Below are positions 1 through 64,000 of a stretch of DNA of 64,000 nt, one piece after another. Within the stretch, counting starts at the first letter, position 1. Every line of letters starts with the position of its first letter. Origin of the DNA: an uncultured Lachnospiraceae bacterium (GTDB taxonomy: Bacteria; Bacillota; Clostridia; Lachnospirales; Lachnospiraceae); NCBI GenBank assembly GCA_947650005.1, contig CANSTU010000003.1, positions 27,049 through 91,048 of the forward strand, in the 5' to 3' direction. The notes under the pieces were generated by a model. The model made no database searches and was not told the origin of the DNA. It saw only the letters and a program-made list of their open reading frames with translations. The position numbers and the translations under genes are program-made.

Positions 1-761
1 CTCACACAGGGTACCAGCCCCACCGGTCGGCCGCGCAGCGCTCCGGCAATGGAAAGCTCGTCATATCCCAAAGGCGTTGTAGGCGGTTCAAAGCAGGAAA
101 GGATCTCGATGGCCGGATCCACACCGATGGAGATACAGATGGGCAGAGGCTGCCCCAGCTGCTCCGCCCTATCTGCCATGGCTCCGATATGACGGGAACC
201 GGGCTGTAGGAAAATGGACAGTTCATCTTTTCCCTGGACGCACATCCGATGAATCGTCACATCACTCTTTCCCGTATCCGGGTGCGTGGCATAGCACATG
301 CCCAGCGTGAGATACGGCCCGGCGTCCAGGGGCGTGTTTGTAGGAGCGGGAACCAGCCTGCGCAGGTCAAAACCTTCCTCCTGTGCCAGATGTACCACCT
401 CCTGGCAGGGCGCCGGAGCCTGTACGGTTACCGGCGGGATCGGTTCCCTCACACAGTCCCAAATCACTTGAGTGAGTTCCTCCTTCTTACAGCCGAACAG
501 GGCCGCTACCCTCTGCCGGCTCGCCAGAAGTCCGATCAATACCCGCGCATCCGCAAATCCCTTCACCCGGTTGAAGATCATCGCCGGCCCATCCACCTTC
601 GTTGGTCTCTTCACCGTTCCTCCTGCCCCGATATGGCGGTATACCCCCGCCATCTCCGCCATAGGATCCACTTCCACATCCGTACACACCAGCTGTCCCG
701 GCATGTCCTTCAGGGCCGCAAGCGCATCCCGCAACGATAAAATATCCGTTCTGTGATCCAT
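1..761 (-). CDS. UbiD family decarboxylase, N-terminal part (runs off left edge)
   Basis: This reading frame is absent from the ORF track because it leaves the window. Reading the minus strand from the ATG at 761 gives about 253 residues beginning MDHRTDILSLRDALAALKD and continuing without a stop. Segments such as DELSIFLQPGSRHIGAMADR and PICISIGVDPAIEIL are typical of UbiD-type prenylated-FMN decarboxylases, which (de)carboxylate aromatic or unsaturated acids in the cytoplasm. The C-terminal part of the family's usual length (roughly 450-500 aa) lies outside. It sits about 100 bp downstream of the solute-binding gene of an ABC transporter operon, with a hairpin between, so cotranscription is uncertain. 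No UbiX partner is visible. The family call is firm; the substrate is unknown. Confidence 0.85.
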   Translation of the reverse strand, partial: MDHRTDILSLRDALAALKDMPGQLVCTDVEVDPMAEMAGVYRHIGAGGTVKRPTKVDGPAMIFNRVKGFADARVLIGLLASRQRVAALFGCKKEELTQVIWDCVREPIPPVTVQAPAPCQEVVHLAQEEGFDLRRLVPAPTNTPLDAGPYLTLGMCYATHPDTGKSDVTIHRMCVQGKDELSIFLQPGSRHIGAMADRAEQLGQPLPICISIGVDPAIEILSCFEPPTTPLGYDELSIAGALRGRPVGLVPCV

Positions 762-813
762 TCCTTCCTACAATTTCCTTTCTATTCATTGAATGGCAAT
801 TACACTCAATTAA

Positions 814-853
814 ATTCTGCCGCGCTGCCCCAAAATGGAACGCGCGGCAGAAT
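814..853 (-). terminator. Hairpin after the peptide-transport operon
   Basis: A 12-bp stem (ATTCTGCCGCGC with GCGCGGCAGAAT) with a 16-nt loop lies just past the stop of the solute-binding protein gene. On the minus strand it is followed by TTTAATTG, a weak U-tract. It is probably a leaky intrinsic terminator or mRNA-stabilising 3' hairpin separating the transporter operon from the ubiD-like gene. Confidence 0.6.
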
Positions 854-864
854 CTCAATCGCCG

Positions 865-2508
865 TCAGTCATAAAGTGCATCCGCATCATAATGATAAGT
901 ATAATCCCCGGGAAGCACCCAGTTGTCGTTCTTCGGACTGATTCCCTCGATCACCTCTGTCCTATATGCGAAATAACTGTTACCGAATACGATAGGCCTC
1001 ACCACATCCGCATCGTTTACCATATCCAACAGTTTCATGGTATCCTCCGCATCGCCTGTCTTCACCGTCTCCGCCAGCAGCGTCTGGAATTCCTCGTTCT
1101 TCCAAAAGGTGCGCAGTGATTTATTTTCGTTCAACTGGTTATTAAAGAAGAATAGAACCGTTCCCACACAGGCATATCCTGAAATCAACATATCACAGGC
1201 CGCAGGATCTGTGATCAGCGTATTATAGGTTGCCGCATCATACACCAGGATTTCCAGATTGATTCCCAGCTGTAGCACCGATGCCTGGATAACCTCGGCG
1301 GAGGGCTGCGTATTGGCATCACACATGATGGTCAGATCCAGTCCGCCGTCCGGATAACCCGCCGCTACCATATATTCTTTTGCCTTTTCCATATCATAGC
1401 TGTACTTCAACGTACCGGCCTGATATTGGGGCGTATTCGGCGTAGCGATACAGTCCGCAGGGGAATACAGATTTTTATGTACCGCTGCTGCAATACCCGC
1501 GCTGTCCACCGCACAGGATATGGCATGGCGCAGGTTTTCGTTATCCATAACCGACTCTCCGGAACAGTTATAATAAATGGTCTGCGTATTGTTGCCGGGA
1601 TACTGATAGACTTCGATGCCATCCTTTCCCTGCAAATATTCCACATCAATTGAGGGCGTATAAGTAAGCATATCTATGCCGCCCGTCTCGAGCTCAATTG
1701 TCCTCTGCGCCTCTTCCGTAATCACTCTATATACGATCTTATCCACATTCTGCTTCTGCGTTTCCGTCTGATCCGTGTTCCAATAGTCTTCAAACTTTTC
1801 TAGAACCCATTCATAACCGGGCGTATAATCAGTCATTTTATAGGGGCCGCTTCCGATCGCAAGATTCACCATCTCGTCTTTGCAGTCATTGAATGATTTT
1901 TCGGATACAATGGAAATCCGCGTCATATCGTTGTAGAAAAAAGTGTCCTCTGCTTTTGTAGCCAGAACCAGGTTCAGATCATCCACCACATGGGATTTTT
2001 CAAAATCCACATTGGATGCATGGCGTCCGTATTCCGCGGATTCGGATGCCTTCTGAAAGCTGAACAGCACGTCGCTCGCAACGATTTTGTTTCCGTCATG
2101 GGTCATGATTCCGTCATGCAGTTTAAGGTTCAGCGTCGTCCCATCCTCCCATTCATAGCTTTCCACCAGGAGCGGAACCACCTCACCGGAAGCATTATAC
2201 TCAAAAAGTGTCTCATAGAAATTCAGACGGATCGACATAAACGGATCCTGGTTCGATCCCCACGGGTTAAAGGTACCGGAATCCTGATGAACCTGTACAT
2301 AAACGGTGGATCCGTCCCGGGCCTCGCTTTTCTCCGGCGCTTCAGATTCCGTCTGTTCCGCCGCATTCGTAGCTTCCTGCACCGTTCCTATATCCGATCC
2401 TGTATTACCCCCCCCCTGTGTTTCCCTGCCTCCACAGCCTGACAACAGGCTAATTCCCATAGCTACCGCCAAGGTAAGGGCTAATTTCTTTCTCCATTCC
2501 TTCTTCAT
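865..2508 (-). CDS. ABC transporter substrate-binding lipoprotein, family 5 (peptide/nickel type)
   Basis: This 547-aa lipoprotein carries a signal peptide ending in the lipobox LLSGC, so Cys25 should be lipidated. A Gly/Ser/Glu-rich linker and a SBP_bac_5 (PF00496) fold follow, with recognisable segments such as FNPWGSNQDPFMSIRLNFYE and AIGSGPYKM. It captures peptides or similar solutes outside the cell for the permease and ATPase genes just upstream. The linker contains a run of nine G on the coding strand (plus positions 2408-2416), here in frame. The start has a GGGGAG Shine-Dalgarno directly behind a GCCTGC/GCAGGC hairpin. The ligand cannot be read from sequence; opines, glutathione or nickel-chelates are alternatives. 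Confidence 0.9.
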   Translation of the reverse strand: MKKEWRKKLALTLAVAMGISLLSGCGGRETQGGGNTGSDIGTVQEATNAAEQTESEAPEKSEARDGSTVYVQVHQDSGTFNPWGSNQDPFMSIRLNFYETLFEYNASGEVVPLLVESYEWEDGTTLNLKLHDGIMTHDGNKIVASDVLFSFQKASESAEYGRHASNVDFEKSHVVDDLNLVLATKAEDTFFYNDMTRISIVSEKSFNDCKDEMVNLAIGSGPYKMTDYTPGYEWVLEKFEDYWNTDQTETQKQNVDKIVYRVITEEAQRTIELETGGIDMLTYTPSIDVEYLQGKDGIEVYQYPGNNTQTIYYNCSGESVMDNENLRHAISCAVDSAGIAAAVHKNLYSPADCIATPNTPQYQAGTLKYSYDMEKAKEYMVAAGYPDGGLDLTIMCDANTQPSAEVIQASVLQLGINLEILVYDAATYNTLITDPAACDMLISGYACVGTVLFFFNNQLNENKSLRTFWKNEEFQTLLAETVKTGDAEDTMKLLDMVNDADVVRPIVFGNSYFAYRTEVIEGISPKNDNWVLPGDYTYHYDADALYD

Positions 2509-2510
2509 CG

Positions 2511-2606
2511 TTTACTCCCCTCTGCCTGCTTTTGCAGGCTCTCAATTCAAGAGGTTGAAAGCGTCCTTCTTTCAACTTACTCCCCTCTGCCTGCTTTTGC
2601 AGGCTC
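2511..2606 (-). repeat. Tandem hairpin-SD module ahead of the substrate-binding gene
   Basis: Two identical stems GCCTGC-AAAA-GCAGGC (plus 2524-2539 and 2589-2604) are each followed on the minus strand by AGAGGGGAGTAA. Between them is a second stem, GTTGAAAG with CTTTCAAC (2554-2576), and the linker TTGAATTGAGA. The downstream copy supplies the Shine-Dalgarno of the gene starting at 2508. The unit fills the whole gap between the oppF-like stop and this start. It belongs to the dispersed family described in the findings. Confidence 0.8.
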
Positions 2607-3563
2607 TCATTCCTTTATTTCATTCAATCTTGCACAGGAGACGAAATGTCCGTTTTCTATTTCCTGCAGTTTCTGAGGCTGCATGCACTCCTCCCTCGCA
2701 TGGGGACATCTGGATACGAAACGGCAGCCCGGCTTCGGCTCGATGGGTGAGGTTACTTCTCCCTTCAGCAGGATCCTCTTCCTTTCCGCATGAATATCCG
2801 GAATGGGGATCGCCGAGAGCAGCGCCTTGGTATAGGGATGCATCGGATTGCGGAACAGCTCCTTTGTGGGGCTTTTCTCCACCAGCTGCCCCAGGTACAT
2901 CACGCATATCTCATCCGAGATGTGCCGTACCACGGACAGGTCATGGGTAATAAATACATAAGTAAGCTTTCGCTCTTCCTGTAGATCCTGCATCAGATTC
3001 AGGATCTGCGCTTGGATGGATACGTCCAGAGCGGATACGGGCTCATCGCAGACGACAAACTCCGGCCGAAGGGCCAGAGCCCTTGCGATGCCGATCCGCT
3101 GTCTCCTCCCTCCATCCAATTCATGGGGATAGGAATGGCGCAGCCTGGGGGCCAGGCCCACCGTATCCATCAGTTCGTCCGTCCGTTCCTCGATCTCCGC
3201 CTTACTGTAGCGTCCCGTAAGTAACAAGGGTTCGCTGATGGTGGCACTGGCGGTCATCCTGGGATTCAGGGAAGAAAAGGGATCCTGGAAAATGATCTGC
3301 ATGTTTTCCCGAAGACTTCTCAGTTTGTCTGAGGTCACATGGGTGATATCCTCTCCGTGAAACAGGATCTTTCCGTCTGTGCTTTCCAGCAGATGCAGGA
3401 CGGTCCTTCCGAAAGTGGATTTCCCACAGCCCGATTCGCCCACCACTCCAACCGTATTACCCTGCGGGATGGAAAAGCTGACATCATCCACGGCATGGAG
3501 CATTCCCCTGGGAGTTTTGAAATATTTTTTCAGATTCCGTACTTCAAGGATCGTTTCCATCAT
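2607..3563 (-). CDS. Oligopeptide/dipeptide ABC transporter ATP-binding protein (OppF/DppF type)
   Basis: This is a 318-aa cytoplasmic ATPase energising the family-5 importer. It has Walker A GESGCGKS, a Q-loop in IIFQDPFSSLNPRM, Walker B FVVCDEPVSALD and a C-terminal OppD/F extension with CRFVSRCPHA cysteines typical of the family. The signature motif reads LDGGRRQR instead of the usual LSGGQRQR. The ORF track begins 35 codons too early. The ATG at 3563 overlaps the stop of the preceding oppD-like gene as ATGA, indicating translational coupling, and the remaining length matches the family. It acts with the partner ATPase immediately upstream. Confidence 0.92.
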   Translation of the reverse strand: MMETILEVRNLKKYFKTPRGMLHAVDDVSFSIPQGNTVGVVGESGCGKSTFGRTVLHLLESTDGKILFHGEDITHVTSDKLRSLRENMQIIFQDPFSSLNPRMTASATISEPLLLTGRYSKAEIEERTDELMDTVGLAPRLRHSYPHELDGGRRQRIGIARALALRPEFVVCDEPVSALDVSIQAQILNLMQDLQEERKLTYVFITHDLSVVRHISDEICVMYLGQLVEKSPTKELFRNPMHPYTKALLSAIPIPDIHAERKRILLKGEVTSPIEPKPGCRFVSRCPHAREECMQPQKLQEIENGHFVSCARLNEIKE

Positions 3564-4552
3564 CCATTCCCCTCCCTGGACTTGCCGGTGCATCTGGTTA
3601 AATGTCCTGGCGCAATCTCCCGAAGCTCCCTTGCCTCCTGCGCACAACTCTCCGTTGCATACGGGCACCTGGGATGAAACCTGCAGCCGGAGGGCAGGTC
3701 TGTGGGATCCGGCGTCATCCCATGGATCGCTTCCAGGCGGCGCTGCTCTTTTACCAGGCTGGGGAGGGCGCCGAACAACCCATTGGTATAGGGATGGGTT
3801 GGCCTGTCAAAGATGTCTTCCCTACTTCCGCTTTCCACCACCTCTCCAGCATAGATCACGGCCACCTCGTCACAAATTTCAGCCACCACCCCCAGATCAT
3901 GGGTAATCATAATCATTGCCATATCGAATTTCTCCCGCAGTTTGTTCATCAAATCCAGAACCTGGGCCTGGATGGTCACGTCCAACGCTGTGGTAGGCTC
4001 ATCCGCAATCAAAAGCTTCGGATTACAGGCCAGAGCCATGGCAATCACCACCCGCTGCTTCATTCCGCCCGAAAACTGATGGGGATATTCATGGAATCTC
4101 TCCCGCGGGATACCCACCATCTCCAGCAGATCCCCTGCCCGCCTATCCGATTCCTTTTTACTGATTTTTTCATGCGTCTTAATCACTTCTGCGATCTGAC
4201 TGCCCACTGTAAAAACCGGATTCAAGGCCGTCATAGGATCCTGAAAGATCATGGAGATTTCCTCTCCCCGAATCTTACGCACCTGCTTTTCAGGCATCCC
4301 CAGCAAATCCTTTCCATGAAACCAAATTTCCCCGCCCATCACTTTGGCCGGCGGATCCGGCAGAATCCGCATAATCGCCTTGGCAATCGTAGTCTTTCCA
4401 GCCCCGGTCTCTCCCACCAGGCCAAGGGTCTTTCCCCGCTTCAGACTGAATGACACATCATTTACCGCCTCTACGATTTCCCCGCCAGCATGATATTGAA
4501 TACTCAGTTGTTTAACCTCAAGAAAATTTTCGTCATTTGTTGGTGTTTCCAT
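3560..4552 (-). CDS. Oligopeptide/dipeptide ABC transporter ATP-binding protein (OppD/DppD type)
   Basis: This 330-aa ATPase is the partner of the OppF-type protein. It shows Walker A GETGAGKT, Q-loop IFQDPMTALNPVF, signature FSGGMKQR, Walker B LLIADEPTTALD and the C-terminal CRFHPRCPYA motif. The start METPTNDENF at 4552 is preferred over the longer track start because GGGAG lies five to six bases upstream. That Shine-Dalgarno sits behind a short TGCGT/ACGCA hairpin. Its stop overlaps the next start (ATGA), so the two ATPases are probably made in equal amounts. Confidence 0.92.
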   Translation of the reverse strand: METPTNDENFLEVKQLSIQYHAGGEIVEAVNDVSFSLKRGKTLGLVGETGAGKTTIAKAIMRILPDPPAKVMGGEIWFHGKDLLGMPEKQVRKIRGEEISMIFQDPMTALNPVFTVGSQIAEVIKTHEKISKKESDRRAGDLLEMVGIPRERFHEYPHQFSGGMKQRVVIAMALACNPKLLIADEPTTALDVTIQAQVLDLMNKLREKFDMAMIMITHDLGVVAEICDEVAVIYAGEVVESGSREDIFDRPTHPYTNGLFGALPSLVKEQRRLEAIHGMTPDPTDLPSGCRFHPRCPYATESCAQEARELREIAPGHLTRCTGKSREGNG

Positions 4553-4590
4553 TTTTCTCCCATCTGCGTACAAGGCACGCATTCAAATCT
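4553..4590 (-). repeat. Hairpin-SD module ahead of the OppD-type gene
   Basis: The stem TGCGT/ACGCA (plus 4565-4581) is followed on the minus strand by AGATGGGAGAAAA and the start codon. The preceding GATTTGAA resembles the TGATTTGAG linker of other copies. It is a divergent member of the dispersed family with only one stem. Confidence 0.65.
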
Positions 4591-4622
4591 TTATCCCTTC
4601 GGCCCGTCGTTTTAGCACAGGA

Positions 4623-5501
4623 TCACTTCTTCAGCCGCGGATCGAGCGCATCCCGCAGCCCGTCTCCCAACATGTTCAGCGCAAGGACGACGATCATAAT
4701 CATAATGCCCGGAAAGATCACCATATGGGGAGCCTGCCGGATATAATTCCTGCCCGCCGACAGCATAGCGCCCCATTCCGCATTGGGCGGCTGCACGCCC
4801 AGTCCGATGAAGCTAAGCCCCGCCGAAGTGATGATAGCCATCGCCACCTGCATGGTGGCCTGCACGATTAAGGGAGACATGGCATTGGGCAATACATGCT
4901 TCAATAGGATTCGCCCCTCCCGTGCGTTAATGGAACGGGCTGCCTCTATGTATTCCTGGCCCTGCACATTTAGACTGGAGGCCCGCGACATCCTGGCAAA
5001 ACCGGGGATCTGCCCCACACTTAAGGCGATAATACAGTTAATGAGCCCGGTCCCCAAGGCTGCAGAAATGGCAATTGCAAGCAGGATGGCGGGCAGAGCC
5101 TGCACCACATCCAGCACGCGCATAATCGCCATGTCCAACTTTCCTCCGAAATACCCGGCGCACAGGCCGATCCCTATACCGATCACCGCCGAGACTCCCA
5201 CGGAAAGAAAGCCCACCAGCAGGGAATTCCGGCTTCCGTATAGCAGACGGCTGAAAATATCCCTGCCCAGATTGTCCGTCCCGCACAGATGCTCCAGGGA
5301 CGGTTTTGCAAGGGTCGCAGTTAGATCCTGTTCCTCGAACCCATATGGAGCGATCAGGTTCGCGGTCAACGCCACTAAAACGACCAGCGCCAGCACTAAG
5401 AGACAGAAAACGGACATTTTATTATCCAAAAGCCTTTTTATCGTGATTTGGAACATGCTTTCCTTTTTCAGCCTCTGCTGCTGTTCCTTCTCTTTTTTCA
5501 T
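4623..5501 (-). CDS. Peptide-type ABC transporter permease (OppC/DppC type)
   Basis: This 292-aa inner-membrane permease has an N-terminal OppC_N segment (the first helix around NKMSVFCLLVLALVVLVAL), then about five further helices. The EAA loop EAARSINAREGRILLKHVLP contacts the ATPases. The GTG used by the ORF track is replaced by the ATG at 5501, which has GAGGTG four bases upstream. It lies 8 bp after the stop of the OppB-type gene and forms the heterodimeric channel with it. Confidence 0.92.
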   Translation of the reverse strand: MKKEKEQQQRLKKESMFQITIKRLLDNKMSVFCLLVLALVVLVALTANLIAPYGFEEQDLTATLAKPSLEHLCGTDNLGRDIFSRLLYGSRNSLLVGFLSVGVSAVIGIGIGLCAGYFGGKLDMAIMRVLDVVQALPAILLAIAISAALGTGLINCIIALSVGQIPGFARMSRASSLNVQGQEYIEAARSINAREGRILLKHVLPNAMSPLIVQATMQVAMAIITSAGLSFIGLGVQPPNAEWGAMLSAGRNYIRQAPHMVIFPGIMIMIVVLALNMLGDGLRDALDPRLKK

Positions 5502-5509
5502 GCGGCACC

Positions 5510-6457
5510 TCACACTTTCTTCTTCACGGTTTTATAGCGGGCTTTGATCCTGGGATCGATCAGGGCATAGAGGATATCCACCACCAGCATGACGATTCCG
5601 AACACCACTGCCATATACAGCGTACTTCCCTGAATGGCAGGATAGTCCCGCTTATTAATCGCGTCCACCATATACATCCCAAGGCCGGGAATGCTGAATA
5701 CGGCCTCGATCACCACTGCCCCGCCCAGGGAAAATCCCAATACGTTTCCTGCTGCGGTCACAATTGGAATCAGAGCGTTCCGGAACGCATGGACAAAAAT
5801 AACTTTCAGGTTAGATATTCCCTTTGCCCGCGCCGTGGTGATATAGTCCTGCCGGATCACCTCCAGCATACTGGATCTGGTCTGCCGCGCAAGCCCGCCC
5901 GCAAGTCCAATCGCGGAAGCCGTACAGGGCAGAACCATCTGTTTGAAAGCCCCCCAGCCGCTGGCCGGAAACCATCCCAGCTTCAATGCGAAAAGAATCG
6001 ACATCAGAAGGCCAATCCAAAATCCAGGCATGGAAGAACCAATCAGCGCAGCCACCATGGAAGCGTTATCCCATATGGAGTACTGCTTCACCGCCGCGAC
6101 AATCCCCATCAATACGCCGAAAACCAATGCCATTCCCACGCTTATCATTGCGATCTGGAAGGTAATCTTAAATCGATAGACGATATCCTGGGATATGCTT
6201 TTCCCTGTCGCATAGGAAGTTCCCAGGTCATGATCAATCAGAACCTGTTTTACATATCTTCCAAATCTCACCGGATAGGAATCATTCAGTCCCCATTCCT
6301 CTCGCAGTTCCTGGATCTCCTCCTCCGTCGCCTCACTCCCCAGCTTCGTGGCCGCTGGATCGCCTTTGGCGAAATATAGCAGTGTAAATACCAACAGCGT
6401 CACCCCGAACAGCACAGGGATCAACATCAGTATCCTTTTCAATATGTACCTTGCCAT
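5510..6457 (-). CDS. Peptide-type ABC transporter permease (OppB/DppB type)
   Basis: This 315-aa permease is the first gene of the transporter operon. It begins MARYILKRILMLIPVLFG, a classic OppB start. The periplasmic region contains WGLNDSYPVRFGRYV and the EAA loop reads TTARAKGISNLKVIFVHAFR. The start at 6457 has GGAGGAAGG about eight bases upstream; the longer track start lacks this. A plausible sigma-A promoter lies about 120 bp upstream. Gene order B-C-D-F-A is standard for family-5 importers. Confidence 0.92.
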   Translation of the reverse strand: MARYILKRILMLIPVLFGVTLLVFTLLYFAKGDPAATKLGSEATEEEIQELREEWGLNDSYPVRFGRYVKQVLIDHDLGTSYATGKSISQDIVYRFKITFQIAMISVGMALVFGVLMGIVAAVKQYSIWDNASMVAALIGSSMPGFWIGLLMSILFALKLGWFPASGWGAFKQMVLPCTASAIGLAGGLARQTRSSMLEVIRQDYITTARAKGISNLKVIFVHAFRNALIPIVTAAGNVLGFSLGGAVVIEAVFSIPGLGMYMVDAINKRDYPAIQGSTLYMAVVFGIVMLVVDILYALIDPRIKARYKTVKKKV

Positions 6458-6576
6458 TCCCAACCTTCCTCCCCTATTTCTTTCCATCCTGCGGGTTATG
6501 AACCATGCCTGAGAAATCACATCATAGTCTTCATTTTTGTGCACTTTTGTTTATATCCCACATTTTTCTATAAATA

Positions 6577-6606
6577 TTTATATCATTCTGCCCTAAGTCT
6601 GTCCAA
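6577..6606 (-). promoter_or_regulatory. Candidate sigma-A promoter of the peptide-transport operon
   Basis: On the minus strand TTGGAC (plus 6601-6606) and TATAAA (plus 6577-6582) are separated by 18 bp. It is the best -35/-10 pair upstream of the OppB-type gene. The call rests on sequence match only. Confidence 0.45.
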
Positions 6607-6759
6607 TATGCAGTTTCGGTTACCTTATAACCTGTATTTTATATATAGGAATCATCACGATCCAAAATAATACCCCATCTGCTTGGCATGAGGTTTAAGA
6701 TAAGGTCTGGAGGTGGGTGCCATGCTGCATAATGAAGTACGAAAAATACTTATCGGCGC

Positions 6760-6963
6760 ATGGAACAGAACATTTTGAAAGGAATTGAGAGCAGTGCGAT
6801 CAACAAAGTATGAAAATATTGGTTGATACAAATATTGTACTGGATGTTATGCTAAAAGGGGGAAAATAGAATAATTTTATATTTGACTGCCCTTATACAA
6901 GAAGTGGATGGGATTTTCACATATAACCCAGAAGAGTCAGAAATAGAAATATGGAAATCATAA
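6760..6963 (+). pseudogene. Remnant of a PIN-domain toxin (VapC type) with possible antitoxin tail
   Basis: An ATG at 6810 opens MKILVDTNIVLDVMLKGGK and then stops. This is the characteristic N-terminus of PIN-domain ribonucleases, including the first catalytic Asp in VDTN. About 40 bases later a separate frame, reading VDGIFTYNPEESEIE, resembles the C-terminal end of such proteins. The start overlaps, as ATGA, the stop of a short upstream frame ending ESSAINKV, which is the usual layout of an antitoxin followed by its toxin. The middle of the toxin is missing, so the pair must be inactive. No other gene is visible in the 6458-7043 gap. Confidence 0.5.
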
Positions 6964-7043
6964 AAAATCTTTTTACGATGGTGACGAATGGTTGCATCAC
7001 CCAACCAACTATTGTTGATTGGGTGATGCCCTTCCCATTTATC

Positions 7044-7916
7044 TCACTCCTCTATAAAATGCTGCTTTATATAGTCCAAAAACTGCTGCGTTGCAAAAGA
7101 AAACGCCTTCTCCTCGGACCAAAAGATTTGGATATCCGTCATATGGCCGAATCCGTGCAGCGGGATTACCTTCAAAGCCGGGATATTCGAGTAAGTTTCT
7201 CTCCAACCGGTAGGAATAAAGCCAAAGGCCATCCCCTGAGAAAGATAATGCAACTTATAATAGGCCACATTGGTGGAAAAAATGCAGTGGGGAATGAATC
7301 CGTTTTCAATACAAATCCAGTACGCCCTTTCAAAGTCCCCTTTCTCGTTTCTCAGGAAACAGAATTTCTCTTCCCGCAAATCCGTGATAAAAAGCTCCTC
7401 CCTTTGCGCGAAAGGATGGCTGCGGGGCACCAAAACATAATATCCTCTCTCCTCCAGAGTAAAACTCTTTAAAGAAGCTGACAGCCTGGCATCCGCATTT
7501 CCAATTAGAAAATCATAGGAAGAGATCGCAAACGGCTCGTTCAGCGTACTTCCATATATATTGAATGAAACCTGAGGATTCTCCCTTCCAAACCGCTCAA
7601 TCAGGCTCAGAACCCTTTCGTTGAAATTTTGAAATGCAATCGAGATTTTACTCTCCGGAATCTCATGGCCGTAGGAGATCTTACACGCGTCTATCAGGTT
7701 CAGGATTTTACGCGTAGTGCTCAGAAAATATTTCCCGTAGTTATTCAGTACGATCTTTCTCCCATTCCTGTCAAAAAGCTGCGTACCCAATTCGTTTTCC
7801 AGTCTGATAATGGAGCTGCTTAGAGAGGGCTGGGATACATGCAGTTCCTCCGCCGCCTTTGAGACGTTCTCATGCTTTGCGATACATTCAAAATACTGAA
7901 GCTGCAATATCTCCAT
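7044..7916 (-). CDS. LysR family transcriptional regulator
   Basis: This 290-aa DNA-binding protein has an N-terminal winged helix-turn-helix (residues about 1-60: LQLQYFECIAKHENVSKAAE, SQPSLSSSIIRLENELG) and a periplasmic-binding-like effector domain. It starts at an ATG with GTGAGG upstream, itself just behind a GCCG/CGGC hairpin. The gene is divergent from the alpha/beta hydrolase at 8358, with about 440 bp between, so it may control that gene, the peptide transporter downstream, or both. The inducer is unknown. Confidence 0.9.
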   Translation of the reverse strand: MEILQLQYFECIAKHENVSKAAEELHVSQPSLSSSIIRLENELGTQLFDRNGRKIVLNNYGKYFLSTTRKILNLIDACKISYGHEIPESKISIAFQNFNERVLSLIERFGRENPQVSFNIYGSTLNEPFAISSYDFLIGNADARLSASLKSFTLEERGYYVLVPRSHPFAQREELFITDLREEKFCFLRNEKGDFERAYWICIENGFIPHCIFSTNVAYYKLHYLSQGMAFGFIPTGWRETYSNIPALKVIPLHGFGHMTDIQIFWSEEKAFSFATQQFLDYIKQHFIEE

Positions 7917-7955
7917 GTTTCCTCACATTCTGCCGCTGTAAACGGCGCCATAGCC
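7917..7955 (-). repeat. Hairpin-SD module ahead of the LysR gene
   Basis: On the minus strand GCCG/CGGC (plus 7932-7946) precedes AGAATGTGAGGAAAC and the start codon. It is a short, divergent member of the dispersed hairpin-SD family. Confidence 0.45.
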
Positions 7956-8244
7956 AATCTAATTCTTCATGCCGCTCTTCTACGGCAGTACATCAGGAAG
8001 CTTCCGTTCCCATCTGCAATTCCATCCTTTTTATCCATTATATTTTGTCCACTCCAGTCTGTAAATGCTTTTCCGTCCATTTGGTAATACAGCAGTATTG
8101 AAACCGATATGCTCCCCCCCTCTGCCAGGATACCGCCCGGAGAGGGCTGTTTCAGAGGTTGGGAAGTACCTTTAAGCCTACTTTACTTCCCCGACGAGAC
8201 ACGGCTTATAAAGGCTGGCTTATAAGCTGAATCTATTTTGATAT

Positions 8245-8273
8245 TAGACTTTTATTTCCAACTCCTATATAAT
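8245..8273 (+). promoter_or_regulatory. Candidate sigma-A promoter of the alpha/beta hydrolase gene
   Basis: TAGACT (8245-8250) and TATAAT (8268-8273) are 17 bp apart and about 85 bp upstream of the hydrolase start. A direct repeat GGCTTATAA occurs twice just upstream (about 8203-8226) and could be a regulator site. The rest of the 7917-8357 gap holds only the LysR module and a short CCCTCT/AGAGGG inverted repeat near 8117-8145. Confidence 0.5.
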
Positions 8274-8357
8274 GAATTCGGGATATTGCTCCTTTGGACT
8301 GTGGGCTCGGAAAACGGTACTGTCCTATATACTTTTTACTTAACAGGAGGTATGATC

Positions 8358-9404
8358 ATGCAGACAGCCTTTGATGAACTCAGGCAGCTGTACCTGGAAA
8401 AGCGACATTACGGCGACGAGTATAAGGCATTCCGCCCAGAATCCTATTTCCGTTATCTGAAGGTTCTCTATCACACCTTTCAGTCCATGTACCAGGTCGA
8501 TACGGAAACCGGGAACGTCACGGTTCAGGCAGGTCTGGATGCACAGCGCTGTTTGAAGCTTAAAAAGGAGCTTTTGAAAGCGGAAAAACTCCTGATACCG
8601 CTTCATGATCCGCAGGCGGATAAGATCTATCTCTGGGAGGGCGAAAATATGCCCTGGCACCTCATTTCAAAGGAAGAATGGCCTCAGATCAGCCATGACG
8701 GCCTAGATTTCCGCCCCCATCTCGTTCCCTTCCTCCACAATGATGGGAAGATGCACCCTACAGCAATCATAACCGGGGGAAGCTTCCGTTATCATTTGAC
8801 GGAAGGTTTTCCCGTAGCCGAATTTTATCACGCCCATGGCTACAATGCTTTTATTCTAAATAACCGGCATGCCATGGGAGAGAAGATCCGCCGGTCGCTG
8901 ATCCGTTCTCTCGATCTGCAACGTGCGATACGCCTGCTCCGGGCACGGGCCGGAGAATTCGGCGTAGATACGAAACGCATTTTCTCCAATGGTTTTTCCA
9001 TGGGAAACCGCCCCACCATCAATCTGATCAATGACCTAGGGCTTGCTGCCTCACCCCAGGAGGTCGATCCTGCCTATCTTCCGGATGCTATTGATACCCA
9101 AAGCGCCCTCCTGAATGCCTATGTGGCAGTCTATCCAGCCACCTTTCCCTACGATGACCACAATAATTACAAGGATTTTCCTCCCACCTTCGCCGTAATG
9201 GGTAATAAAGATTGGTCCTTATGGCGAATGATGCCTTTTATTTCCGATCTGGCCTCCCACGGGGTGCGCGTGGAGGCTCACCTCTACGACGGAGCGGATC
9301 ATGGTTTTGCCCTTGCAGAGGACTCCCCCCCGCAGTCACACACCGACAGCCTCCGGGAATGGCCTCAGCTGCTCCTGCGGTGGCTGGATCGTATTTTGGC
9401 ATAA
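8358..9404 (+). CDS. Alpha/beta hydrolase (esterase-like)
   Basis: This 348-aa hydrolase has the nucleophile elbow GFSMG and a catalytic His in YDGADHGFAL. An oxyanion-hole-like TGGSFRYH segment resembles the HGGG region of carbohydrate esterases and dienelactone-type enzymes. An N-terminal extension of about 120 residues precedes the core fold. The ATG at 8358 is chosen because AGGAGG lies seven bases upstream; the earlier in-frame ATG at 8352 is too close. No signal peptide is seen, so it is probably cytoplasmic. The role may be ester removal from an imported carbohydrate or aromatic ester, but this is inference. Confidence 0.8.
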   Translation: MQTAFDELRQLYLEKRHYGDEYKAFRPESYFRYLKVLYHTFQSMYQVDTETGNVTVQAGLDAQRCLKLKKELLKAEKLLIPLHDPQADKIYLWEGENMPWHLISKEEWPQISHDGLDFRPHLVPFLHNDGKMHPTAIITGGSFRYHLTEGFPVAEFYHAHGYNAFILNNRHAMGEKIRRSLIRSLDLQRAIRLLRARAGEFGVDTKRIFSNGFSMGNRPTINLINDLGLAASPQEVDPAYLPDAIDTQSALLNAYVAVYPATFPYDDHNNYKDFPPTFAVMGNKDWSLWRMMPFISDLASHGVRVEAHLYDGADHGFALAEDSPPQSHTDSLREWPQLLLRWLDRILA

Positions 9405-9432
9405 CCGCACGCAAAGTTAAAACCCTTCTGAT

Positions 9433-9520
9433 CATGAAACGTACAAATGGCACATCATCTTTTCTCCTGCCGCTTCCTCCTCCGCATGGAAAAGATGATG
9501 TGCCATTCGTACATTTCATG
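9433..9520 (-). repeat. 32-bp-arm hairpin 3' of the ferredoxin gene
   Basis: Arms 9433-9464 and 9489-9520 pair over 32 positions with a 24-nt loop. The two imperfect positions are A-C mismatches if the plus strand is transcribed but G-U pairs in minus-strand RNA, so the fold fits a transcript of the ferredoxin operon ending here. There is no strong U-tract, so it may be an mRNA-protecting hairpin rather than a simple terminator. Confidence 0.7.
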
Positions 9521-9602
9521 CATATCGGCCAAGACTACAATGGCTCTTCTTCCTCCCTATCGATTACACCAGCCAAAATATATTCCGGTTATCCTGCTCG
9601 TT

Positions 9603-9833
9603 TCATTTCCCCGGCGCATCCACAAAGACCATCATGGCCGGCGTAGGGATTCGCAGAGATATGGCTCCTGCCGGGCAGTCAAATACACACGCATTGCAGT
9701 GCCAGCATTCCTCTGGATACCGAATGACCGGCGTTTGCTTTCTTACTTCCTGAAGACCATATGCGTCCACAGGGCAGATATCCACGCAGTGATGGCAGGC
9801 AATACACTTCTCTTTCTTTATAATAGGCGGCAT
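9603..9833 (-). CDS. 4Fe-4S dicluster ferredoxin (AprB-like)
   Basis: This 76-aa iron-sulfur protein has two cluster motifs, CIACHHCVDICP and CWHCNACVFDCP, close to the front part of adenylylsulfate reductase beta subunits. It should shuttle electrons for the flavoprotein encoded about 100 bp upstream in the same direction. AAGGA lies six bases before the ATG. It is shorter than true AprB (about 140 aa), so a generic electron-transfer subunit of a reductase is more likely than dissimilatory sulfur metabolism. Confidence 0.88.
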   Translation of the reverse strand: MPPIIKKEKCIACHHCVDICPVDAYGLQEVRKQTPVIRYPEECWHCNACVFDCPAGAISLRIPTPAMMVFVDAPGK

Positions 9834-9935
9834 GTCTCATCCTTCCTTTCAGTTCTTATTCCCGGAAACGGTTCGTTTCTGTTTGCTCCCGTCTTCCCAC
9901 AAAAGCGGGCACTCAAAACAGGGAGAAGAAAAATA

Positions 9936-11621
9936 TTAATTTGTAATTTTATCTCTCCAGTCCACCTCTGGGCCCTCTTCTCCCTTTTGGATCACGACGA
10001 ATTTATTGTTCAGCATGGGATTCGTGAAGGGATAATCCACCCGATTATGTTTTCCCCGGGTCTCCTTACGCTCCATAGCACTGCAAAACGCCAGTTCCCC
10101 CACCAGGGCCAGGTCTTCCACCTCCAGGCATCTCATAAATTCGTGTCCGTCCGCACAATGAACGTCCTTCGCCTTTTCCTGAATTCGTTTCAAATGCCGT
10201 AAACCGGTGGTCAAAAGATGCTCGCTGCGCACATCTGAGCCGCAATAATCCGTCATCACCTGCTGAATTGCCACATTGATCTCTTTCCAGGATGGTGTGG
10301 CCGTATCAGCCTTCCGTTCCAGGATCCGACTATAGTGGGCAGCACGCTCTTCTACCACAGCCATATGTTCTGCCTCCACGATCCGCCCCGCTTCGCTATA
10401 TTTTGCCGCACTGATCCCCGCGATATGGCCAAAGGTGGCGGCGCCTCCCATGTCGGCCCGAAAATTTCCTGTCTCGTCACCCGCTGCAAAAAGGCCCAAA
10501 ACCGTACATTCCGCATCCACGGATATATCGATTCCCCCTCCAATGCCGCCGCCTTCCTTTCCGTCAAATTCCACCATATGTTTTCTGAAATCGAATCCCT
10601 CTTCCTTCAGATGATCCAGCGTACCAACGTTTCCTTCGTTAGTAAGCCCCCACAGCATATAGTCCAAATCCTCATCGGATACTTCGGAACAGTTCATGAA
10701 CACGGGTTCCCCCTGGGAACGTTTCAGGGAAAACATCTCCCGCCATACATCCCCTGCCAGATCTCCGTACTCCTTGGACGGTTTTGTGACAAATGGCCCA
10801 AGCGGCCTTCCATTCATATCGCTGTATACCCCAATCCACGTCGCCTTGCCGCCCCGGTTGAAATACTTACACCCAGCTCCGTTTCCGGTGAGATCCAGAT
10901 TCACCAGCCTCGCGCCGGCGCGATAAGCCGCAGCTCGCCCAGTACACACATTGGATGGACACCCGGCGCTGTTGAACATCCAGCCCATGGTTTTGGAGCC
11001 GAACAGACGATTCGCATTTCCTGTGGCGAGAATCACGCTTTTGGCACGGATGACCTGCATTCTGGGATATTCCTGCGTCAAGTCGATACAAATCCCTCCA
11101 ACGGCCCGCCCGTCCCCATCCGTTATCACCTCTGTAAACGGATGATGGTTCAGGATCGTAATGCCCCGCGCTGTGGCCTGCTTCGTAAAGATGATTTTCT
11201 GATCCTTTCCCGCATATTTCAACCATATGCGCAAATGGCCCGGTTTAGCATGTCCATTGAACTCCCAGTCCCCATGCTCCCGCATGCCCACGCCCCAGGC
11301 ATCCCAATCTTTGACACGTTCAAAGCATTCCGCAACATATCTGCGCACCAGATTCATGTCATTGTTTCCGCCCACCTGGGATTCGTTCATTTCTCGAATA
11401 AACTCGCCGGGATCCTCACCGTGCACCTCAGGGATATAGCAGAGAAAATGATCGTTCCCGGTAGCCCCGCAGCCGCTTCTCTTTGAATTAGCTTTTTCCG
11501 CCACAATAACCTTGGCACCCTGATCCGCCGCAGCGATCGCCGCCATCAGCCCGGCAACACCTCCTCCGGCCACAAGGACATCACATTCCAGCGGTACATT
11601 CCTTTCAATCTGTCCAGCCAT
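9936..11621 (-). CDS. FAD-dependent fumarate reductase / AprA-like flavoprotein
   Basis: This 561-aa flavoprotein belongs to the succinate dehydrogenase/fumarate reductase/AprA superfamily. The FAD-binding Rossmann start is CDVLVAGGGVAGLMAAIAAA, with a second FAD motif in GLFAAGDETGNFRADMGGAA. The start at 11621 is set by GGAGG six bases upstream. With the AprB-like ferredoxin downstream it forms a soluble two-subunit oxidoreductase. Which acceptor it reduces (fumarate, another enoate, or a sulfur compound) cannot be decided here. A good promoter lies about 150 bp upstream. Confidence 0.85.
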   Translation of the reverse strand: MAGQIERNVPLECDVLVAGGGVAGLMAAIAAADQGAKVIVAEKANSKRSGCGATGNDHFLCYIPEVHGEDPGEFIREMNESQVGGNNDMNLVRRYVAECFERVKDWDAWGVGMREHGDWEFNGHAKPGHLRIWLKYAGKDQKIIFTKQATARGITILNHHPFTEVITDGDGRAVGGICIDLTQEYPRMQVIRAKSVILATGNANRLFGSKTMGWMFNSAGCPSNVCTGRAAAYRAGARLVNLDLTGNGAGCKYFNRGGKATWIGVYSDMNGRPLGPFVTKPSKEYGDLAGDVWREMFSLKRSQGEPVFMNCSEVSDEDLDYMLWGLTNEGNVGTLDHLKEEGFDFRKHMVEFDGKEGGGIGGGIDISVDAECTVLGLFAAGDETGNFRADMGGAATFGHIAGISAAKYSEAGRIVEAEHMAVVEERAAHYSRILERKADTATPSWKEINVAIQQVMTDYCGSDVRSEHLLTTGLRHLKRIQEKAKDVHCADGHEFMRCLEVEDLALVGELAFCSAMERKETRGKHNRVDYPFTNPMLNNKFVVIQKGEEGPEVDWRDKITN

Positions 11622-11770
11622 AATAATCCTCCATGGTTGATGCACCTGCGAATTTGGGCGCAAGCACAAATTTTCCTGTGAAAATCCTATTTTTCACAGT
11701 TTCCTCTTCCTTTCTTTGGTCTGCCGTCCGATGCATCGATGACTGCAACAAATATCTGTCTTACATTATA

Positions 11771-11799
11771 ATTATAAAATCCGCCTGTCGTAATGTCTA
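11771..11799 (-). promoter_or_regulatory. Candidate sigma-A promoter of the flavoprotein-ferredoxin operon
   Basis: On the minus strand TAGACA (plus 11794-11799) and TATAAT (plus 11771-11776) are separated by 17 bp. This is a near-consensus match and implies a leader of about 140 nt. Confidence 0.65.
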
Positions 11800-11851
11800 A
11801 TACCTTATCCCGATCACTTTATAACCCCTTGGCTATATCGTTTTCATTTAT

Positions 11852-12028
11852 GGCGCGCGCAGATCAGGGAGGCCGAAAATTTCAATTCTATTCTTGGCTC
11901 CCATCTGCGCGCTTTAACGCGTGTAATCTTATACCCATCCGCATTTTAGCACGCACTCAAATCAGGAGGATTGAAAATGCCAATTTTCAATCTTATACCC
12001 CTGCATATCGCAGGCATAGCCTGCGAGA
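11852..12028 (-). repeat. Tandem array of decayed hairpin-SD modules
   Basis: On the minus strand this stretch shows several stems in a row: GCAGGC/GCCTGC, GCGTGC with ATGCG, CGCG/CGCG and a partial GCGCGC. They are interleaved with GATTGAAAA/TTTTCAATC stems, TGATTTGAG and AGATGGGAG. No start codon of a recognised gene follows. It fills most of the 11622-12147 gap between the flavoprotein operon and the glycosidase remnant. Confidence 0.65.
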
Positions 12029-12090
12029 CTGCTGCCAACAAAGAGTCTGAAGCATAGTTTCAAACTTGTATCCTCAGTCAAATGAGCGCA

Positions 12091-12135
12091 AAAGGACGCC
12101 GGGAAACAGAGTAGGGTTCTGCCTGTTTCCCGGCG
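12091..12135 (-). terminator. Terminator hairpin 3' of the glycosidase remnant
   Basis: A 13-bp stem CGCCGGGAAACAG/CTGTTTCCCGGCG with a 13-nt loop lies 13 bases past the stop at 12148. T-rich sequence borders it on both strands (CCTTTTG on minus, TTTT on plus), so it could work in both directions. Confidence 0.7.
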
Positions 12136-12147
12136 TTTTAAATGTCC

Positions 12148-13715
12148 TTAATCTCTTTTTACCCGCGTCAGCCTGACAGCCATGTAAGGCTTCGCAGGAA
12201 GTTTCACCTGAAAGCTACCGCTGCAAAGTCCGATATTGGTCACGGACATATCCCAGGTATCGATCACATCCACGTCGAAGGTCTGATCCGGGTAGTGAAA
12301 AGGGCGCATGTTGGGCCGATTGGCCCCGTAATAAAACAATAGACAGTCTCTTTTCGCCGCAGGGCCGCTGTTGGAAGCACAGGTTTCGTCAAACATACAA
12401 GGCACCGGCTCCATATAGCCGCCGTTTTCCTCCATGATTCGGCGCAGAAATGCAATGCGTGCAGGGCTGCTGCCTTTCAGGGTTCCTCCATGGGACCACC
12501 AGATCACTCCGTCTTCTGTCTCATAAGTTTCCCCATGTTGTCCATAGCCGCCGCGCGTATAGGCTTCCCAAAAGCGCCGTGTCATTTCTTCGCCGCTGAT
12601 ATTGCCCCACCCAAAAGGCAGATCCCCTTCATAGGCAATTTCATCCAGGACGCACGGCTTCCCGTACTGTGTGCGCCACAAATCCGTATTTTCCGCCGTA
12701 CGGTAGAGATCGATACGCTGGATACTACAGTGGGTAATCCAGGCCCGGGAATGGTCATACATGGTCATACAGTTATGTATGGAACGCAGATGGCGGTATG
12801 GATCCTGTTTGCAGACCGTTGCAGCGTTGGATTCCCACGCCTTCATTTCTTTCCACGTAAACAGATCGAATTCATTGGCCATCGCCCACCACACATTGTG
12901 AAAAGCCGATAGTCGGTTCACCACATACTTCAAATAAAAATTCTCATTCTCCAAACCCATTTTAGAAAAGCCCCATCTGTCATAAGGGTGGAACAGAATC
13001 AGATCGGCTTCCACGCCCATCTCGCCCAGCCGCTCAATGCATGCCTCTATATGGGCAAAGTACGCCGGGTCAGGCCTGGAAAATCCCACACCTTTTCTGG
13101 CTCTTCAATGGAAAATTGCAGTCTCTCATAGCTATTAAAGCTATCTCCCGCCCGCTCTTTCAATTTCTTTTCGCTATAGTCCTCCGGAGCCCAGGGCGCG
13201 TCCGGCTTTCTCTCAAAGGGATATCTCTCCGGCTCTCTCAGGTTATAGACGTAATGTTTGGGAAAAATGCAGAATCTGAGCTTGTTCATATGCGCCGCTT
13301 CCAGGCTTCTGAGGGTTTCCTCGCGCACCTTCTCATCCTGCAATTCCCACACATAGCAGGTGGTTCCTACCGGATAATAAGGAGCCCCGTCCTCATAGGC
13401 AAAATGAAAGGTATCAGCCACCCGCACCGGCCCATGATTTCCTTCCTTCGCCGCTCCCACGGGAATCTTCACCTCCTGCGTCTCGCCCCAGCTCGTGCTG
13501 ACAAGGCACCGATATTCCATCGCAAAGGAGGGCATGAAACGGAGTCTATAGATTCCGTCGCCATCATAAAAACCTTCCGCATCCTTTCTCTCCGCATCAC
13601 AGGAAAAGCTTCCCTTCACCCATTGTTCCACAAAGGGATTTCCTTCCGCAGGCCCTTCCAAAACCAGCTCCAACACTCCGTATTTCTTTCCCTCTTTTGT
13701 ATACGATTTCAGCAT
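12148..13715 (-). pseudogene. DUF5060/DUF4038-type glycoside hydrolase, broken by a 1-bp frameshift
   Basis: Two track ORFs (13047-13715 and 12148-13089) are halves of one protein. The first half ends KVWDF then leaves frame; the second begins FSRPDPAYFAHIE, the natural continuation. The break is at plus 13080-13083, where a run of four A (T on the coding strand) would need five to restore about 522 aa. The N-terminal part is a DUF5060-like beta-domain. The remainder is a TIM-barrel of the DUF4038/GH140-like group, with acidic residues in WWAMANEFDLF and CVLDEIAYEGD that could be catalytic. No signal peptide is seen. It is either a pseudogene or carries a homopolymer sequencing error. Confidence 0.8.
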
Positions 13716-13800
13716 ATCGCCTTCTCATCCTTTCCGTTTCTTCCAGCTGCACGCTTTCCGGTAATGCGTGCATGGCAAAGCCCCATCACAGCAGGCATTG

Positions 13801-14487
13801 TTAGCGGCCGCACAGATCCCGTATTACTTCTCCGGCCATGATCAGTCCAGCCACGCTGGGGACAAACGCTACGCTGCCAGGAACGTCTGCCCCTGGCGGT
13901 TTCATCGCTTCTTCCCGAGAATAGACGACCTTCAGGCTGTCCACCCCTCTTTTGCGCAGCTCCCTTCGCATGACCCGCGCAAGGGGGCACACGCTGGTTT
14001 CATAGATATCCGCCACCTCAAACCGGGTGGGATCCAGTTTATTTCCGGCTCCCATACTGCTGATCACCGGCACGCCCGCCCTTCTGGCGCACTGGATCAG
14101 TTCCAGCTTGGCCGTCACCGTATCCACCGCATCCACCACATAGTCGCAGTCCGAGAAATCAAAGGTATGGGCATTCTCCGGAAGGAAGAAGCATTCCCGC
14201 CCCTCCACCTGCGCCCAGGAATTGATGGACATAATTCGCTCCCTCATCACCTCTGTTTTAAACCGGCCCACCGTATCCAACGTGGCAATGATCTGACGGT
14301 TCACATTGGACAGGGCCACCCGGTCGCTATCCACCAGAAGGAAACGGCCCACACCGCTTCGCGCCAGCGCCTCCGTGGCATGTCCTCCTACTCCTCCGAT
14401 TCCGAATACCGCCACCTTTTTCTTTTCCAGTTGTTCCACGCCCTCCCGGCCAACCAAAAGCGCAGTTCTGACGAATTGTTCCTGCAT
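13801..14487 (-). CDS. tcdA: tRNA threonylcarbamoyladenosine dehydratase
   Basis: This 228-aa ThiF/HesA-fold enzyme is of the TcdA (YgdL/CsdL) group, which cyclises t6A37 of tRNAs using ATP. Nucleotide-binding FGIGGVGGHATEALARSGVG is near residue 28, followed by LLVDSDRVALSNVNRQ, the adenylation-site block typical of the family. Length agrees with bacterial TcdA. It lies 28 bp after bcp and probably shares its transcript. Other small E1-like proteins are the main alternative, but the conserved CPLARVMRRELRKRG region favours TcdA. Confidence 0.88.
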   Translation of the reverse strand: MQEQFVRTALLVGREGVEQLEKKKVAVFGIGGVGGHATEALARSGVGRFLLVDSDRVALSNVNRQIIATLDTVGRFKTEVMRERIMSINSWAQVEGRECFFLPENAHTFDFSDCDYVVDAVDTVTAKLELIQCARRAGVPVISSMGAGNKLDPTRFEVADIYETSVCPLARVMRRELRKRGVDSLKVVYSREEAMKPPGADVPGSVAFVPSVAGLIMAGEVIRDLCGR

Positions 14488-14515
14488 TTCTATCCCCCTG
14501 CTTCCACGGGCGGGC

Positions 14516-14977
14516 CTATCCCTCCTTGAGCACTTCCAGCATCTGTGCAGGATTCTCTGCCGCCTTTACTTTACCGAAGGCCTTCACAATAGTCCCCTCT
14601 TCATCGATCAGATAGGTGGTCCGTACCACCCCCATGCTCACCTTCCCATAATTTTTCTTCTCCTGCCACACGTCATAGGCCTGGATACAGGAAAGCTCCG
14701 GATCGGAAAGCAGGGTAAAGGGCAGGCCATATTTCTCCGCAAATTTTTTATGGGATGCCACGCTATCCTTGCTCACGCCTAGGACCGTCGCTCCCTTTTC
14801 CCCAAACTGAGGATACAATTCTCCGAAATTACATGCCTGCTTTGTACAGCCCGGCGTATTGTCCCTGGGATAGAAATATAAAATCACCTTTTTACCCCTG
14901 TACTCCTCCAACGTATGAATCTTTCCGTCCTGATCCGGTAAAGAAAATGACGGCGCTTTCGTTCCTTCTTTTAACAT
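14516..14977 (-). CDS. bcp: Thioredoxin-dependent thiol peroxidase (Bcp/PrxQ)
   Basis: This 153-aa peroxiredoxin reduces hydroperoxides in the cytoplasm. The peroxidatic cysteine is Cys44 in DNTPGCTKQAC and the resolving cysteine is likely Cys49, the atypical 2-Cys PrxQ spacing. The thioredoxin fold start APSFSLPDQDGKIHTLEEY is intact and the length is normal. It precedes tcdA in a probable two-gene unit. A decayed hairpin-SD repeat lies about 100 bp upstream. Confidence 0.93.
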   Translation of the reverse strand: MLKEGTKAPSFSLPDQDGKIHTLEEYRGKKVILYFYPRDNTPGCTKQACNFGELYPQFGEKGATVLGVSKDSVASHKKFAEKYGLPFTLLSDPELSCIQAYDVWQEKKNYGKVSMGVVRTTYLIDEEGTIVKAFGKVKAAENPAQMLEVLKEG

Positions 14978-15079
14978 TCCGTACTCCTTTCCATACTCTT
15001 CTTATAGTGGCATGACATTCCGCCGGGATATCCTTCCGTTTCACTCCAGTCTGGACACGCCTAACGTTATAACCGTATT

Positions 15080-15120
15080 TTCTCCCATCCGTCCCTTTTA
15101 ATGGGCATTTAGATGAAAGC
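15080..15120 (-). repeat. Decayed hairpin-SD module between the HPr-like gene and bcp
   Basis: On the minus strand CCC-ATTAAAA-GGG (plus 15093-15105) is followed by ACGGATGGGAGAAAA, the Shine-Dalgarno-like tail of the family. It is about 100 bp upstream of the bcp start, so it no longer serves as its ribosome site. Confidence 0.5.
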
Positions 15121-15128
15121 GTCCCGCA

Positions 15129-15380
15129 TCATTCGTCCCGCCCCTCTTTTACCAAATACCGATCCAGGCTCGTCAATAATTCCCCCTCCTCCCCTTTTGG
15201 ATTGACCATCCTCAGCTTCAGGGGCTTGCCTGTTCCAAGGGCGCATACGCCCAGGACAGACTTGGCATCCACGCTGTAGCTGCCAGCCTCCAGATCGTAT
15301 TCCCCTTCAAACTTTCTCATGGTATTGACGAACTGCCATACTTCGTCCGCATCCTTTAAAATCACTGTCACTGCATCCAT
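15129..15380 (-). CDS. HPr-like protein lacking the phosphocarrier histidine
   Basis: This 83-aa protein has the HPr fold pattern, with the regulatory-serine block VDAKSVLGVCAL and a C-terminal helix. There is no His in the N-terminal third where HPr carries His15 (the region reads KDADEVWQFVNTM). It therefore cannot act as a PTS phosphocarrier through that residue. It may be a regulatory or degenerate HPr paralogue, and Ser41 might be phosphorylated by the HprK encoded at 40343-41293. It stands alone between the MATE exporter and bcp. Confidence 0.75.
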   Translation of the reverse strand: MDAVTVILKDADEVWQFVNTMRKFEGEYDLEAGSYSVDAKSVLGVCALGTGKPLKLRMVNPKGEEGELLTSLDRYLVKEGRDE

Positions 15381-15440
15381 ACGTCTCCATCCTTTCGGCT
15401 CGCCTATGTTACAGTCACAGTATTTCCTTCTTTTTCCATG

Positions 15441-16775
15441 CTATTCAGCCAGCGTTCTCTTCCATACCCCCTTTTTATAATAGTACAAAGACAACACCGT
15501 CGCCGCTCCCCATCCGATGGGCCAGGACAACCAGATCCCCGTCGTCCCCAGCACGGAAGACAGAACAAACGCCAGAACCACGCGCAGCAATAAATCCGTG
15601 AATGTAGCGATCATAAACTCCTTCATCGCCCCGGACCCGCGCAGCACGCCATCCGCCATCAGCTTCATCCCCACCACAAAATAGAAAGGGGATACGATCC
15701 GCAGGAATGCGATGCCCGTCTGACCGGCCAAACCGCCCTCCCCTTTCAGGAACAAAGACAACGCCGGCCCGGCTCCCAGAAAATAGGCCGCAAAGAATAC
15801 CGCCGTGACGACAGCCGACAGTTTCATGGCCGCCTTAAGACCGTCCCGTACCCTATCAGGCTTTCCCGCTCCCAGGTTCTGGGCCGTGAAGCTGCTCGTC
15901 CCATTTCCCAGGGTGGTCAGACTGGTGATGCAAAAGGTATTCAGTTTAATAGCCGCGGAATACCCTGCGATCACAGAGGAACCATAGGAATTGATCAGGC
16001 CTTGAATAAAAATATTTCCCACAGATATGAAGCTCTGCTGTAGAATGCTGGGAACCGCTATCCTGCCTATCCTTCCCAACATTTCCCTGGAAAAGCGTTC
16101 CACGCGCCCCTGCGCCGGAATATCCGCCATCCGCCTTTGAAGCGCCAGCAGAGCGAGAGCGCCGGCAATCCCCTGCGCCAGGAATGTGGCCCAGGCCACT
16201 CCGGCCACACCCCATCCGAATCCCGCCACGAACAGCAGATCCAACACAATATTTCCCAGGGATGAACCGATCAGGAAATATAAAGGCGTCTTAGAATCCC
16301 CCAGGGAAGTAAAAATCCCCGTAGCCACATTATATAGGAAGCAGAAAAGGAACCCACCGATATAAATCCGCAGGTACAGATCCCCTTCCCGGAAAATATT
16401 CTCCGGCGTGTTGATCATTTTCATCAACCCTCTGCTTCCCAGCAGCCCAGCAGCGATGAGCACAGCGGACAAGGCCGCAGAACTGATCAACGTAGTAGAT
16501 ACAGCCGTTTTCATCTTTACATACTGTTTTGCGCCGAAATACTGGGATATCACCACGGAACAGCCGATGTTGCTTCCCACCGCCACCGCCATGAAAATCA
16601 TGGTGATGGGATAGGAAGCCCCAACTGCCGCCAATGCGTCCTCTCCTGCAAATTTTCCGGCAATCACGCTGTCCGCAATATTGTACAACTGCTGGAAAAT
16701 CATGCTGATGAACATCGGTATGGAAAATCTCCGCAGGACACTCTGCGGATTTCCCTGTGTTAAATCTTTGACCAT
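15441..16775 (-). CDS. MATE family efflux transporter
   Basis: This 444-aa membrane protein has about 12 hydrophobic helices in two MatE repeats. It opens MVKDLTQGNPQSVLRRFSIP, typical of the clostridial NorM/VmrA/DinF-like group that exports drugs or metabolites using Na+ or H+. The ATG at 16775 has AGGAG seven bases upstream and is preferred over the GTG used by the track. It is probably monocistronic. The substrate is unknown. Confidence 0.92.
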   Translation of the reverse strand: MVKDLTQGNPQSVLRRFSIPMFISMIFQQLYNIADSVIAGKFAGEDALAAVGASYPITMIFMAVAVGSNIGCSVVISQYFGAKQYVKMKTAVSTTLISSAALSAVLIAAGLLGSRGLMKMINTPENIFREGDLYLRIYIGGFLFCFLYNVATGIFTSLGDSKTPLYFLIGSSLGNIVLDLLFVAGFGWGVAGVAWATFLAQGIAGALALLALQRRMADIPAQGRVERFSREMLGRIGRIAVPSILQQSFISVGNIFIQGLINSYGSSVIAGYSAAIKLNTFCITSLTTLGNGTSSFTAQNLGAGKPDRVRDGLKAAMKLSAVVTAVFFAAYFLGAGPALSLFLKGEGGLAGQTGIAFLRIVSPFYFVVGMKLMADGVLRGSGAMKEFMIATFTDLLLRVVLAFVLSSVLGTTGIWLSWPIGWGAATVLSLYYYKKGVWKRTLAE

Positions 16776-16841
16776 ATATATCTCCTGCACAGCGTTATGA
16801 CAATATTCTACCCATTTTATGCCGTTCGGTCAATCCATACA

Positions 16842-16938
16842 GAAAAAACTACAAGACAACCGCATTTAACTGTTGCTGATCCTCTCCGGATATAATTCTG
16901 CCAGATACATAAACTGCAACGGTTTAAATGCGGTTGTC
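16842..16938 (-). terminator. Long-stem terminator of the ammonium transporter gene
   Basis: A 15-bp stem GACAACCGCATTTAA/TTAAATGCGGTTGTC is extended inside by a GTTGC/GCAAC stem. On the minus strand it is followed by TTGTAGTTTTTTC. It begins about 130 bp past the amt stop and lies upstream of the MATE start. The ORF drawn through it (16817-17050) is not credible as a gene. Confidence 0.75.
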
Positions 16939-17071
16939 CTGGAAACCCACCCTTTTTCCATTTTTCATTTACAGCCATAAAAATCTTTGCATAATGGGCC
17001 GGATGTATGGTAACCGCCAGGTCTTCACACGATCTATGCGGTAAATACACGGCTAAATAAGCTATTGTCTC

Positions 17072-18820
17072 TTATTCCACATCCTGTAACGCCGCAAAAT
17101 CTTCCTCTCCTGTACGGACCTTCACGACCCTATCCACCTGGTATACAAAAATCTTTCCATCACCGATATGGCCTGTATACAATACCTTCTTGGCCGCTTC
17201 TATCACCATATCCACTGGGATTTTGCTGACTACAACCTCCACCTTTACTTTGGGCAGGAGGGTCGCATCCATTTCCACGCCGCGGTACATTTCCCCGGCG
17301 CCTTTCTGCACACCGCATCCCATAACCTGTGTGACGGTCATGCCCGTAACGCCCAGCTCGTTCATGGCCTTCTTCAAATGATCATACCGGGACAGCTTTG
17401 CGATGATGACCACCTTATGGATGTCTGCGGCGTTGACTGTCGGCATTTCTACCACCTTGACAGCGGCATCCTTCTGCGCTTTAGAGGCCTGAGCATAATC
17501 CTGCGTACCCAAATCCGTATTTTCATTCACTTCCATGGTCATCGTGTTGGAAACATCCATGATACTGAATCCGGAATAGGCAGAGGCAAGACCATGTTCA
17601 CAGGAATCCAGTCCCACAATCTCCTCCTCTTCACTTACGCGCAGCCCCACAGCCAAACGAATTGCCAGAAAAGTGACCGTAATCAGAACCACGGTCCAGG
17701 CCGCTACTGCCCCGACTCCCAGAAGCTGCAGGCCCAGCTGACGCAGGCCGCCGCCATAAAACAGGCCTACAACGCTGTCATTTCCTGGAGCTGAAGCGGT
17801 AGCGAACAATCCAACTGCGATAGTTCCCCAGATTCCGTTGAGGCAGTGTACAGCTACCGCCCCCACAGGATCATCCACATGCAGCCTATGGTCCAAGAGC
17901 CAGACGCCGAACACCACCAACAGCCCTGCCACAGCGCCGATCACCGTTGCACCCAGGGCATCCGTCACATCACAAGGGGCCGTAATGGCCACCAACCCTG
18001 CCAGAGACGCGTTTAGGCACATGGACACATCCGGTTTCTTGTACTTTATCCAGGTAAATACCATGCAGACCACGGTGGCAATGGCAGGCGCAATGGTTGT
18101 GGTGAGGAATACAGACCCCAGCTGGCTCAGAGAGGTACATGCCGCCCCGTTAAAACCGTACCAGCCCAGCCAAAGGATGAACACTCCCAGACAACCAATG
18201 GGAAGGTTATGGCCTGGAAAAGCATTTACCTTCGCCACCTTTCTGTCCTTATCCCGGGTAAACTTCCCGATCCGAGGCCCCAAGATCGCCGCACCCACCA
18301 GTGCGGAAATACCGCCCACCATATGAATTGCACAGGAACCTGCAAAATCATGGAAACCGAGCTGCGCTAGCCAGCCGCCGCCCCAAATCCAGTGCGCCTC
18401 TATAGGATAGATCAGGGCGGAAATCACGCCGGAATAGATACAATAGGACAGAAATTTCGTCCGTTCCGCCATGGCGCCGGAAACAATGGTCGCCGTGGTC
18501 GCGCAGAACACCAAGTTGAAAACAAAATTAGAAAAATCAAAGTTGGCGTAATCCGTAAAAATATCAAAGCCAGGTTTCCCGATCACCCCTGCCATATCTT
18601 CTCCCAGCAGCAGGCCAAATCCGACCAGCACAAACACCACTGTACCGATACAGAAATCCATAAGGTTTTTCATTAGGATATTTCCCGCATTCTTGGCCCT
18701 TGTAAATCCGGTCTCCACCATTGCAAACCCAGCCTGCATCCAGAATACCAGCGCTGCACCAATCAAGAACCAGACGCCGAACACTTCTCCGCTCACGACA
18801 CTCATAATCTCCTCAGACAT
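17072..18820 (-). CDS. amt: Ammonium transporter fused to a C-terminal PII (GlnK-like) domain
   Basis: This 582-aa protein has an 11-helix Amt channel (residues about 1-420; QAGFAMVETGFTRAKN, FAGSCAIHMVGGISALVGA). A linker of about 50 residues and a complete PII domain (about 470-582; KVVIIAKLSRYDHLKKAMNE, LPKVKVEVVVSKI) follow. The channel imports ammonium and the tethered PII should gate it according to 2-oxoglutarate and ATP/ADP. The T-loop reads MYRGVEMDATLLPK: Tyr46 is kept but the usual uridylylated Tyr51 is Met, so control by uridylylation is unlikely. The ATG at 18820 has GGGAG upstream behind a hairpin-SD module. A long structured leader precedes it. Confidence 0.93.
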   Translation of the reverse strand: MSEEIMSVVSGEVFGVWFLIGAALVFWMQAGFAMVETGFTRAKNAGNILMKNLMDFCIGTVVFVLVGFGLLLGEDMAGVIGKPGFDIFTDYANFDFSNFVFNLVFCATTATIVSGAMAERTKFLSYCIYSGVISALIYPIEAHWIWGGGWLAQLGFHDFAGSCAIHMVGGISALVGAAILGPRIGKFTRDKDRKVAKVNAFPGHNLPIGCLGVFILWLGWYGFNGAACTSLSQLGSVFLTTTIAPAIATVVCMVFTWIKYKKPDVSMCLNASLAGLVAITAPCDVTDALGATVIGAVAGLLVVFGVWLLDHRLHVDDPVGAVAVHCLNGIWGTIAVGLFATASAPGNDSVVGLFYGGGLRQLGLQLLGVGAVAAWTVVLITVTFLAIRLAVGLRVSEEEEIVGLDSCEHGLASAYSGFSIMDVSNTMTMEVNENTDLGTQDYAQASKAQKDAAVKVVEMPTVNAADIHKVVIIAKLSRYDHLKKAMNELGVTGMTVTQVMGCGVQKGAGEMYRGVEMDATLLPKVKVEVVVSKIPVDMVIEAAKKVLYTGHIGDGKIFVYQVDRVVKVRTGEEDFAALQDVE

Positions 18821-18886
18821 TTTTACTCCCATCTGCCCGCCTTAACGGGCCCTCAAATCAGGGAGATTGAAACGAAGTTTCAATCT
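18821..18886 (-). repeat. Hairpin-SD module ahead of amt
   Basis: This is the best-formed single copy. On the minus strand stem A is GATTGAAA-CTTCG-TTTCAATC (plus 18865-18885), then CTCCCTGATTTGAGG, stem B GCCCG/CGGGC (18835-18850), then AGATGGGAG and the start codon. CTCCC before stem B is complementary to GGGAG after it, so the Shine-Dalgarno can be buried in an extended hairpin. Confidence 0.8.
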
Positions 18887-18899
18887 TTTTCCTCCTCAT

Positions 18900-18956
18900 A
18901 GAAAGAAATGCGGAAACTCCGGGACCCTTTGCCAGTAAAAGCCCCTTTGCTCCGCA
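18900..18956 (-). terminator. Candidate attenuator hairpin in the amt leader
   Basis: On the minus strand TGCGGA and TCCGCA (plus 18951-18956 and 18909-18914) can close a loop followed by TTTCTTTCT. It lies between the junction-like element and the amt start, where a leader terminator would be expected. The stem is short, so the call is tentative. Confidence 0.35.
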
Positions 18957-19099
18957 CTTCCTTATCACGACCTGTTTCTGCCTAACGGTACAGCCAATCG
19001 AACCGTTAGGTTTCCGCACGGCGCTCCGTCCGGCCGAAACACCGCGCTCTCCCATGACGGCATGCCAGGATCTGGGAGAATGTGCGCCGTAAGGCGCGC

Positions 19100-19184
19100 C
19101 ATAAGCAACGAATGCAGCCACGCTTCATCGGTCTGCCCATCGTAAAAAGGCGCCACGGATATCCCCGCAGCGCCTTTGCTTATG
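19100..19184 (-). ncRNA. Three-way-junction leader RNA upstream of amt (riboswitch-like)
   Basis: On the minus strand CATAAGCAA (plus 19176-19184) pairs with TTGCTTATG (19100-19108) over nine bases. They enclose two hairpins: P2 AAAGGCGC/GCGCCTTT (19146-19177) and P3 GCAG(A)CC/GGCTGC (19114-19136), with TTTTACGATGG between. The fold starts almost exactly at the start site predicted from the promoter at 19191-19219. Further stems follow (CTCCCA/TGGGAG, CCTAACGGT/ACCGTTAGG), so the leader of about 365 nt is highly structured. No known riboswitch class was recognised by eye. Confidence 0.5.
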
Positions 19185-19190
19185 TATCGC

Positions 19191-19219
19191 ATCATAGCAC
19201 CGGCCTGAAACTTTGTCAA
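19191..19219 (-). promoter_or_regulatory. Strong sigma-A promoter of the amt leader
   Basis: On the minus strand TTGACA (plus 19214-19219) and TATGAT (plus 19191-19196) are 17 bp apart. It begins about 15 bp past the GH2 stop and points towards amt. The ORFs drawn across this leader (18858-19121, 18965-19219) overlap the promoter and structured RNA and were not accepted. Confidence 0.75.
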
Positions 19220-19233
19220 TGCTTTTCTAGCAA

Positions 19234-21039
19234 TTACATATAGAGCCTCCAGTAACCCACCCTTCTTTCATTGATTTCCCGGATGACCTTTGGATCCACT
19301 TTAAAGTTCCGCTCCATATCCATCAGGCCGTTGATCTCCTGCTGCACATCGCTCACCTGAGTATAGCAGAAACCGCTGACATAAGGAATTTCCTTCACCG
19401 CAGTCGTAATTTCGTCAAATCTCTTCACAAAATCTTCCTCACCCTCCACCTTATTGCCGTATCCCCAGCCGGAATCATCGTTGTTGAACGCAATACCGCC
19501 GTATTCGCTGATGATGATCGGCTGGCCCTGATAAGCGTATCCGTTCGCCATCGCCGACTTATGGAAGTTGTGGTAAACCTGTGTGGTCTGGATTCCTTCC
19601 TTACACTGTGTATATCTGGCCGCAAGGATTTTCCCTGCTTCTTCGTAATCGTGCAGAGTGATGATATCCGATACGGTATGCTCCCAGCCGTCGTTTACGA
19701 TGACCGGGCGGTGCTTATCCATACTCTTCGTCAGATGATAGACCGCCTCCGTAAAGTGCTGCTGATCCTTCCGCGTCTCCACCCTGTCAATTCCCCAGGA
19801 TTCATTGAAGGGCGTCCATGTGATGATGCAAGGATGGTTATAGTTCTGCTTAACAATTTCCATCCATTCTCTAGTAAATTCGCGAATCGCATAATCGGTA
19901 AACTGGTAGGCGGCAGCCACTTCGCTCCACACCAGCATCCCTTTCACATCACACCAGTATAGGAATCTTTCGTCCTCGGTCTTCTGGTGTTTGCGCAATC
20001 CGTTATATCCCAGCTGATGGATCTTATCGATGTCTTCGATCAGCGCTTCTTCATCCGGCGGCGTCAAATGGGAATCCTTCCAGTAACCCTGATCCAAAAT
20101 CAGACGCTGGTAAAGGGGACGGCCATTCAGCAGGATATTCGGCCCGTCGATACGGATTTCCCGCATGGCAAAGTAGGAACCTATTTCGTCCAGCGTTTTC
20201 CCGTTTTCCACCAACCGGAATTCGATGTCGTATAAAGCCGGATTCTCCGGGCTCCAGGTCTTCACGCCAGACTCGAACAGACTGGGATCCTTTCGGAATA
20301 CGCTTATCGCAGCTTCCAGATGGCTTCCGTTCACCGCCGTCATGGCCCTGTTGATGAAGTTCCCATCATAGCTGATCAGAGTTTCCACCATTAGATCGGG
20401 CCCCATCCGGTTCTCCGGCACGTCCACTTCCATTTCCAGCTCCAGAGAAAGCGTCTGCAGATTCGGCGTCATTTTCACATACGCCAGGCTCATCTTCGGC
20501 ACATACTCCGTCCATACGGTCTTCCAGATCCCTGTGGTCTGCACATACCAGCAGGCGAAGTTCTCGTTCATCCAGCGCTGCTTCCCTCTGGGCTGCTGCA
20601 TATCATAGGAATCTTCTGCCTTGACCGTCAGCTCATTCACCCCGTCCTGCACCAGATCAGTGATATCAAAGGAAAATCTGGCATAGCCGCCCCTGTGGCT
20701 GCCCGCATACCGGCCGTTCACCCAGAGCTTGGTTACAAAATCGCTCCCTTCAAAATGAATGATATAGCGGTTTTGGGAAAGCTGTCCTCCGTCCACCGTT
20801 ACCTTTTTGCGATACCACACATTGTCGTGGCGGGTTTCGTCCCCGATGCCGCTCTTCTTCGTCTCATAGGTAAAAGGCACCTGAATTTCCCTGTCGCCCG
20901 GGAAGTTTTCATACCACCTCTCCTTTTCTCCCACGTTCCCATCGTCAAACCCGAAATCCCACGTTCCGTTCAGGTTTTCCCAGTTATTCCGAACAAACTG
21001 GGGTCTGGGATAATCCTTTCTGTAGCATTTCATTTCCAT
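19234..21039 (-). CDS. Glycoside hydrolase family 2 (beta-galactosidase/beta-glucuronidase-like)
   Basis: This 601-aa enzyme has the GH2 order: an N-terminal jelly-roll sugar-binding domain (ENLNGTWDFGFDDGNVG, VWYRKKVTV), an immunoglobulin-like domain (about 175-270) and a TIM barrel. The acid/base Glu lies in TPFNESWGID and the nucleophile Glu in IISEYGG. It removes beta-linked sugars and has no signal peptide, so it should act on imported oligosaccharides. The track ORF starts 63 codons too early. The chosen ATG follows GGAGG by four bases; the next in-frame ATG, two codons later, is also possible. The adjacent ArsR-type gene may regulate it. Confidence 0.9.
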   Translation of the reverse strand: MEMKCYRKDYPRPQFVRNNWENLNGTWDFGFDDGNVGEKERWYENFPGDREIQVPFTYETKKSGIGDETRHDNVWYRKKVTVDGGQLSQNRYIIHFEGSDFVTKLWVNGRYAGSHRGGYARFSFDITDLVQDGVNELTVKAEDSYDMQQPRGKQRWMNENFACWYVQTTGIWKTVWTEYVPKMSLAYVKMTPNLQTLSLELEMEVDVPENRMGPDLMVETLISYDGNFINRAMTAVNGSHLEAAISVFRKDPSLFESGVKTWSPENPALYDIEFRLVENGKTLDEIGSYFAMREIRIDGPNILLNGRPLYQRLILDQGYWKDSHLTPPDEEALIEDIDKIHQLGYNGLRKHQKTEDERFLYWCDVKGMLVWSEVAAAYQFTDYAIREFTREWMEIVKQNYNHPCIITWTPFNESWGIDRVETRKDQQHFTEAVYHLTKSMDKHRPVIVNDGWEHTVSDIITLHDYEEAGKILAARYTQCKEGIQTTQVYHNFHKSAMANGYAYQGQPIIISEYGGIAFNNDDSGWGYGNKVEGEEDFVKRFDEITTAVKEIPYVSGFCYTQVSDVQQEINGLMDMERNFKVDPKVIREINERRVGYWRLYM

Positions 21040-21275
21040 TTTCCCTCCATTTTCCTTTTCCTCGCATTTACGCTCATCCGCATGCAGGAATCTATCCACC
21101 CTTTGACCTCGCCCGCTGTGATACTGGCTACAGTTTTGTAAAAAATATAAATGTTTTTCATGGGCTGCGGTGCTGCCATGCCTACGGTCATCCGTTTTAT
21201 AGAGCATGCGGTTTAGGTTTCTGTACAAAAAGATTTAAAAAGTTAATATACAGTATTTCTGCTTAAATCATTTTC

Positions 21276-21303
21276 ATTATACATCAATACGCTGTTTTGT
21301 CAA
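21276..21303 (-). promoter_or_regulatory. Strong sigma-A promoter of the GH2 gene
   Basis: On the minus strand consensus TTGACA (plus 21298-21303) and consensus TATAAT (plus 21276-21281) are 16 bp apart. It implies a leader of about 230 nt. Upstream the 21304-21580 gap holds a TGTCC/GGACA hairpin (21437-21468) and one palindrome; nothing else was seen. Confidence 0.7.
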
Positions 21304-21494
21304 GATATATGCCTTACGTTCCTTATCATTTATGCCAGTTTTTTATAGATACTAAGGATATTGCAACAGCATTTCTGTTATATTGAACCTTTTCTTACCA
21401 GGTCTATTCCATCATTATTGTTTGTTTACACCAAATTGTCCGAACCAGGCAGCCAGCCGGTTTGGACAGCCTTTTGTCAATTATAGCCGCCCTA

Positions 21495-21508
21495 CCCGCA
21501 TTAGCGGG
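21495..21508 (-). repeat. Isolated CCCGC/GCGGG palindrome of the dispersed family
   Basis: CCCGC-ATTA-GCGGG is preceded on the minus strand by GTGATTTACG, similar to the TGATTTGAG linker, and followed by TAGGGCGG. It is not next to a start codon, so it looks like a stranded copy. Confidence 0.4.
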
Positions 21509-21580
21509 CGTAAATCACGGTTATAAAGGGCTGCCAAGCCATTTTTGTCCTATCTTCTGTTCTGGCGCTTCCGAACGTTT

Positions 21581-22501
21581 TTAATATTCCATTGTCAGAA
21601 CGATATCCTGATTGTAATCCCCAAAGCCTTTCCCAAACAGATTGAAGCCTCCCACATACTTTGCATCCGGTTTATTTCCAATCCGCACCGTCACAAAACT
21701 TTTGGCTCCGAGCTGTAATTCTTCCACCACCGTATCCGAAATCCTCAATCCATTGAGATACGTCCCATCCCCACGCACTTCCCAGATCATCTGCATCCCA
21801 TACTGGGTGGAACCATTGGACAAGCAGATGGGGTTCAGCCGCCCCCGCCTAGAGCCGAAATCCCCCGGGCAGGTCCAGGTTCCGCAGTCCACTCCATTGA
21901 TCCACACCGTAATATCCGATTTCCACGTCTCCCGATATCCCGGCGCCTCCGAACAGATTTCCATAGATACCGAGACCCTTTTCGTTTTCATATTCTTCGG
22001 AACGCCGTTGGCAAACTTATACTCCACATATCCTGCCGACGTCCACAAAAGCCCGGCCCGCATCCGTTCCGGATAATAAAAGCAATACTCCAGATCCTCG
22101 TTCCCGATGGGGCCGTTCTCATCCCAAAGCCCGCAGGTGGGGAACACCTCGCAGCTGCTGTACGCGCCCACAGGCATTTCCGCGCTGAATACCTCATCCA
22201 CGTCCGGGTTCCTCTTCACCATATCGATGGTAATATGGTCCACCTTCCGGCTGCACAGCTTCGTGGTTCCCCTTGTGCCGGGCTGTTCCTCTATCCGGAC
22301 CAACCCGGCCTGCTCCAATATTTTCAGATGGAAAGAGGCGCTGGAAGCCGGAAGCCCCATTTTCTTTGCGATCTCTCCAATGATCATCCCGTCTTCATAG
22401 AGCAGCTTTAGGATTTCAATCCGTTCTTCGGAAGCCAGCGCCTTCCCTACCCTGCAAAGCGCCTCTGTGTCCTCTATCCTATAGTCCTTGAATTTAGCCA
22501 C
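21581..22501 (-). CDS. ArsR-type HTH regulator with a large C-terminal domain
   Basis: This 306-aa protein has an ArsR/SmtB-like winged helix in the first 90 residues (SEERIEILKLLYEDGMIIGE, SSASFHLKILEQAGLVRIEE). A C-terminal domain of about 200 aa, rich in beta-strands (WKSDITVWINGVDCGTWTCP), is not metal-binding in appearance. A lectin-like or ligand-sensing fold is plausible. Such proteins are often found beside glycosidase genes, as here beside GH2. It starts at GTG with GGGAGAAGG upstream and overlaps the end of the GNAT gene by 28 bp, so the two are probably translated from one message. Confidence 0.78.
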   Translation of the reverse strand: MAKFKDYRIEDTEALCRVGKALASEERIEILKLLYEDGMIIGEIAKKMGLPASSASFHLKILEQAGLVRIEEQPGTRGTTKLCSRKVDHITIDMVKRNPDVDEVFSAEMPVGAYSSCEVFPTCGLWDENGPIGNEDLEYCFYYPERMRAGLLWTSAGYVEYKFANGVPKNMKTKRVSVSMEICSEAPGYRETWKSDITVWINGVDCGTWTCPGDFGSRRGRLNPICLSNGSTQYGMQMIWEVRGDGTYLNGLRISDTVVEELQLGAKSFVTVRIGNKPDAKYVGGFNLFGKGFGDYNQDIVLTMEY

Positions 22502-23307
22502 AGCGTCCTTCTCCCTTCTTCCATCCCCTTTTCTGCGAATCCCAGCTGCCGAAGAATCTGGCGGGAAGCTTCGTTTCTCTCCTCCGTAAGGGCTTGTACT
22601 CCCGTAAATCCCAGTTCCCCAAACCCGTATTCCAGGATTGCCTTACACGCCTCCAGGCAATACCCTTTCCGCTGGGAACGCTTTTCCACCGCAAATCCCA
22701 GTTCCGGATAGGCCGCGCCCTCACGCCAAAAAAATCCTGCCCTGCCGATTGCCTTTCCGCTCTTTCTTTCCTCCAGCATCCATATCCCAAAGCCATAGAT
22801 CGGGTATACGTTCCGGATATACGCCGTCAGCTTCTCCCATTCTGCCTCCCTGTCCAAAGCCGGCCCCTCCGTATAAAGGGGCATATCCGGATGGGCATAG
22901 ATTTCATACAGTGCATCCAAATCCCCCTCCGTCATCTCCCGCACCCTCAGCCTTTCCGTCCTCAGGATCTCCCAGGGCTGCCCCGTGAGCCTCTGCCAGA
23001 CTTTTTTCAGGAAATCCGCATTCAAACCTCCCATGGATTCCACCGCATAAGGCGCCCGCCCAAAGCTCTCCCCCCGGTTTTCCTCCGTTAAGTACAGCAG
23101 AATACGGCAGTCCGTCCCATGACGCGCTCTCACCCTTTCGGGTCTGTCGGTGAGATACAGGCTCCCTTCCCTTTCCCCCGTCCCCGTATCCTCCCATTCC
23201 AAAGCGATCCCCTCCGCAGCCAGCTCCCTTTCTAATTCCTCCAGCGCATTCTGCTCTTCCCCTTTTCCTTCCGCCCTATCCAAATCCACAATTACCCGTT
23301 TTAACAT
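22474..23307 (-). CDS. GNAT family N-acetyltransferase
   Basis: This 277-aa protein has a C-terminal GNAT domain of the RimJ/RimL-like group (from about residue 120: TERLRVREMTEGDLDALYEI, ELGFAVEKRSQRKGYCLEAC), with the acetyl-CoA loop in RSQRKGY. The N-terminal 110 residues contain RVIVDLDRAEG and ILLYLTEENRGESF and may bind the substrate. The start at 23307 has GAGGGAG upstream and is preferred to the track start. The target amine is unknown. Confidence 0.85.
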   Translation of the reverse strand: MLKRVIVDLDRAEGKGEEQNALEELERELAAEGIALEWEDTGTGEREGSLYLTDRPERVRARHGTDCRILLYLTEENRGESFGRAPYAVESMGGLNADFLKKVWQRLTGQPWEILRTERLRVREMTEGDLDALYEIYAHPDMPLYTEGPALDREAEWEKLTAYIRNVYPIYGFGIWMLEERKSGKAIGRAGFFWREGAAYPELGFAVEKRSQRKGYCLEACKAILEYGFGELGFTGVQALTEERNEASRQILRQLGFAEKGMEEGRRTLWLNSRTIG

Positions 23308-23424
23308 TCCTATCTCCCTCTTTACGGATTCCCGCATTTCCGCTACAATAATTCCAAGGGGATCATCCCAAAATCACGCGGCCGCCATATGGATGCAGGC
23401 CGCATCAGAAAGGAAAATACTATC

Positions 23425-23946
23425 ATGGCAGCAAATCCAATCGTAACCATCACCATGGAAAACGGCGACGTAATCAAGGCCGAACTTTATCCTGAAATTG
23501 CTCCGAACACCGTCAACAATTTCATCAGCCTGATTCGGAAGAAGTTCTATGACGGCCTGATCTTCCACCGGGTCATCAAAGGATTCATGATTCAGGGCGG
23601 CGATCCGGAAGGAACCGGCATGGGCGGCCCCGGCTACTCCATCAAGGGAGAATTTACCCAAAATGGCGTCCCCAACGATTTAAAGCACACGCAGGGCGTC
23701 CTATCCATGGCCCGTTCCATGATGCCCGACTCCGCAGGCAGCCAGTTCTTCATCATGCATAAAATATCTCCCCATTTGGACGGGGCCTACGCCGCTTTTG
23801 GCAAGGTCACGGAAGGCATTGAAAACGTGAACAAGATCGCCGTCACTCCGGTGGACGGTTTCGATCGTCCGCTGGAGGCACAACGTATCCAAACCATGAC
23901 CGTGGAAACCTTCGGCGTGGATTATCCCGAACCGGAAACGGTTTGA
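23425..23946 (+). CDS. ppiB: Peptidyl-prolyl cis-trans isomerase, cyclophilin type
   Basis: This 173-aa cytoplasmic cyclophilin accelerates proline isomerisation during folding. The active-site blocks are FHRVIKGFMIQGGDPEGTG and SAGSQFFIM. The ATG at 23425 follows AAGGAAA. It stands alone on the plus strand between divergent neighbours and ends in two hairpins that can terminate transcription. Confidence 0.95.
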   Translation: MAANPIVTITMENGDVIKAELYPEIAPNTVNNFISLIRKKFYDGLIFHRVIKGFMIQGGDPEGTGMGGPGYSIKGEFTQNGVPNDLKHTQGVLSMARSMMPDSAGSQFFIMHKISPHLDGAYAAFGKVTEGIENVNKIAVTPVDGFDRPLEAQRIQTMTVETFGVDYPEPETV

Positions 23947-24093
23947 AGCCCTGTTTTTAACGTTCATATATTGTTCATACTTCTTTTAAAATTTAGTTAC
24001 CCTGAGCCCCATTTTTGGACACTTCTTCAGGGTATACTTAAGTCTATCGATTAAAGCATATTATCAACTTTTTTAAATAGCTTTTTCATAATA

Positions 24094-24130
24094 ATGCCAG
24101 GTAAGTGATTACCTGGCATCCTCCCTTTTT
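24094..24130 (+). terminator. Intrinsic terminator downstream of ppiB
   Basis: ATGCCAGGTAA and TTACCTGGCAT form an 11-bp stem with a 4-nt loop, followed after a few bases by CCTCCCTTTTT. It lies about 150 bp past the ppiB stop. Confidence 0.75.
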
Positions 24131-24156
24131 ATTGGGAACCTTTCTTTTGTCTGGAT

Positions 24157-24196
24157 GGACGTGCGGCCTTCACCCGAAAAGCCGCACGTCCGTTTT
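24157..24196. terminator. Bidirectional terminator between ppiB and the GH31 gene
   Basis: An 11-bp stem GGACGTGCGGC/GCCGCACGTCC is followed by GTTTT on the plus strand and sits six bases beyond the GH31 stop on the minus strand. It can close both convergent transcripts. Confidence 0.75.
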
Positions 24197-24201
24197 GGCA
24201 T

Positions 24202-26265
24202 TTAAAACGCCTCGAAGGTATGTCCTTCCCCTTCAACCATTACCTTTCCGTCCCGATCCATATGAACCTTCGTACGGTTGGCAGGATTCTCATAATCCCT
24301 GCTGTATCCGTCATCATCGTACAATTCGTAAGAGGCCTCTTTTTCCACAAATCCCAAAAGCTTCAGGTTGGCAAAATCCACCTTTTCCACACAGCTTCCG
24401 CCTGCAGATACCGGAACCAGATGATCAGGCCTTATGAAAAATACCACCTCATTCAGGGCTACATCGATATAATGGTGCCCCTTTTCCAAAATTACCTCGC
24501 TCTCTTTCTGCGACCCGAAGAAACGCACCTCTTTCATGCGTTCCGGCAGATAGACATAACGTCCCTTCGCATTCTGCTCATAAACCGGGGCGATCATAAT
24601 GCTTTCCCCGACCATGAGCTGATCTTCCACGCGGCGGGCAAAATCATCCTCCGGATAGACGAAGGAAAGCGGCCTGAAATACATGTCGCCCTTCAAGGCT
24701 GCCTTCATAAACTCGCTGTAAATGTAGGGCAGCAGCACATAACGAAGAGAAATAATTTGCCGGAAACTCTCCGTCTTCGTAAAACGGTATGCCTCCTGTT
24801 TCCTGGTGCCCATGGCCGCATGGTTGCGCATGAGAGGTGTGAAAAGCCCCAGAGCCAACCAACGCATCAGCAGATCTTCCGTGCAGTCCGCTCCAAAGCC
24901 GCCCAGATCCGCGCCTGTATACAGGATTCCGCACATGTTCAGAGACGGCATCATCCGCAGATTCAACAGAATATGGGACCACCAGGAAAGATTGTCCCCG
25001 GTCCAGATCCCGCCATAGCGATGCATACCAATATAAGAAGAACGGGAAAACATCAGGATACGCCGATTCGGCTCCAGCTCCTCAAAGGCTTCTCCGGCCG
25101 CCCGAGTCATGTTATACCCGAACAGGTTATGTACCCTATCATGCCGCACCCTTCCGTCCTTGTGCTCATGATAGAACAGCTCATAATCCTTTTCGTTATT
25201 TGATAGTCCGCCCACCATACCGCTGAAACGGAAAAACTTTTCTATATCCAAATTTTCCGAACGGTATTCATCCAGCTTATCAAATACATTCTGCAGATTT
25301 TCCTCAGAATAGAAAATAGCCGGCTCGTTCATATCGTTCCAAAAGCCGTCGATCCCCTGATCCAAGAGCACTTTATACTTTCTGCCAAACCATTTTCTGG
25401 CGTCCGCATTCAGCATATCCGGAAAATGAACCCGGCCCGGCCATACCCCGGCCACAAATTCCTTTCCGTCCTCCTCCTTACAGAAATAGCCGTGCTCCAT
25501 GCCCTCTTCGTAGACATCGTAGCCTTCCTCAATCTTCACGCCCGCATCGATAATCGGAACCAAATGGATCCCCTGCGCCCGCATCTCGGCAGAGAAATCG
25601 GCCAGGTTCGGGAAAGTTTCCTCATTCACCGTAAAATCCTTATACCGTTCCATATAATCGATATCCAGATACACGGAGTCCAAAGGGATACCCGCTTCCC
25701 GGTGGGCCTTAACCACTTCCCTGATCTCGTCTTCATCCATATAGCTCCATCTGCTCTGTCCATAGCCGAATGCCCACTTTGGCGGAATATAGCTTCTGCC
25801 GATCAGAGCGCGGAACTGCTTTACGATATCCTCGGAAACGCTCTCTCCCTCTTTCGCCTCGCTTTCGATAATGTACAAAGCCAAATCCGCTTCCCTGGCC
25901 TCGATGGTGAGCATATCGATATCCGTATAACCCACATCAAAGGTCACCATGCCCGGGTAGTCTACAAAGACGCCAAAGTGCTCCGTACCATCCACGATCA
26001 GGAAATTATGGGCAGCATACAGGGAATGCTTGCTTTCCGTGTGCTTCGGATCGTCGCTGCACTTGCTCTCATAGAGCCATCCCCGCTTGTTGATGCCGCG
26101 CACGTTCTCCCCAAGACCGTATACCACGTCATTTTCTCCCATTCGATAGGAAAATTTTCTGCCGCCTTCCTCTTTCAGGTAGGGGACTTCCCCTTTCCAG
26201 TCCTGGAAGCTGCCAATTACTGCTTCCGTATCAAAAGGGGTTCCAAATACAATTTTACGAATCAT
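24202..26265 (-). CDS. Glycoside hydrolase family 31 (alpha-glucosidase/alpha-xylosidase-like)
   Basis: This 687-aa enzyme has an N-terminal beta-sandwich and a TIM barrel. The nucleophile Asp lies in IDGFWNDMNEPAIF and the acid/base Asp in GGIWTGDNLSWW, both standard for GH31. PPKWAFGYGQSRWSY is the typical barrel entry. It has no signal peptide and should act on imported oligosaccharides. The ATG at 26265 has AGGAGG eight bases upstream; the track start, 66 codons earlier, has no such support. It is the last gene of the LacI-ABC-GH42-GH31 locus, with hairpins separating it from GH42. Confidence 0.93.
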   Translation of the reverse strand: MIRKIVFGTPFDTEAVIGSFQDWKGEVPYLKEEGGRKFSYRMGENDVVYGLGENVRGINKRGWLYESKCSDDPKHTESKHSLYAAHNFLIVDGTEHFGVFVDYPGMVTFDVGYTDIDMLTIEAREADLALYIIESEAKEGESVSEDIVKQFRALIGRSYIPPKWAFGYGQSRWSYMDEDEIREVVKAHREAGIPLDSVYLDIDYMERYKDFTVNEETFPNLADFSAEMRAQGIHLVPIIDAGVKIEEGYDVYEEGMEHGYFCKEEDGKEFVAGVWPGRVHFPDMLNADARKWFGRKYKVLLDQGIDGFWNDMNEPAIFYSEENLQNVFDKLDEYRSENLDIEKFFRFSGMVGGLSNNEKDYELFYHEHKDGRVRHDRVHNLFGYNMTRAAGEAFEELEPNRRILMFSRSSYIGMHRYGGIWTGDNLSWWSHILLNLRMMPSLNMCGILYTGADLGGFGADCTEDLLMRWLALGLFTPLMRNHAAMGTRKQEAYRFTKTESFRQIISLRYVLLPYIYSEFMKAALKGDMYFRPLSFVYPEDDFARRVEDQLMVGESIMIAPVYEQNAKGRYVYLPERMKEVRFFGSQKESEVILEKGHHYIDVALNEVVFFIRPDHLVPVSAGGSCVEKVDFANLKLLGFVEKEASYELYDDDGYSRDYENPANRTKVHMDRDGKVMVEGEGHTFEAF

Positions 26266-26466
26266 TTTCCAGTCCTCCTTTTGGATTCTGTGCCTGTTCA
26301 TGCATATTTTACCAAAATATCGAGGGACTGGCAAGGGTTGTGAAGGCTGCTTAGGACGTTGGAGCAAAGTGGAACGCCGGGAAGCAGACAGGGACGCAGC
26401 TTGGGGTATGACCGTAAGGCAAAAGACATTTCTTATGAAAGCCACTTCGACTTTGGGCAGCATAAA

Positions 26467-26584
26467 GAGGAGCCTAAACCCGCTTCGAACATCTCGTATG
26501 GGGTTAGGCTCCTCGCTGCGGGAGGTATGGCGTCATGGATGCCCCCCTGCCTTTGGGCGTCCGCTCCGCCCTACCTCCCAGCGC
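26467..26584 (-). terminator. Double hairpin between the GH42 and GH31 genes
   Basis: On the minus strand, after the GH42 stop, a first stem of about 17 bp (CGCTGGGAGGTAGGGCG with CGCCATACCTCCCGCAGCG) is followed by a second stem, GAGGAGCCTAACCC/GGGTTTAGGCTCCTC, and then TTTATG. The second resembles an intrinsic terminator. A third pairing, GCGTCCGCTC/GAGCGGACGC, could compete with the first. The rest of the 26266-26627 gap shows no gene. Confidence 0.6.
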
Positions 26585-26627
26585 GTGAAATCCCCGAACG
26601 CCATCGGCCACAGAGCGGACGCTTTCA

Positions 26628-28676
26628 TCAAGCGATCTGATAAATTCTTACGCCGTATTTCTCCACCGCTACGTTTCCGTTTTCCTCTTCCTGGGTCAAA
26701 AGGTTGCGCACAGCGGCCTTCAGTTCTATCTCCACTTCCTTGTCCGCATAGTTGAGCACGAATAGGTATCTATGGCTACCCTTTGCGCGCACGGCGATTT
26801 CGCAGCAGGCAGGCAGTTTCACTACATCTCGGTAGGGTTCTGCCATGCCCAGCTTACGCAGGAAGGTTTCCGCCGTATCCATGGCGAAGGCTCCTCCGAA
26901 GTAATAAACCTCTCCGGCGCCGAACTGGTTGCGGATCAGGGCGGGTTCTCCCGCATAGTCGCCTCCGGTATAGGAAGCCAGCACTTCGGCGCTGCCCGCT
27001 GCCGCCGCCAGGATATCGTTAAAAATGGCGGCCTCCACCTGTTCTCCATCCCAGTCCGCACAGATTTTTCCTTCATCCGGCGCTACAAAGGTGTATTCTG
27101 GAATATCCGTCCCGGCCAGGCTGGAGGCCAGACCAGGCAGGCGGTCCATCACACATCTGCCGTTTCTGTCCTTGTATCCCGCGCGGCAGCCCAGAACCAG
27201 TTTTCCTCCAGCGGCCACGTATTCTTCCAGCAGTCCAACTCGTTCCTGGGTTAAGATCACCGCATGGGGATAGAAGAGCACATCGTATTGTTTCAGTTCA
27301 TCCATATCCATGCCTTCACGAAGATATACGAAATCCAGCGGGGTATGGGTGAACTGGGCGGCTGCAAACAGGTTTTTCCGGCTTTCCTGGTCGATTCTTT
27401 GATGCCATGTATCCAGCTGTGCATCAAAGATGTTGTCATAATCCTCTATCAGGCCCACTTTGGCCTCGTACTTCGCGCCGGCTATTACCTGGATTTTAGA
27501 TAATTTCTCCGCGATGTCCCGTACTTCTTTGATCCTGCGATTTTCCCGGCTGGAATAGTCCAGGATACCATGCCAGTAAATTTCCGTGCCCACCGTGCAG
27601 GTCCTCCAGCGGAAATAGCTCACATAGTCCGCTCCATGGGCGATGCTCTGCATGGTCCATAAGGTCATCTGGCCCGGTCTGGGCGTGGGCGCCTCCATCC
27701 GGGTATTCCAACCGTTTGCTCCAGACTGCTGTTCCATGATGCCGAATACCGGGGAAATAGCCCGCACCTCCGCCAGATTCCGGCTCCACTTCCGGTCCTT
27801 GAGCGGATCTTTTTCGTCGTACGCATCCAGACAGTAGGCAAAGTTGGGATAGGAGTCGTAGGTCATGAAATCAAGGCTCTCTTCCCGCATCCTATGGTTG
27901 TCCAGATTGGAAAAAATTCCGTTGGTGGTGACAAAATCATCCTCTTTGATATATTTTCTGATAATGTCCGCCTGCATCTTGGCAAACCGGCAGGCGCTGT
28001 CAGAAATAAAACGGATATAATCCAATACCCTGTGGGGATTGGTGGAATTACTGATCGTCGTCCTGGGTACATATACCTCTCCCCAGGAAGTATAGGTCTG
28101 GTTCCAGAAGACCGTGCCCCAGGCTTCATTGAGTTTCTCAACGGTTCCGTACTTTACCTTGAGGAATTCCCTGAAAGCTACGGAATCGCTTTCAGAATAG
28201 AACTCCGAAACTTCGCAGTTTAACTCATTATCGATCTGCCAGCCTATGATGCTGGGGTGCGGCGCATAGTGGGAAGCAAATCTTTCCGTAATATTTGCTG
28301 CAAATCTCTGATATACCGGGGAATTATAATTGTAATGCCTTCTCGCCCCGTGGCGGAACAGCACGCCGTCCATGGTGCCGTTTAAGACCTCCGGATATTT
28401 ATCCGTAAGCCAAGCTGGCGGTGTAGCCGTAGGAGTGCAGAAGATTACCTTCATGTCCGTCTTAGCCACCTTTTCCAGGAAGGAGTCGAAGAATTCATAG
28501 GTATATTCCCCTTCCCTGGGCTCCACCTTGCTCCAGGCGAATTCCGCTATGCGGATCACCCGGATTCCAGCTTCCAGCATCCGTTCCAGATCTTCTTCCC
28601 ACAGGGAAGGATCCCAGTGTTCCGGATAGTAGCAAGTTCCCAGCATCATATCCTGACCGTTGATCATGTATCTCAT
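26628..28676 (-). CDS. Beta-galactosidase, glycoside hydrolase family 42
   Basis: This 682-aa cytoplasmic enzyme cleaves beta-galactosides. The GH42 opening LGTCYYPEHW is present. The acid/base Glu is in GWQIDNELNCE and the nucleophile Glu in FGIMEQQSGANGW. The trimerisation and C-terminal beta domains complete the family length. The start MRYMINGQDMM at 28676 has GGAGAG eight bases upstream. It follows the two permease genes by about 100 bp, which links the transporter to galactoside use. Confidence 0.93.
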   Translation of the reverse strand: MRYMINGQDMMLGTCYYPEHWDPSLWEEDLERMLEAGIRVIRIAEFAWSKVEPREGEYTYEFFDSFLEKVAKTDMKVIFCTPTATPPAWLTDKYPEVLNGTMDGVLFRHGARRHYNYNSPVYQRFAANITERFASHYAPHPSIIGWQIDNELNCEVSEFYSESDSVAFREFLKVKYGTVEKLNEAWGTVFWNQTYTSWGEVYVPRTTISNSTNPHRVLDYIRFISDSACRFAKMQADIIRKYIKEDDFVTTNGIFSNLDNHRMREESLDFMTYDSYPNFAYCLDAYDEKDPLKDRKWSRNLAEVRAISPVFGIMEQQSGANGWNTRMEAPTPRPGQMTLWTMQSIAHGADYVSYFRWRTCTVGTEIYWHGILDYSSRENRRIKEVRDIAEKLSKIQVIAGAKYEAKVGLIEDYDNIFDAQLDTWHQRIDQESRKNLFAAAQFTHTPLDFVYLREGMDMDELKQYDVLFYPHAVILTQERVGLLEEYVAAGGKLVLGCRAGYKDRNGRCVMDRLPGLASSLAGTDIPEYTFVAPDEGKICADWDGEQVEAAIFNDILAAAAGSAEVLASYTGGDYAGEPALIRNQFGAGEVYYFGGAFAMDTAETFLRKLGMAEPYRDVVKLPACCEIAVRAKGSHRYLFVLNYADKEVEIELKAAVRNLLTQEEENGNVAVEKYGVRIYQIA

Positions 28677-28779
28677 TATAACATCTCTCCATTTCTTACT
28701 TAATTTATTTCTCATACCCGAAGCGCAATGGCCCGCCTGAGCGCCGCAATAAGCCGGAAGATCAGCTGGCAGCGGCTTC

Positions 28780-29664
28780 TTATTCTTTGATGGCGCCTGC
28801 AGTCAGTCCTGACATAAAGAACTTGGACGCGCACAAGAAAGCTGCCAGTAACGGAAGCACCGCACAGGCGCTGGCCAGCATCAGGGCGCCATAATCCGTT
28901 CCCCTATCGCCCACCATCGTCCGCAGCATCAGGGGCAGGGTCTGATATTTTTCCTTTCTCAGGATCATCAGAGGCTGCATGAAGTCATTCCACACATTGA
29001 CAAACTGCATGATCCCCAGGGACGCATAAGCCGGCAGGAGCACAGGAGCGATTACGCGGAAGAAAATCGTCCACTCGCTGCATCCGTCGATACGAGCCGC
29101 CTCCATGAGAGAAACCGGCACATTGTTCTTACAATATTGACGCATCCAATAGATGCCAAAGGCATTGGCGCAATTGGGTATGATCAGCGCCTTGAAACTG
29201 TTGATCCAGCTGAATTTAGACATCATAATAAACCAGGGAATGATTCCCGCCGTGGCAGGGATCATCATGGTGGCCAGCAGGATCGCAAACATCTTGTTCT
29301 TTCCCGGGAAATCGTACACCGCAAAGGCATATCCTCCCATGGAGCAGAACAGCAGCACCAGGAACGTATAGGAACAGGTTATGATCAGGCTGTTCATGAA
29401 CGCCCTGGGGAAATTCACCGCCGCAATCATGTTTCCGAAATTCGTCACTAGGTTCGTTCCGAACCAAATCGCCGGAGGGAACGAATAGATTTCATTGGTC
29501 GGGCGGGTGGACATGACAAACATCATATAAAAGGGCGCCAGCATGATCAGCGCGATCGCCAGCAATATGACATACAGCGCAATCTTTTTTCCGGCCGGAT
29601 GCAGCTTGGCAATCACGATAAGTACGATCGCAACGGCGGCGATCAGCAAAAGCAGTGTTTTCAT
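28780..29664 (-). CDS. Carbohydrate ABC transporter permease (MalG/CUT1 type)
   Basis: This 294-aa inner-membrane permease has six to seven helices and the EAA loop EAARIDGCSEWTIFFRVIAP. It ends FFMSGLTAGAIKE, the standard CUT1 C-terminus. Its start overlaps the stop of the MalF-type gene (ATGA), implying coupled translation of the heterodimer. No ATPase gene is present here, so a shared MsmX-like ATPase elsewhere is expected. Confidence 0.93.
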   Translation of the reverse strand: MKTLLLLIAAVAIVLIVIAKLHPAGKKIALYVILLAIALIMLAPFYMMFVMSTRPTNEIYSFPPAIWFGTNLVTNFGNMIAAVNFPRAFMNSLIITCSYTFLVLLFCSMGGYAFAVYDFPGKNKMFAILLATMMIPATAGIIPWFIMMSKFSWINSFKALIIPNCANAFGIYWMRQYCKNNVPVSLMEAARIDGCSEWTIFFRVIAPVLLPAYASLGIMQFVNVWNDFMQPLMILRKEKYQTLPLMLRTMVGDRGTDYGALMLASACAVLPLLAAFLCASKFFMSGLTAGAIKE

Positions 29665-30629
29665 GATTTTTTCCTCCTTCCGGCCTTCTTCCCATCCCTT
29701 TCCGCACTTACCGTATTCACGAAAACGGAAATGCAGACGATCATAATGGTGATCACATAAGCGCAGGCAGATGCATAGCCATAGGCCGTTCCGCCCTGAG
29801 GCGCCTTGTTGAGCAGGTACATCATCAGCGTCAGCCCGCCGTTATTCACACCGCCCGTCCAGCTGGAGTTGGTCAGAATGAACGGCTCCGTGAACAGGTT
29901 AAACATTCCGATGGTGGACTGTACCAGCGTGAATACGATGATGGGCGTCAGCAGGGGAATTACGATCTTGAACATGATCTTTGTGTTGGTGGCGCCGTCA
30001 ATCCGGGCCGCCTCATAGATATCGTTGCTGATTCCCTGCATACCCGCCAGATAGATTACCATATTCCAGCCAACCCATTTCCAAGCGAACATGACGATGA
30101 CCGCCACCTTGATCAGGCTGCCGTCCCCGCCCAGCCAGTTGATGGGCTCCTCCCCGAAGAAGCTGAGGAAATAGTTGATCGTGCCGTAATTATAACCAAA
30201 CAGACTCTGAAAAATGATCGAGATCGCCACAGAACTCGTCACCATGGGCATAAAGTAAATGGTCTTGAAAATATTTTCTCCCTTCACCAGCTTTGAATTG
30301 AGGATATAAGCCAGCGCAAGCCCGCCCAGAAGGATTGGGATATGGGCAATGATGCCGATGACTACCGTGTTTTTCAAAGCCTTCCAGAACAGTACATCAC
30401 TCAGCAAATTTACATAGTTTTCTAAACCCAGAAAATGCATTTCGGAGATCCCATCCCACCGGAAGAAACTGATGAACAGCCCAGCAGCAATTGGAAACAG
30501 TCCAAAAATTGCAAACAAGATATAGAAGGGCGCAATGTAGGCATATGCCACTCTGTTCTTTTTCAGCGTTTCCATAAACCCCTTCTTTTTTACCGCAACG
30601 GCCGCATTTTGTATTTTATCCAACCTCAT
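29661..30629 (-). CDS. Carbohydrate ABC transporter permease (MalF/CUT1 type)
   Basis: This 322-aa partner permease has six main helices (AYAYIAPFYILFAIFGLFPI onwards) and the EAA loop EAARIDGATNTKIMFKIVIP. The ATG at 30629 has GGGAGG close upstream; the track start is 12 codons too early. It lies about 120 bp after the binding-protein gene, with a strong hairpin between, as is common where the binding protein is made in excess. Confidence 0.92.
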   Translation of the reverse strand: MRLDKIQNAAVAVKKKGFMETLKKNRVAYAYIAPFYILFAIFGLFPIAAGLFISFFRWDGISEMHFLGLENYVNLLSDVLFWKALKNTVVIGIIAHIPILLGGLALAYILNSKLVKGENIFKTIYFMPMVTSSVAISIIFQSLFGYNYGTINYFLSFFGEEPINWLGGDGSLIKVAVIVMFAWKWVGWNMVIYLAGMQGISNDIYEAARIDGATNTKIMFKIVIPLLTPIIVFTLVQSTIGMFNLFTEPFILTNSSWTGGVNNGGLTLMMYLLNKAPQGGTAYGYASACAYVITIMIVCISVFVNTVSAERDGKKAGRRKKS

Positions 30630-30670
30630 ACCTCCCATCCCAGCAGCAAGCGTCGGATTCCACATATAAA

Positions 30671-30713
30671 CAGCCAGACGGGAAACCGCGGACGCAGTTC
30701 CCCCATCCGGCTG
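30671..30713 (-). promoter_or_regulatory. Intercistronic hairpin between binding-protein and permease genes
   Basis: On the minus strand CAGCCGGATGGG pairs with CCCGTCTGGCTG (12 pairs including two G-U). It is not followed by a U-tract, so it more likely protects the upstream message and lowers permease expression than ends transcription completely. Confidence 0.6.
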
Positions 30714-30746
30714 CCGTTTGTATCGGAATCCGAAAATGTCAGTCCG

Positions 30747-32190
30747 TTATTCCTGCCATACGCCGGCATCCTTCAATGCCTGGATCTGCTGCTGCTTCAC
30801 TTCCGCCGTCGCCGCTTCGATATCGGAAATGAGCAGAGAACGGATCCCTTCTGCGTCAAGGCCTTGCTGCAGGCCGGAGTTCACTGAGCTGTAGATGCAG
30901 CCCTCTGCAGTGGTATCCATCATGGTGGTAACAACCGGCTTGATGTCCGCCGCAATGTCAGCGGCCAGGGATTTGGGTGTAGGGGTCTGGTTGCCAAAGT
31001 AAGCATCGGGCGCTTCATAGATGGAAGCGTCTTCCCATGCAGGTTTATAAGCGGGATAATAGTCCACTGCTTCAAACATGGCATTCTGCCCTTCCACGGT
31101 CGCCAGCATATAGGTCACAAATGCCCAAGCTGCTTCCTTATTCTCACTGCTTTCCGGAATAACCAGGAAAGAACCGCCCCAATTGGAGCTTGCAATGTTG
31201 CCGTAGAGTTTAGCCGCACCCCAATGGCCTGATCCTTCCGGATCAATATCCTTCTTCAGGAAACCACCGAACCAGGAACCCGTCGCCACGGATGCGCAGG
31301 AACCGTCCGCATAGGCCGCATAGGCCTCCGTGGACCACATATCCACGTTCATATCCCAGCCGTTCTCACGCATTTTGATCACCGCATTCAGACAGTCCAG
31401 ATCGCCGTCCCGTTCCACCTGAAGCTCCAGGTTTTCGTTGTAATAGTCCCTGTTACAGAACATCAGGAAGTACAGGTAAGAGGCATCCGGAAGAAGCCAT
31501 CTTTGCCCCGGAACGTAAACCTTTTCCGCCGCTTCCAACACGCCGTCCCAGGTACTCATCATTTCGGCCACCTCAGTAGGGTCAGTTGGCAGACCGCATT
31601 CTTCAAATACATCCGTGCGGTAGAAATACTGGGCCGGGCCGATATCCCAGGGAAGAGCCACCAGCCTCTCTCCGTCTGAAGAGATCGCCTGATTCCATTT
31701 AAACTCCACAAAATCATCCTTGATGCTGTCAGCGCCCAGGCTCCTTAAGTCTGCCAGGGCCTTAGAATCCCTATACTGTGCGATGTATGCGCCCTCCACC
31801 ATGGCTACGTCAAAGTCACCACTGCCCGCTGCAAGGGAGGTCTGCAGGGCCTGATGATGCGCCGTGGTATCTGTAAACTGCAATTCCACCTCTATGTTGG
31901 GGTATTTTTCCTGAAATCCTGGAAGCGCCGCCTCAAAAGCATCGTCGCCTGAAGGCCAGCCGCCCACCACGATGGATCCGGAAATGGAAGAATCCCCTGC
32001 GGAAGCATCCACTGCTGCATCCCCTCCGGAATTGTCGGAAGAGGCATCTTCGTCGTTTACCTCAATACCCCCCCCCGGATGAATTTGACGCGCTCTGGGA
32101 ACCGGAATTCCCGCAGCCAGCCAGCAGGGAAGCCCCCATGGTCAAGGTAAGGGACAGGGCCAGCAGTTTTTTCACATGTTCACTTCTCAT
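30747..32190 (-). CDS. Sugar-binding lipoprotein (SBP family 1), frame broken at a 9-G tract
   Basis: The true start is the ATG at 32190 (MRSEHVKKLLALSLTLTMGA), giving a signal peptide and lipobox LLAGC. After SASNSSGGG the frame meets nine G on the coding strand (plus 32068-32076) and stops at once. With eight G it would continue IEVNDEDASSDNSGGDAAVD directly into the track ORF and give a normal protein of about 480 aa. The mature part (SIVVGGWPSGDDAFEAALPG, NWGGSFLVIPESSENKEAAW) is a CUT1-type solute-binding protein. Length polymorphism of the tract or a sequencing error would both explain the break. AGGAG precedes the start behind a hairpin-SD module. Confidence 0.85.
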
Positions 32191-32196
32191 TTCAAT

Positions 32197-32292
32197 CATG
32201 CTCCTTTCCGCGTGCTTTTGCACGCTCTCAAATCAGGGCGGCGGAAAGCGTCCTTCTTTCCGCCTTGCTCCCTTCTGCCGCCCTTCCAGGCA
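32197..32292 (-). repeat. Tandem hairpin-SD module ahead of the sugar-binding gene
   Basis: On the minus strand a degenerate GCC/GGC stem (plus 32277-32291) with GAAGGGAGCAA is followed by stem A GGCGGAAAG/CTTTCCGCC (32240-32264) and CCTGATTTGAGA. Stem B GCGTGC-AAAA-GCACGC (32210-32225) and GGAAAGGAGCATG complete it. The stem letters differ from the copy at 2511-2606 but stay complementary. It fills the gap between lacI and this gene. Confidence 0.75.
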
Positions 32293-32297
32293 GCTGT

Positions 32298-33383
32298 TTA
32301 GAATCTTTTTATATTTCGCACACTATCCGCCTCGATCAGCCGAAAGCCTGCGTGATTCACATATCTGAATTTCTTTCCCTCTATGATATCGAGGAGCACC
32401 TCCGCGCATTTCGCCCCTTGGATGCGCGGAAATACAGAAACCGTGCTCAGAAGAGGGGTCACATACTTACGCGTATCGATTCCGTCAATTCCCATCACCG
32501 ATATGTCTTCCGGAACTTTCATGCCCATTTCCTGGAATCCGCGAATTAAACCCAACGCAAAATCGTCGTTGAATCCCAGGATTGCCGTGGCATCCATTCC
32601 TCGCTCCCTCCACAGATGAGCGGCAAGTACGCCTTTTCCGAAGAAATCCTCGGAAACAGTCACCCATTCTTCCGCCACCTCTTCTCTAAAATTCTTCATC
32701 CGTTCATCGCATTTCAGCCTGGGATCCCGCCGGGTCACCGCGATGTAATAATCCTCCGTGTTCTTCATCCCCCGATCCTTCATCCAGGCATTCCAAGCGA
32801 TTCCTCTTGCCTGCCCGTCCTGAAGAGTATACGGCATTCCGACTGCTATCCTGCGATGTCCTAGTTTCCATAGATACTCCAGAGCGGTTTCCGCCACCTT
32901 GAACATGTCCACGTCCACCACCGGAAGGGGATGGCTGGTATGTAAGTTGTCGCTGTAGGAGGCACTTACCACCGGAAGATGGTAATTCTTTCCATAATTT
33001 TCCAAGTAGAAACGCGCTACGCTCTGATCCTGCATGATGATTCCGTCCACCAGGGTACTCTTGATCTCTTCAAAGGCGATCTGTCCGTTGAACAGAACCA
33101 TATATCCCCTATCCACCGCCACATCCAGCATTCCCTTATACAATTGGATATTGAACGCGTTATCTACATTCTTACAATAGAACAGAATTTGTCGTGTCCT
33201 TTTTTTCTGAAGGGATATGGCCACGGGATTGGGTGCATAATTCAATTCGTCGGCAATTTTCAGTATCTTTTCCTTCTTTTCCCGGGCCACATACCCGCTG
33301 TTGTTAAGCGCCCTGGAAACTACAGAAACAGACGTCCCTGCCTTTTGAGCAATATCTTGTCTGGTAGCCAGCTTTTTCTCCAT
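32298..33383 (-). CDS. LacI family transcriptional regulator
   Basis: This 361-aa repressor has an N-terminal helix-turn-helix (ATRQDIAQKAGTSVSVVSRA, hinge NPVAISLQKK) and a periplasmic-binding-like sensor domain. It is the first gene of the galactoside-type locus, read in the same direction as the transporter, and probably represses it until the sugar is bound. The ATG at 33383 is the natural start of the HTH domain; only a weak AGGG lies upstream. The gap to fba (33384-33707) contains A+T-rich promoter-like sequence and a terminator. Confidence 0.9.
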   Translation of the reverse strand: MEKKLATRQDIAQKAGTSVSVVSRALNNSGYVAREKKEKILKIADELNYAPNPVAISLQKKRTRQILFYCKNVDNAFNIQLYKGMLDVAVDRGYMVLFNGQIAFEEIKSTLVDGIIMQDQSVARFYLENYGKNYHLPVVSASYSDNLHTSHPLPVVDVDMFKVAETALEYLWKLGHRRIAVGMPYTLQDGQARGIAWNAWMKDRGMKNTEDYYIAVTRRDPRLKCDERMKNFREEVAEEWVTVSEDFFGKGVLAAHLWRERGMDATAILGFNDDFALGLIRGFQEMGMKVPEDISVMGIDGIDTRKYVTPLLSTVSVFPRIQGAKCAEVLLDIIEGKKFRYVNHAGFRLIEADSVRNIKRF

Positions 33384-33644
33384 ACGCTCTGCCCTTTTGC
33401 ACAAATTGCATAATTACAGTTCTATTTATAGGAAAGATTCTGTCCGGCTTTTTGTTTTTATGGTTTAATCATAGTCAATTTAGATGTGATCTGCAATATC
33501 AATATTTGTGGTCGCACGTCCACATGGCAAACTGCACATAACCATAATCGGACAGGGTGAAGCCTTCCTTCCTGCGTAATCGGCTGGAGAAGAGTTCCCC
33601 TCTGCCCGCCGCGTGGGGTAACTTCATCCGTGCCCCCTGCGTAT

Positions 33645-33680
33645 AGCAAAAGAACTGCCCGGCAACGCCGGACAGTTCTC
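33645..33680 (-). terminator. Intrinsic terminator of fba
   Basis: On the minus strand AGAACTGTCCGGC and GCCGGGCAGTTCT pair (with one G-U) and are followed by TTTTGC. It lies about 30 bp past the fba stop. Confidence 0.8.
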
Positions 33681-33707
33681 TTTCTTCTTTCAATACATAA
33701 AGTCCCT

Positions 33708-34571
33708 TTAGGCCTTTCCTACGGAACCGAACATTTCCATTTTAGCCTTTACGGTATCCTTGATGGCCTGTGCGCCAGGGGCAAGAAGTTTTCTGGGATC
33801 GAAGCCTTTCCCTGCCTGATCCTTGCCTGCCTCGATGTATTCCCTTGTCGCCGCTGCGAAGGACAGCTGGCATTCGGTATTCACGTTGATCTTGGACACG
33901 CCCAGGGAGATTGCCTTCTTGATCATATCCTCCGGAATGCCCGTGCCGCCGTGAAGAACCAGAGGCATTTCGCCGGTCAGCTGCTGAATGGCATCCAGGG
34001 TTTCAAAGGAAAGCCCCTGCCAGTTGGCGGGATATTTGCCATGGATATTGCCGATGCCTGCTGCTAGGAAATCGATTCCCAGATCAGCGATCATCTTGCA
34101 TTCCTGGGGATCCGCGCACTCGCCCATGCCAACAACGCCGTCTTCTTCGCCGCCGATGGAACCCACTTCTGCCTCAATGGAGATTCCCTTCTCATGTGCA
34201 GCTGCAACCAGCTCCTTGGTCTTTTCCACGTTCTCAGCGATGGGGTAATGAGAACCATCGAACATAATGGAGGAGAAGCCCGCCTCGATGCACTTATAGC
34301 ATGCTTCATAGCTGCCGTGGTCAAGGTGAAGAGCCACAGGTACAGTGATATTCATCTCTTCCAGCATACCGTTTACCATCCCCACAACGGTCTTGTAACC
34401 GGTCATGTATTTTCCTGCGCCTTCAGATACGCCCAGGATAACAGGGGAATTCAGCTCCTGCGCCGTCTGCAGGATGGCCTTCGTCCACTCCAGATTGTTA
34501 ATGTTGAACTGGCCTACCGCATAGTGGCCTGCTTTTGCTTTGTCGAGCATTTCTTTAGCTGATACTAACAT
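33708..34571 (-). CDS. fba: Class II fructose-1,6-bisphosphate aldolase
   Basis: This 287-aa zinc-dependent glycolytic enzyme splits or joins fructose-1,6-bisphosphate. Markers are GHYAVGQFNINNLEW, the Asp-His pair in VALHLDHGSYE, the zinc His in GNIHGKYP and the phosphate-binding VLHGGTGIPEDMI. Tagatose-bisphosphate aldolase (GatY/KbaY) is a close alternative. The ATG at 34571 has GGAGG eight bases upstream. It is flanked upstream by a giant palindrome and downstream by a terminator, so it is probably monocistronic. Confidence 0.92.
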   Translation of the reverse strand: MLVSAKEMLDKAKAGHYAVGQFNINNLEWTKAILQTAQELNSPVILGVSEGAGKYMTGYKTVVGMVNGMLEEMNITVPVALHLDHGSYEACYKCIEAGFSSIMFDGSHYPIAENVEKTKELVAAAHEKGISIEAEVGSIGGEEDGVVGMGECADPQECKMIADLGIDFLAAGIGNIHGKYPANWQGLSFETLDAIQQLTGEMPLVLHGGTGIPEDMIKKAISLGVSKINVNTECQLSFAAATREYIEAGKDQAGKGFDPRKLLAPGAQAIKDTVKAKMEMFGSVGKA

Positions 34572-34700
34572 TTTATCTACCTCCATAGATTATTGTAAAA
34601 TGAGAATCCCTTTTACTGGCATCATTATAACTCATATCCGACAAAAAGGAAATACGGAAAGTTAAACTTTTCCCATTCCCCTTTCTTGGTGACAGCAACC

Positions 34701-34948
34701 GATCACGCGCCCAGAAGAGTTCGGGTTGGATAGAAGCATCCGGGGAGGTGAGAGGCGTCCTTACCATGTTTCCGCGCGCATTTCGCGCCATGTAGATGAG
34801 ACCTGCTTCCCTGAAGGGCCGTTGCCCGACAGGGAAGCGGCCAGGGCTCATCGAAATGTCGGGCGCGATGGCGCGCGGAAACATGGTAAGGACGCCTCTC
34901 CCTCCCCGGATGCTTCTATCCAACCCGAACTCTTCTGGGCGCGTGATC
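34701..34948. repeat. Giant palindrome (248 bp) between the lipid kinase and fba genes
   Basis: The two halves are near-perfect reverse complements for about 85 bp (outer ends GATCACGCGCCCAGAAGAG and CTCTTCTGGGCGCGTGATC). An imperfect middle and a conserved tip follow: CTTCCCTG, AGGGCC, CCCGACAGGGAAG. It ends two bases from the lipid-kinase stop codon. The mirrored ORFs drawn through it on both strands are a consequence of the symmetry. Confidence 0.9.
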
Positions 34949-34950
34949 GC

Positions 34951-35847
34951 CTACCCCCTTGGAATCCAAATCTGAAGCGCTTCCTTCTTGTTGACAATTT
35001 CCACGTCCTGATGCCTTCCTCCAAACTCACCGTCCAAGGTCCAAGGGATCTCTTCCTGCGATTCCACACGAAGGGACGCGGTCTTGAAGCAGTACATCTG
35101 GTTGGTGTTGAAATTCGCATTTACCAGATCGGCTAATATCTGGTTCAGTTCTATGGCATTATTGGGACGTTTGATGAGAGTCACTTCGAAAAGGCCATCG
35201 TTTAATTCCACATTTTTTCCAGTAATTCGTTTGAATCCGCCAACGGACATGGAATTGGTGATCATTCCGAAGATAAAGTCATCTTCAATATCCACATCCC
35301 CGGCCGTCACTCTCGCCCGAAAGGAGCGAACCGCAGGCAGCCGTTTCATGCCCTCCAACAGATAGGCCATATGCCCCAGCACATTCTTATATTCCTGCTT
35401 TGTCTCGTAGGATACATCGGTAAAAAGGCCAAAAGCCGCAATATAGACAAAAGTGTCATCGTTGAAAGAGCCTATATCGCAGCAGAAGAGTTCTCCGTTC
35501 ACGATGGCTTCCGCCGCCTGTACCATATTCTTGGGTATTCCCAGGCTGTTTGCAAAATCGTTGGTGCTTCCCGCCGGAATATAGCCCACCGGTATCACCT
35601 TGCTGCTTTGCATAATCCCGGTCACCACTTCATCCAGTGTTCCGTCTCCTCCGCTGCATACCACCCAGTCATATCTTCTCGCTTTTCTCGCCGCTGCCAA
35701 AACCGCATCATGGACGCCCTGGGTAGGATAAACCGTCACTTCGTGCCCGGCCTTTACAAACACATCCAGTATATCGCTCAGATGGGCCTTAATCTGGCTT
35801 TTTCCTGCCCTGGGATTGTAGATAAACAGAATTTTCTTTTTCATCAT
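34951..35847 (-). CDS. Diacylglycerol kinase-like lipid kinase (YegS/BmrU/DagK family)
   Basis: This 298-aa enzyme has a DAGK catalytic domain: phosphate-loop-like FIYNPRAGKS, the nucleotide motif VVCSGGDGTLDEVV and VGYIPAGSTNDFANSLGIP. It probably phosphorylates diacylglycerol for membrane lipid recycling. The ATG-ATG at 35847 follows GCGAGGC just behind a GCCGCC/GGCGGGC hairpin. A giant palindrome lies immediately 3' of the stop. Confidence 0.9.
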   Translation of the reverse strand: MMKKKILFIYNPRAGKSQIKAHLSDILDVFVKAGHEVTVYPTQGVHDAVLAAARKARRYDWVVCSGGDGTLDEVVTGIMQSSKVIPVGYIPAGSTNDFANSLGIPKNMVQAAEAIVNGELFCCDIGSFNDDTFVYIAAFGLFTDVSYETKQEYKNVLGHMAYLLEGMKRLPAVRSFRARVTAGDVDIEDDFIFGMITNSMSVGGFKRITGKNVELNDGLFEVTLIKRPNNAIELNQILADLVNANFNTNQMYCFKTASLRVESQEEIPWTLDGEFGGRHQDVEIVNKKEALQIWIPRG

Positions 35848-35880
35848 GTTGCCTCGCAATCTGCCGCCAAAGGCGGGCTT
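35848..35880 (-). repeat. Hairpin-SD module ahead of the lipid kinase gene
   Basis: On the minus strand GCCCGCC-TTT-GGCGGC (plus 35863-35878) is followed by AGATTGCGAGGCAAC and the start codon. It is a divergent member with only stem B preserved. Confidence 0.55.
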
Positions 35881-36017
35881 TCCCTCCCCTTTACCGCTGC
35901 CACAGTTCCATTCGGCATCAAGGGGGAAGCCGAACTGTTCTCACGCCTGTCGTGTTGTAACAAAAAGGAGCATATTCATGCTCCTCTTCTCTTTTATCCT
36001 TTAAGCTGCCTATTATG

Positions 36018-36278
36018 TTATTCTGCACTACCGCAGAGGTACTTTGCAATATCTTCCACTGCCGTCTCTTCGTCTGGACCGTCGGCAACCACCGTCACCA
36101 TTTCACCGCTGGCAAGGCCAAGGCTCATCATGCCCATGATACTCTTCGCATTCACCTTTTTCCCTTCCGTTTCCAGATAAACAGTGCTGTCGTGCTGGCT
36201 CGCAACTGCTACGAGCATCGCGACCGGCCTCGCCTCCAGCCCACCGTCCAACTGAATCCTGACTGCCTTTGTCATCAT
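36018..36278 (-). CDS. Crh-like HPr (Ser46 present, His15 replaced by Glu)
   Basis: This 86-aa HPr-fold protein reads GLEARP where HPr has G(I/L)HARP, so position 15 is Glu and PTS phosphotransfer is impossible. Ser46 in NAKSIMGMMSLGLA is intact, exactly at canonical numbering. In Bacillus subtilis Crh likewise lacks His15, is phosphorylated on Ser46 by HprK, and sits beside whiA. The same neighbourhood here, with hprK five genes away, supports a catabolite-repression cofactor or metabolic signalling role. GGAGG lies seven bases before the first ATG. Confidence 0.88.
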   Translation of the reverse strand: MMTKAVRIQLDGGLEARPVAMLVAVASQHDSTVYLETEGKKVNAKSIMGMMSLGLASGEMVTVVADGPDEETAVEDIAKYLCGSAE

Positions 36279-36390
36279 ACTTCTTCCTCCTTTTAATGCC
36301 TTCCTCTCTCCGCTAGCTCCTAAACGCCAGTTCGGTGAATCGGTTTACTGCCTCCAGAATCCCTATCTTCTACGGCTTTTTTGACGGCTC

Positions 36391-37359
36391 TCATCCATTT
36401 CTCAGGCTGTCGGCCAGTTCGCTCAATTTTCTCAGTCTGTGGTTTACGCCGGATTTCCCCACAGGCGGATTCAGATATCCGCCCAGTTCACGCAGGGGCG
36501 CGTCCGGATAGGCCAGACGTATTTCGGCCATTTCCCTAAGATTATCCGGAAGATTCGCAAGAGCGGCCTTCTGCTGTAAGAAAAGAATATCCTCCACCTG
36601 CCTGCTGGAGGCACTCACTGTCTTGCCAATATTTGCCGTCTCGCAATTGACCCTCCGATTTACGGAATTGCGCATTTCCTTCAGGATCCTGTAATTCTCG
36701 AACTGCATCAAGGACACATGGGCTTCCACGATGTTCAAAAAGTCCGCAATCCCCGTGCCGTCCTTCATATATACGATCTGGTATTTCTTACGTTGCACAA
36801 TCTTCGCCTCCAACCCAAACCCCTGCAGGATGGATTGAATCTGCTTTGCCTGGGAGAGTTGTGTGCAAACGATTTCCAGATGATAACTCTTCTCCGGGTC
36901 GCTCATGGAACCGGAAGCGAGAAACGCGCCCCGGAGGAATGCCCTCTGGCAACACGCATTTTTAATGAGTATAGAACTTACCGTTTCCCGCAGGTTACGG
37001 CAGTCCCCCCGGCTGTCCATGAACTTTGTAGTCAAAAGCACCTGCCTTACTTCATCCGTTTTTGCCAGCATAATGCTGTAAGATGCCGTACTTCCGGGAT
37101 TTTTCAGGCTGACACCAGTATTTATATTAAATGTTTTCTTCAATAATGTAAAGCATTTTCTCACAACAGCCTCATTTTCAGCCTGAATTCGTATTTTACC
37201 CGGATTTTCAATTTTATTTTGGGCACTTTTACCTAAAAACACAGGTTCGATACAATCCCCGCAGAAGTGGAGGATAGACGCCAGTTCCGCGATCTGGCAA
37301 TGTCTTGCCGTAGGTTCCTGCTTCGACAGTTCTTCCTTCACATTTCCTGAAAAAGACAT
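36391..37359 (-). CDS. whiA: DNA-binding protein WhiA
   Basis: This 322-aa protein has an N-terminal LAGLIDADG-type homing-endonuclease fold without nuclease activity in the family (MSFSGNVKEELSKQEPTARH start, LRGAFLASGSMSDPEKSYHL). A C-terminal helix-turn-helix (IRLAYPDAPLRELGGYLNPP, KSGVNHRLRKLSELA) follows. WhiA influences cell division and chromosome segregation in Firmicutes. It lies 13 bp after rapZ, and yvcK, which separates the two in many bacteria, is absent between them here. Confidence 0.96.
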   Translation of the reverse strand: MSFSGNVKEELSKQEPTARHCQIAELASILHFCGDCIEPVFLGKSAQNKIENPGKIRIQAENEAVVRKCFTLLKKTFNINTGVSLKNPGSTASYSIMLAKTDEVRQVLLTTKFMDSRGDCRNLRETVSSILIKNACCQRAFLRGAFLASGSMSDPEKSYHLEIVCTQLSQAKQIQSILQGFGLEAKIVQRKKYQIVYMKDGTGIADFLNIVEAHVSLMQFENYRILKEMRNSVNRRVNCETANIGKTVSASSRQVEDILFLQQKAALANLPDNLREMAEIRLAYPDAPLRELGGYLNPPVGKSGVNHRLRKLSELADSLRNG

Positions 37360-37372
37360 ATTCCACCCGCCT

Positions 37373-38233
37373 TTACTTCACATCCCTGTGGCTGATGGTC
37401 AGCCCATAATTTCCTTTGTTCCGAAGCCGGTCATAGAGTCCGTTTGCCAGAGTCACGCTGCGGTGTTTTCCCCCGGTACAGCCGATTCCCACCACCAGCT
37501 GGTATTTCCCCTCTTTGATGTAATTGGGAATCAGGAATAAAAGCATGTCCTCCAGTCGGTTCAGAAACTGCCCGGCCTCCGCAAATCCCATCACAAAATC
37601 CTGCACCCCCTTATCATTCCCTGTGAGGTACTTCAATTCATCTATATAGAAGGGGTTGGGAAGGAATCTGACATCGAATACCAGATCCGCGTCTGTCGGT
37701 ATGCCGTTCTTGAAGCCAAAGGAAACGATATTAATGATAAGATTATTATACTCTTCGTTACGCACAAAAATTCTGTCTATTTCTTCCTTTAATTCGCGGG
37801 TTAACAGCTTGGAAGTGTCGATCACATAGTCCGCCTGTTTTTTGATCTGGGCCAGGATTCCCCGTTCCCGGTGAATGCCATCCTCTATTCTGCTGTCCCC
37901 CTGCATGCACAGGGGATGCATCCGCCTGCTCTCCTTATACCGCTTCACCAGCGTGGCGTCGCTGGCATCCATAAAAAGGATCTCGAACACATAACCGTTC
38001 TGGCGCAGCATATCCAGAATCTTCATTACGTCCACAAAGGCCTGGTCGGCGCGTATATCCAGTCCCAGAGCCGCCTTGGATACTTCATTGTTCGGCGTCA
38101 TGAGAAGCCCCATCAATTTCTCTATCAAAGGCACGGGAAGATTGTCCACACAGAAATATCCCACATCCTCCAGCATTCTCATTACCGTATTCTTGCCGCC
38201 GCCGCTCATCCCAGTTACGATCACAAATCTCAT
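37373..38233 (-). CDS. rapZ: RNase adapter / nucleotide-binding protein RapZ (YvcJ)
   Basis: This 286-aa protein has an N-terminal P-loop, GMSGGGKNT, and the family blocks EDVGYFCVDNLPVPL and GCTGGKHRSVTLANGLYDRL. In Firmicutes YvcJ hydrolyses nucleotides and affects competence; in enterobacteria RapZ controls GlmZ RNA. The residue after the Walker lysine is Asn rather than Ser/Thr, which could weaken Mg-nucleotide binding. The ATG at 38233 is used; a GTG nine bases earlier is also possible. It precedes whiA in one operon. Confidence 0.95.
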   Translation of the reverse strand: MRFVIVTGMSGGGKNTVMRMLEDVGYFCVDNLPVPLIEKLMGLLMTPNNEVSKAALGLDIRADQAFVDVMKILDMLRQNGYVFEILFMDASDATLVKRYKESRRMHPLCMQGDSRIEDGIHRERGILAQIKKQADYVIDTSKLLTRELKEEIDRIFVRNEEYNNLIINIVSFGFKNGIPTDADLVFDVRFLPNPFYIDELKYLTGNDKGVQDFVMGFAEAGQFLNRLEDMLLFLIPNYIKEGKYQLVVGIGCTGGKHRSVTLANGLYDRLRNKGNYGLTISHRDVK

Positions 38234-38403
38234 TCCCGCCACCGCGCCTTTCTTTCCCGGCCAGTGCCGGGATGGTACACTCCTTTGTTTTCATCCGTTC
38301 GGTTATTCGTAACGATTCGGCCAGACGAACCGCCACGATTTTGGTCATATAAATAAGAGAAGCCATCGGTCTCCCTCCGGTTTCTCCTACCCATCTTCCG
38401 CTT

Positions 38404-39315
38404 TTAAAAATCCCCAAGGAATATCACTTCCGGCTCCAGCCTAATGCCGGAACGTTCTTTGACGGTATCCACAACCTTCCTGATCAGCGCAGCGACGTCA
38501 GCCGCAGTGGCGGTTCCATCGTTGATCACAAAACCGCAGTGCTTTTCAGACACCTTTGCGCCTCCCACACGGGCGCCTGCAAGGCCCGATTCCATGATCA
38601 GCTTTCCGGCAAAGTTTCCCTCTGGCCTTTTAAAGGTGCTTCCCGCGCTGGCGTATTCCAGGGGTTGTTTTTCCCTTCGTCTGGAGGCCAGATCGTTCAT
38701 ACGGTCCGCAATCTCTTCCCGTACGCCCTTTTCCAGCTTCATACAAACTTCCGTCACCACATAGGGCCTGTCTCTCAAAACACTGCTTCGATAGCCGAAC
38801 TCCATCGTCTCCTGATTCAGCGTCAGGACGTTTCCGTCCGTGTACATCACCTGTACCGACTCCACGATCTGGCTCATCTCGCCCCCATAAGCCCCGGCAT
38901 TCATCCGTACGCCGCCGCCCACACTGCCTGGGATACCCGAGGCAAACTCCAGACCTGTAAGGCCGTCTTCCATAGCTGCCCGGGCTGCCTGGGAAAGTGA
39001 CGCCGCTGCTCCCGCCGTCACCCGGTCGCCTTCCACACGTACTTCGGAAAACTCCCCTGCAAGGGTAATGATCACGCCCCGGTATCCTCTGTCTCCTACC
39101 AAAAGATTGCTCCCTTTTCCGAGTAGGAAATAGGGCCATCCCGCAAGGTTCAGATAGCGGATCACCTTTTCAAGCTGTCCCCTTTTTTCCACGCTCACCA
39201 GAACCTCTGCCGGGCCGCCCACGCGAAAGGTGGTGTGCCCGGCCATCGGCTCTTCCTGATGAATATTTTCCGCTGGAACCACGGTCTTCAGAAAATCTAT
39301 TAAAGCTTTGCTCAC
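38404..39315 (-). CDS. murB: UDP-N-acetylenolpyruvoylglucosamine reductase
   Basis: This 303-aa FAD enzyme makes UDP-N-acetylmuramic acid for peptidoglycan. The FAD-binding region includes TTFRVGGPAEVL, LLGKGSNLLV and SGIPGSVGGGVRMNAGAYG. The type II catalytic Ser lies in YASAGSTFKRPEGNFAGKLI and a Glu in RLEPEVIFLG. Length is normal for type II MurB. It lies between the ROK kinase and rapZ. Confidence 0.96.
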   Translation of the reverse strand: MSKALIDFLKTVVPAENIHQEEPMAGHTTFRVGGPAEVLVSVEKRGQLEKVIRYLNLAGWPYFLLGKGSNLLVGDRGYRGVIITLAGEFSEVRVEGDRVTAGAAASLSQAARAAMEDGLTGLEFASGIPGSVGGGVRMNAGAYGGEMSQIVESVQVMYTDGNVLTLNQETMEFGYRSSVLRDRPYVVTEVCMKLEKGVREEIADRMNDLASRRREKQPLEYASAGSTFKRPEGNFAGKLIMESGLAGARVGGAKVSEKHCGFVINDGTATAADVAALIRKVVDTVKERSGIRLEPEVIFLGDF

Positions 39316-39376
39316 TGCTGTCTACTACTCCCGTTTCATCCTGCTATAAGAATATGATATGCCGCATTCTGCGGTT

Positions 39377-40339
39377 TCATCCCCGCAAACTCCCATCTGA
39401 CCGATCCAATACCAGCTTGGCAGCGCCATAGATCCCCGCATCGTTCCCCAAAAGCGCCAAAGCAAACAGCGCACCGCGGCTTCCGTGGAATACATAGGGC
39501 GTATAGTTCTTCTGAATGAATTCCAGCAGGACGGGACCTGCCTTGGATACGCCTCCTCCGATTACGAAAATTTCAGGATTGACCACACAAGCGATCCCCG
39601 CAAGGGCCTTGCCCAGGATTTCTCCGAACTGCTCCGCCACCTCTATGGCCAGCGCATCCCCTGCCTTTACCGCATCAAATACGGTTTTAGCTGAGATATT
39701 TTCCACATTCCGCATACTGCTGGGCGCATCGTCCGCCGCCAACCTACGTTTTGCCAGCCGAACCACCCCTGTGGCAGAGGCATACTGCTCCAAGCAGCCC
39801 CGGTTGCCACAGTTACATTTCTCCGTCTCCGCGTCATCCACGTGGATATGTCCGATTTCCCCTGCCGCTCCGGTGATGCCGGACAGAATCTTGCCGTCCG
39901 CAATGATTCCGCCGCCCACGCCAGTTCCCAGAGTTACTGCAACCAGATTCTTATGTCCCTGTCCGCCGCCCTTCCACATCTCTCCCAGGGCCGCCACGTT
40001 GGCATCGTTTCCCGCTTCCACCGGGATATTCAGAAGGCTCTGCAGTTCGTTCTTTATGCTGAAAACTCCCCAACTTAGGTTCACCGCATTATATACCGTA
40101 CCCACGCCGTCCACAGGCCCCGGCACGCCAATCCCTACGCCTGCCACATCCTCCCGGTCAAGCTGTCTTTCCCTCATTTTATCCCGGATACTGTCCGCCA
40201 CATCGGGCAGGATATTTTTCCCGCCTTCTGCCGTCCTCGTGGGGATCTCCCACTTTTCCAGGAGGTTCCCCTCTATGTCGAAACAGCCCAGCTTGACCGT
40301 TGTTCCTCCCACATCCACCCCAAAACAATACCTTGCCAT
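39377..40339 (-). CDS. glcK: ROK family glucokinase
   Basis: This 320-aa sugar kinase has the ATP-binding GVDVGGTTVKLG, the catalytic Asp in EAGNDANVAALGE and the ROK zinc motif CNCGNRGCLEQYAS. It phosphorylates glucose, or a related hexose, in the cytoplasm. There is no HTH domain, so it is not a ROK repressor. It begins 3 bp after the hprK stop, linking sugar phosphorylation with the catabolite-repression kinase. Confidence 0.9.
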   Translation of the reverse strand: MARYCFGVDVGGTTVKLGCFDIEGNLLEKWEIPTRTAEGGKNILPDVADSIRDKMRERQLDREDVAGVGIGVPGPVDGVGTVYNAVNLSWGVFSIKNELQSLLNIPVEAGNDANVAALGEMWKGGGQGHKNLVAVTLGTGVGGGIIADGKILSGITGAAGEIGHIHVDDAETEKCNCGNRGCLEQYASATGVVRLAKRRLAADDAPSSMRNVENISAKTVFDAVKAGDALAIEVAEQFGEILGKALAGIACVVNPEIFVIGGGVSKAGPVLLEFIQKNYTPYVFHGSRGALFALALLGNDAGIYGAAKLVLDRSDGSLRG

Positions 40340-40342
40340 CTC

Positions 40343-41293
40343 CTATACCTCCTCTTCCTCTTCTTCTTCCTTTCTGCGGGCCAAGGAGTTCTGCACTCTT
40401 GTATAGAGCTCCTGCGCCGCATTGTACCCCATTTTCTTCTGGCGGTGATTGATAGCCGCTGACTCACAGATGATCGCCAGATTACGCCCCGGACGGATCG
40501 GAATGCTGTGGCAGACCACCTTATTGCCCAGATAATCCGTATATTCCTCTTCCAAGCCCAGCCTGTCGTATTCCTTATCCCTGCTCCAGTCCTCCAAGCG
40601 AACCACCAGGTCGATATTTTGGGTATCCTTCACATTCGCCACACCGAACAGCGTCTTAACGTCAATAATGCCAATGCCCCGCAGCTCAATGAAATGCTTA
40701 GTGATATCCGGTGCGCTTCCCACCAGCGTATCGTCGCTGACTTTACGGATCTCCACCACATCATCCGATACCAGACGATGCCCCCTCTTAATCAGCTCCA
40801 GCGCCGCTTCCGATTTGCCGATGCCGCTTTCCCCCGTAATCAGCACGCCTTCGCCGTAAACGTCCACCAGCACGCCGTGCACGGAAATACAGGGCGCCAG
40901 CTTTACATTCAGCCAACGGATCGACTCCGCCATGAACGCGGAAGTAGCCTTCCTGGTCATTAGCAGCGGAATCCCCCTCTCTTTCGCGATCTCCAGAAAA
41001 AGCGGATCCGGCTTCAGTTCCCGACAGAACACCACGCAGGGGATGGGGCAGGAAAGAAGCTTGGTAAAGATCTCCTTCTTACGCTCTTCCTCCATGGATT
41101 CCATATAGGTGTATTCCACGAAACCGATGATCTGTAGGCGCGTCGCCTCAAAATGTTCAAAATATCCCGCCATCTGCAAAGCCGGCCTATTGATATCCGG
41201 CTGAGTGATCTTGATCCCTTTCACCTCCACATCGGGCGTAAGGTTCTCCAGCTTCATCTTCTCGATGAGCTCGGTAAGATTTACATGTGCCAT
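40343..41293 (-). CDS. hprK: HPr kinase/phosphorylase
   Basis: This 316-aa bifunctional enzyme phosphorylates Ser46 of HPr and Crh and removes it again. The P-loop GESGIGKSEAALELI is near residue 155, and IELRGIGIIDVKTLFGV and VCHSIPIRPGRNLA match the family. An acidic Glu-rich tail ends the protein. GAGG precedes the ATG at 41293. It heads the hprK, ROK, murB, rapZ, whiA series. Confidence 0.96.
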   Translation of the reverse strand: MAHVNLTELIEKMKLENLTPDVEVKGIKITQPDINRPALQMAGYFEHFEATRLQIIGFVEYTYMESMEEERKKEIFTKLLSCPIPCVVFCRELKPDPLFLEIAKERGIPLLMTRKATSAFMAESIRWLNVKLAPCISVHGVLVDVYGEGVLITGESGIGKSEAALELIKRGHRLVSDDVVEIRKVSDDTLVGSAPDITKHFIELRGIGIIDVKTLFGVANVKDTQNIDLVVRLEDWSRDKEYDRLGLEEEYTDYLGNKVVCHSIPIRPGRNLAIICESAAINHRQKKMGYNAAQELYTRVQNSLARRKEEEEEEEV

Positions 41294-41378
41294 ACCTCGT
41301 CCTCCACTCTCTCCGGCTTTGGGCAGCTATCTTTCCGCCGTATGCGGGCCGGTTTTATGCTCCAAAATTCGTTCATCC

Positions 41379-43250
41379 CTATTCTACCACATTATGATGA
41401 AAAAAAGAATAGATTTCCTCCGCAATATGCGCCGGGATTTCCGGTACGCGGGCCAGCTCCTCTGCGTCTGCCTTTTTGATTTCCTCTATGGATTTAAAAT
41501 GGCGCATCAACGCTTTCCTCCTGGCAGGCCCTACCCCCGGGATTCCGTCCAGCACAGAACGCACCTGGTCCTTGCTGCGCAGGGAACGGTGGTACTCGAT
41601 GGCAAACCGATGGGCTTCGTCCTGAATCCGGGTTATCAGCTTAAATCCTTCGCTTCGAGTATCGATTTCGATCTCCTCATTCTGATAGTATAGCCCTCTG
41701 GTGCGATGATTATCATCCTTCACCATGCCGCATACCGGAATCGATAAATGCAGCTCTTCCAGCACCTCTAGGGCGATATTCACCTGTCCCTTTCCTCCAT
41801 CCATCAAAAGCAGATCCGGAAACTTGGTGAAGCTACCGAATTCCTGATCCATCTTCTTCTCCGAAAGCTCCTTCGCCTCCTCCATTCCATGGGTGAAACG
41901 CCTGGTTAATACCTCCTTCATGCAGGCATAGTCGTCCGGCCCCGCTACGGTCTTTATCTTAAATTTTCTATAATCGCTCCTCTTTGGCTTTCCCTTTTCG
42001 TATACCACCATAGAGCCCACGTTTTCAAAGCCGCTGATATTGGAAATATCAAACGCTTCCATCCGGTTAGCCGCAGGCAGAGACAGCAGGGCGCAGATCT
42101 CCTTCACCGCCCCGATAGTCCGTCCCTCCTCCCGTTTGATCCGCTCCCTGTCTTTGCTGAGCACCAGGGAGGCGTTGGTGGCCGCCAGTTCCACCAGCTT
42201 TTCCTTTGCCCCTTTCCTGGGTACCCGGATGTAAACCCGGCTTCCCCGCCGAGCGGTGAGCCACTGTTCCAAAACGGGAATATCCTCGATCTCCTCCTGC
42301 AGCATCAATTCCCTTGGCACAAAAGGGGTCCCGGCATAGAACTGCTTCACGAAATCCAACAGGATCTGCGCCTTACTGCAGTCCGACGCTCCGGTCATGA
42401 TGAAATGTTCCCTACCGATCAGCTTTCCGTCCCGCACGAAAAAGACCTGTACCACCGCGTCATCCTCGTCTCGGGCCAGCGCGATTACATCCTTGTCCTC
42501 TCCTTCGCTGTCCGTAATCTTCTGCTTCTGGGCCACCTGCTTCACGCTATTATACAGATCCCGATAACGAATTGCTTCTTCGAAGTCCATCTTCTCCGAG
42601 GCCGCTTCCATTTTCTGCTGCAGATCGGCCAAAACCGGAGCAAAATTCCCATTCAGAAAATCCATGGCTCCCTCTACGGCTTTCCGATAATCTTCCCTTA
42701 ATACCGTTCCCTGACAGGGCGCGCTGCATTGTCCGATGTGATGGTTCAGACAGGGGCGTTCCTGCCCCGCATCCCTGGGAAGGCTTCTGTTACAGGTACG
42801 CAGTTTATACAGCTTATTGATCAGCTCAATGGTATCTTTTACCGCATAGGCAGATTTAAACGGGCCGAAATATTTCGACCGATCCTTCTTCATCTGCCTG
42901 GAAAACAATACTCTCGGGTACTCTTCTCCGAGGGTCACTTTAATATAAGGATATGTCTTGTCGTCCTTCAGCATGGTATTGTATTTAGGGCTGTGCTCCT
43001 TGATCAGGTTGTTTTCCAATACCAGCGCTTCCAGCTCCGAATCCGTGACGATGTATTCAAAGCGGGCAATCTTTGTTACCATCTTTTCGATTTTAGGGCT
43101 TTTGTTGGTGCTTTCCCTGAAATAGGAGCGCACACGGTTTCTCAGGCTGATGGCCTTTCCCACGTAGATGATGGCATCTTCGGCGTCGTGCATGATATAA
43201 ACTCCCGGGCTGGCCGGGAGCTTTTTCAATTCTTCCTCAAAATGGAACAT
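41379..43250 (-). CDS. uvrC: Excinuclease ABC subunit C
   Basis: This 623-aa nucleotide-excision repair nuclease has an N-terminal GIY-YIG domain ([20 protein letters not shown]), a UVR coiled region ([20 protein letters not shown]), a central RNase H-like endonuclease domain ([20 protein letters not shown]) and C-terminal helix-hairpin-helix ([17 protein letters not shown]). It incises on both sides of lesions with UvrB. GGAGG lies six bases before the ATG. Confidence 0.97.
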
Positions 43251-43299
43251 CTGGTTCCTCCATTTCCGTGGATTCCTATGTTTGAAGGTTATTCAAGCT

Positions 43300-43529
43300 G
43301 GGAGTTACTTTATACGCGTGCCAGGGCCATTCCAGAAGGGAGGCGGTCTGGCCTGTGACTTTTTCGGTTCCGGCTATGCCGGATATTCCAGAGAAACCTG
43401 CTTCCCTGTCGGGGTAGGCCCTCCAGGGAAGCAGGTTTCTCTTTCATGGCGTGGAAGGAACCGAAAAAGTACACAGGCCCGTCCGTCTCCCTTCTGGAAT
43501 AGCCTTGGCACGCGTGCAAAGCAACTCCC
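43300..43529. repeat. Giant palindrome (230 bp) between ftsH and uvrC
   Basis: Outer arms GGGAGTTACTTTATACGCG and CGCGTGCAAAGCAACTCCC pair inward for about 70 bp. The inner part is a perfect 18-bp stem, GAGAAACCTGCTTCCCTG/CAGGGAAGCAGGTTTCTC. The tip, read on the minus strand, is CTTCCCTG, AGGGCC, CCCGACAGGGAAG, the same as in the copy at 34701-34948, while the outer arms are largely different. Confidence 0.9.
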
Positions 43530-43589
43530 GGCCCGACTCACCTGCGAACCGGGTGAAACAGAATTATGGTGTTCCTTCACATTTACGTC

Positions 43590-45962
43590 TTATTTTTCAT
43601 TTCTGTCATAGGGCGGAAGGGGGGAATTGGAAAACCTTCCCACAGGGCCCAAGGAAGATTCGGCGCTTCCTTCTCCTGCTGTATTTTCTCTTTCCGGAAA
43701 GCTGTCCTGCGCTTCCGCGGCGTTTTCGTTTTCCGGGATCCTATCCGAATCCGGCGAGTCAAACACTCCCTTATCCTGGCCCGGAAGGATACTTTGGCTG
43801 CTCTTCCACCAATCATCCTGCTGGTTAGGCTGCTGCATCTGGCCTTCGAGCGCCTGCTCCATAGGGCGGCTGTATCCATACGGCGCCGAATTCGGCTGGG
43901 AGCTATATCCGACAGGTACTTGTTCCGGCCGGCTCCCGTTCATGTCAGGCGCTGTTTCCTGCACATCCGTGCCTTTAGGAGCCTCTTTGCCCTTTTCGGC
44001 CTCCCCATCCTCTTCCTCAGGTTCCGGAAGGCCCTTTTCCGCCCGATAAATTTTCATGAATTCCTTACCGGTAATGGTTTCCTTCTCGATCAGGTGGCCG
44101 GCCAGTTTATCCATCAGGTCGCGGTTCTCCCGGAGGAGCTCCAACGCCTGCGAATAGCACTCCTTCAGAATGTTCATTACCTCGGAGTCCACCTCGGCTG
44201 CGGTCACATCCGAACAGTTCATGCTGGCGCGCCCTTCCAGATATTTGCTTTCCACGGTCTGTAAGCCGATGAGGCCGAATCTCTTGCTCATTCCGTATTG
44301 CGTCACCATCGCACGGGCGATTCCGGTGGCCTTCTCGATGTCGTTGGCAGCCCCGGTTGTGATGCTGTCAAACATGATTTCCTCAGCGGCCCGGCCTGCC
44401 AGCAGGCCCACCAACATATCGTGGAGCTCCGCTTCCGTATTCAAGTACTTCTCTTCCTCCGGGACCTGCATTACGTATCCCAGGGCCCCCATGGTACGGG
44501 GTACAATGGTAATCTTCTGCACAGGCTCCGAATTTTTCTGCAAGGCGGATACCAGCGCATGCCCCACCTCATGGTAGGAGACGATCCGTCGTTCTTCCTT
44601 GCTCATAATCCGGTCTTTCTTTTCTTTTCCCACAAGGACCTGCTCCACGGCCTCAAACAGATCCTTCTGGCATACGTAATCCCTGCCCTGTTTCACCGCG
44701 TTGATAGCGGCCTCATTGATCATGTTGGCCAGATCCGATCCAACCGCTCCGCTGGTGGCGAGGGCGATGGCGTCCAGATCCACCGTATCGTCCATGAGCA
44801 CGTCCTTGGCATGCACCCGCAGGATCTCCACGCGCCCCTTCAGATCGGGCTTATCCACGATGATCTGCCTGTCAAACCGGCCCGGACGCAACAGAGCCTT
44901 ATCCAGGATTTCCGGCCTATTGGTGGCCGCCAGGATCAGGACGCCGCTGGAGCTATCGAATCCGTCCATCTCGGACAACAGCTGATTCAACGTCTGCTCA
45001 CGCTCCTCATTTCCTCCGCCGTATTTGGAATCCCGGCTCCGCCCGATGGCATCGATTTCGTCTATGAATACGATACACGGTGCATTTTTGGATGCCTCTT
45101 TAAAAAGGTCGCGTACACGGGACGCGCCCACGCCCACGTATAGTTCAATAAAGTCTGAACCGGTCAGGGAAAAGAACGGCACATGCGCTTCCCCGGCAAC
45201 CGCCTTGGCCAGCAACGTTTTACCCGTACCGGGAGGCCCCACCAGCAGGGCGCCCTTCGGAAGCCTAGCCCCAATCTTGGAATAGCGCCCCGGATTGTGC
45301 AGGAAGTCCACCACCTCCTGCAAAGACTCCTTCGCCTCGTCCTCTCCTGCCACATCCTTGAATGTTACTCCCGTTTCCTTCTGCACATATACCTTTGCAT
45401 TGCTTTTACCTACGCCCATAGGCCCGCCGCCACCGGTCATCTTCTTCATCAGGAAATTGAACAAGAAGATGATCGCCACAAAGGGCAGCACATAGGTGAG
45501 AAGCATAGAGAGAAGGAATCCGGAATTGTCCGGAATTTGTCCGTTAATTTTCACTCCGGCTTTCAACAGTTTGTCTGTTAAAGTATCATCCTCCACCCGT
45601 CCGGTATAGTAGGTGATCTCGGGTGGCTGGACGAACGCATTCTCCGTCTCATTCGTCTTGGGGATAATGTTGATCTGGTCGTCCGTGATCTCCACGCTTT
45701 CAACCTCTCCCTTATCCACCATCTCCAGAAATTCGTTATAGGTGACCTCCTGATTGGACACACCGCTGAGCATTTTCATAAAGAAACTCATGCAGACCAG
45801 CGTCACCAGAGCCGCCACGAGCAGAAGCAACAGGTTCTGTCTTCCCGGAGATCCTCCCGGACCCTGCTGCCCGCCGGAGCCGCCCGGCCCTCCTGACCCT
45901 CCTCCCTGGCCGTTATTATAGCCGTTTCCCCCATTATAGCTGTTCAGATTATTGTTATCCAT
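43590..45962 (-). CDS. ftsH: ATP-dependent zinc metalloprotease FtsH
   Basis: This 790-aa membrane protease degrades misfolded membrane and regulatory proteins. It has a Gly/Asn-rich cytoplasmic N-terminus, helix 1 ([20 protein letters not shown]), an extracellular loop with helix 2 ([20 protein letters not shown]), the AAA domain ([31 protein letters not shown]) and the zinc site HEVGH. The C-terminal tail of about 150 residues, rich in Pro, Gln, Gly and acidic residues, is longer than usual. The start at 45962 follows AGGAAGG behind a hairpin-SD module. Confidence 0.97.
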
Positions 45963-46062
45963 TCTAACCTTCCTGCCCGTTTCAGCGGGCGTAAATTCAT
46001 GGCCAGGAAATAACTGCCATACGATTTCTCAGCCAATCTGCGCTTGCCCGCTTCAGCGGACA
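45963..46062 (-). repeat. Tandem hairpin-SD module ahead of ftsH
   Basis: On the minus strand a partial stem TCCGC/GCGGG (plus 46047-46060) with GCAGATTGGC is followed by stem GCCCGC-TGAA-ACGGGC (45975-45990, with mismatch) and AGGAAGGTTAGA before the start codon. The remainder of the ftsH-pyrG gap to 46257 is A+T-rich and probably holds divergent promoters, none convincing. Confidence 0.6.
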
Positions 46063-46257
46063 TTCTCTTGTGCATAGCTATTGCGATAATTATATAACGC
46101 AATCATGCGCATTCTGCTCTCGTTTGAATCACTGTTTCTTATTATATTGTTTTACTAAATAGAAATCAATATGAATTCTCTGAAATTATCAGGCAATCTA
46201 TAAAAGATTTATTAACTTTTTTATAGAAAACTGTGGATTTTTTTCCTCCAGACGTTG

Positions 46258-46453
46258 TATAATAGTGAAATTGAGTTGCCAGAGAAACTCGGTCGGGCTC
46301 CCATGCCAGAGGGCCGCCCGGCATGGGGGATATTGACCCTTTCCAGGTTTGAATCTATTGTACACGCAGCCGCGCTTCACGTGATGTCCATCGTCGTCGC
46401 AATCTTGAACGGAAAGCCTTTGGCGCCGCCATGACGGCAGAATGGAGAACACT
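46258..46453 (+). promoter_or_regulatory. pyrG promoter -10 and leader with hairpin
   Basis: TATAAT at 46258-46263 is a likely -10 box without a clear -35. The leader of about 185 nt contains the stem CCCATGCC/GGCATGGG (46300-46327). In Bacillus pyrG is controlled by a CTP-dependent leader; no clear terminator with a U-tract is visible here, so similar control is only a possibility. Confidence 0.4.
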
Positions 46454-48109
46454 ATGGCAGTAAAATACGTATTTGTAACGGGCGGGGTGGTATCAGGGCT
46501 CGGAAAGGGGATCACCGCCGCTTCTCTGGGACGTTTGTTAAAAGCCCGGGGCTACCGGGTAACCATGCAGAAATTCGATCCCTACATCAACATCGACCCG
46601 GGGACGATGAATCCCATTCAGCACGGGGAGGTTTTTGTCACTGACGACGGCACGGAAACTGATTTGGATTTGGGACATTACGAACGGTTCATCGACGAAG
46701 AATTGGACAAAAATTCCAATGTTACCACAGGGAAAATCTATTGGTCCGTACTTCAGAAAGAGCGGCGGGGTGATTACGGCGGTGGAACCGTACAGGTCAT
46801 CCCCCACGTTACGAATGAAATCAAGAGTCTTTTTTACCGTAATTTTACCGATGATGAAACCAGGATCGCCATCATAGAGGTTGGCGGAACGGTGGGGGAT
46901 ATCGAAAGCCAGCCTTTCTTAGAGTCCATCCGCCAGTTTCAGCATGAAGTGGGCCGGGAAAACGCGATCCTGATCCACGTCACCTTGATTCCTTATCTGC
47001 GCGCTTCCCAAGAGCTCAAGACCAAGCCTACCCAAGCCAGCGTCAAGGAGCTCCAGGGCATGGGGCTGTGGCCAGATCTCATCGTATGCAGGAGCGAAAT
47101 CCCTCTGAATCAGGGAATCCGGGACAAAATAGCCCTCTTCTGCAACGTTCCCAGCACCCATGTGCTCCAGAATCTGGACGTGGAATACCTCTATGAAGCC
47201 CCTCTTGCCATGGAAAAGGAATGCTTGGCCGATGTGGTATGCCAATGCCTGGGGCTTGAAAACAGGAAGCCGGAACTGGCGGACTGGGAAGCCATGGTGG
47301 CCGCCCTGCGTTCTCCCACCCGTGAAGTTACCATCGCCCTGGTAGGCAAATATATCCAGCTCCACGATGCGTATATCAGCGTGGCCGAGGCGCTAAAACA
47401 CGGCGGCATCTCCAACCATGCTTCTGTCAACATCCGATGGATCGATTCCGAATCTCTAACAGAGGGCAATGCCTTTGGGCTTTTGGACGAAGCGGACGGT
47501 ATTTTGGTGCCCGGTGGGTTCGGAAGCCGTGGTATTGAAGGAAAGATCCGCGCTATCCGTCATGCCAGAACCCGGGATATTCCCTTCCTGGGGCTTTGTC
47601 TGGGCATGCAGCTTTCCATTGTGGAGTATGCCCGCAATGTGCTGGACTATGCCGACGCGGACAGCGCGGAGTTTAACCCCTATACTGCCCATCCGGTCAT
47701 TGCCTTGATGCCGGATCAAAACGGCGTCGAGGACATTGGGGGAACCCTTCGCCTCGGCTCCTATCCCTGTATCCTGGATAAATCCTCCCTGGCCTGCCGC
47801 CTTTATGGGAAAGAACGCATCCAGGAACGCCATCGTCACCGCTACGAGGTGAACAACGACTACCGCAGCGCCCTGACGGCCCATGGGATGAAGCTTTCCG
47901 GCCTGTCACCGGACGGCAGGATTGTGGAAATGTGCGAAATTCCGTCTCATCCCTTTTTCCTTGCCACCCAGGCCCATCCGGAATTCAAGTCCCGCCCCAA
48001 CAGGCCTCACCCTCTTTTTGCAGGTTTTGTGGCCGCCGCGTTGGAACATCAAAAACATAGACTCGACAACCCGGACGTTCCCCAGGCGTCCCCAGGCTCC
48101 TATAAATGA
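46454..48109 (+). CDS. pyrG: CTP synthase
   Basis: This 551-aa enzyme converts UTP to CTP using glutamine. The synthetase domain ([37 protein letters not shown]) is followed by a class I glutamine amidotransferase with the nucleophile Cys in GLCLGMQ and a His-Pro-Glu in [13 protein letters not shown]-like context ([10 protein letters not shown]). The ATG at 46454 has GGAG six bases upstream. It is followed after 7 bp by the DUF1846 gene. Confidence 0.97.
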
Positions 48110-48116
48110 GGTTCCT

Positions 48117-49595
48117 ATGAAATACGGTTTTGATAATAATAAATACCTGAAAATGCAGTCCGAGCACATCCGGGAGCGGATCGCCATGTTCGGCGACAAG
48201 CTCTACCTGGAATTCGGCGGGAAGCTTTTTGACGATTATCACGCTTCCCGTGTCCTTCCCGGTTTTGAACCGGACAGTAAATTTAAGATGTTGCTGCAGT
48301 TGAAGGAACAGGTGGAGATCGTCCTTGTTGTCAGCGCTTCTGCCATTGAAAAGAATAAGATCCGTCAGGATTCCGGCTTAACCTATGGGGCGGAAGTCAT
48401 CCGGCTCATCAATACCTTCCGCAAGATGGGCTTTCTGTCCAGTTCCGTGGTCATCACCCAATATGCCGGACAACCTTCCGCGGATCAATACCGGGTCAAG
48501 CTGAATAACCTGGGGATTCGTTCCTACCTTCACTATGTGATAGACGGTTATCCCGGCAACATCGATCTGATCGTCAGCAACGAAGGCTACGGCCGAAATG
48601 ACTATGTAGAAACGAGCCGTCCTCTGGTGGTCGTCACAGCCCCGGGCCCCGGCAGCGGCAAGATGGCCACCTGCTTATCCCAGCTCTACCACGAACACCG
48701 CAGAGGGATCCAAGCCGGCTATGCCAAATTTGAAACCTTCCCTATCTGGAATCTGCCTCTGAAACATCCGGTAAACATCGCCTACGAAGCCGCCACCGCG
48801 GATCTCAACGATGTGAACATGATCGACCCCTTCCATCTGGAAGCTTACGGCGAAACCACGGTCAATTATAACCGGGATGTGGAGATCTTTCCTGTGCTAA
48901 ACGCCATCTTCGAACAGATTCTAGGGGAAAGCCCCTATAAATCTCCCACGGATATGGGCGTCAACATGGCCGGCAACTGTATCGTGGATGACGCCGCCTG
49001 CCGGGAAGCCGCCAATCAGGAGATCATCCGGCGCTATTACAACTGTCTGTGCGACCTGAAACGCGGGAACAGCTCCAGAGAAATCCTTTATAAGCTTCAG
49101 CTGCTCATGAAACAGGGCGGCCTGACCATCAACGACCGTCCCGCTGTAAACGCCGCCATGCAGAGGGAAGCGGATACCGGCCACCCGGCCGTAGCCATCG
49201 AGCTTTCCGACGGCTCCCTTGTCACCGGAAAGACCTCCGGCCTGCTGGGCGCCGCATCGGCCTGCCTGCTCAATTCCCTGAAGGTCATCGAGGGCATAGA
49301 CCATGAAGTGCATCTGGTGTCTCCCCAGGCAATTGAGCCCATCCAGACTCTAAAGACTTCCTATCTGGGAAGCATCAACCCAAGGCTGCACACGGACGAA
49401 ATTCTCATCGCCCTTTCCATCAGCGCCGCTACGGACAAGCGGGCTGCGCTAGCCCTGAGCGCCCTGCGCCAGCTGAAGGGCTGCGAGGTTCATTCTTCGG
49501 TTATGCTCTCTGCCGTGGACGAATCCGTTTTCCGGAAACTGGGAATGCATTTGACCTGCGAGCCAAAAACAGAGGCGGACGGGCATGGGCAGTGA
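48117..49595 (+). CDS. DUF1846 family protein (putative ATP-binding)
   Basis: This 492-aa protein of unknown biochemical function is widespread in Firmicutes. It begins MKYGFDNNKYLKMQSEHIRE at 48117, with GAGG five bases upstream. The longer track ORF only adds pyrG overlap. A P-loop-like TAPGPGSGKMATC lies near residue 180 and suggests nucleotide binding. It is 7 bp after pyrG and shares its terminator, so coexpression with CTP synthesis is likely. No signal peptide or membrane helix is apparent. Confidence 0.9.
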   Translation: MKYGFDNNKYLKMQSEHIRERIAMFGDKLYLEFGGKLFDDYHASRVLPGFEPDSKFKMLLQLKEQVEIVLVVSASAIEKNKIRQDSGLTYGAEVIRLINTFRKMGFLSSSVVITQYAGQPSADQYRVKLNNLGIRSYLHYVIDGYPGNIDLIVSNEGYGRNDYVETSRPLVVVTAPGPGSGKMATCLSQLYHEHRRGIQAGYAKFETFPIWNLPLKHPVNIAYEAATADLNDVNMIDPFHLEAYGETTVNYNRDVEIFPVLNAIFEQILGESPYKSPTDMGVNMAGNCIVDDAACREAANQEIIRRYYNCLCDLKRGNSSREILYKLQLLMKQGGLTINDRPAVNAAMQREADTGHPAVAIELSDGSLVTGKTSGLLGAASACLLNSLKVIEGIDHEVHLVSPQAIEPIQTLKTSYLGSINPRLHTDEILIALSISAATDKRAALALSALRQLKGCEVHSSVMLSAVDESVFRKLGMHLTCEPKTEADGHGQ

Positions 49596-49658
49596 TCCTG
49601 AGAACCGGGCAGCCAAGAATATCTTTTGGAAAAACAATCTGATACGTAGCCGTCAGAC

Positions 49659-49702
49659 AGATACCCCCTGCAAAGGCAGCCTTTGCAAGGGGTATCTTTC
49701 CT
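49659..49702 (+). terminator. Intrinsic terminator of the pyrG-DUF1846 operon
   Basis: AGATACCCCCTGCAAAGG and CCTTTGCAAGGGGTATCT form an 18-bp stem with one mismatch and a 3-nt loop, followed by TTCCTT. It lies about 65 bp past the DUF1846 stop and just before the convergent hydrolase stop. Confidence 0.85.
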
Positions 49703-49716
49703 TCCTGCTATTTATA

Positions 49717-50628
49717 TTACAAACGCTTGATGACCTGTTCCTCCACAGCCTGTTTTACCTTGTCGTAGTCACCCCTCTCCGGACACTGTATGGCCACCAC
49801 CAGCCCCTTTTGAGGCAGTACCGTCGTTACCTGTCCGAACGAACCGGCGGCTTGATATCCTCCTAGTTCGGAAACGATCCAAAACTGATACCCATAACCG
49901 TCTCCACCTTGGCTGCCCTCCACATCTATCTGTTTTTGGGTCGCCATCTCAATCCATTCTTTCGGTACAATCCGTTTTGCCTTCCATACACCGCCCCCCA
50001 AGTATGTTTGACCAAGCCGTATCATGTCCGACAATTTCAGCTGCATTCCTCCCCCGCCATTCGGATGTCCCTGGGTATCGTTCTCCCAAATGGGGAATCC
50101 GATTTCCATAGGCCCTAAAATGTGGTCATACAAATATTGGGAGAGAGTCTGTCCAGTCGCATGTTCCACCATCCTTCCTATCAGGATAGAGTCGGCCGTG
50201 GAGTATACGAAGTGTTCTCCCGGCCTGTCTATCATTTCCCTGGATAGCATATATTTCATATAATCCGGAAGGCCTACGCCCCTCCGCCGATCCGCCCCCA
50301 TCAGATAGGGCTTCCCGAACCCGCTGGACATGGTCATGAGATGTTTCAACTTCACTTCATATAGAAGGGGGGAAGCATGGTCCGGCACATATTCTCGGAA
50401 CGCATCCGCCAGCCTGTCTTCCAGGGATAGCAGACCGCCCGCAATGGCAATACCTGCTGCCGTTGCCGTAAAGCTCTTCGTGTGAGAATAGATATTTCTC
50501 GGAATATCCGGCCGGAAATGCTGCTCATACAGAATTTTTTTCTCGTCTCCCACCGCGATCCCTTCCATCGGAAGCTGGATATCCGTTACATAATCCGCGA
50601 ATTCCTTCACAATTTTTTCGATTGACAT
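49717..50628 (-). CDS. Beta-lactamase-fold serine hydrolase (PF00144)
   Basis: This 303-aa hydrolase of the class C beta-lactamase/esterase family has the catalytic SxxK at Ser48 (SHTKS) and the tyrosine motif in FVYSTADSILIGR. The third motif is not obvious. No signal peptide is present, so it acts in the cytoplasm and is unlikely to be a resistance enzyme; an esterase, amidase or aminohydrolase is more likely. The start at 50628 is chosen after AGAGGG and a GCC/GGC hairpin. It is the last gene of the citDEF-like operon and is distantly similar to the hydrolase at its other end. Confidence 0.85.
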   Translation of the reverse strand: MSIEKIVKEFADYVTDIQLPMEGIAVGDEKKILYEQHFRPDIPRNIYSHTKSFTATAAGIAIAGGLLSLEDRLADAFREYVPDHASPLLYEVKLKHLMTMSSGFGKPYLMGADRRRGVGLPDYMKYMLSREMIDRPGEHFVYSTADSILIGRMVEHATGQTLSQYLYDHILGPMEIGFPIWENDTQGHPNGGGGMQLKLSDMIRLGQTYLGGGVWKAKRIVPKEWIEMATQKQIDVEGSQGGDGYGYQFWIVSELGGYQAAGSFGQVTTVLPQKGLVVAIQCPERGDYDKVKQAVEEQVIKRL

Positions 50629-50631
50629 ATT

Positions 50632-50660
50632 CCCTCTCATTCTGCCGCCGCAAAAGGCTC
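50632..50660 (-). repeat. Hairpin-SD module ahead of the downstream serine hydrolase
   Basis: On the minus strand GAGAGCCTTTTGCGGCGGC can form a short GCC/GGC stem (plus 50644-50658), followed by AGAATGAGAGGGAAT and the start codon. It is a weak member of the family. Confidence 0.4.
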
Positions 50661-50715
50661 TCCGTTTAGGGATCTTTTTCCTCCCGCTGTCCATCCCCCT
50701 CAAGCGGCAGCATCC

Positions 50716-52275
50716 CTATTTCGGCAAACGGTAAGGCTTTACCTTGCGGACCACATCCATGATCGTCCCGTCCCTGCTTTCTATGATCCCCACTACCCGG
50801 TCTTCAAATTCGATCGGCTCCGGTTCCCCTGAAATCCCGTATGCAATATTCCGTAGATTTTCAATGGATGTGAACGGAAGCCTCACATCCTTCATGGCTT
50901 CTATCAGATCCCGTCTTTGGGGATTGATCGCGATTCCGTAATCCGTAACCACCACGTCCACCGACTCTCCGGGCGTCGTTACCGTGGTCACCGCTGTGCG
51001 TACCGTAGGCGTCCTTCCCTGAAGCAAAGGTACGATAACGATCGTACACTTTGCTCCCGCTGCCGTATCCGGATGGCCTCCCTGGGCCCCAATGATCGTG
51101 CCGTCCGAACCGACTACCACATTGCAGTTAAAATTCACGTCTACCTCCAGAGCTCCAAGGATGACGAAATCCAGTTTATTTACCACTGCGCCCTTATTGA
51201 ATGGGTCCGCATATTCACCGGCGCTAATTCGGAAATGCTTTAAATCTTTTACCGATTCCACTGCGTCCAAATCAAAATCCTGTGTATCCAGCAGGCAGTC
51301 CACCTGATCATGGATCAGCAGATCGCACATGGGCTTGGTCAGCCCTCCGACGCCGAAGCGCATTCGTATCCCCCGCTGCCTCATGACCTTCGCTAGAAAA
51401 ACCGTGGACGCGATCGAGGCGCCCCCGACTCCGGTCTGATAGGAAAATCCGTCTTTGAAGTACGGAGAATTTACCACAAACTGCGTACAATAGTCCGCCA
51501 TCATGAGTTTCCGCATGCTAGTAGTGGGTGCGGCCGCCCCGGAAGCAATTTTCTGCGGATCCCCAATGGCGTCCACGACCACCACATAGTCCACCTTTGT
51601 CATGGAAATATGGGCGGGAAAGTTGGGAAACGCGACCAGGCAGTCCGTAATCGCAACCACCCTGTCCGCATAGTCGGCATCCACCATCGCATAGGAGAGT
51701 ACGCCGCAGTCCGCCTTTCCTCCAATTCCACGGCAATTTCCATAGTCGTCACAGGTCGGAGCCCCTATAAAAGAAATATCCACCTTCACCTCTCCGGTTT
51801 CGATGGCGCGGACGCGTCCTCCATGGGAACGCATAATTGCAAGCCCCTGCAGTTTCCCATCGGAAATAGCCTCCCCGATTTTCCCCCTTACGCCCGAGGA
51901 GTGGATATTGGTAATCGTACCGTCTTCGATATACTTTACCAGCCCGTCATGGGCTTTTCCCAGAGAGCTGGCGCATATGGTAATATCCCGAATCCCCAAT
52001 CGGTGTACCTCTTCCATGACCATATTCACCACATAATCCCCATCCCGGAAATGGTGGTGGAATCCCAGCGTCATTCCATCGTGGATACCACACTTTATCA
52101 GGGCTTCCCGTATATTTTTCACCAGCTTATCCCCGCCGGAACGCACTACGCACCGAGTATGTGCGCCCACCTTCGTATACTCATGATTGTCAAAATGGGA
52201 ATTTCCCTGAAAAATTTCCTTTCCTGTGATGGCCAATATGTCCTCCGGAATATCCCTTCCAACCGCGTTGATCAT
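50716..52275 (-). CDS. citF: Citrate lyase alpha subunit homologue (CitF, CoA-transferase type)
   Basis: This 519-aa protein covers the full length of CitF, which moves the substrate acid onto the acyl-carrier subunit. Typical blocks are VGAHTRCVVRSGGDKLVKNI, GMTLGFHHHFRDGDYVVN, GTITNIHSSGVRGKIGEAI and RFGVGGLTKPMCDLL. Its start overlaps the citE-like stop as ATGA. No citC, citX, citG or citrate carrier is present nearby. Citramalate lyase uses homologous subunits, so a related acid is a realistic alternative substrate. Confidence 0.92.
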   Translation of the reverse strand: MINAVGRDIPEDILAITGKEIFQGNSHFDNHEYTKVGAHTRCVVRSGGDKLVKNIREALIKCGIHDGMTLGFHHHFRDGDYVVNMVMEEVHRLGIRDITICASSLGKAHDGLVKYIEDGTITNIHSSGVRGKIGEAISDGKLQGLAIMRSHGGRVRAIETGEVKVDISFIGAPTCDDYGNCRGIGGKADCGVLSYAMVDADYADRVVAITDCLVAFPNFPAHISMTKVDYVVVVDAIGDPQKIASGAAAPTTSMRKLMMADYCTQFVVNSPYFKDGFSYQTGVGGASIASTVFLAKVMRQRGIRMRFGVGGLTKPMCDLLIHDQVDCLLDTQDFDLDAVESVKDLKHFRISAGEYADPFNKGAVVNKLDFVILGALEVDVNFNCNVVVGSDGTIIGAQGGHPDTAAGAKCTIVIVPLLQGRTPTVRTAVTTVTTPGESVDVVVTDYGIAINPQRRDLIEAMKDVRLPFTSIENLRNIAYGISGEPEPIEFEDRVVGIIESRDGTIMDVVRKVKPYRLPK

Positions 52276-53189
52276 ATCCGTAACTCCTCCGTCGTATATT
52301 TCCCCGACTTTTCCGCAAGCGCGATGATTCGCTTCGCTCCTTCATAAAAAGCGATGTCAATCATCTTTCCGTCCACAGTAAAGACACCGACTCCCTCCTC
52401 GCGCCTTCTGTCTATTTCCCGCACCACCTTGACGGAGAATTCCACCTCTCCGGGGGCGGGCGTAAAGATCTCGTGGACTGGCATGATCTGCCTGGGATTG
52501 ATCACGCTCTTTCCGTCGAATCCCAGAAGATGGATCGTTTCCACATCCCTCCTAAATCCTTCCATATCATCCAGAGCCGTATATACCGTATCAAAGCACT
52601 GTACCGCTGCCGCCCTGGCCGCTATGATCAGGTTCTGTCTGGCCCCCAACAGTTCGATTCCTGTTCCGGTAATATGGGTCTGCAAATCTTTCGTATAATC
52701 GCCCCCCGACAGGGCAATCCCTAGCAGACGTCCAGATGATTCGCAGATTTCCAATGCGTTCATCACTCCTCTGGCCGACTCGATGGCCGCCATCATCAGG
52801 GTTCTTCCCTCCGGAATGCCAAATTCCCTTTCCGCGTCGGCAATCGCCGCTTCCACCCTTCGGACATCTTGGCCTGTTTCCGCCTTTGGGATTCTGACCG
52901 CATCCGCTGCGCCCGCCACGGCACATCTGATATCTTCCTTCCAATACGGTGTATTTAGTCCGTTAATCCGCACCACGCGTTCCACTCCACGATAATCCAC
53001 ATGTTTCAATGCCTGGAACAGGCAGAATCTGGCCGCATCCTTTTGGTTCTCCGCCACGGCATCCTCCAGATCCAGGATAACGCAGTCCGGCTGATAGATA
53101 TAAGGATCCCTGATCAGGTTGGGATTCTGGGCGCTCATGAATAACATTGTCCTTCGTAGACGCTTCTTATCCGGATGATTCCTCTTCAT
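52272..53189 (-). CDS. citE: Citrate/citramalate lyase beta subunit homologue (CitE)
   Basis: This 305-aa HpcH/HpaI-fold lyase cleaves an acyl thioester to acetyl product and an oxoacid. CVILDLEDAV, VRIPKAETG, AAIESARGVMNA and GKSVINPRQI match CitE. The ATG at 53189 follows GGGAG behind a well-formed hairpin-SD module. The track start four codons earlier is the ATG inside AGATGGGAG and is disregarded. It is followed directly by citF. Confidence 0.92.
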   Translation of the reverse strand: MKRNHPDKKRLRRTMLFMSAQNPNLIRDPYIYQPDCVILDLEDAVAENQKDAARFCLFQALKHVDYRGVERVVRINGLNTPYWKEDIRCAVAGAADAVRIPKAETGQDVRRVEAAIADAEREFGIPEGRTLMMAAIESARGVMNALEICESSGRLLGIALSGGDYTKDLQTHITGTGIELLGARQNLIIAARAAAVQCFDTVYTALDDMEGFRRDVETIHLLGFDGKSVINPRQIMPVHEIFTPAPGEVEFSVKVVREIDRRREEGVGVFTVDGKMIDIAFYEGAKRIIALAEKSGKYTTEELRI

Positions 53190-53266
53190 GCTTACTCCCA
53201 TCTGCCCGCCTCATCGGGCATACAAATCGGGTAAAAATAACTTCGCCTCCTGTGAAATTGAAGATT
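53190..53266 (-). repeat. Hairpin-SD module between citD and citE
   Basis: On the minus strand stem GTGAAAT/ATTTCAC overlaps the citD stop codon. GATTTGTAT, stem GCCCG-ATGAGG-CGGGC (plus 53204-53219), AGATGGGAGTAAGC and the citE start follow. It could set CitE synthesis independently of CitD. Confidence 0.75.
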
Positions 53267-53563
53267 TCACGCCAGTTTCCTCCAGGGCAGACCTTCCGTT
53301 TGATGCCAGGATCGATAGGCTGCGCACTGTATCCTGGCCCTGATCGTCCAATCCAGCGCACCTTCATCGATTACGGTTACCTTTGCCTCCGTGATATCCA
53401 GCTCTCCCAACGTTTTGCGGATTACCCCTTCAATCTGCTTTCCATACTGATGGATTACCTTACTTTCTAAGGATAACTCAATTCCGTTTTCTCCCTTTTC
53501 CAACCGTACCATACAGTCACAACGCTGCGTCGTTCCGGCAGACGATGCCTCCATGATTTTCAT
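53267..53563 (-). CDS. citD: Citrate lyase acyl-carrier (gamma) subunit homologue (CitD) lacking the usual serine
   Basis: This 98-aa protein begins MKIMEASSAGTTQRCDCMVR. Compared with known CitD (for example Escherichia coli MKINQPAVAGTLESGDVM, from memory) the alignment is gap-free, and position 14, the serine that carries the phosphoribosyl-dephospho-CoA group, is Arg followed by Cys. The rest is conserved, including IHQYGKQIEGVIRKTLGELD and EGALDWTIRARIQCAA. Its ATG overlaps the stop of the upstream hydrolase (ATGA). Either another residue (Ser7, Ser8 or Cys15) carries a cofactor, or the subunit works differently. Confidence 0.85.
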   Translation of the reverse strand: MKIMEASSAGTTQRCDCMVRLEKGENGIELSLESKVIHQYGKQIEGVIRKTLGELDITEAKVTVIDEGALDWTIRARIQCAAYRSWHQTEGLPWRKLA

Positions 53564-54987
53564 ATATCCTTCGTTCCTTTCATAGGACGTTTTCTCCCTG
53601 TCACCGTGTCGAGAGACCTGGCCTGGGAATTTATATTGACGCTCCGATCCATCCAAATCCTCCCGCCGTCCGCCGAGAAGTGAATCTTCACCGTATCACA
53701 GAAGGCCATTCCCGGATATCTCCATTTTAAATATAATAGCTGTTTGTCCTTCCACCAGGCGAATGCCGCAACTTTTATCCGTTTCGGTTGATATTGATGA
53801 TGCAGGTAGTTCCCGGTCATGGATGTCATGGAATATCTCCATTCCCCTGTGCCGCATCGGACGCTGTGCAGTCCTCTCTGATCCCTCATCTTAAAAACCA
53901 CGCCATCCTCTTCCTGTTCTACCTCTATGCTGCGGATCCCATATGCGTTTTCCTCCATATCATAGCTCCCCTCCTGCCCTGCCTCCAATGGGATCCCCTG
54001 CGTAGGGACCCGCTCCATCGACAGCCGTTTTGCCCTCTTTTGCAGGTCTTCCCTGAACAGGTGAAAGCGCACGTTCTGATCCTCCAGGCCCAGGTCATGT
54101 ACGATATGGTTCCACAGATCTTCCCCTTCACAGGCGGCTGTCGCGGTGAGAGCCATATTTTTATCTGGAATAACAGCCAGCGTCTGGCCAAAGGCCCCTC
54201 CCGCCAGGAAACAGCCTCCTCGCGATTCCCAATGGTATGCATACCCCGAATTCTCACCTAGCGAAAATGGGATTCTCCCCATCGCAGTATCAATCCATGC
54301 TTTAGGCAGCAGTTGCTGTCCGTTCCACGAACCGCGCTGCAGATAAAACAGCCCCGCTTTATGGAGACTTAACGTACTTAGGGATAATCCATTGCCTCCC
54401 GGGTTAATCCCCTCCGGGCTGACATCCCAGGTATAATCGTCGATTCCCAATGGCTCAAAAAACCTCGTGCGAAGGTATTCCTCCGTCCTCATGCCAATTG
54501 CCCTCTGAAGGATGGCAGACAAAATATAACTGTTCCCGCTGGAATACTGATAATGGGTAAGGGGCTCATAAGCCATAGGCTCTCGGAAAAAGGCCTCCAG
54601 CCAGCTTGACTGCAGGGGCCTCCACTCATTCCCGCTGATCATCCTGCCATGTCCGTTCTGCATCCTGATCAGGCTTTCCACCGTCATTCTTTCATATCTG
54701 CGATCATAATCCGTCTGAAAATATTCCGGGAAAAAATCTACCACCGTATCGGACATTCTGATTTTTCCTTCATACATTGCAAATCCGATCGCAGTATTCG
54801 TAAAAATCTTTGTCAAGGAATGTATGATGTAAGGGGTATGGATATCATACGGTTTCCATTCACCGCAAAAGATGATTTTATCCCCCCTAGAAAGGATCAG
54901 ATTATGAATCTCTATGTGATCCCGTTCTATGTGATCCAACAAAGTATGGATGCTGTACTCTATCGCCTCCACCGTTACCCTCTCCAT
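53560..54987 (-). CDS. Beta-lactamase-fold serine hydrolase, translationally coupled to citD
   Basis: This 475-aa protein has a PF00144 domain with the SxxK motif at Ser57 (HSLTK) and the tyrosine motif in YQYSSGNSYILSAIL. A C-terminal extension of about 130 residues includes VFKMRDQRGLHSVRCGTGEW and resembles beta-barrel tails of this family. No signal peptide is evident. The ATG at 54987 has AGGA seven bases upstream, inside the arm of a hairpin. It starts the enzyme part of the operon and ends in ATGA with citD, so its activity is likely to belong to the same pathway. Confidence 0.85.
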   Translation of the reverse strand: MERVTVEAIEYSIHTLLDHIERDHIEIHNLILSRGDKIIFCGEWKPYDIHTPYIIHSLTKIFTNTAIGFAMYEGKIRMSDTVVDFFPEYFQTDYDRRYERMTVESLIRMQNGHGRMISGNEWRPLQSSWLEAFFREPMAYEPLTHYQYSSGNSYILSAILQRAIGMRTEEYLRTRFFEPLGIDDYTWDVSPEGINPGGNGLSLSTLSLHKAGLFYLQRGSWNGQQLLPKAWIDTAMGRIPFSLGENSGYAYHWESRGGCFLAGGAFGQTLAVIPDKNMALTATAACEGEDLWNHIVHDLGLEDQNVRFHLFREDLQKRAKRLSMERVPTQGIPLEAGQEGSYDMEENAYGIRSIEVEQEEDGVVFKMRDQRGLHSVRCGTGEWRYSMTSMTGNYLHHQYQPKRIKVAAFAWWKDKQLLYLKWRYPGMAFCDTVKIHFSADGGRIWMDRSVNINSQARSLDTVTGRKRPMKGTKDI

Positions 54988-55043
54988 AAAAACATCCTGC
55001 AGGACCGGAAGTCCGCCGATTGACAACGCGGCCCGCAGGATGT
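54988..55043 (-). terminator. Terminator-like hairpin that also covers the hydrolase ribosome site
   Basis: On the minus strand ACATCCTGCGGGCC pairs with GGTCCTGCAGGATGT (14 bp, one G-U) and is followed by TTTT and then the ATG at 54987. The 3' arm contains the AGGA used as Shine-Dalgarno. It may end most transcripts after the binding-protein gene, or switch hydrolase and citDEF expression. Confidence 0.7.
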
Positions 55044-55066
55044 CGTCCCTTTTTATTTTTGATGTG

Positions 55067-56764
55067 TTATCTGGTTAACGTATCATATAAAGACTGATAA
55101 TTCTCCAGATATCCTTCCACGTTCAGGGCCGCACACCGATCCAGATGGCCCTTCCACTTTGCCTCATCAATGCCAAGGGTCACGGATTCTGCAACAAAAT
55201 TCTGGATATAGGTGTCAATTTCCGTGAACATCTGGGTTCTTTCCGCCGCCGCTTCCAGCGTATCGTTTCCCAGAGGAAACCCTTCTTCATAGGCATGGCC
55301 GCCGTCAGGGCCGTAATCATTCATTCCGAATTTATTATATTCGATGGAAAAACCGACATACGCCCTCATTTGCTCCTCTTCCAACGTACACAGAACCGGA
55401 AGACGGTTCTGCCCCCCGGTGGTCAGGGATGCCTGTGAACGGTTCGCGTAAGGTTTATTCGTGAAATCGGACTGATTTGCCCGCTTTCCTTCTTCGTCAA
55501 AGACCCATCCTGCGCCTTCCGGCCCGAAACGGCCCACAAAACGATTCTCGGAAGAAGAGTTCATCCACTCGCACATCACCAGCAGCTCCTCCGGATGCTC
55601 ACAGGCGGTGGTTATGGTAAAGATATGGTTCGCTAGTTCACCGGCCGGGTCATTCTGCTGGATAACCGAACCATACTCGCTTTCGGGCGGAAGCAGGTAG
55701 GTAAATTCTTCTCCCACTTCATTACCGGTAACAGTCGTCATAAGACCTCCTGCATTGATAAATCCCAGCTGATCCGCATTTCCCTTGGCCGTCCTGTCCG
55801 TATATTCCTGTACCATCCCATCCTGATCCAGAAGCCCTTCGGAATACAGCTTGTTCAGATACTGAAGCATTTCATAAAAGCGTTCATCGGTAGGCACAAA
55901 GATGACCTGTCCGTCTTCTACCATGATATACTGCTGGGCGCGGTTGGCTCCGTCATTAATCAGGCCAAACATATTCATCCAGCTGTATAAACCATCGTTG
56001 TTGTCCAATCCAAAAAAGGAATACGGAATCTCATCATTCGGATCCCCGTTTCCGTTGGCATCCTGTTCCTTGAATGCTTTCAGCACCTCATAGAGCTCAT
56101 CCGTGGTCGTCGGGACAGACATGCCGACCCTTTCCAGCCATTTGGTATTAATCGACCAAAAAAAGCGCGGATATACGCCATTTATCCGTACCTGTGGCAG
56201 TGAATACAGTCGGCCATTAATCGCCTCCGAGCCTGCCACCGCCGGTTCCTGACGATACATGAAATCATACATCCAGGGCGCGTATTCCGGAAGCAGATCC
56301 GTAATATCCATACATTGATCCGTGAAGTTGGCAATATTATTGATCGGCCCGCAGATAACGTCCGGCAGATCCCCGGAAGCGAATAGGACGGAAAGCCGTT
56401 CATCCCAGCTTTGTGAGGAAACCTCCTCCACCTCAATCTTAATCCCCGTCGCTTCCAGGGCCTGCATCAGGATTTCCTTATCCTCGATGGTCCCCACATC
56501 ATTTACATCTTTTTCCCACAATATTTTGTAAGTATAGGAGCCGTCTGAAATAGGAAGGATAAACTCTCCGTTTTCATCGTAATACTGATTGGCGGCTCCG
56601 GAGACCTCCGCAGCGTCCGTTTCTGTGGCAGCTTCTTTTGCTGCGGTTTCCTCCGATACCACTTCCGTACTGGACGGGGACGAGCCGCAGGCACATGTCC
56701 CGACCACCAGAACCGCTGTCATTGCCAGTCCGGTCATCCGTTTTAAAAGTTGTTGATAACGCAT
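55067..56764 (-). CDS. Extracellular solute-binding lipoprotein (LplA/YtcQ-like)
   Basis: This 565-aa lipoprotein has a signal peptide (MTGLAMTAVLVVGTCAC) with the probable lipidated Cys before GSSPSS. A Thr/Glu-rich linker and a family-1-type binding fold (FASGDLPDVICGPINNIANF, KEQDANGNGDPNDEIPYSFF) follow, as in LplA-type proteins serving complex saccharides. GGAGGG is five to six bases before the ATG at 56764. It is the third gene of the LplB-LplC-binding-protein unit. Confidence 0.9.
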   Translation of the reverse strand: MRYQQLLKRMTGLAMTAVLVVGTCACGSSPSSTEVVSEETAAKEAATETDAAEVSGAANQYYDENGEFILPISDGSYTYKILWEKDVNDVGTIEDKEILMQALEATGIKIEVEEVSSQSWDERLSVLFASGDLPDVICGPINNIANFTDQCMDITDLLPEYAPWMYDFMYRQEPAVAGSEAINGRLYSLPQVRINGVYPRFFWSINTKWLERVGMSVPTTTDELYEVLKAFKEQDANGNGDPNDEIPYSFFGLDNNDGLYSWMNMFGLINDGANRAQQYIMVEDGQVIFVPTDERFYEMLQYLNKLYSEGLLDQDGMVQEYTDRTAKGNADQLGFINAGGLMTTVTGNEVGEEFTYLLPPESEYGSVIQQNDPAGELANHIFTITTACEHPEELLVMCEWMNSSSENRFVGRFGPEGAGWVFDEEGKRANQSDFTNKPYANRSQASLTTGGQNRLPVLCTLEEEQMRAYVGFSIEYNKFGMNDYGPDGGHAYEEGFPLGNDTLEAAAERTQMFTEIDTYIQNFVAESVTLGIDEAKWKGHLDRCAALNVEGYLENYQSLYDTLTR

Positions 56765-56838
56765 CTTTCCCTCCTTAACCGGGAGTCCGTTTTTGATCCG
56801 CACCCCCATCCTTGTATGAAATTATGTATATTTATCTG

Positions 56839-56881
56839 AAGATAACAGAAATGAAGGATCGGCCATTCATTCCGTTATCTT
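56839..56881 (-). promoter_or_regulatory. Intercistronic hairpin between permease and binding-protein genes
   Basis: On the minus strand AAGATAACGGAATGAA and TTCATTTCTGTTATCTT pair almost completely around GGCCGATCC. It lies in the 138-bp gap between the LplC-type stop and the binding-protein start and may stabilise the downstream message. Confidence 0.6.
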
Positions 56882-56902
56882 ACATTCCCGAAAAACCAAA
56901 GA

Positions 56903-57784
56903 TTATCCCTTGATGGATCCGATCAGCACTCCCTTTTCAAAATATTTTTGAATAAAAGGGTACGCGCAGATGATTGGAACCGTAGCAACCACAATTACCC
57001 CATACTTAATCATCTGAGAAATTTCCATCAAATATTTTACCGCATCCGCATCCATCTCATCCGTAGTGGTAAGATTCTGGCCCTGGATGAGAATATCCCT
57101 CAGAACCAGCTGTAACGGCTGTAATTTACTGTTAGTGGTATAAATCAGGGCATTAAAGTATGAGTTCCATTGCCAAACGGCTATATACAGAATCATGACG
57201 GCTAAAATCGTCTTTGACAGTGGGATTACAACGGAGAAGAAGAATTTTACGTTTCCACATCCGTCGAGTCGGGCCGCTTCCAACAATTCGTCCGGGACAT
57301 TTCCCATAAAAAAAGTGCGGGCAACGATGATATTGGACACGGTAATGCAATTGAGAATGATCAGGATCCACGGTGTATTCAGTAAGTGGATCTTACTCAC
57401 GACTAAGTAGGTAGGAATCAGCCCTCCCTGGAAAAACATGAGGAAAGTGAGAAACTTCATGACAGCATTCCTTCCCAGCAGATCCTTTCTGGAAAGCGCA
57501 TATGCGGAAGGAATCGTCAAAGCCATGCCGAATATCACCGACCCGATGGTATAGAAAATGGTATTGCGATAACCCATCCATAATCTCTTTTCCTTCATGA
57601 TATACTGATATGCGGAAAGCGTAATATCCTTTGGCAACAACACCACATTCCCAGCGGCCACCTGTTCAGGCGCACTGACAGAAGCGATGAGCACAAAATA
57701 AATCGGATATGCGCAAATCACCAGCACAAACACGGAAATCAATATAAAAAACAACTCCAGAATACGATCCGCTTTTTTATTCAT
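56903..57784 (-). CDS. ABC transporter permease, LplC/YtcP type
   Basis: This 293-aa permease has six helices (LFFILISVFVLVICAYPIYF first) and the EAA loop EAARLDGCGNVKFFFSVVIP. It ends YFEKGVLIGSIKG, the standard end of this group. Its ATG follows GGGGAG behind a tandem hairpin-SD module. It pairs with the LplB-type gene upstream; the ATPase must be encoded elsewhere. Confidence 0.93.
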   Translation of the reverse strand: MNKKADRILELFFILISVFVLVICAYPIYFVLIASVSAPEQVAAGNVVLLPKDITLSAYQYIMKEKRLWMGYRNTIFYTIGSVIFGMALTIPSAYALSRKDLLGRNAVMKFLTFLMFFQGGLIPTYLVVSKIHLLNTPWILIILNCITVSNIIVARTFFMGNVPDELLEAARLDGCGNVKFFFSVVIPLSKTILAVMILYIAVWQWNSYFNALIYTTNSKLQPLQLVLRDILIQGQNLTTTDEMDADAVKYLMEISQMIKYGVIVVATVPIICAYPFIQKYFEKGVLIGSIKG

Positions 57785-57888
57785 TTTGCTCCCCTCTGCC
57801 CGCTTTAGCGGGCGCTTATATCAGGGAGGTTGAAAGCGCCTTTCTTTCAACCTTGCTCCCCTCTGCCCGCTTCAGCGGGCACTCACAT
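57785..57888 (-). repeat. Tandem hairpin-SD module between the two permease genes
   Basis: This is the clearest tandem copy. On the minus strand stem GCCCGC-TGAA-GCGGGC (plus 57865-57880) with AGAGGGGAGCAA is followed by stem A GGTTGAAAG/CTTTCAACC (57828-57852) and CTCCCTGATATAAGC. Stem GCCCGC-TAAA-GCGGGC (57798-57813) and AGAGGGGAGCAAA then lead into the start codon. It fills the gap between the LplB-type stop and the LplC-type start. Confidence 0.85.
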
Positions 57889-57893
57889 CATAT

Positions 57894-58826
57894 CTACCAC
57901 AAGGAAGAATCCGTCGTCTTACGCGCCACTTTGTTCGCCGCGATTAGGATCAGGCAGTTTATCACATTATTGAATAATCCGATTGCCGCCGCATAGCTAT
58001 ACTGGGTGCTCAGCAAACCCATCTTATATACATAGGTACTGATGATTTCCGACACGCCCAAGTTCGTGGCATTCTGCATCAGGAAAGCCTTTTCAAAGCC
58101 CACATTCAATAAATTTCCTGATTCCATGATCAACAGAATGATCAGCATGGGGACGACGCTCGGCATGTCCACATGGATAATCCGCTGGAGCTTATTGGCC
58201 CCATCCATGATTGCCGCCTCATGCAATTCTTCGCTTACCCCGGTCAGCCCGGCAATAAAAATGATTGCGTTATATCCCAGATGGGACCAGACCCGCGTCC
58301 ATGCATACAGGTGTGGAAAATAACCTGGATCTCCCATGAAATCGACGGATATGCCGAGAAGAACATTGACAATACCGCTGCCGGGCAGAAGGAACACCTT
58401 TAACATACCCACAAGGACCACCATGGAAATAAAATGGGGCATGTAAGAAACCGTCTGAAGTAGCCTTGCGAACCGCTTAAATGGAAGATACTTTAGAACA
58501 ACGGCCAAAAGCAACGCCAGCGGAAGCGTGATTGCCAGACAATACAAGCTCAAAATTAGAGTATTCTTTAACAGGCTCCAAAAGGAATAGGAAGTAATGA
58601 ATTTCTCTATGTATTTTATGCCCGCCCATGGGCTTCCTGTTATTCCTTTGGACGGCTTGAAATCACGAAATGCGATCTGTAAACCATAGATCGGAGCCAC
58701 ATTAAAAACAATAAAATAAAGTACTGTGGGAGCAAGAAACAGATATAACCCCCTGTTTTTCCAAATTTGGGGCCACAGCCCTTTCTTCAACCGGACATTG
58801 CCCCCATCTTGCACCTTTTTTCCCAT
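57894..58826 (-). CDS. ABC transporter permease, LplB/YteP type
   Basis: This 310-aa permease has six helices (LYLFLAPTVLYFIVFNVAPI onwards), the block YGLQIAFRDFKPSKGITGSP and an EAA-type loop HEAAIMDGANKLQRIIHVDMP. The ATG at 58826 has GGAGG seven bases upstream. It is the first gene of the transporter-hydrolase-citDEF series and follows the terminator of the two-component genes. Confidence 0.92.
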   Translation of the reverse strand: MGKKVQDGGNVRLKKGLWPQIWKNRGLYLFLAPTVLYFIVFNVAPIYGLQIAFRDFKPSKGITGSPWAGIKYIEKFITSYSFWSLLKNTLILSLYCLAITLPLALLLAVVLKYLPFKRFARLLQTVSYMPHFISMVVLVGMLKVFLLPGSGIVNVLLGISVDFMGDPGYFPHLYAWTRVWSHLGYNAIIFIAGLTGVSEELHEAAIMDGANKLQRIIHVDMPSVVPMLIILLIMESGNLLNVGFEKAFLMQNATNLGVSEIISTYVYKMGLLSTQYSYAAAIGLFNNVINCLILIAANKVARKTTDSSLW

Positions 58827-58866
58827 ATCCCATCCTCCCAAATCTTCTTCTGCTAGGAATAATTAT

Positions 58867-58906
58867 AAAAAAACCGCAGTTATTCCGTTATGGAAATAAC
58901 TACGGT
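58867..58906 (-). terminator. Intrinsic terminator of the YesN-YesM type operon
   Basis: On the minus strand ACCGTAGTTATT and AATAACTGCGGT pair (one G-U) and are followed by TTTTTTT. It separates the regulator genes from the transporter genes they probably control. Confidence 0.85.
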
Positions 58907-58931
58907 CTTTCCTGTACTTTTCTACTGTACT

Positions 58932-60659
58932 TTACTTTCCGATTTCCCCCTTTGCCCGCGGGAGCCGGATTTTGACGTCCGTCCCTTTCCCATATACGCT
59001 GTCAATGGTGACTCCGTAGGAGGTCCCATACAGATTTCTGATCCGCAGACAGGAATTGGCGATTCCTATGCGCTTTAGCTTCAGGCTATTTCTTTGCAGT
59101 TCTTCTTCATTATTCAGAACCTTATGCAACTCTTCCAGCCTCCCGGGCGCGATTCCGCATCCGTCGTCATGTATCACGATTTCTACCTCATCGTACAAAG
59201 TTGGCAGGCAACGGACTTCTATATGCCCTTCCTCCCTTCCCTTCATCCCATGTTGAACTGCATTTTCAACCAAGGGCTGGATCAGCATTTTGGGAACAGA
59301 CATATGCAGCATTTCTTCTGGCGTTTCTATCGTCCCCTTATATTTTCCGTCAAACCTTACTTCAATAATATGGAAATAGTGCCGGATCATTTCCAATTCT
59401 TGGTTCAACGTTACGAATTCCGGGGCACGCAGGGAATAGTGAAATATAACGCTCATATCTACGGCAATATCCGCAATAACCGGCACATCATAGGCCACTG
59501 CGATCCCGCAGATACACTGGAGCGTATTGAGCACGAAATGGGGATTAATCTGATTTTCCAATATCCTGAATTCATTTTCCTTTGCTTCGATTTCCTTCTC
59601 ATATAACTGCTGCTGTGTATACAGCATTTTATAGGATATCTCCGTTTGGTGATCCAGCATGTCGTTGACCGCCTTAGCAATATGTCCGATCTCATCGTCC
59701 CGGTCCATGGTAATACGTTTTTTTAACCCACCGGATATCACGTGCTCAATCTGGCCATCTAAGTCGGATATCGGTCTTACAATGCCGGTATTATAGATTT
59801 GAAGCAAAGCATATAACAATAAAAATGCCATAAAGATCATCAGGAAGACCATATAACGGAACTCAATATATCTGTTCCGGATCGCTTCATAGTTCAGTAT
59901 ATATCCGATCCCCCATCCCGTTCCCCGAATATTCTGCATATCCATGTCCGGTATTTTTTCATTCCCCTCCTCCGGCCTTTTGTTTTTCTGCAAAACATCT
60001 ATGATTTTTCCACCTTGATCTACAAGACAGATGGTGCCAATGGAATCTTCCCCTTCACGATCCAAGATTGCTCCCACCTGTTTTTTATCCACGATCACCA
60101 CTAGGCAGCCTACTTGCTGCCGCCAGAAGGAATTAATACGTGTCAGATAATACACAGGCTGGATATATGCGATATAAGAATCCCTCCCATCCTCATCATA
60201 AATGATCTGAAAGGCCGATTCCTGAACCCTGGTTTCATATTCCATCCTGTGAAACCGAAGGACCTGGTGAAGAATATCGTCGTCTTTGTAGTGGAAAAAA
60301 ATCCTTCCGTCCGACCGGTACAGTGCAACATCCTGTATATAATTATTCCCCTTCACCAAAGAGTCTATGGTCTGTATAAAGTATTTGTGGTTCTTATACA
60401 ATTCATAATCATTCGAAGGGATTAAGTAGTTTTCAATCGATGAGCCTATGGATAAATAATAAGCTGCTGTCCGGATTTCGTTAAATGATTTCTCTATTGC
60501 CTCCGTTATCTGGGAAACGGAGGCCGAAGCATGTTCCATATTCTGTTGTGTGATACTCCGCGACAGATGGATAAACGTTCCAAATTGAAAGATCACCATC
60601 AACAGGCCTATGAAAATGGATACCCTCAGGAATTTGTAATATATGGTCTTCTTTTTCAT
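58932..60659 (-). CDS. YesM-type sensor histidine kinase
   Basis: This 575-aa membrane kinase has two helices flanking a large extracellular sensor domain (first helix FLRVSIFIGLLMVIFQFGTF; second MVFLMIFMAFLLLYALLQIY), a HAMP domain and a His_kinase domain with the phospho-His at about residue 374 in ENQINPHFVLNTLQC. An HATPase domain with IQPLVENAVQHGMKG follows. The track start is 63 codons too early; the ATG at 60659 has GAGG five bases upstream. It lies 7 bp after the response-regulator gene. Such pairs usually sense a sugar or peptide and activate the adjacent transporter. Confidence 0.93.
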   Translation of the reverse strand: MKKKTIYYKFLRVSIFIGLLMVIFQFGTFIHLSRSITQQNMEHASASVSQITEAIEKSFNEIRTAAYYLSIGSSIENYLIPSNDYELYKNHKYFIQTIDSLVKGNNYIQDVALYRSDGRIFFHYKDDDILHQVLRFHRMEYETRVQESAFQIIYDEDGRDSYIAYIQPVYYLTRINSFWRQQVGCLVVIVDKKQVGAILDREGEDSIGTICLVDQGGKIIDVLQKNKRPEEGNEKIPDMDMQNIRGTGWGIGYILNYEAIRNRYIEFRYMVFLMIFMAFLLLYALLQIYNTGIVRPISDLDGQIEHVISGGLKKRITMDRDDEIGHIAKAVNDMLDHQTEISYKMLYTQQQLYEKEIEAKENEFRILENQINPHFVLNTLQCICGIAVAYDVPVIADIAVDMSVIFHYSLRAPEFVTLNQELEMIRHYFHIIEVRFDGKYKGTIETPEEMLHMSVPKMLIQPLVENAVQHGMKGREEGHIEVRCLPTLYDEVEIVIHDDGCGIAPGRLEELHKVLNNEEELQRNSLKLKRIGIANSCLRIRNLYGTSYGVTIDSVYGKGTDVKIRLPRAKGEIGK

Positions 60660-60666
60660 CGGAACC

Positions 60667-61464
60667 TCACGGTTCATTTTTACAGGATTGGCAGCCGTCC
60701 AACGGATCAGTCCCATTACGGAACCGGACCGGAGAAACCCCATAATACTTTTTAAACACCTTATAAAAATAGGTCTCATCCTCATATCCCACCTTCCATG
60801 CAATCTCACCGGTGGAAAACAGGGTCGTCCGTACCAGCTCGGCCGCATGCTCCATCCGCAGCTTCGTCAGATATTGGGAAAAGGTCATTCCCACATTCTT
60901 TACAAAAAGGCTGCTGCAGTAATTGGGTGAAAAAGCGTACGCATTTGCAAGATCCCTGATTAAAAGCTTCTCCATATAATGATTTTTAATATACACCAAA
61001 AGGTTCTGAAATGCCATCTCCTCATCCGTCTTTTCTCCCGCAATGCACTCCTGTTCTCGAAAACCTCCTTGGCAGGTTCCCTTTTCCTTCTCTTGCAGTT
61101 TTGCCGCGAGCTGTTTCAACAGATTTTCCGCTGCATCCCGGCCAATGGGTTTCACACAGTAATCGAATACGCCATATCGGAATGCCTCTTTCGCATAATG
61201 AAATTCCTGATAGGCGCTTACAATCACCGCTTCCCCTACGTATCCGTCTTCCCGTAAATGCCGGAGCAGTTCCAGGCCAGAGCAGTTCGGAAGCTGGATA
61301 TCCGTGATGAGCACATCAGGATGTGTCTTTTGGATTACATTGACGGCCATGACTGCTGAGGATGCCGTTCCGGCAACCTCAAACCACAGATCAGTTCTTG
61401 AAAATATTTTTTTCAGGTAAACCAATGCCCAGCTCTCATCATCCACCAAAACGATCTTATACAT
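60667..61464 (-). CDS. YesN-type AraC-family response regulator
   Basis: This 265-aa activator has an N-terminal receiver (MYKIVLVDDES, phospho-acceptor Asp55 in VLITDIQLP, Lys in YCVKPIG). A C-terminal AraC double helix-turn-helix (FSQYLTKLRMEHAAELVRTT, IAWKVGYEDETYFYKVFKKY) follows. It is shorter than typical YesN (about 500 aa) because the middle region is missing. The ATG at 61464 has GGGGG six bases upstream. It and the kinase should switch on the transporter-hydrolase-citDEF operon just downstream. Confidence 0.92.
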   Translation of the reverse strand: MYKIVLVDDESWALVYLKKIFSRTDLWFEVAGTASSAVMAVNVIQKTHPDVLITDIQLPNCSGLELLRHLREDGYVGEAVIVSAYQEFHYAKEAFRYGVFDYCVKPIGRDAAENLLKQLAAKLQEKEKGTCQGGFREQECIAGEKTDEEMAFQNLLVYIKNHYMEKLLIRDLANAYAFSPNYCSSLFVKNVGMTFSQYLTKLRMEHAAELVRTTLFSTGEIAWKVGYEDETYFYKVFKKYYGVSPVRFRNGTDPLDGCQSCKNEP

Positions 61465-61659
61465 AACCATCCCCCTGCATGTCATAGGCATCCTATAGAA
61501 TATCTTAGGCCCACGCTTTTCCCTTACATTGCCAATCCATTATCTCATGCTTTTTTGCAGCCCATATATTATCTTTTATTTATAACCATATAGGAAAAAT
61601 TTAACGCTTCCCAACACATTGCTACTTTCATTAAAATAACTTATAATAAAAAATCATAA

Positions 61660-61710
61660 TTCTAAAGTTATCACAAAGAAATGCAAGCACTTTTTGTGAT
61701 AACTTTAGAA
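61660..61710. promoter_or_regulatory. Perfect 18-bp-arm palindrome between response-regulator and LysR genes
   Basis: TTCTAAAGTTATCACAAA (61660-61677) is exactly repeated in inverted form at 61693-61710 around a 15-nt spacer. It lies 59 bp upstream of the LysR start and about 200 bp from the divergent regulator gene. LysR proteins often bind dyads near their own promoter, so an operator is the leading idea. A terminator is less likely, as no long U-tract follows. The rest of the gap is A+T-rich. Confidence 0.65.
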
Positions 61711-61768
61711 CTATGGCAATAGGTTGTCTTTTATTCTGCATTGAACCAATTCCGGGGAGGGTAAACCT

Positions 61769-62707
61769 ATGACGGACCGAGAACTGCTTTATGTAAAGAC
61801 GGTCATGGAAGAGCACAGCCTAAATAAGGCCTCTCAAAAACTGTTCATTTCTCAACCGGCCCTTTCCCAGGCAATTCAGCGTATTGAAGTGACCATTGGA
61901 ACCCCTTTGTTTTATAGGACGCCCACGGGCCTAATTCCGACCGAAGCCGGGAAAAAATACTATCAGATGGCCCAAGAAATCCTTCGTTCTTACCGTTGCT
62001 TTATCCATGAACTGACTACCCCCCCCCACCAGGATGAGGGAGCTTTTCTGTTCGCAACGACCACCTCTCTAGCCGCATCCATTTTTTATTCCCTCTATCC
62101 TTCTTTCCTGAACAGCTATCCTGGTATTAAGGCCACCATCCACGAAGGGCCCCATTACCAAATGCTCGATATCCTCCGAGAGGGATACGTCAATATGGTC
62201 ATCCTATATTCCAGCGTTGCTTCACGCCTTGCGGAATTCCAATATCATCTCCTTGTAAAGGATTCCATCATTGTGGTGGCCAACCCTGAAATGCTCTCTT
62301 TTCACAGCGCCCACCACGCGCCCGGCTATCGATATCCTGTCATCGATCCGATGGAATTGTCTGAACATCCCTATATTAAAAATTCCAGCATAAATCCAAC
62401 GGCAGAATTTATCGACTCGGCCCTTTCCCAAAATGGCCTTAACCTGGAAGACAACATCTATCTGCAAATCGGACGTACCTGTACCGTTGTCCAGCTGGCT
62501 TCTGCCACTGTTGGCTTCGGATTCAGCCCTTCCCTGCAGATCAGCAGCCAGGTGCCAGAAAAATGCAAGTTTATGCTCCCTCACGGTTTCTTTCCGCCCT
62601 ACAATTTGTATGCGCTGCTTCCTGCCGGCAATACGTGGAACGCTTCGGAGCGCATATTCATAGACTACGTCAGGGAATCCCTGAAGGATTCCGTACTATT
62701 TGGATAG
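61769..62707 (+). CDS. LysR family transcriptional regulator
   Basis: This 312-aa regulator has an N-terminal HTH (LLYVKTVMEEHSLNKASQKL, SQPALSQAIQRIEVTIGTPL) and an effector-binding domain of CbbR/CysB-like fold. GGAGG lies eight bases upstream. A run of nine C (62019-62027) sits in frame in the linker between the two domains. The large palindrome upstream is a candidate binding site. Targets could be its own gene or the divergent two-component operon. Confidence 0.92.
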   Translation: MTDRELLYVKTVMEEHSLNKASQKLFISQPALSQAIQRIEVTIGTPLFYRTPTGLIPTEAGKKYYQMAQEILRSYRCFIHELTTPPHQDEGAFLFATTTSLAASIFYSLYPSFLNSYPGIKATIHEGPHYQMLDILREGYVNMVILYSSVASRLAEFQYHLLVKDSIIVVANPEMLSFHSAHHAPGYRYPVIDPMELSEHPYIKNSSINPTAEFIDSALSQNGLNLEDNIYLQIGRTCTVVQLASATVGFGFSPSLQISSQVPEKCKFMLPHGFFPPYNLYALLPAGNTWNASERIFIDYVRESLKDSVLFG

Positions 62708-62744
62708 ACTGTGGTTGCTTATCATGGAATTATCCAAAAGACAA

Positions 62745-62782
62745 AAAAACCGTGCATCCGATCCCACCCATGCACGGTTTTT
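62745..62782. terminator. Bidirectional terminator between the LysR and YitT genes
   Basis: AAAAACCGTGCAT and ATGCACGGTTTTT form a 13-bp stem with T-runs on both strands, located between two convergent genes. Confidence 0.9.
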
Positions 62783-62802
62783 GCTGCCTGACAGTCTCCA
62801 TC

Positions 62803-63720
62803 TTATATTTTCGTCAAATAATTTCCAACCACCCGTACCCCTTCATTGATCATTACAAAGGCATGGGGATCGTGCTTATGCACAATGCTTTTGAGCTGGC
62901 CCAGCTCGTACTTAGAGACCAGGACGAACAGTACCTGAACCTGTTCATCGGTAAAGGCTCCCACGGCCTCCCATCTGGTCACTCCCCTCGTCATACTGCT
63001 GCAGATCTCCTTTTCCATTTCCTCATTCCTGGTCTTGGTGATCACCCGCACCTCCACATTTATCGTCTGAGAGTGCATCTTATCAATGGCAAAAGAACTT
63101 ACTGAAGCATAGATCAGCGAATAGATCACCGTGGGGATATCGAACAGGAACAGACAGATCCCGTACAGGATCATATTGGTAAACATATTCACCCTACCCA
63201 CCTTGAAATCCCCGCGCCATTTAACCAGCATCATCCCGACAATGTCCATTCCGCCCAGACATCCCCCGTTTTTCAGAGCCAGCCCCATCCCCGCGCCGCA
63301 GATAATACCTCCGATTACGCAGACCGCCAAGGTGTCTTCCGGCAGGATGGGTTGGGCAGGTATGGGAATCACTGACAGGAGTACAGTTACCGCCGTGACG
63401 CACATCACCGTCTTAGCAAAAAACCTCCTTCCTATCTGCCGCATGGACAGCAACAAAATGGGCACATTGATCAGATAGTAGACCAGGCCCGCAATATCGA
63501 AATTATGGATCGGCAGATGCATATACTGTACCAGAACCGTCCTAATCACCTGGGAAAATCCCATCACGCCGCCGCTGTACAGGGAAACCGGGACAATAAA
63601 TAGATTAATCCCCAAAGAGTAGATCACCGCTCCCACCAGTGCTCCAACAAAACGGTCGATCTGATACCATTTCCATTTCCGCTCCACATCGTCTAAAAGT
63701 TTCTGCGCTGCGTTTTCCAT
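62803..63720 (-). CDS. YitT family membrane protein (DUF161/DUF2179)
   Basis: This 305-aa protein has about five to six helices (DRFVGALVGAVIYSLGINLF, GGVMGFSQVIRTVL, IGGIICGAGMGLALKNGGCL) and a C-terminal cytoplasmic DUF2179 domain (EICSSMTRGVTRWEAVGAFT). The family occurs widely in Firmicutes with no settled function; transport has been proposed. The ATG at 63720 follows GGGAG behind a hairpin-SD module. Confidence 0.9.
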   Translation of the reverse strand: MENAAQKLLDDVERKWKWYQIDRFVGALVGAVIYSLGINLFIVPVSLYSGGVMGFSQVIRTVLVQYMHLPIHNFDIAGLVYYLINVPILLLSMRQIGRRFFAKTVMCVTAVTVLLSVIPIPAQPILPEDTLAVCVIGGIICGAGMGLALKNGGCLGGMDIVGMMLVKWRGDFKVGRVNMFTNMILYGICLFLFDIPTVIYSLIYASVSSFAIDKMHSQTINVEVRVITKTRNEEMEKEICSSMTRGVTRWEAVGAFTDEQVQVLFVLVSKYELGQLKSIVHKHDPHAFVMINEGVRVVGNYLTKI

Positions 63721-63790
63721 TTTTAGCTCCCATCTGCGCGCTTTAGCGCGTATACAAATCAGAGGAATTCCATCTGTGCGCCTTAGTATG
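63721..63790 (-). repeat. Tandem hairpin-SD module ahead of the YitT gene
   Basis: On the minus strand a decayed copy (GCATACTAAGGCGC with ACAGATGGAA) is followed by TCTGATTTGTATAC, stem GCGC-TAAA-GCGC (plus 63738-63749) and CAGATGGGAGCTAAAA before the start codon. The pair shows one intact and one degenerating unit side by side. Confidence 0.7.
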
Positions 63791-63899
63791 CATACAAATT
63801 AAGGGGATTCCGTCTGTGAAGCAACCTGTTTCTGCTTCTTTACTCCTATCATATCCAAAAGCAGCCCAAAAATCAACTGTACTTTGACGGCCGCCATCA

Positions 63900-64000
63900 G
63901 GCCAACAGATTTGAAACCGATGCGCCCGCCCTGCCAGGATTGTGCCAGGAGAGAAGCGGCCTAGGGACAGGAAGTGGCGGCGCACCATATTTCCGCCCGC
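63900..64000. repeat. Probable left half of another giant palindrome, cut by the window edge
   Basis: From about 63919 the order of blocks (GATGCGCCC, GGAT, GAAGC, GGCG, then ACCATATTTCCGCCCGC) follows the left arm of the palindrome at 34701-34948 (which has ACCATGTTTCCGCGCGC). The complementary half would lie beyond position 64000. No coding gene is seen in this stretch. Confidence 0.4.

Follow-up and report, generated by a model that had tools for sequence, protein, structure and literature searches.

A frame-breaking nine-G tract in a sugar-binding lipoprotein gene of a Lachnospiraceae bacterium: a probable slipped-strand phase-variation site among many G-tracts of the genome

Contingency loci that switch by slippage are known mostly from mucosal pathogens. 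The poly-G tracts of Campylobacter jejuni are usually about 9–10 bases long, and homopolymer tracts in Neisseria promoters act by a spacer mechanism of phase variation. In a gut commensal, phase variation by G-tract slippage has been described for the pili of Bifidobacterium breve UCC2003 (PMC9187656). The locus reported here resembles that system in several respects: an intragenic G-tract (10–12 bases in B. breve) in a gut commensal, a surface structure as the affected product, ON/OFF switching by replication slippage, predicted for the present locus, and polarity on downstream genes, which was proposed for B. breve as it is here. The wider set of tracts in the same genome also recalls the C. 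jejuni poly-G contingency loci, with several phase-variable surface-glycan genes per genome (PMC8437040, PMC13317227), and the Neisseria phasome, in which coding and promoter-spacer homopolymer tracts occur within one genome (PMC5084427, PMC5953494).

We analyzed a 64-kb stretch of DNA (hereafter the window) from an uncultured Lachnospiraceae bacterium, whose genome has 51% GC and is assembled in 138 contigs. The original prediction held that the signal peptide and lipobox of a sugar-binding lipoprotein lie in one frame and the mature protein in another, with a run of nine G at the join, where eight would keep the frame. Translation confirmed the two frames, with the SBP_bac_1 match in the next frame, and the frame arithmetic was correct: the nine-base run at 32068-32076 does break the frame. 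The features of the locus, in the direction of transcription, are as follows.

32298-33404, minus strand: LacI-type regulator; the binding-protein gene lies downstream of it.
32062-32190, minus strand: frame of the signal peptide and lipobox, 42 aa and then TGA (ATG at 32190, TGA at 32062-32064).
32113-32115, minus strand: Cys codon of the lipobox LLAGC.
32068-32076, minus strand: the tract itself, C9 when read on the plus strand and G9 in the coding sense, with TATTGA on its 3' side; the frame breaks here, at a putative slippage site.
30747-32061, minus strand: sugar-binding protein (SBP_bac_1 / SBP_bac_8) in its mature-protein frame, which stays open between the tract and the stop codon and has no further lesion.
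32010-32027, minus strand: possible internal restart, with GGAGGGG at 32027 and GTG at 32012.
29661-30665, minus strand: ABC sugar permease 1 (BPD_transp_1), codirectional.
28780-29664, minus strand: ABC sugar permease 2 (BPD_transp_1).
26628-28715, minus strand: GH42 beta-galactosidase.

Read on the minus strand from the ATG at 32190, the first frame gives MRSEHVKKLLALSLTLTMGASLLAGC-GNSGSQSASNSSGGGY and then TGA, so that the order along the gene is lipoprotein signal peptide, LLAGC, Ser/Gly linker, G-tract, a single Tyr codon and the stop. The mature frame (GGGIEVNDEDASSDN...) is the neighboring one and runs uninterrupted down to 30747. It is the single open frame after the tract, at least 421 aa long, and its binding domain is a full-length SBP_bac_1 (E=8e-28; 98.7 bits vs. 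a curated cut-off of 26) for which the closest solved structures are sugar-binding proteins. The domain, the LLAGC lipobox and two downstream permeases together identify a sugar-binding lipoprotein, with lipobox and domain in different frames as assembled. The break sits exactly at the G9 and the halves on either side are intact; beyond this single frameshift, no disabling change of the kind that marks a decaying pseudogene was found in the binding protein. Because the G9 is placed between the lipobox and the binding domain, a change of one unit alters the frame, and the tract is a slippable site.

The binding-protein gene heads an operon that continues with the ABC permease, the second permease and the GH42 gene, and no lesions were found in the permeases, GH42 or the regulator. 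With a LacI-type regulator upstream, and two permeases of sugar type and the GH42 beta-galactosidase downstream, the focal gene is predicted to supply a galactoside-type importer with its binding component.

The G9 lies in the Gly/Ser linker that joins the lipobox to the substrate-binding domain, and the assembled length would correspond to the OFF state: with a stop at the second codon past the tract, the anchored binding protein would not be made. Gain or loss of G bases during replication could bring a minority of cells back into frame, and such switching would presumably be reversible. In the OFF state the downstream permeases and GH42 may lose expression through polarity, and the internal GGAGGGG...GTG (32027/32012) could restart translation to give a signal-less protein.

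Searches recovered 26 close orthologues at 66–74% identity, mostly from clostridial MAGs and Lachnospiraceae isolates. Most of the 25 for which upstream DNA was read continue in frame from the signal peptide, and near the junction the G-runs of these 25 never exceed five bases. The focal tract is lineage-specific, as these orthologues lack a comparable one. Nor is it a conserved switch, because a search of 12 further genomes from this genus gave no match to the gene itself at E<=1e-60 and the tract is missing in orthologues from other genera. Support for phase variation comes mainly from the genome-wide pattern of tracts rather than from a length change at the focal tract.

Within the window, matches to G8 or longer are not above the expectation from a dinucleotide shuffle (6 vs. 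9.6), so the presence of the focal tract alone proves nothing. What departs from chance is the distribution of run lengths, in the window and genome-wide, together with the 3' flank. The window holds 57, 10, 2, 0, and 3 G/C runs of length 5, 6, 7, 8, and 9, respectively, and its A/T runs reach a maximum length of 7. Across the 3.59 Mb genome, exact G-run lengths are distributed as 40 G7, 14 G8, 23 G9, 6 G10, and 1 G12. The 23 G9 runs compare with about 5 expected from geometric decay (G7 to G8; P about 3e-9), and A/T run lengths decay smoothly, without a bump. Long G-tracts are over-represented relative to the genome's own run-length decay. The spectrum omits a G23 at the end of contig C17 (L015), treated as an artefact; it is probably a product of two-color sequencing.

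Two further G9 tracts lie in the window.

2408-2416, minus strand: second G9 (L004), in frame, with TAA on its 3' side; it lies in the linker behind the lipobox of an SBP_bac_5 lipoprotein of peptide type.
62019-62027, minus strand: third G9, followed by TAG, antisense in an open, intact LysR-like gene (about 61769-62707, plus strand), in frame.

In solute-binding lipoproteins, tracts located in the linker or signal peptide occur in both frame states. They are out of frame in the focal gene (L005) and L007, and in frame in L004, L014, L095, and L117 (a G8). In sister genomes, L163 is out of frame and L155, L189, L190, and L203 are in frame; L095/L189, L117/L190, and L155/L203 form pairs of in-frame tracts. 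In L151, a lipoprotein that belongs to no known family, the tract is also out of frame. Among surface-polysaccharide-type genes, a methyltransferase (L104), a DUF6020 gene (L091) and a GT4 gene (L089) are interrupted by the tract, a GT2 gene (L108) probably so, and in a WcbI-type gene (L098) the tract is in frame. Tracts are also found in some AraC-type regulator genes and near the start of membrane genes (L103 and L011, frame state unclassified). Tract-bearing genes (binding proteins, glycosyltransferases, WcbI-type, flagellin) are largely surface-exposed or environment-facing. The ON/OFF status of individual tracts was assigned by inspection. A mechanical spanning/shifted-frame score for G7, G8, and G9 tracts was dropped as too noisy to classify them, since open frames on the antisense strand and gene overlaps can look like frameshifts.

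Not all tracts are in coding sequence. Seven of 91 lie inside a near-consensus promoter (at least 10 of 12 matches) whose 15–18 nt spacer holds the tract; in a flank-swap control the mean was 1.3, and none of 400 swaps reached 7. Tracts in promoters and upstream regions include the following.

L012 (1501-1509): C9 in a perfect TTGACA-16-TATAAT, before a DUF2961 gene.
L093: TTGACA-17-TATGGT, before a binding protein.
L092/L184: promoter tract before an ABC ATPase.
L158 and L160: promoter tracts before permeases.
L174: TTGAAA-15-TATAAT, before a lipoprotein-type gene.
L002 (1501-1510): G10, 105 bases upstream of a flagellin gene.

A change of length would shift the reading frame in coding tracts, and in promoter tracts it would alter the -35/-10 spacing. 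Phase-variable motility is possible for the G10 upstream of flagellin. As a whole, the contingency tracts are predicted to act on solute-binding lipoproteins, surface-polysaccharide genes and flagellin, presumably to some selective benefit. We also observed an intergenic G8/G9 tract (L116, L120, L148, and L204) with a TATAAT-like box nearby and flanks conserved in four species.

The sequence that follows the tracts is a further common feature. The next base is T after 25 of 30 runs of at least nine G vs. 3 of 40 G7 runs (Fisher P=5e-11), and the flank after the longer runs is mostly TAA or TAT. Counted over 299 family genomes, GGGGGGGGGTAW has 270 occurrences and its mirror image 38, after exclusion of one outlier of low completeness. 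(This outlier, G157, is 68% complete and, with 36 G9TAW and 27 mirror matches, stands far above the other genomes, an oddity of low complexity or of assembly.) In a Bacillota-wide sample from which the present genome was removed, the same pattern occurs 120 times vs. 61 for the mirror; the bias toward a TA(A/T) flank is about 7 to 1 in the family, and for other Bacillota it is about 2 to 1. The flank is common to tracts in Gly-rich linkers, internal coding sequence, promoters and antisense to promoters. Reading it as no more than a -10 box does not explain every case, since TA follows the run in coding and antisense-promoter contexts too, and reading it as just GGT-AAT in linkers was rejected on the same grounds. 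We consider it doubtful that a lineage-specific process makes or maintains G-tracts before TAW, as a dedicated hypermutation context beyond ordinary polymerase slippage. In practice, the flank offers a simple signature for spotting such loci in metagenome reads.

Comparison between species reveals differences in tract length. In three sets of orthologous tracts the flanks are conserved and the lengths are a single G apart: L087 (G10) vs. L185 (G11), L094 (G10) vs. L186 (G9), and L116 and L120 (G8) vs. L148 and L204 (G9). Tract length is equal across two species for L092/L184, L088/L188, and L095/L189. Two other cases were not counted as slippage: L117/L190 (G8/G9), where the base preceding the run differs, and L007 vs. 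L208, where the linker is not cleanly alignable.

Taken together, we think it probable that the focal G9 is a slipped-strand phase-variation site, one of about 25–30 G9-10 contingency tracts in the genome. Phase variation of the exported binding protein, as originally predicted, is the best reading of the G9-10 excess, the common 3' flank and the promoter-spacer positions. It is also backed by the solute-binding lipoproteins found in and out of frame, and by the one-base differences between orthologues in sister species.

An error of assembly or sequencing, with the true tract in frame and the gene constitutively intact, is unlikely. Homopolymers are classic error sites, the remainder of the gene is intact, and the 138-contig assembly has one contig ending in an artefactual-looking G23. 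However, the same tract positions, with conserved flanks, recur in independently assembled relatives, which makes sequencing error improbable as a general cause, and error would not account for A/T runs without a bump, for tracts in promoter spacers or for the common 3' flank. Moreover, if a tract really does vary, phase variation would hold even where its consensus length had been called wrongly.

Slightly less likely again is a fixed pseudogene, in which a one-time frameshift has hit a gene that is being lost from the species. The gene is accessory, being missing at the above threshold from the 12 congeneric genomes, and could be decaying; yet the binding protein, permeases, GH42 and regulator have no other lesion, and the break falls at a type of tract that recurs in many genes of the genome, in both frame states.

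Long homopolymers can make RNA polymerase slip. The usual motif for such slippage is a run of A or T (PMC3711429). Programmed slippage at the G9, transcriptional or ribosomal, could let a genome with an unchanging tract produce a share of full-length protein. This is very improbable here, as it leaves both the promoter-spacer tracts and the one-base orthologue differences unexplained.

If slipped-strand phase variation does operate at these tracts, commensals of this kind would diversify antigenicity and diet use within one clone, and consensus genomes would routinely mis-annotate the affected genes as frameshifted pseudogenes. A full-text literature search, with most subscription papers outside its scope, returned no description of such loci in Lachnospiraceae or Clostridia. 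The kind of system is already known; a large tract set in a clostridial family appears to be newly described, in that we did not find it in the literature searched. Compared to the Neisseria phasome, the gene set and lineage are different, and the promoter tracts here are predicted only. In B. breve, a member of the Actinobacteria, two pilus clusters are involved, in contrast to dozens of tracts here, mainly in transport lipoproteins, polysaccharide genes and promoter spacers, with switching predicted from sequence. Unlike the C. jejuni loci, the tracts reported here belong to a clostridial genome of 51% GC, are prominent in the linkers of solute-binding lipoproteins, and consist of a G-run followed by TA(A/T).
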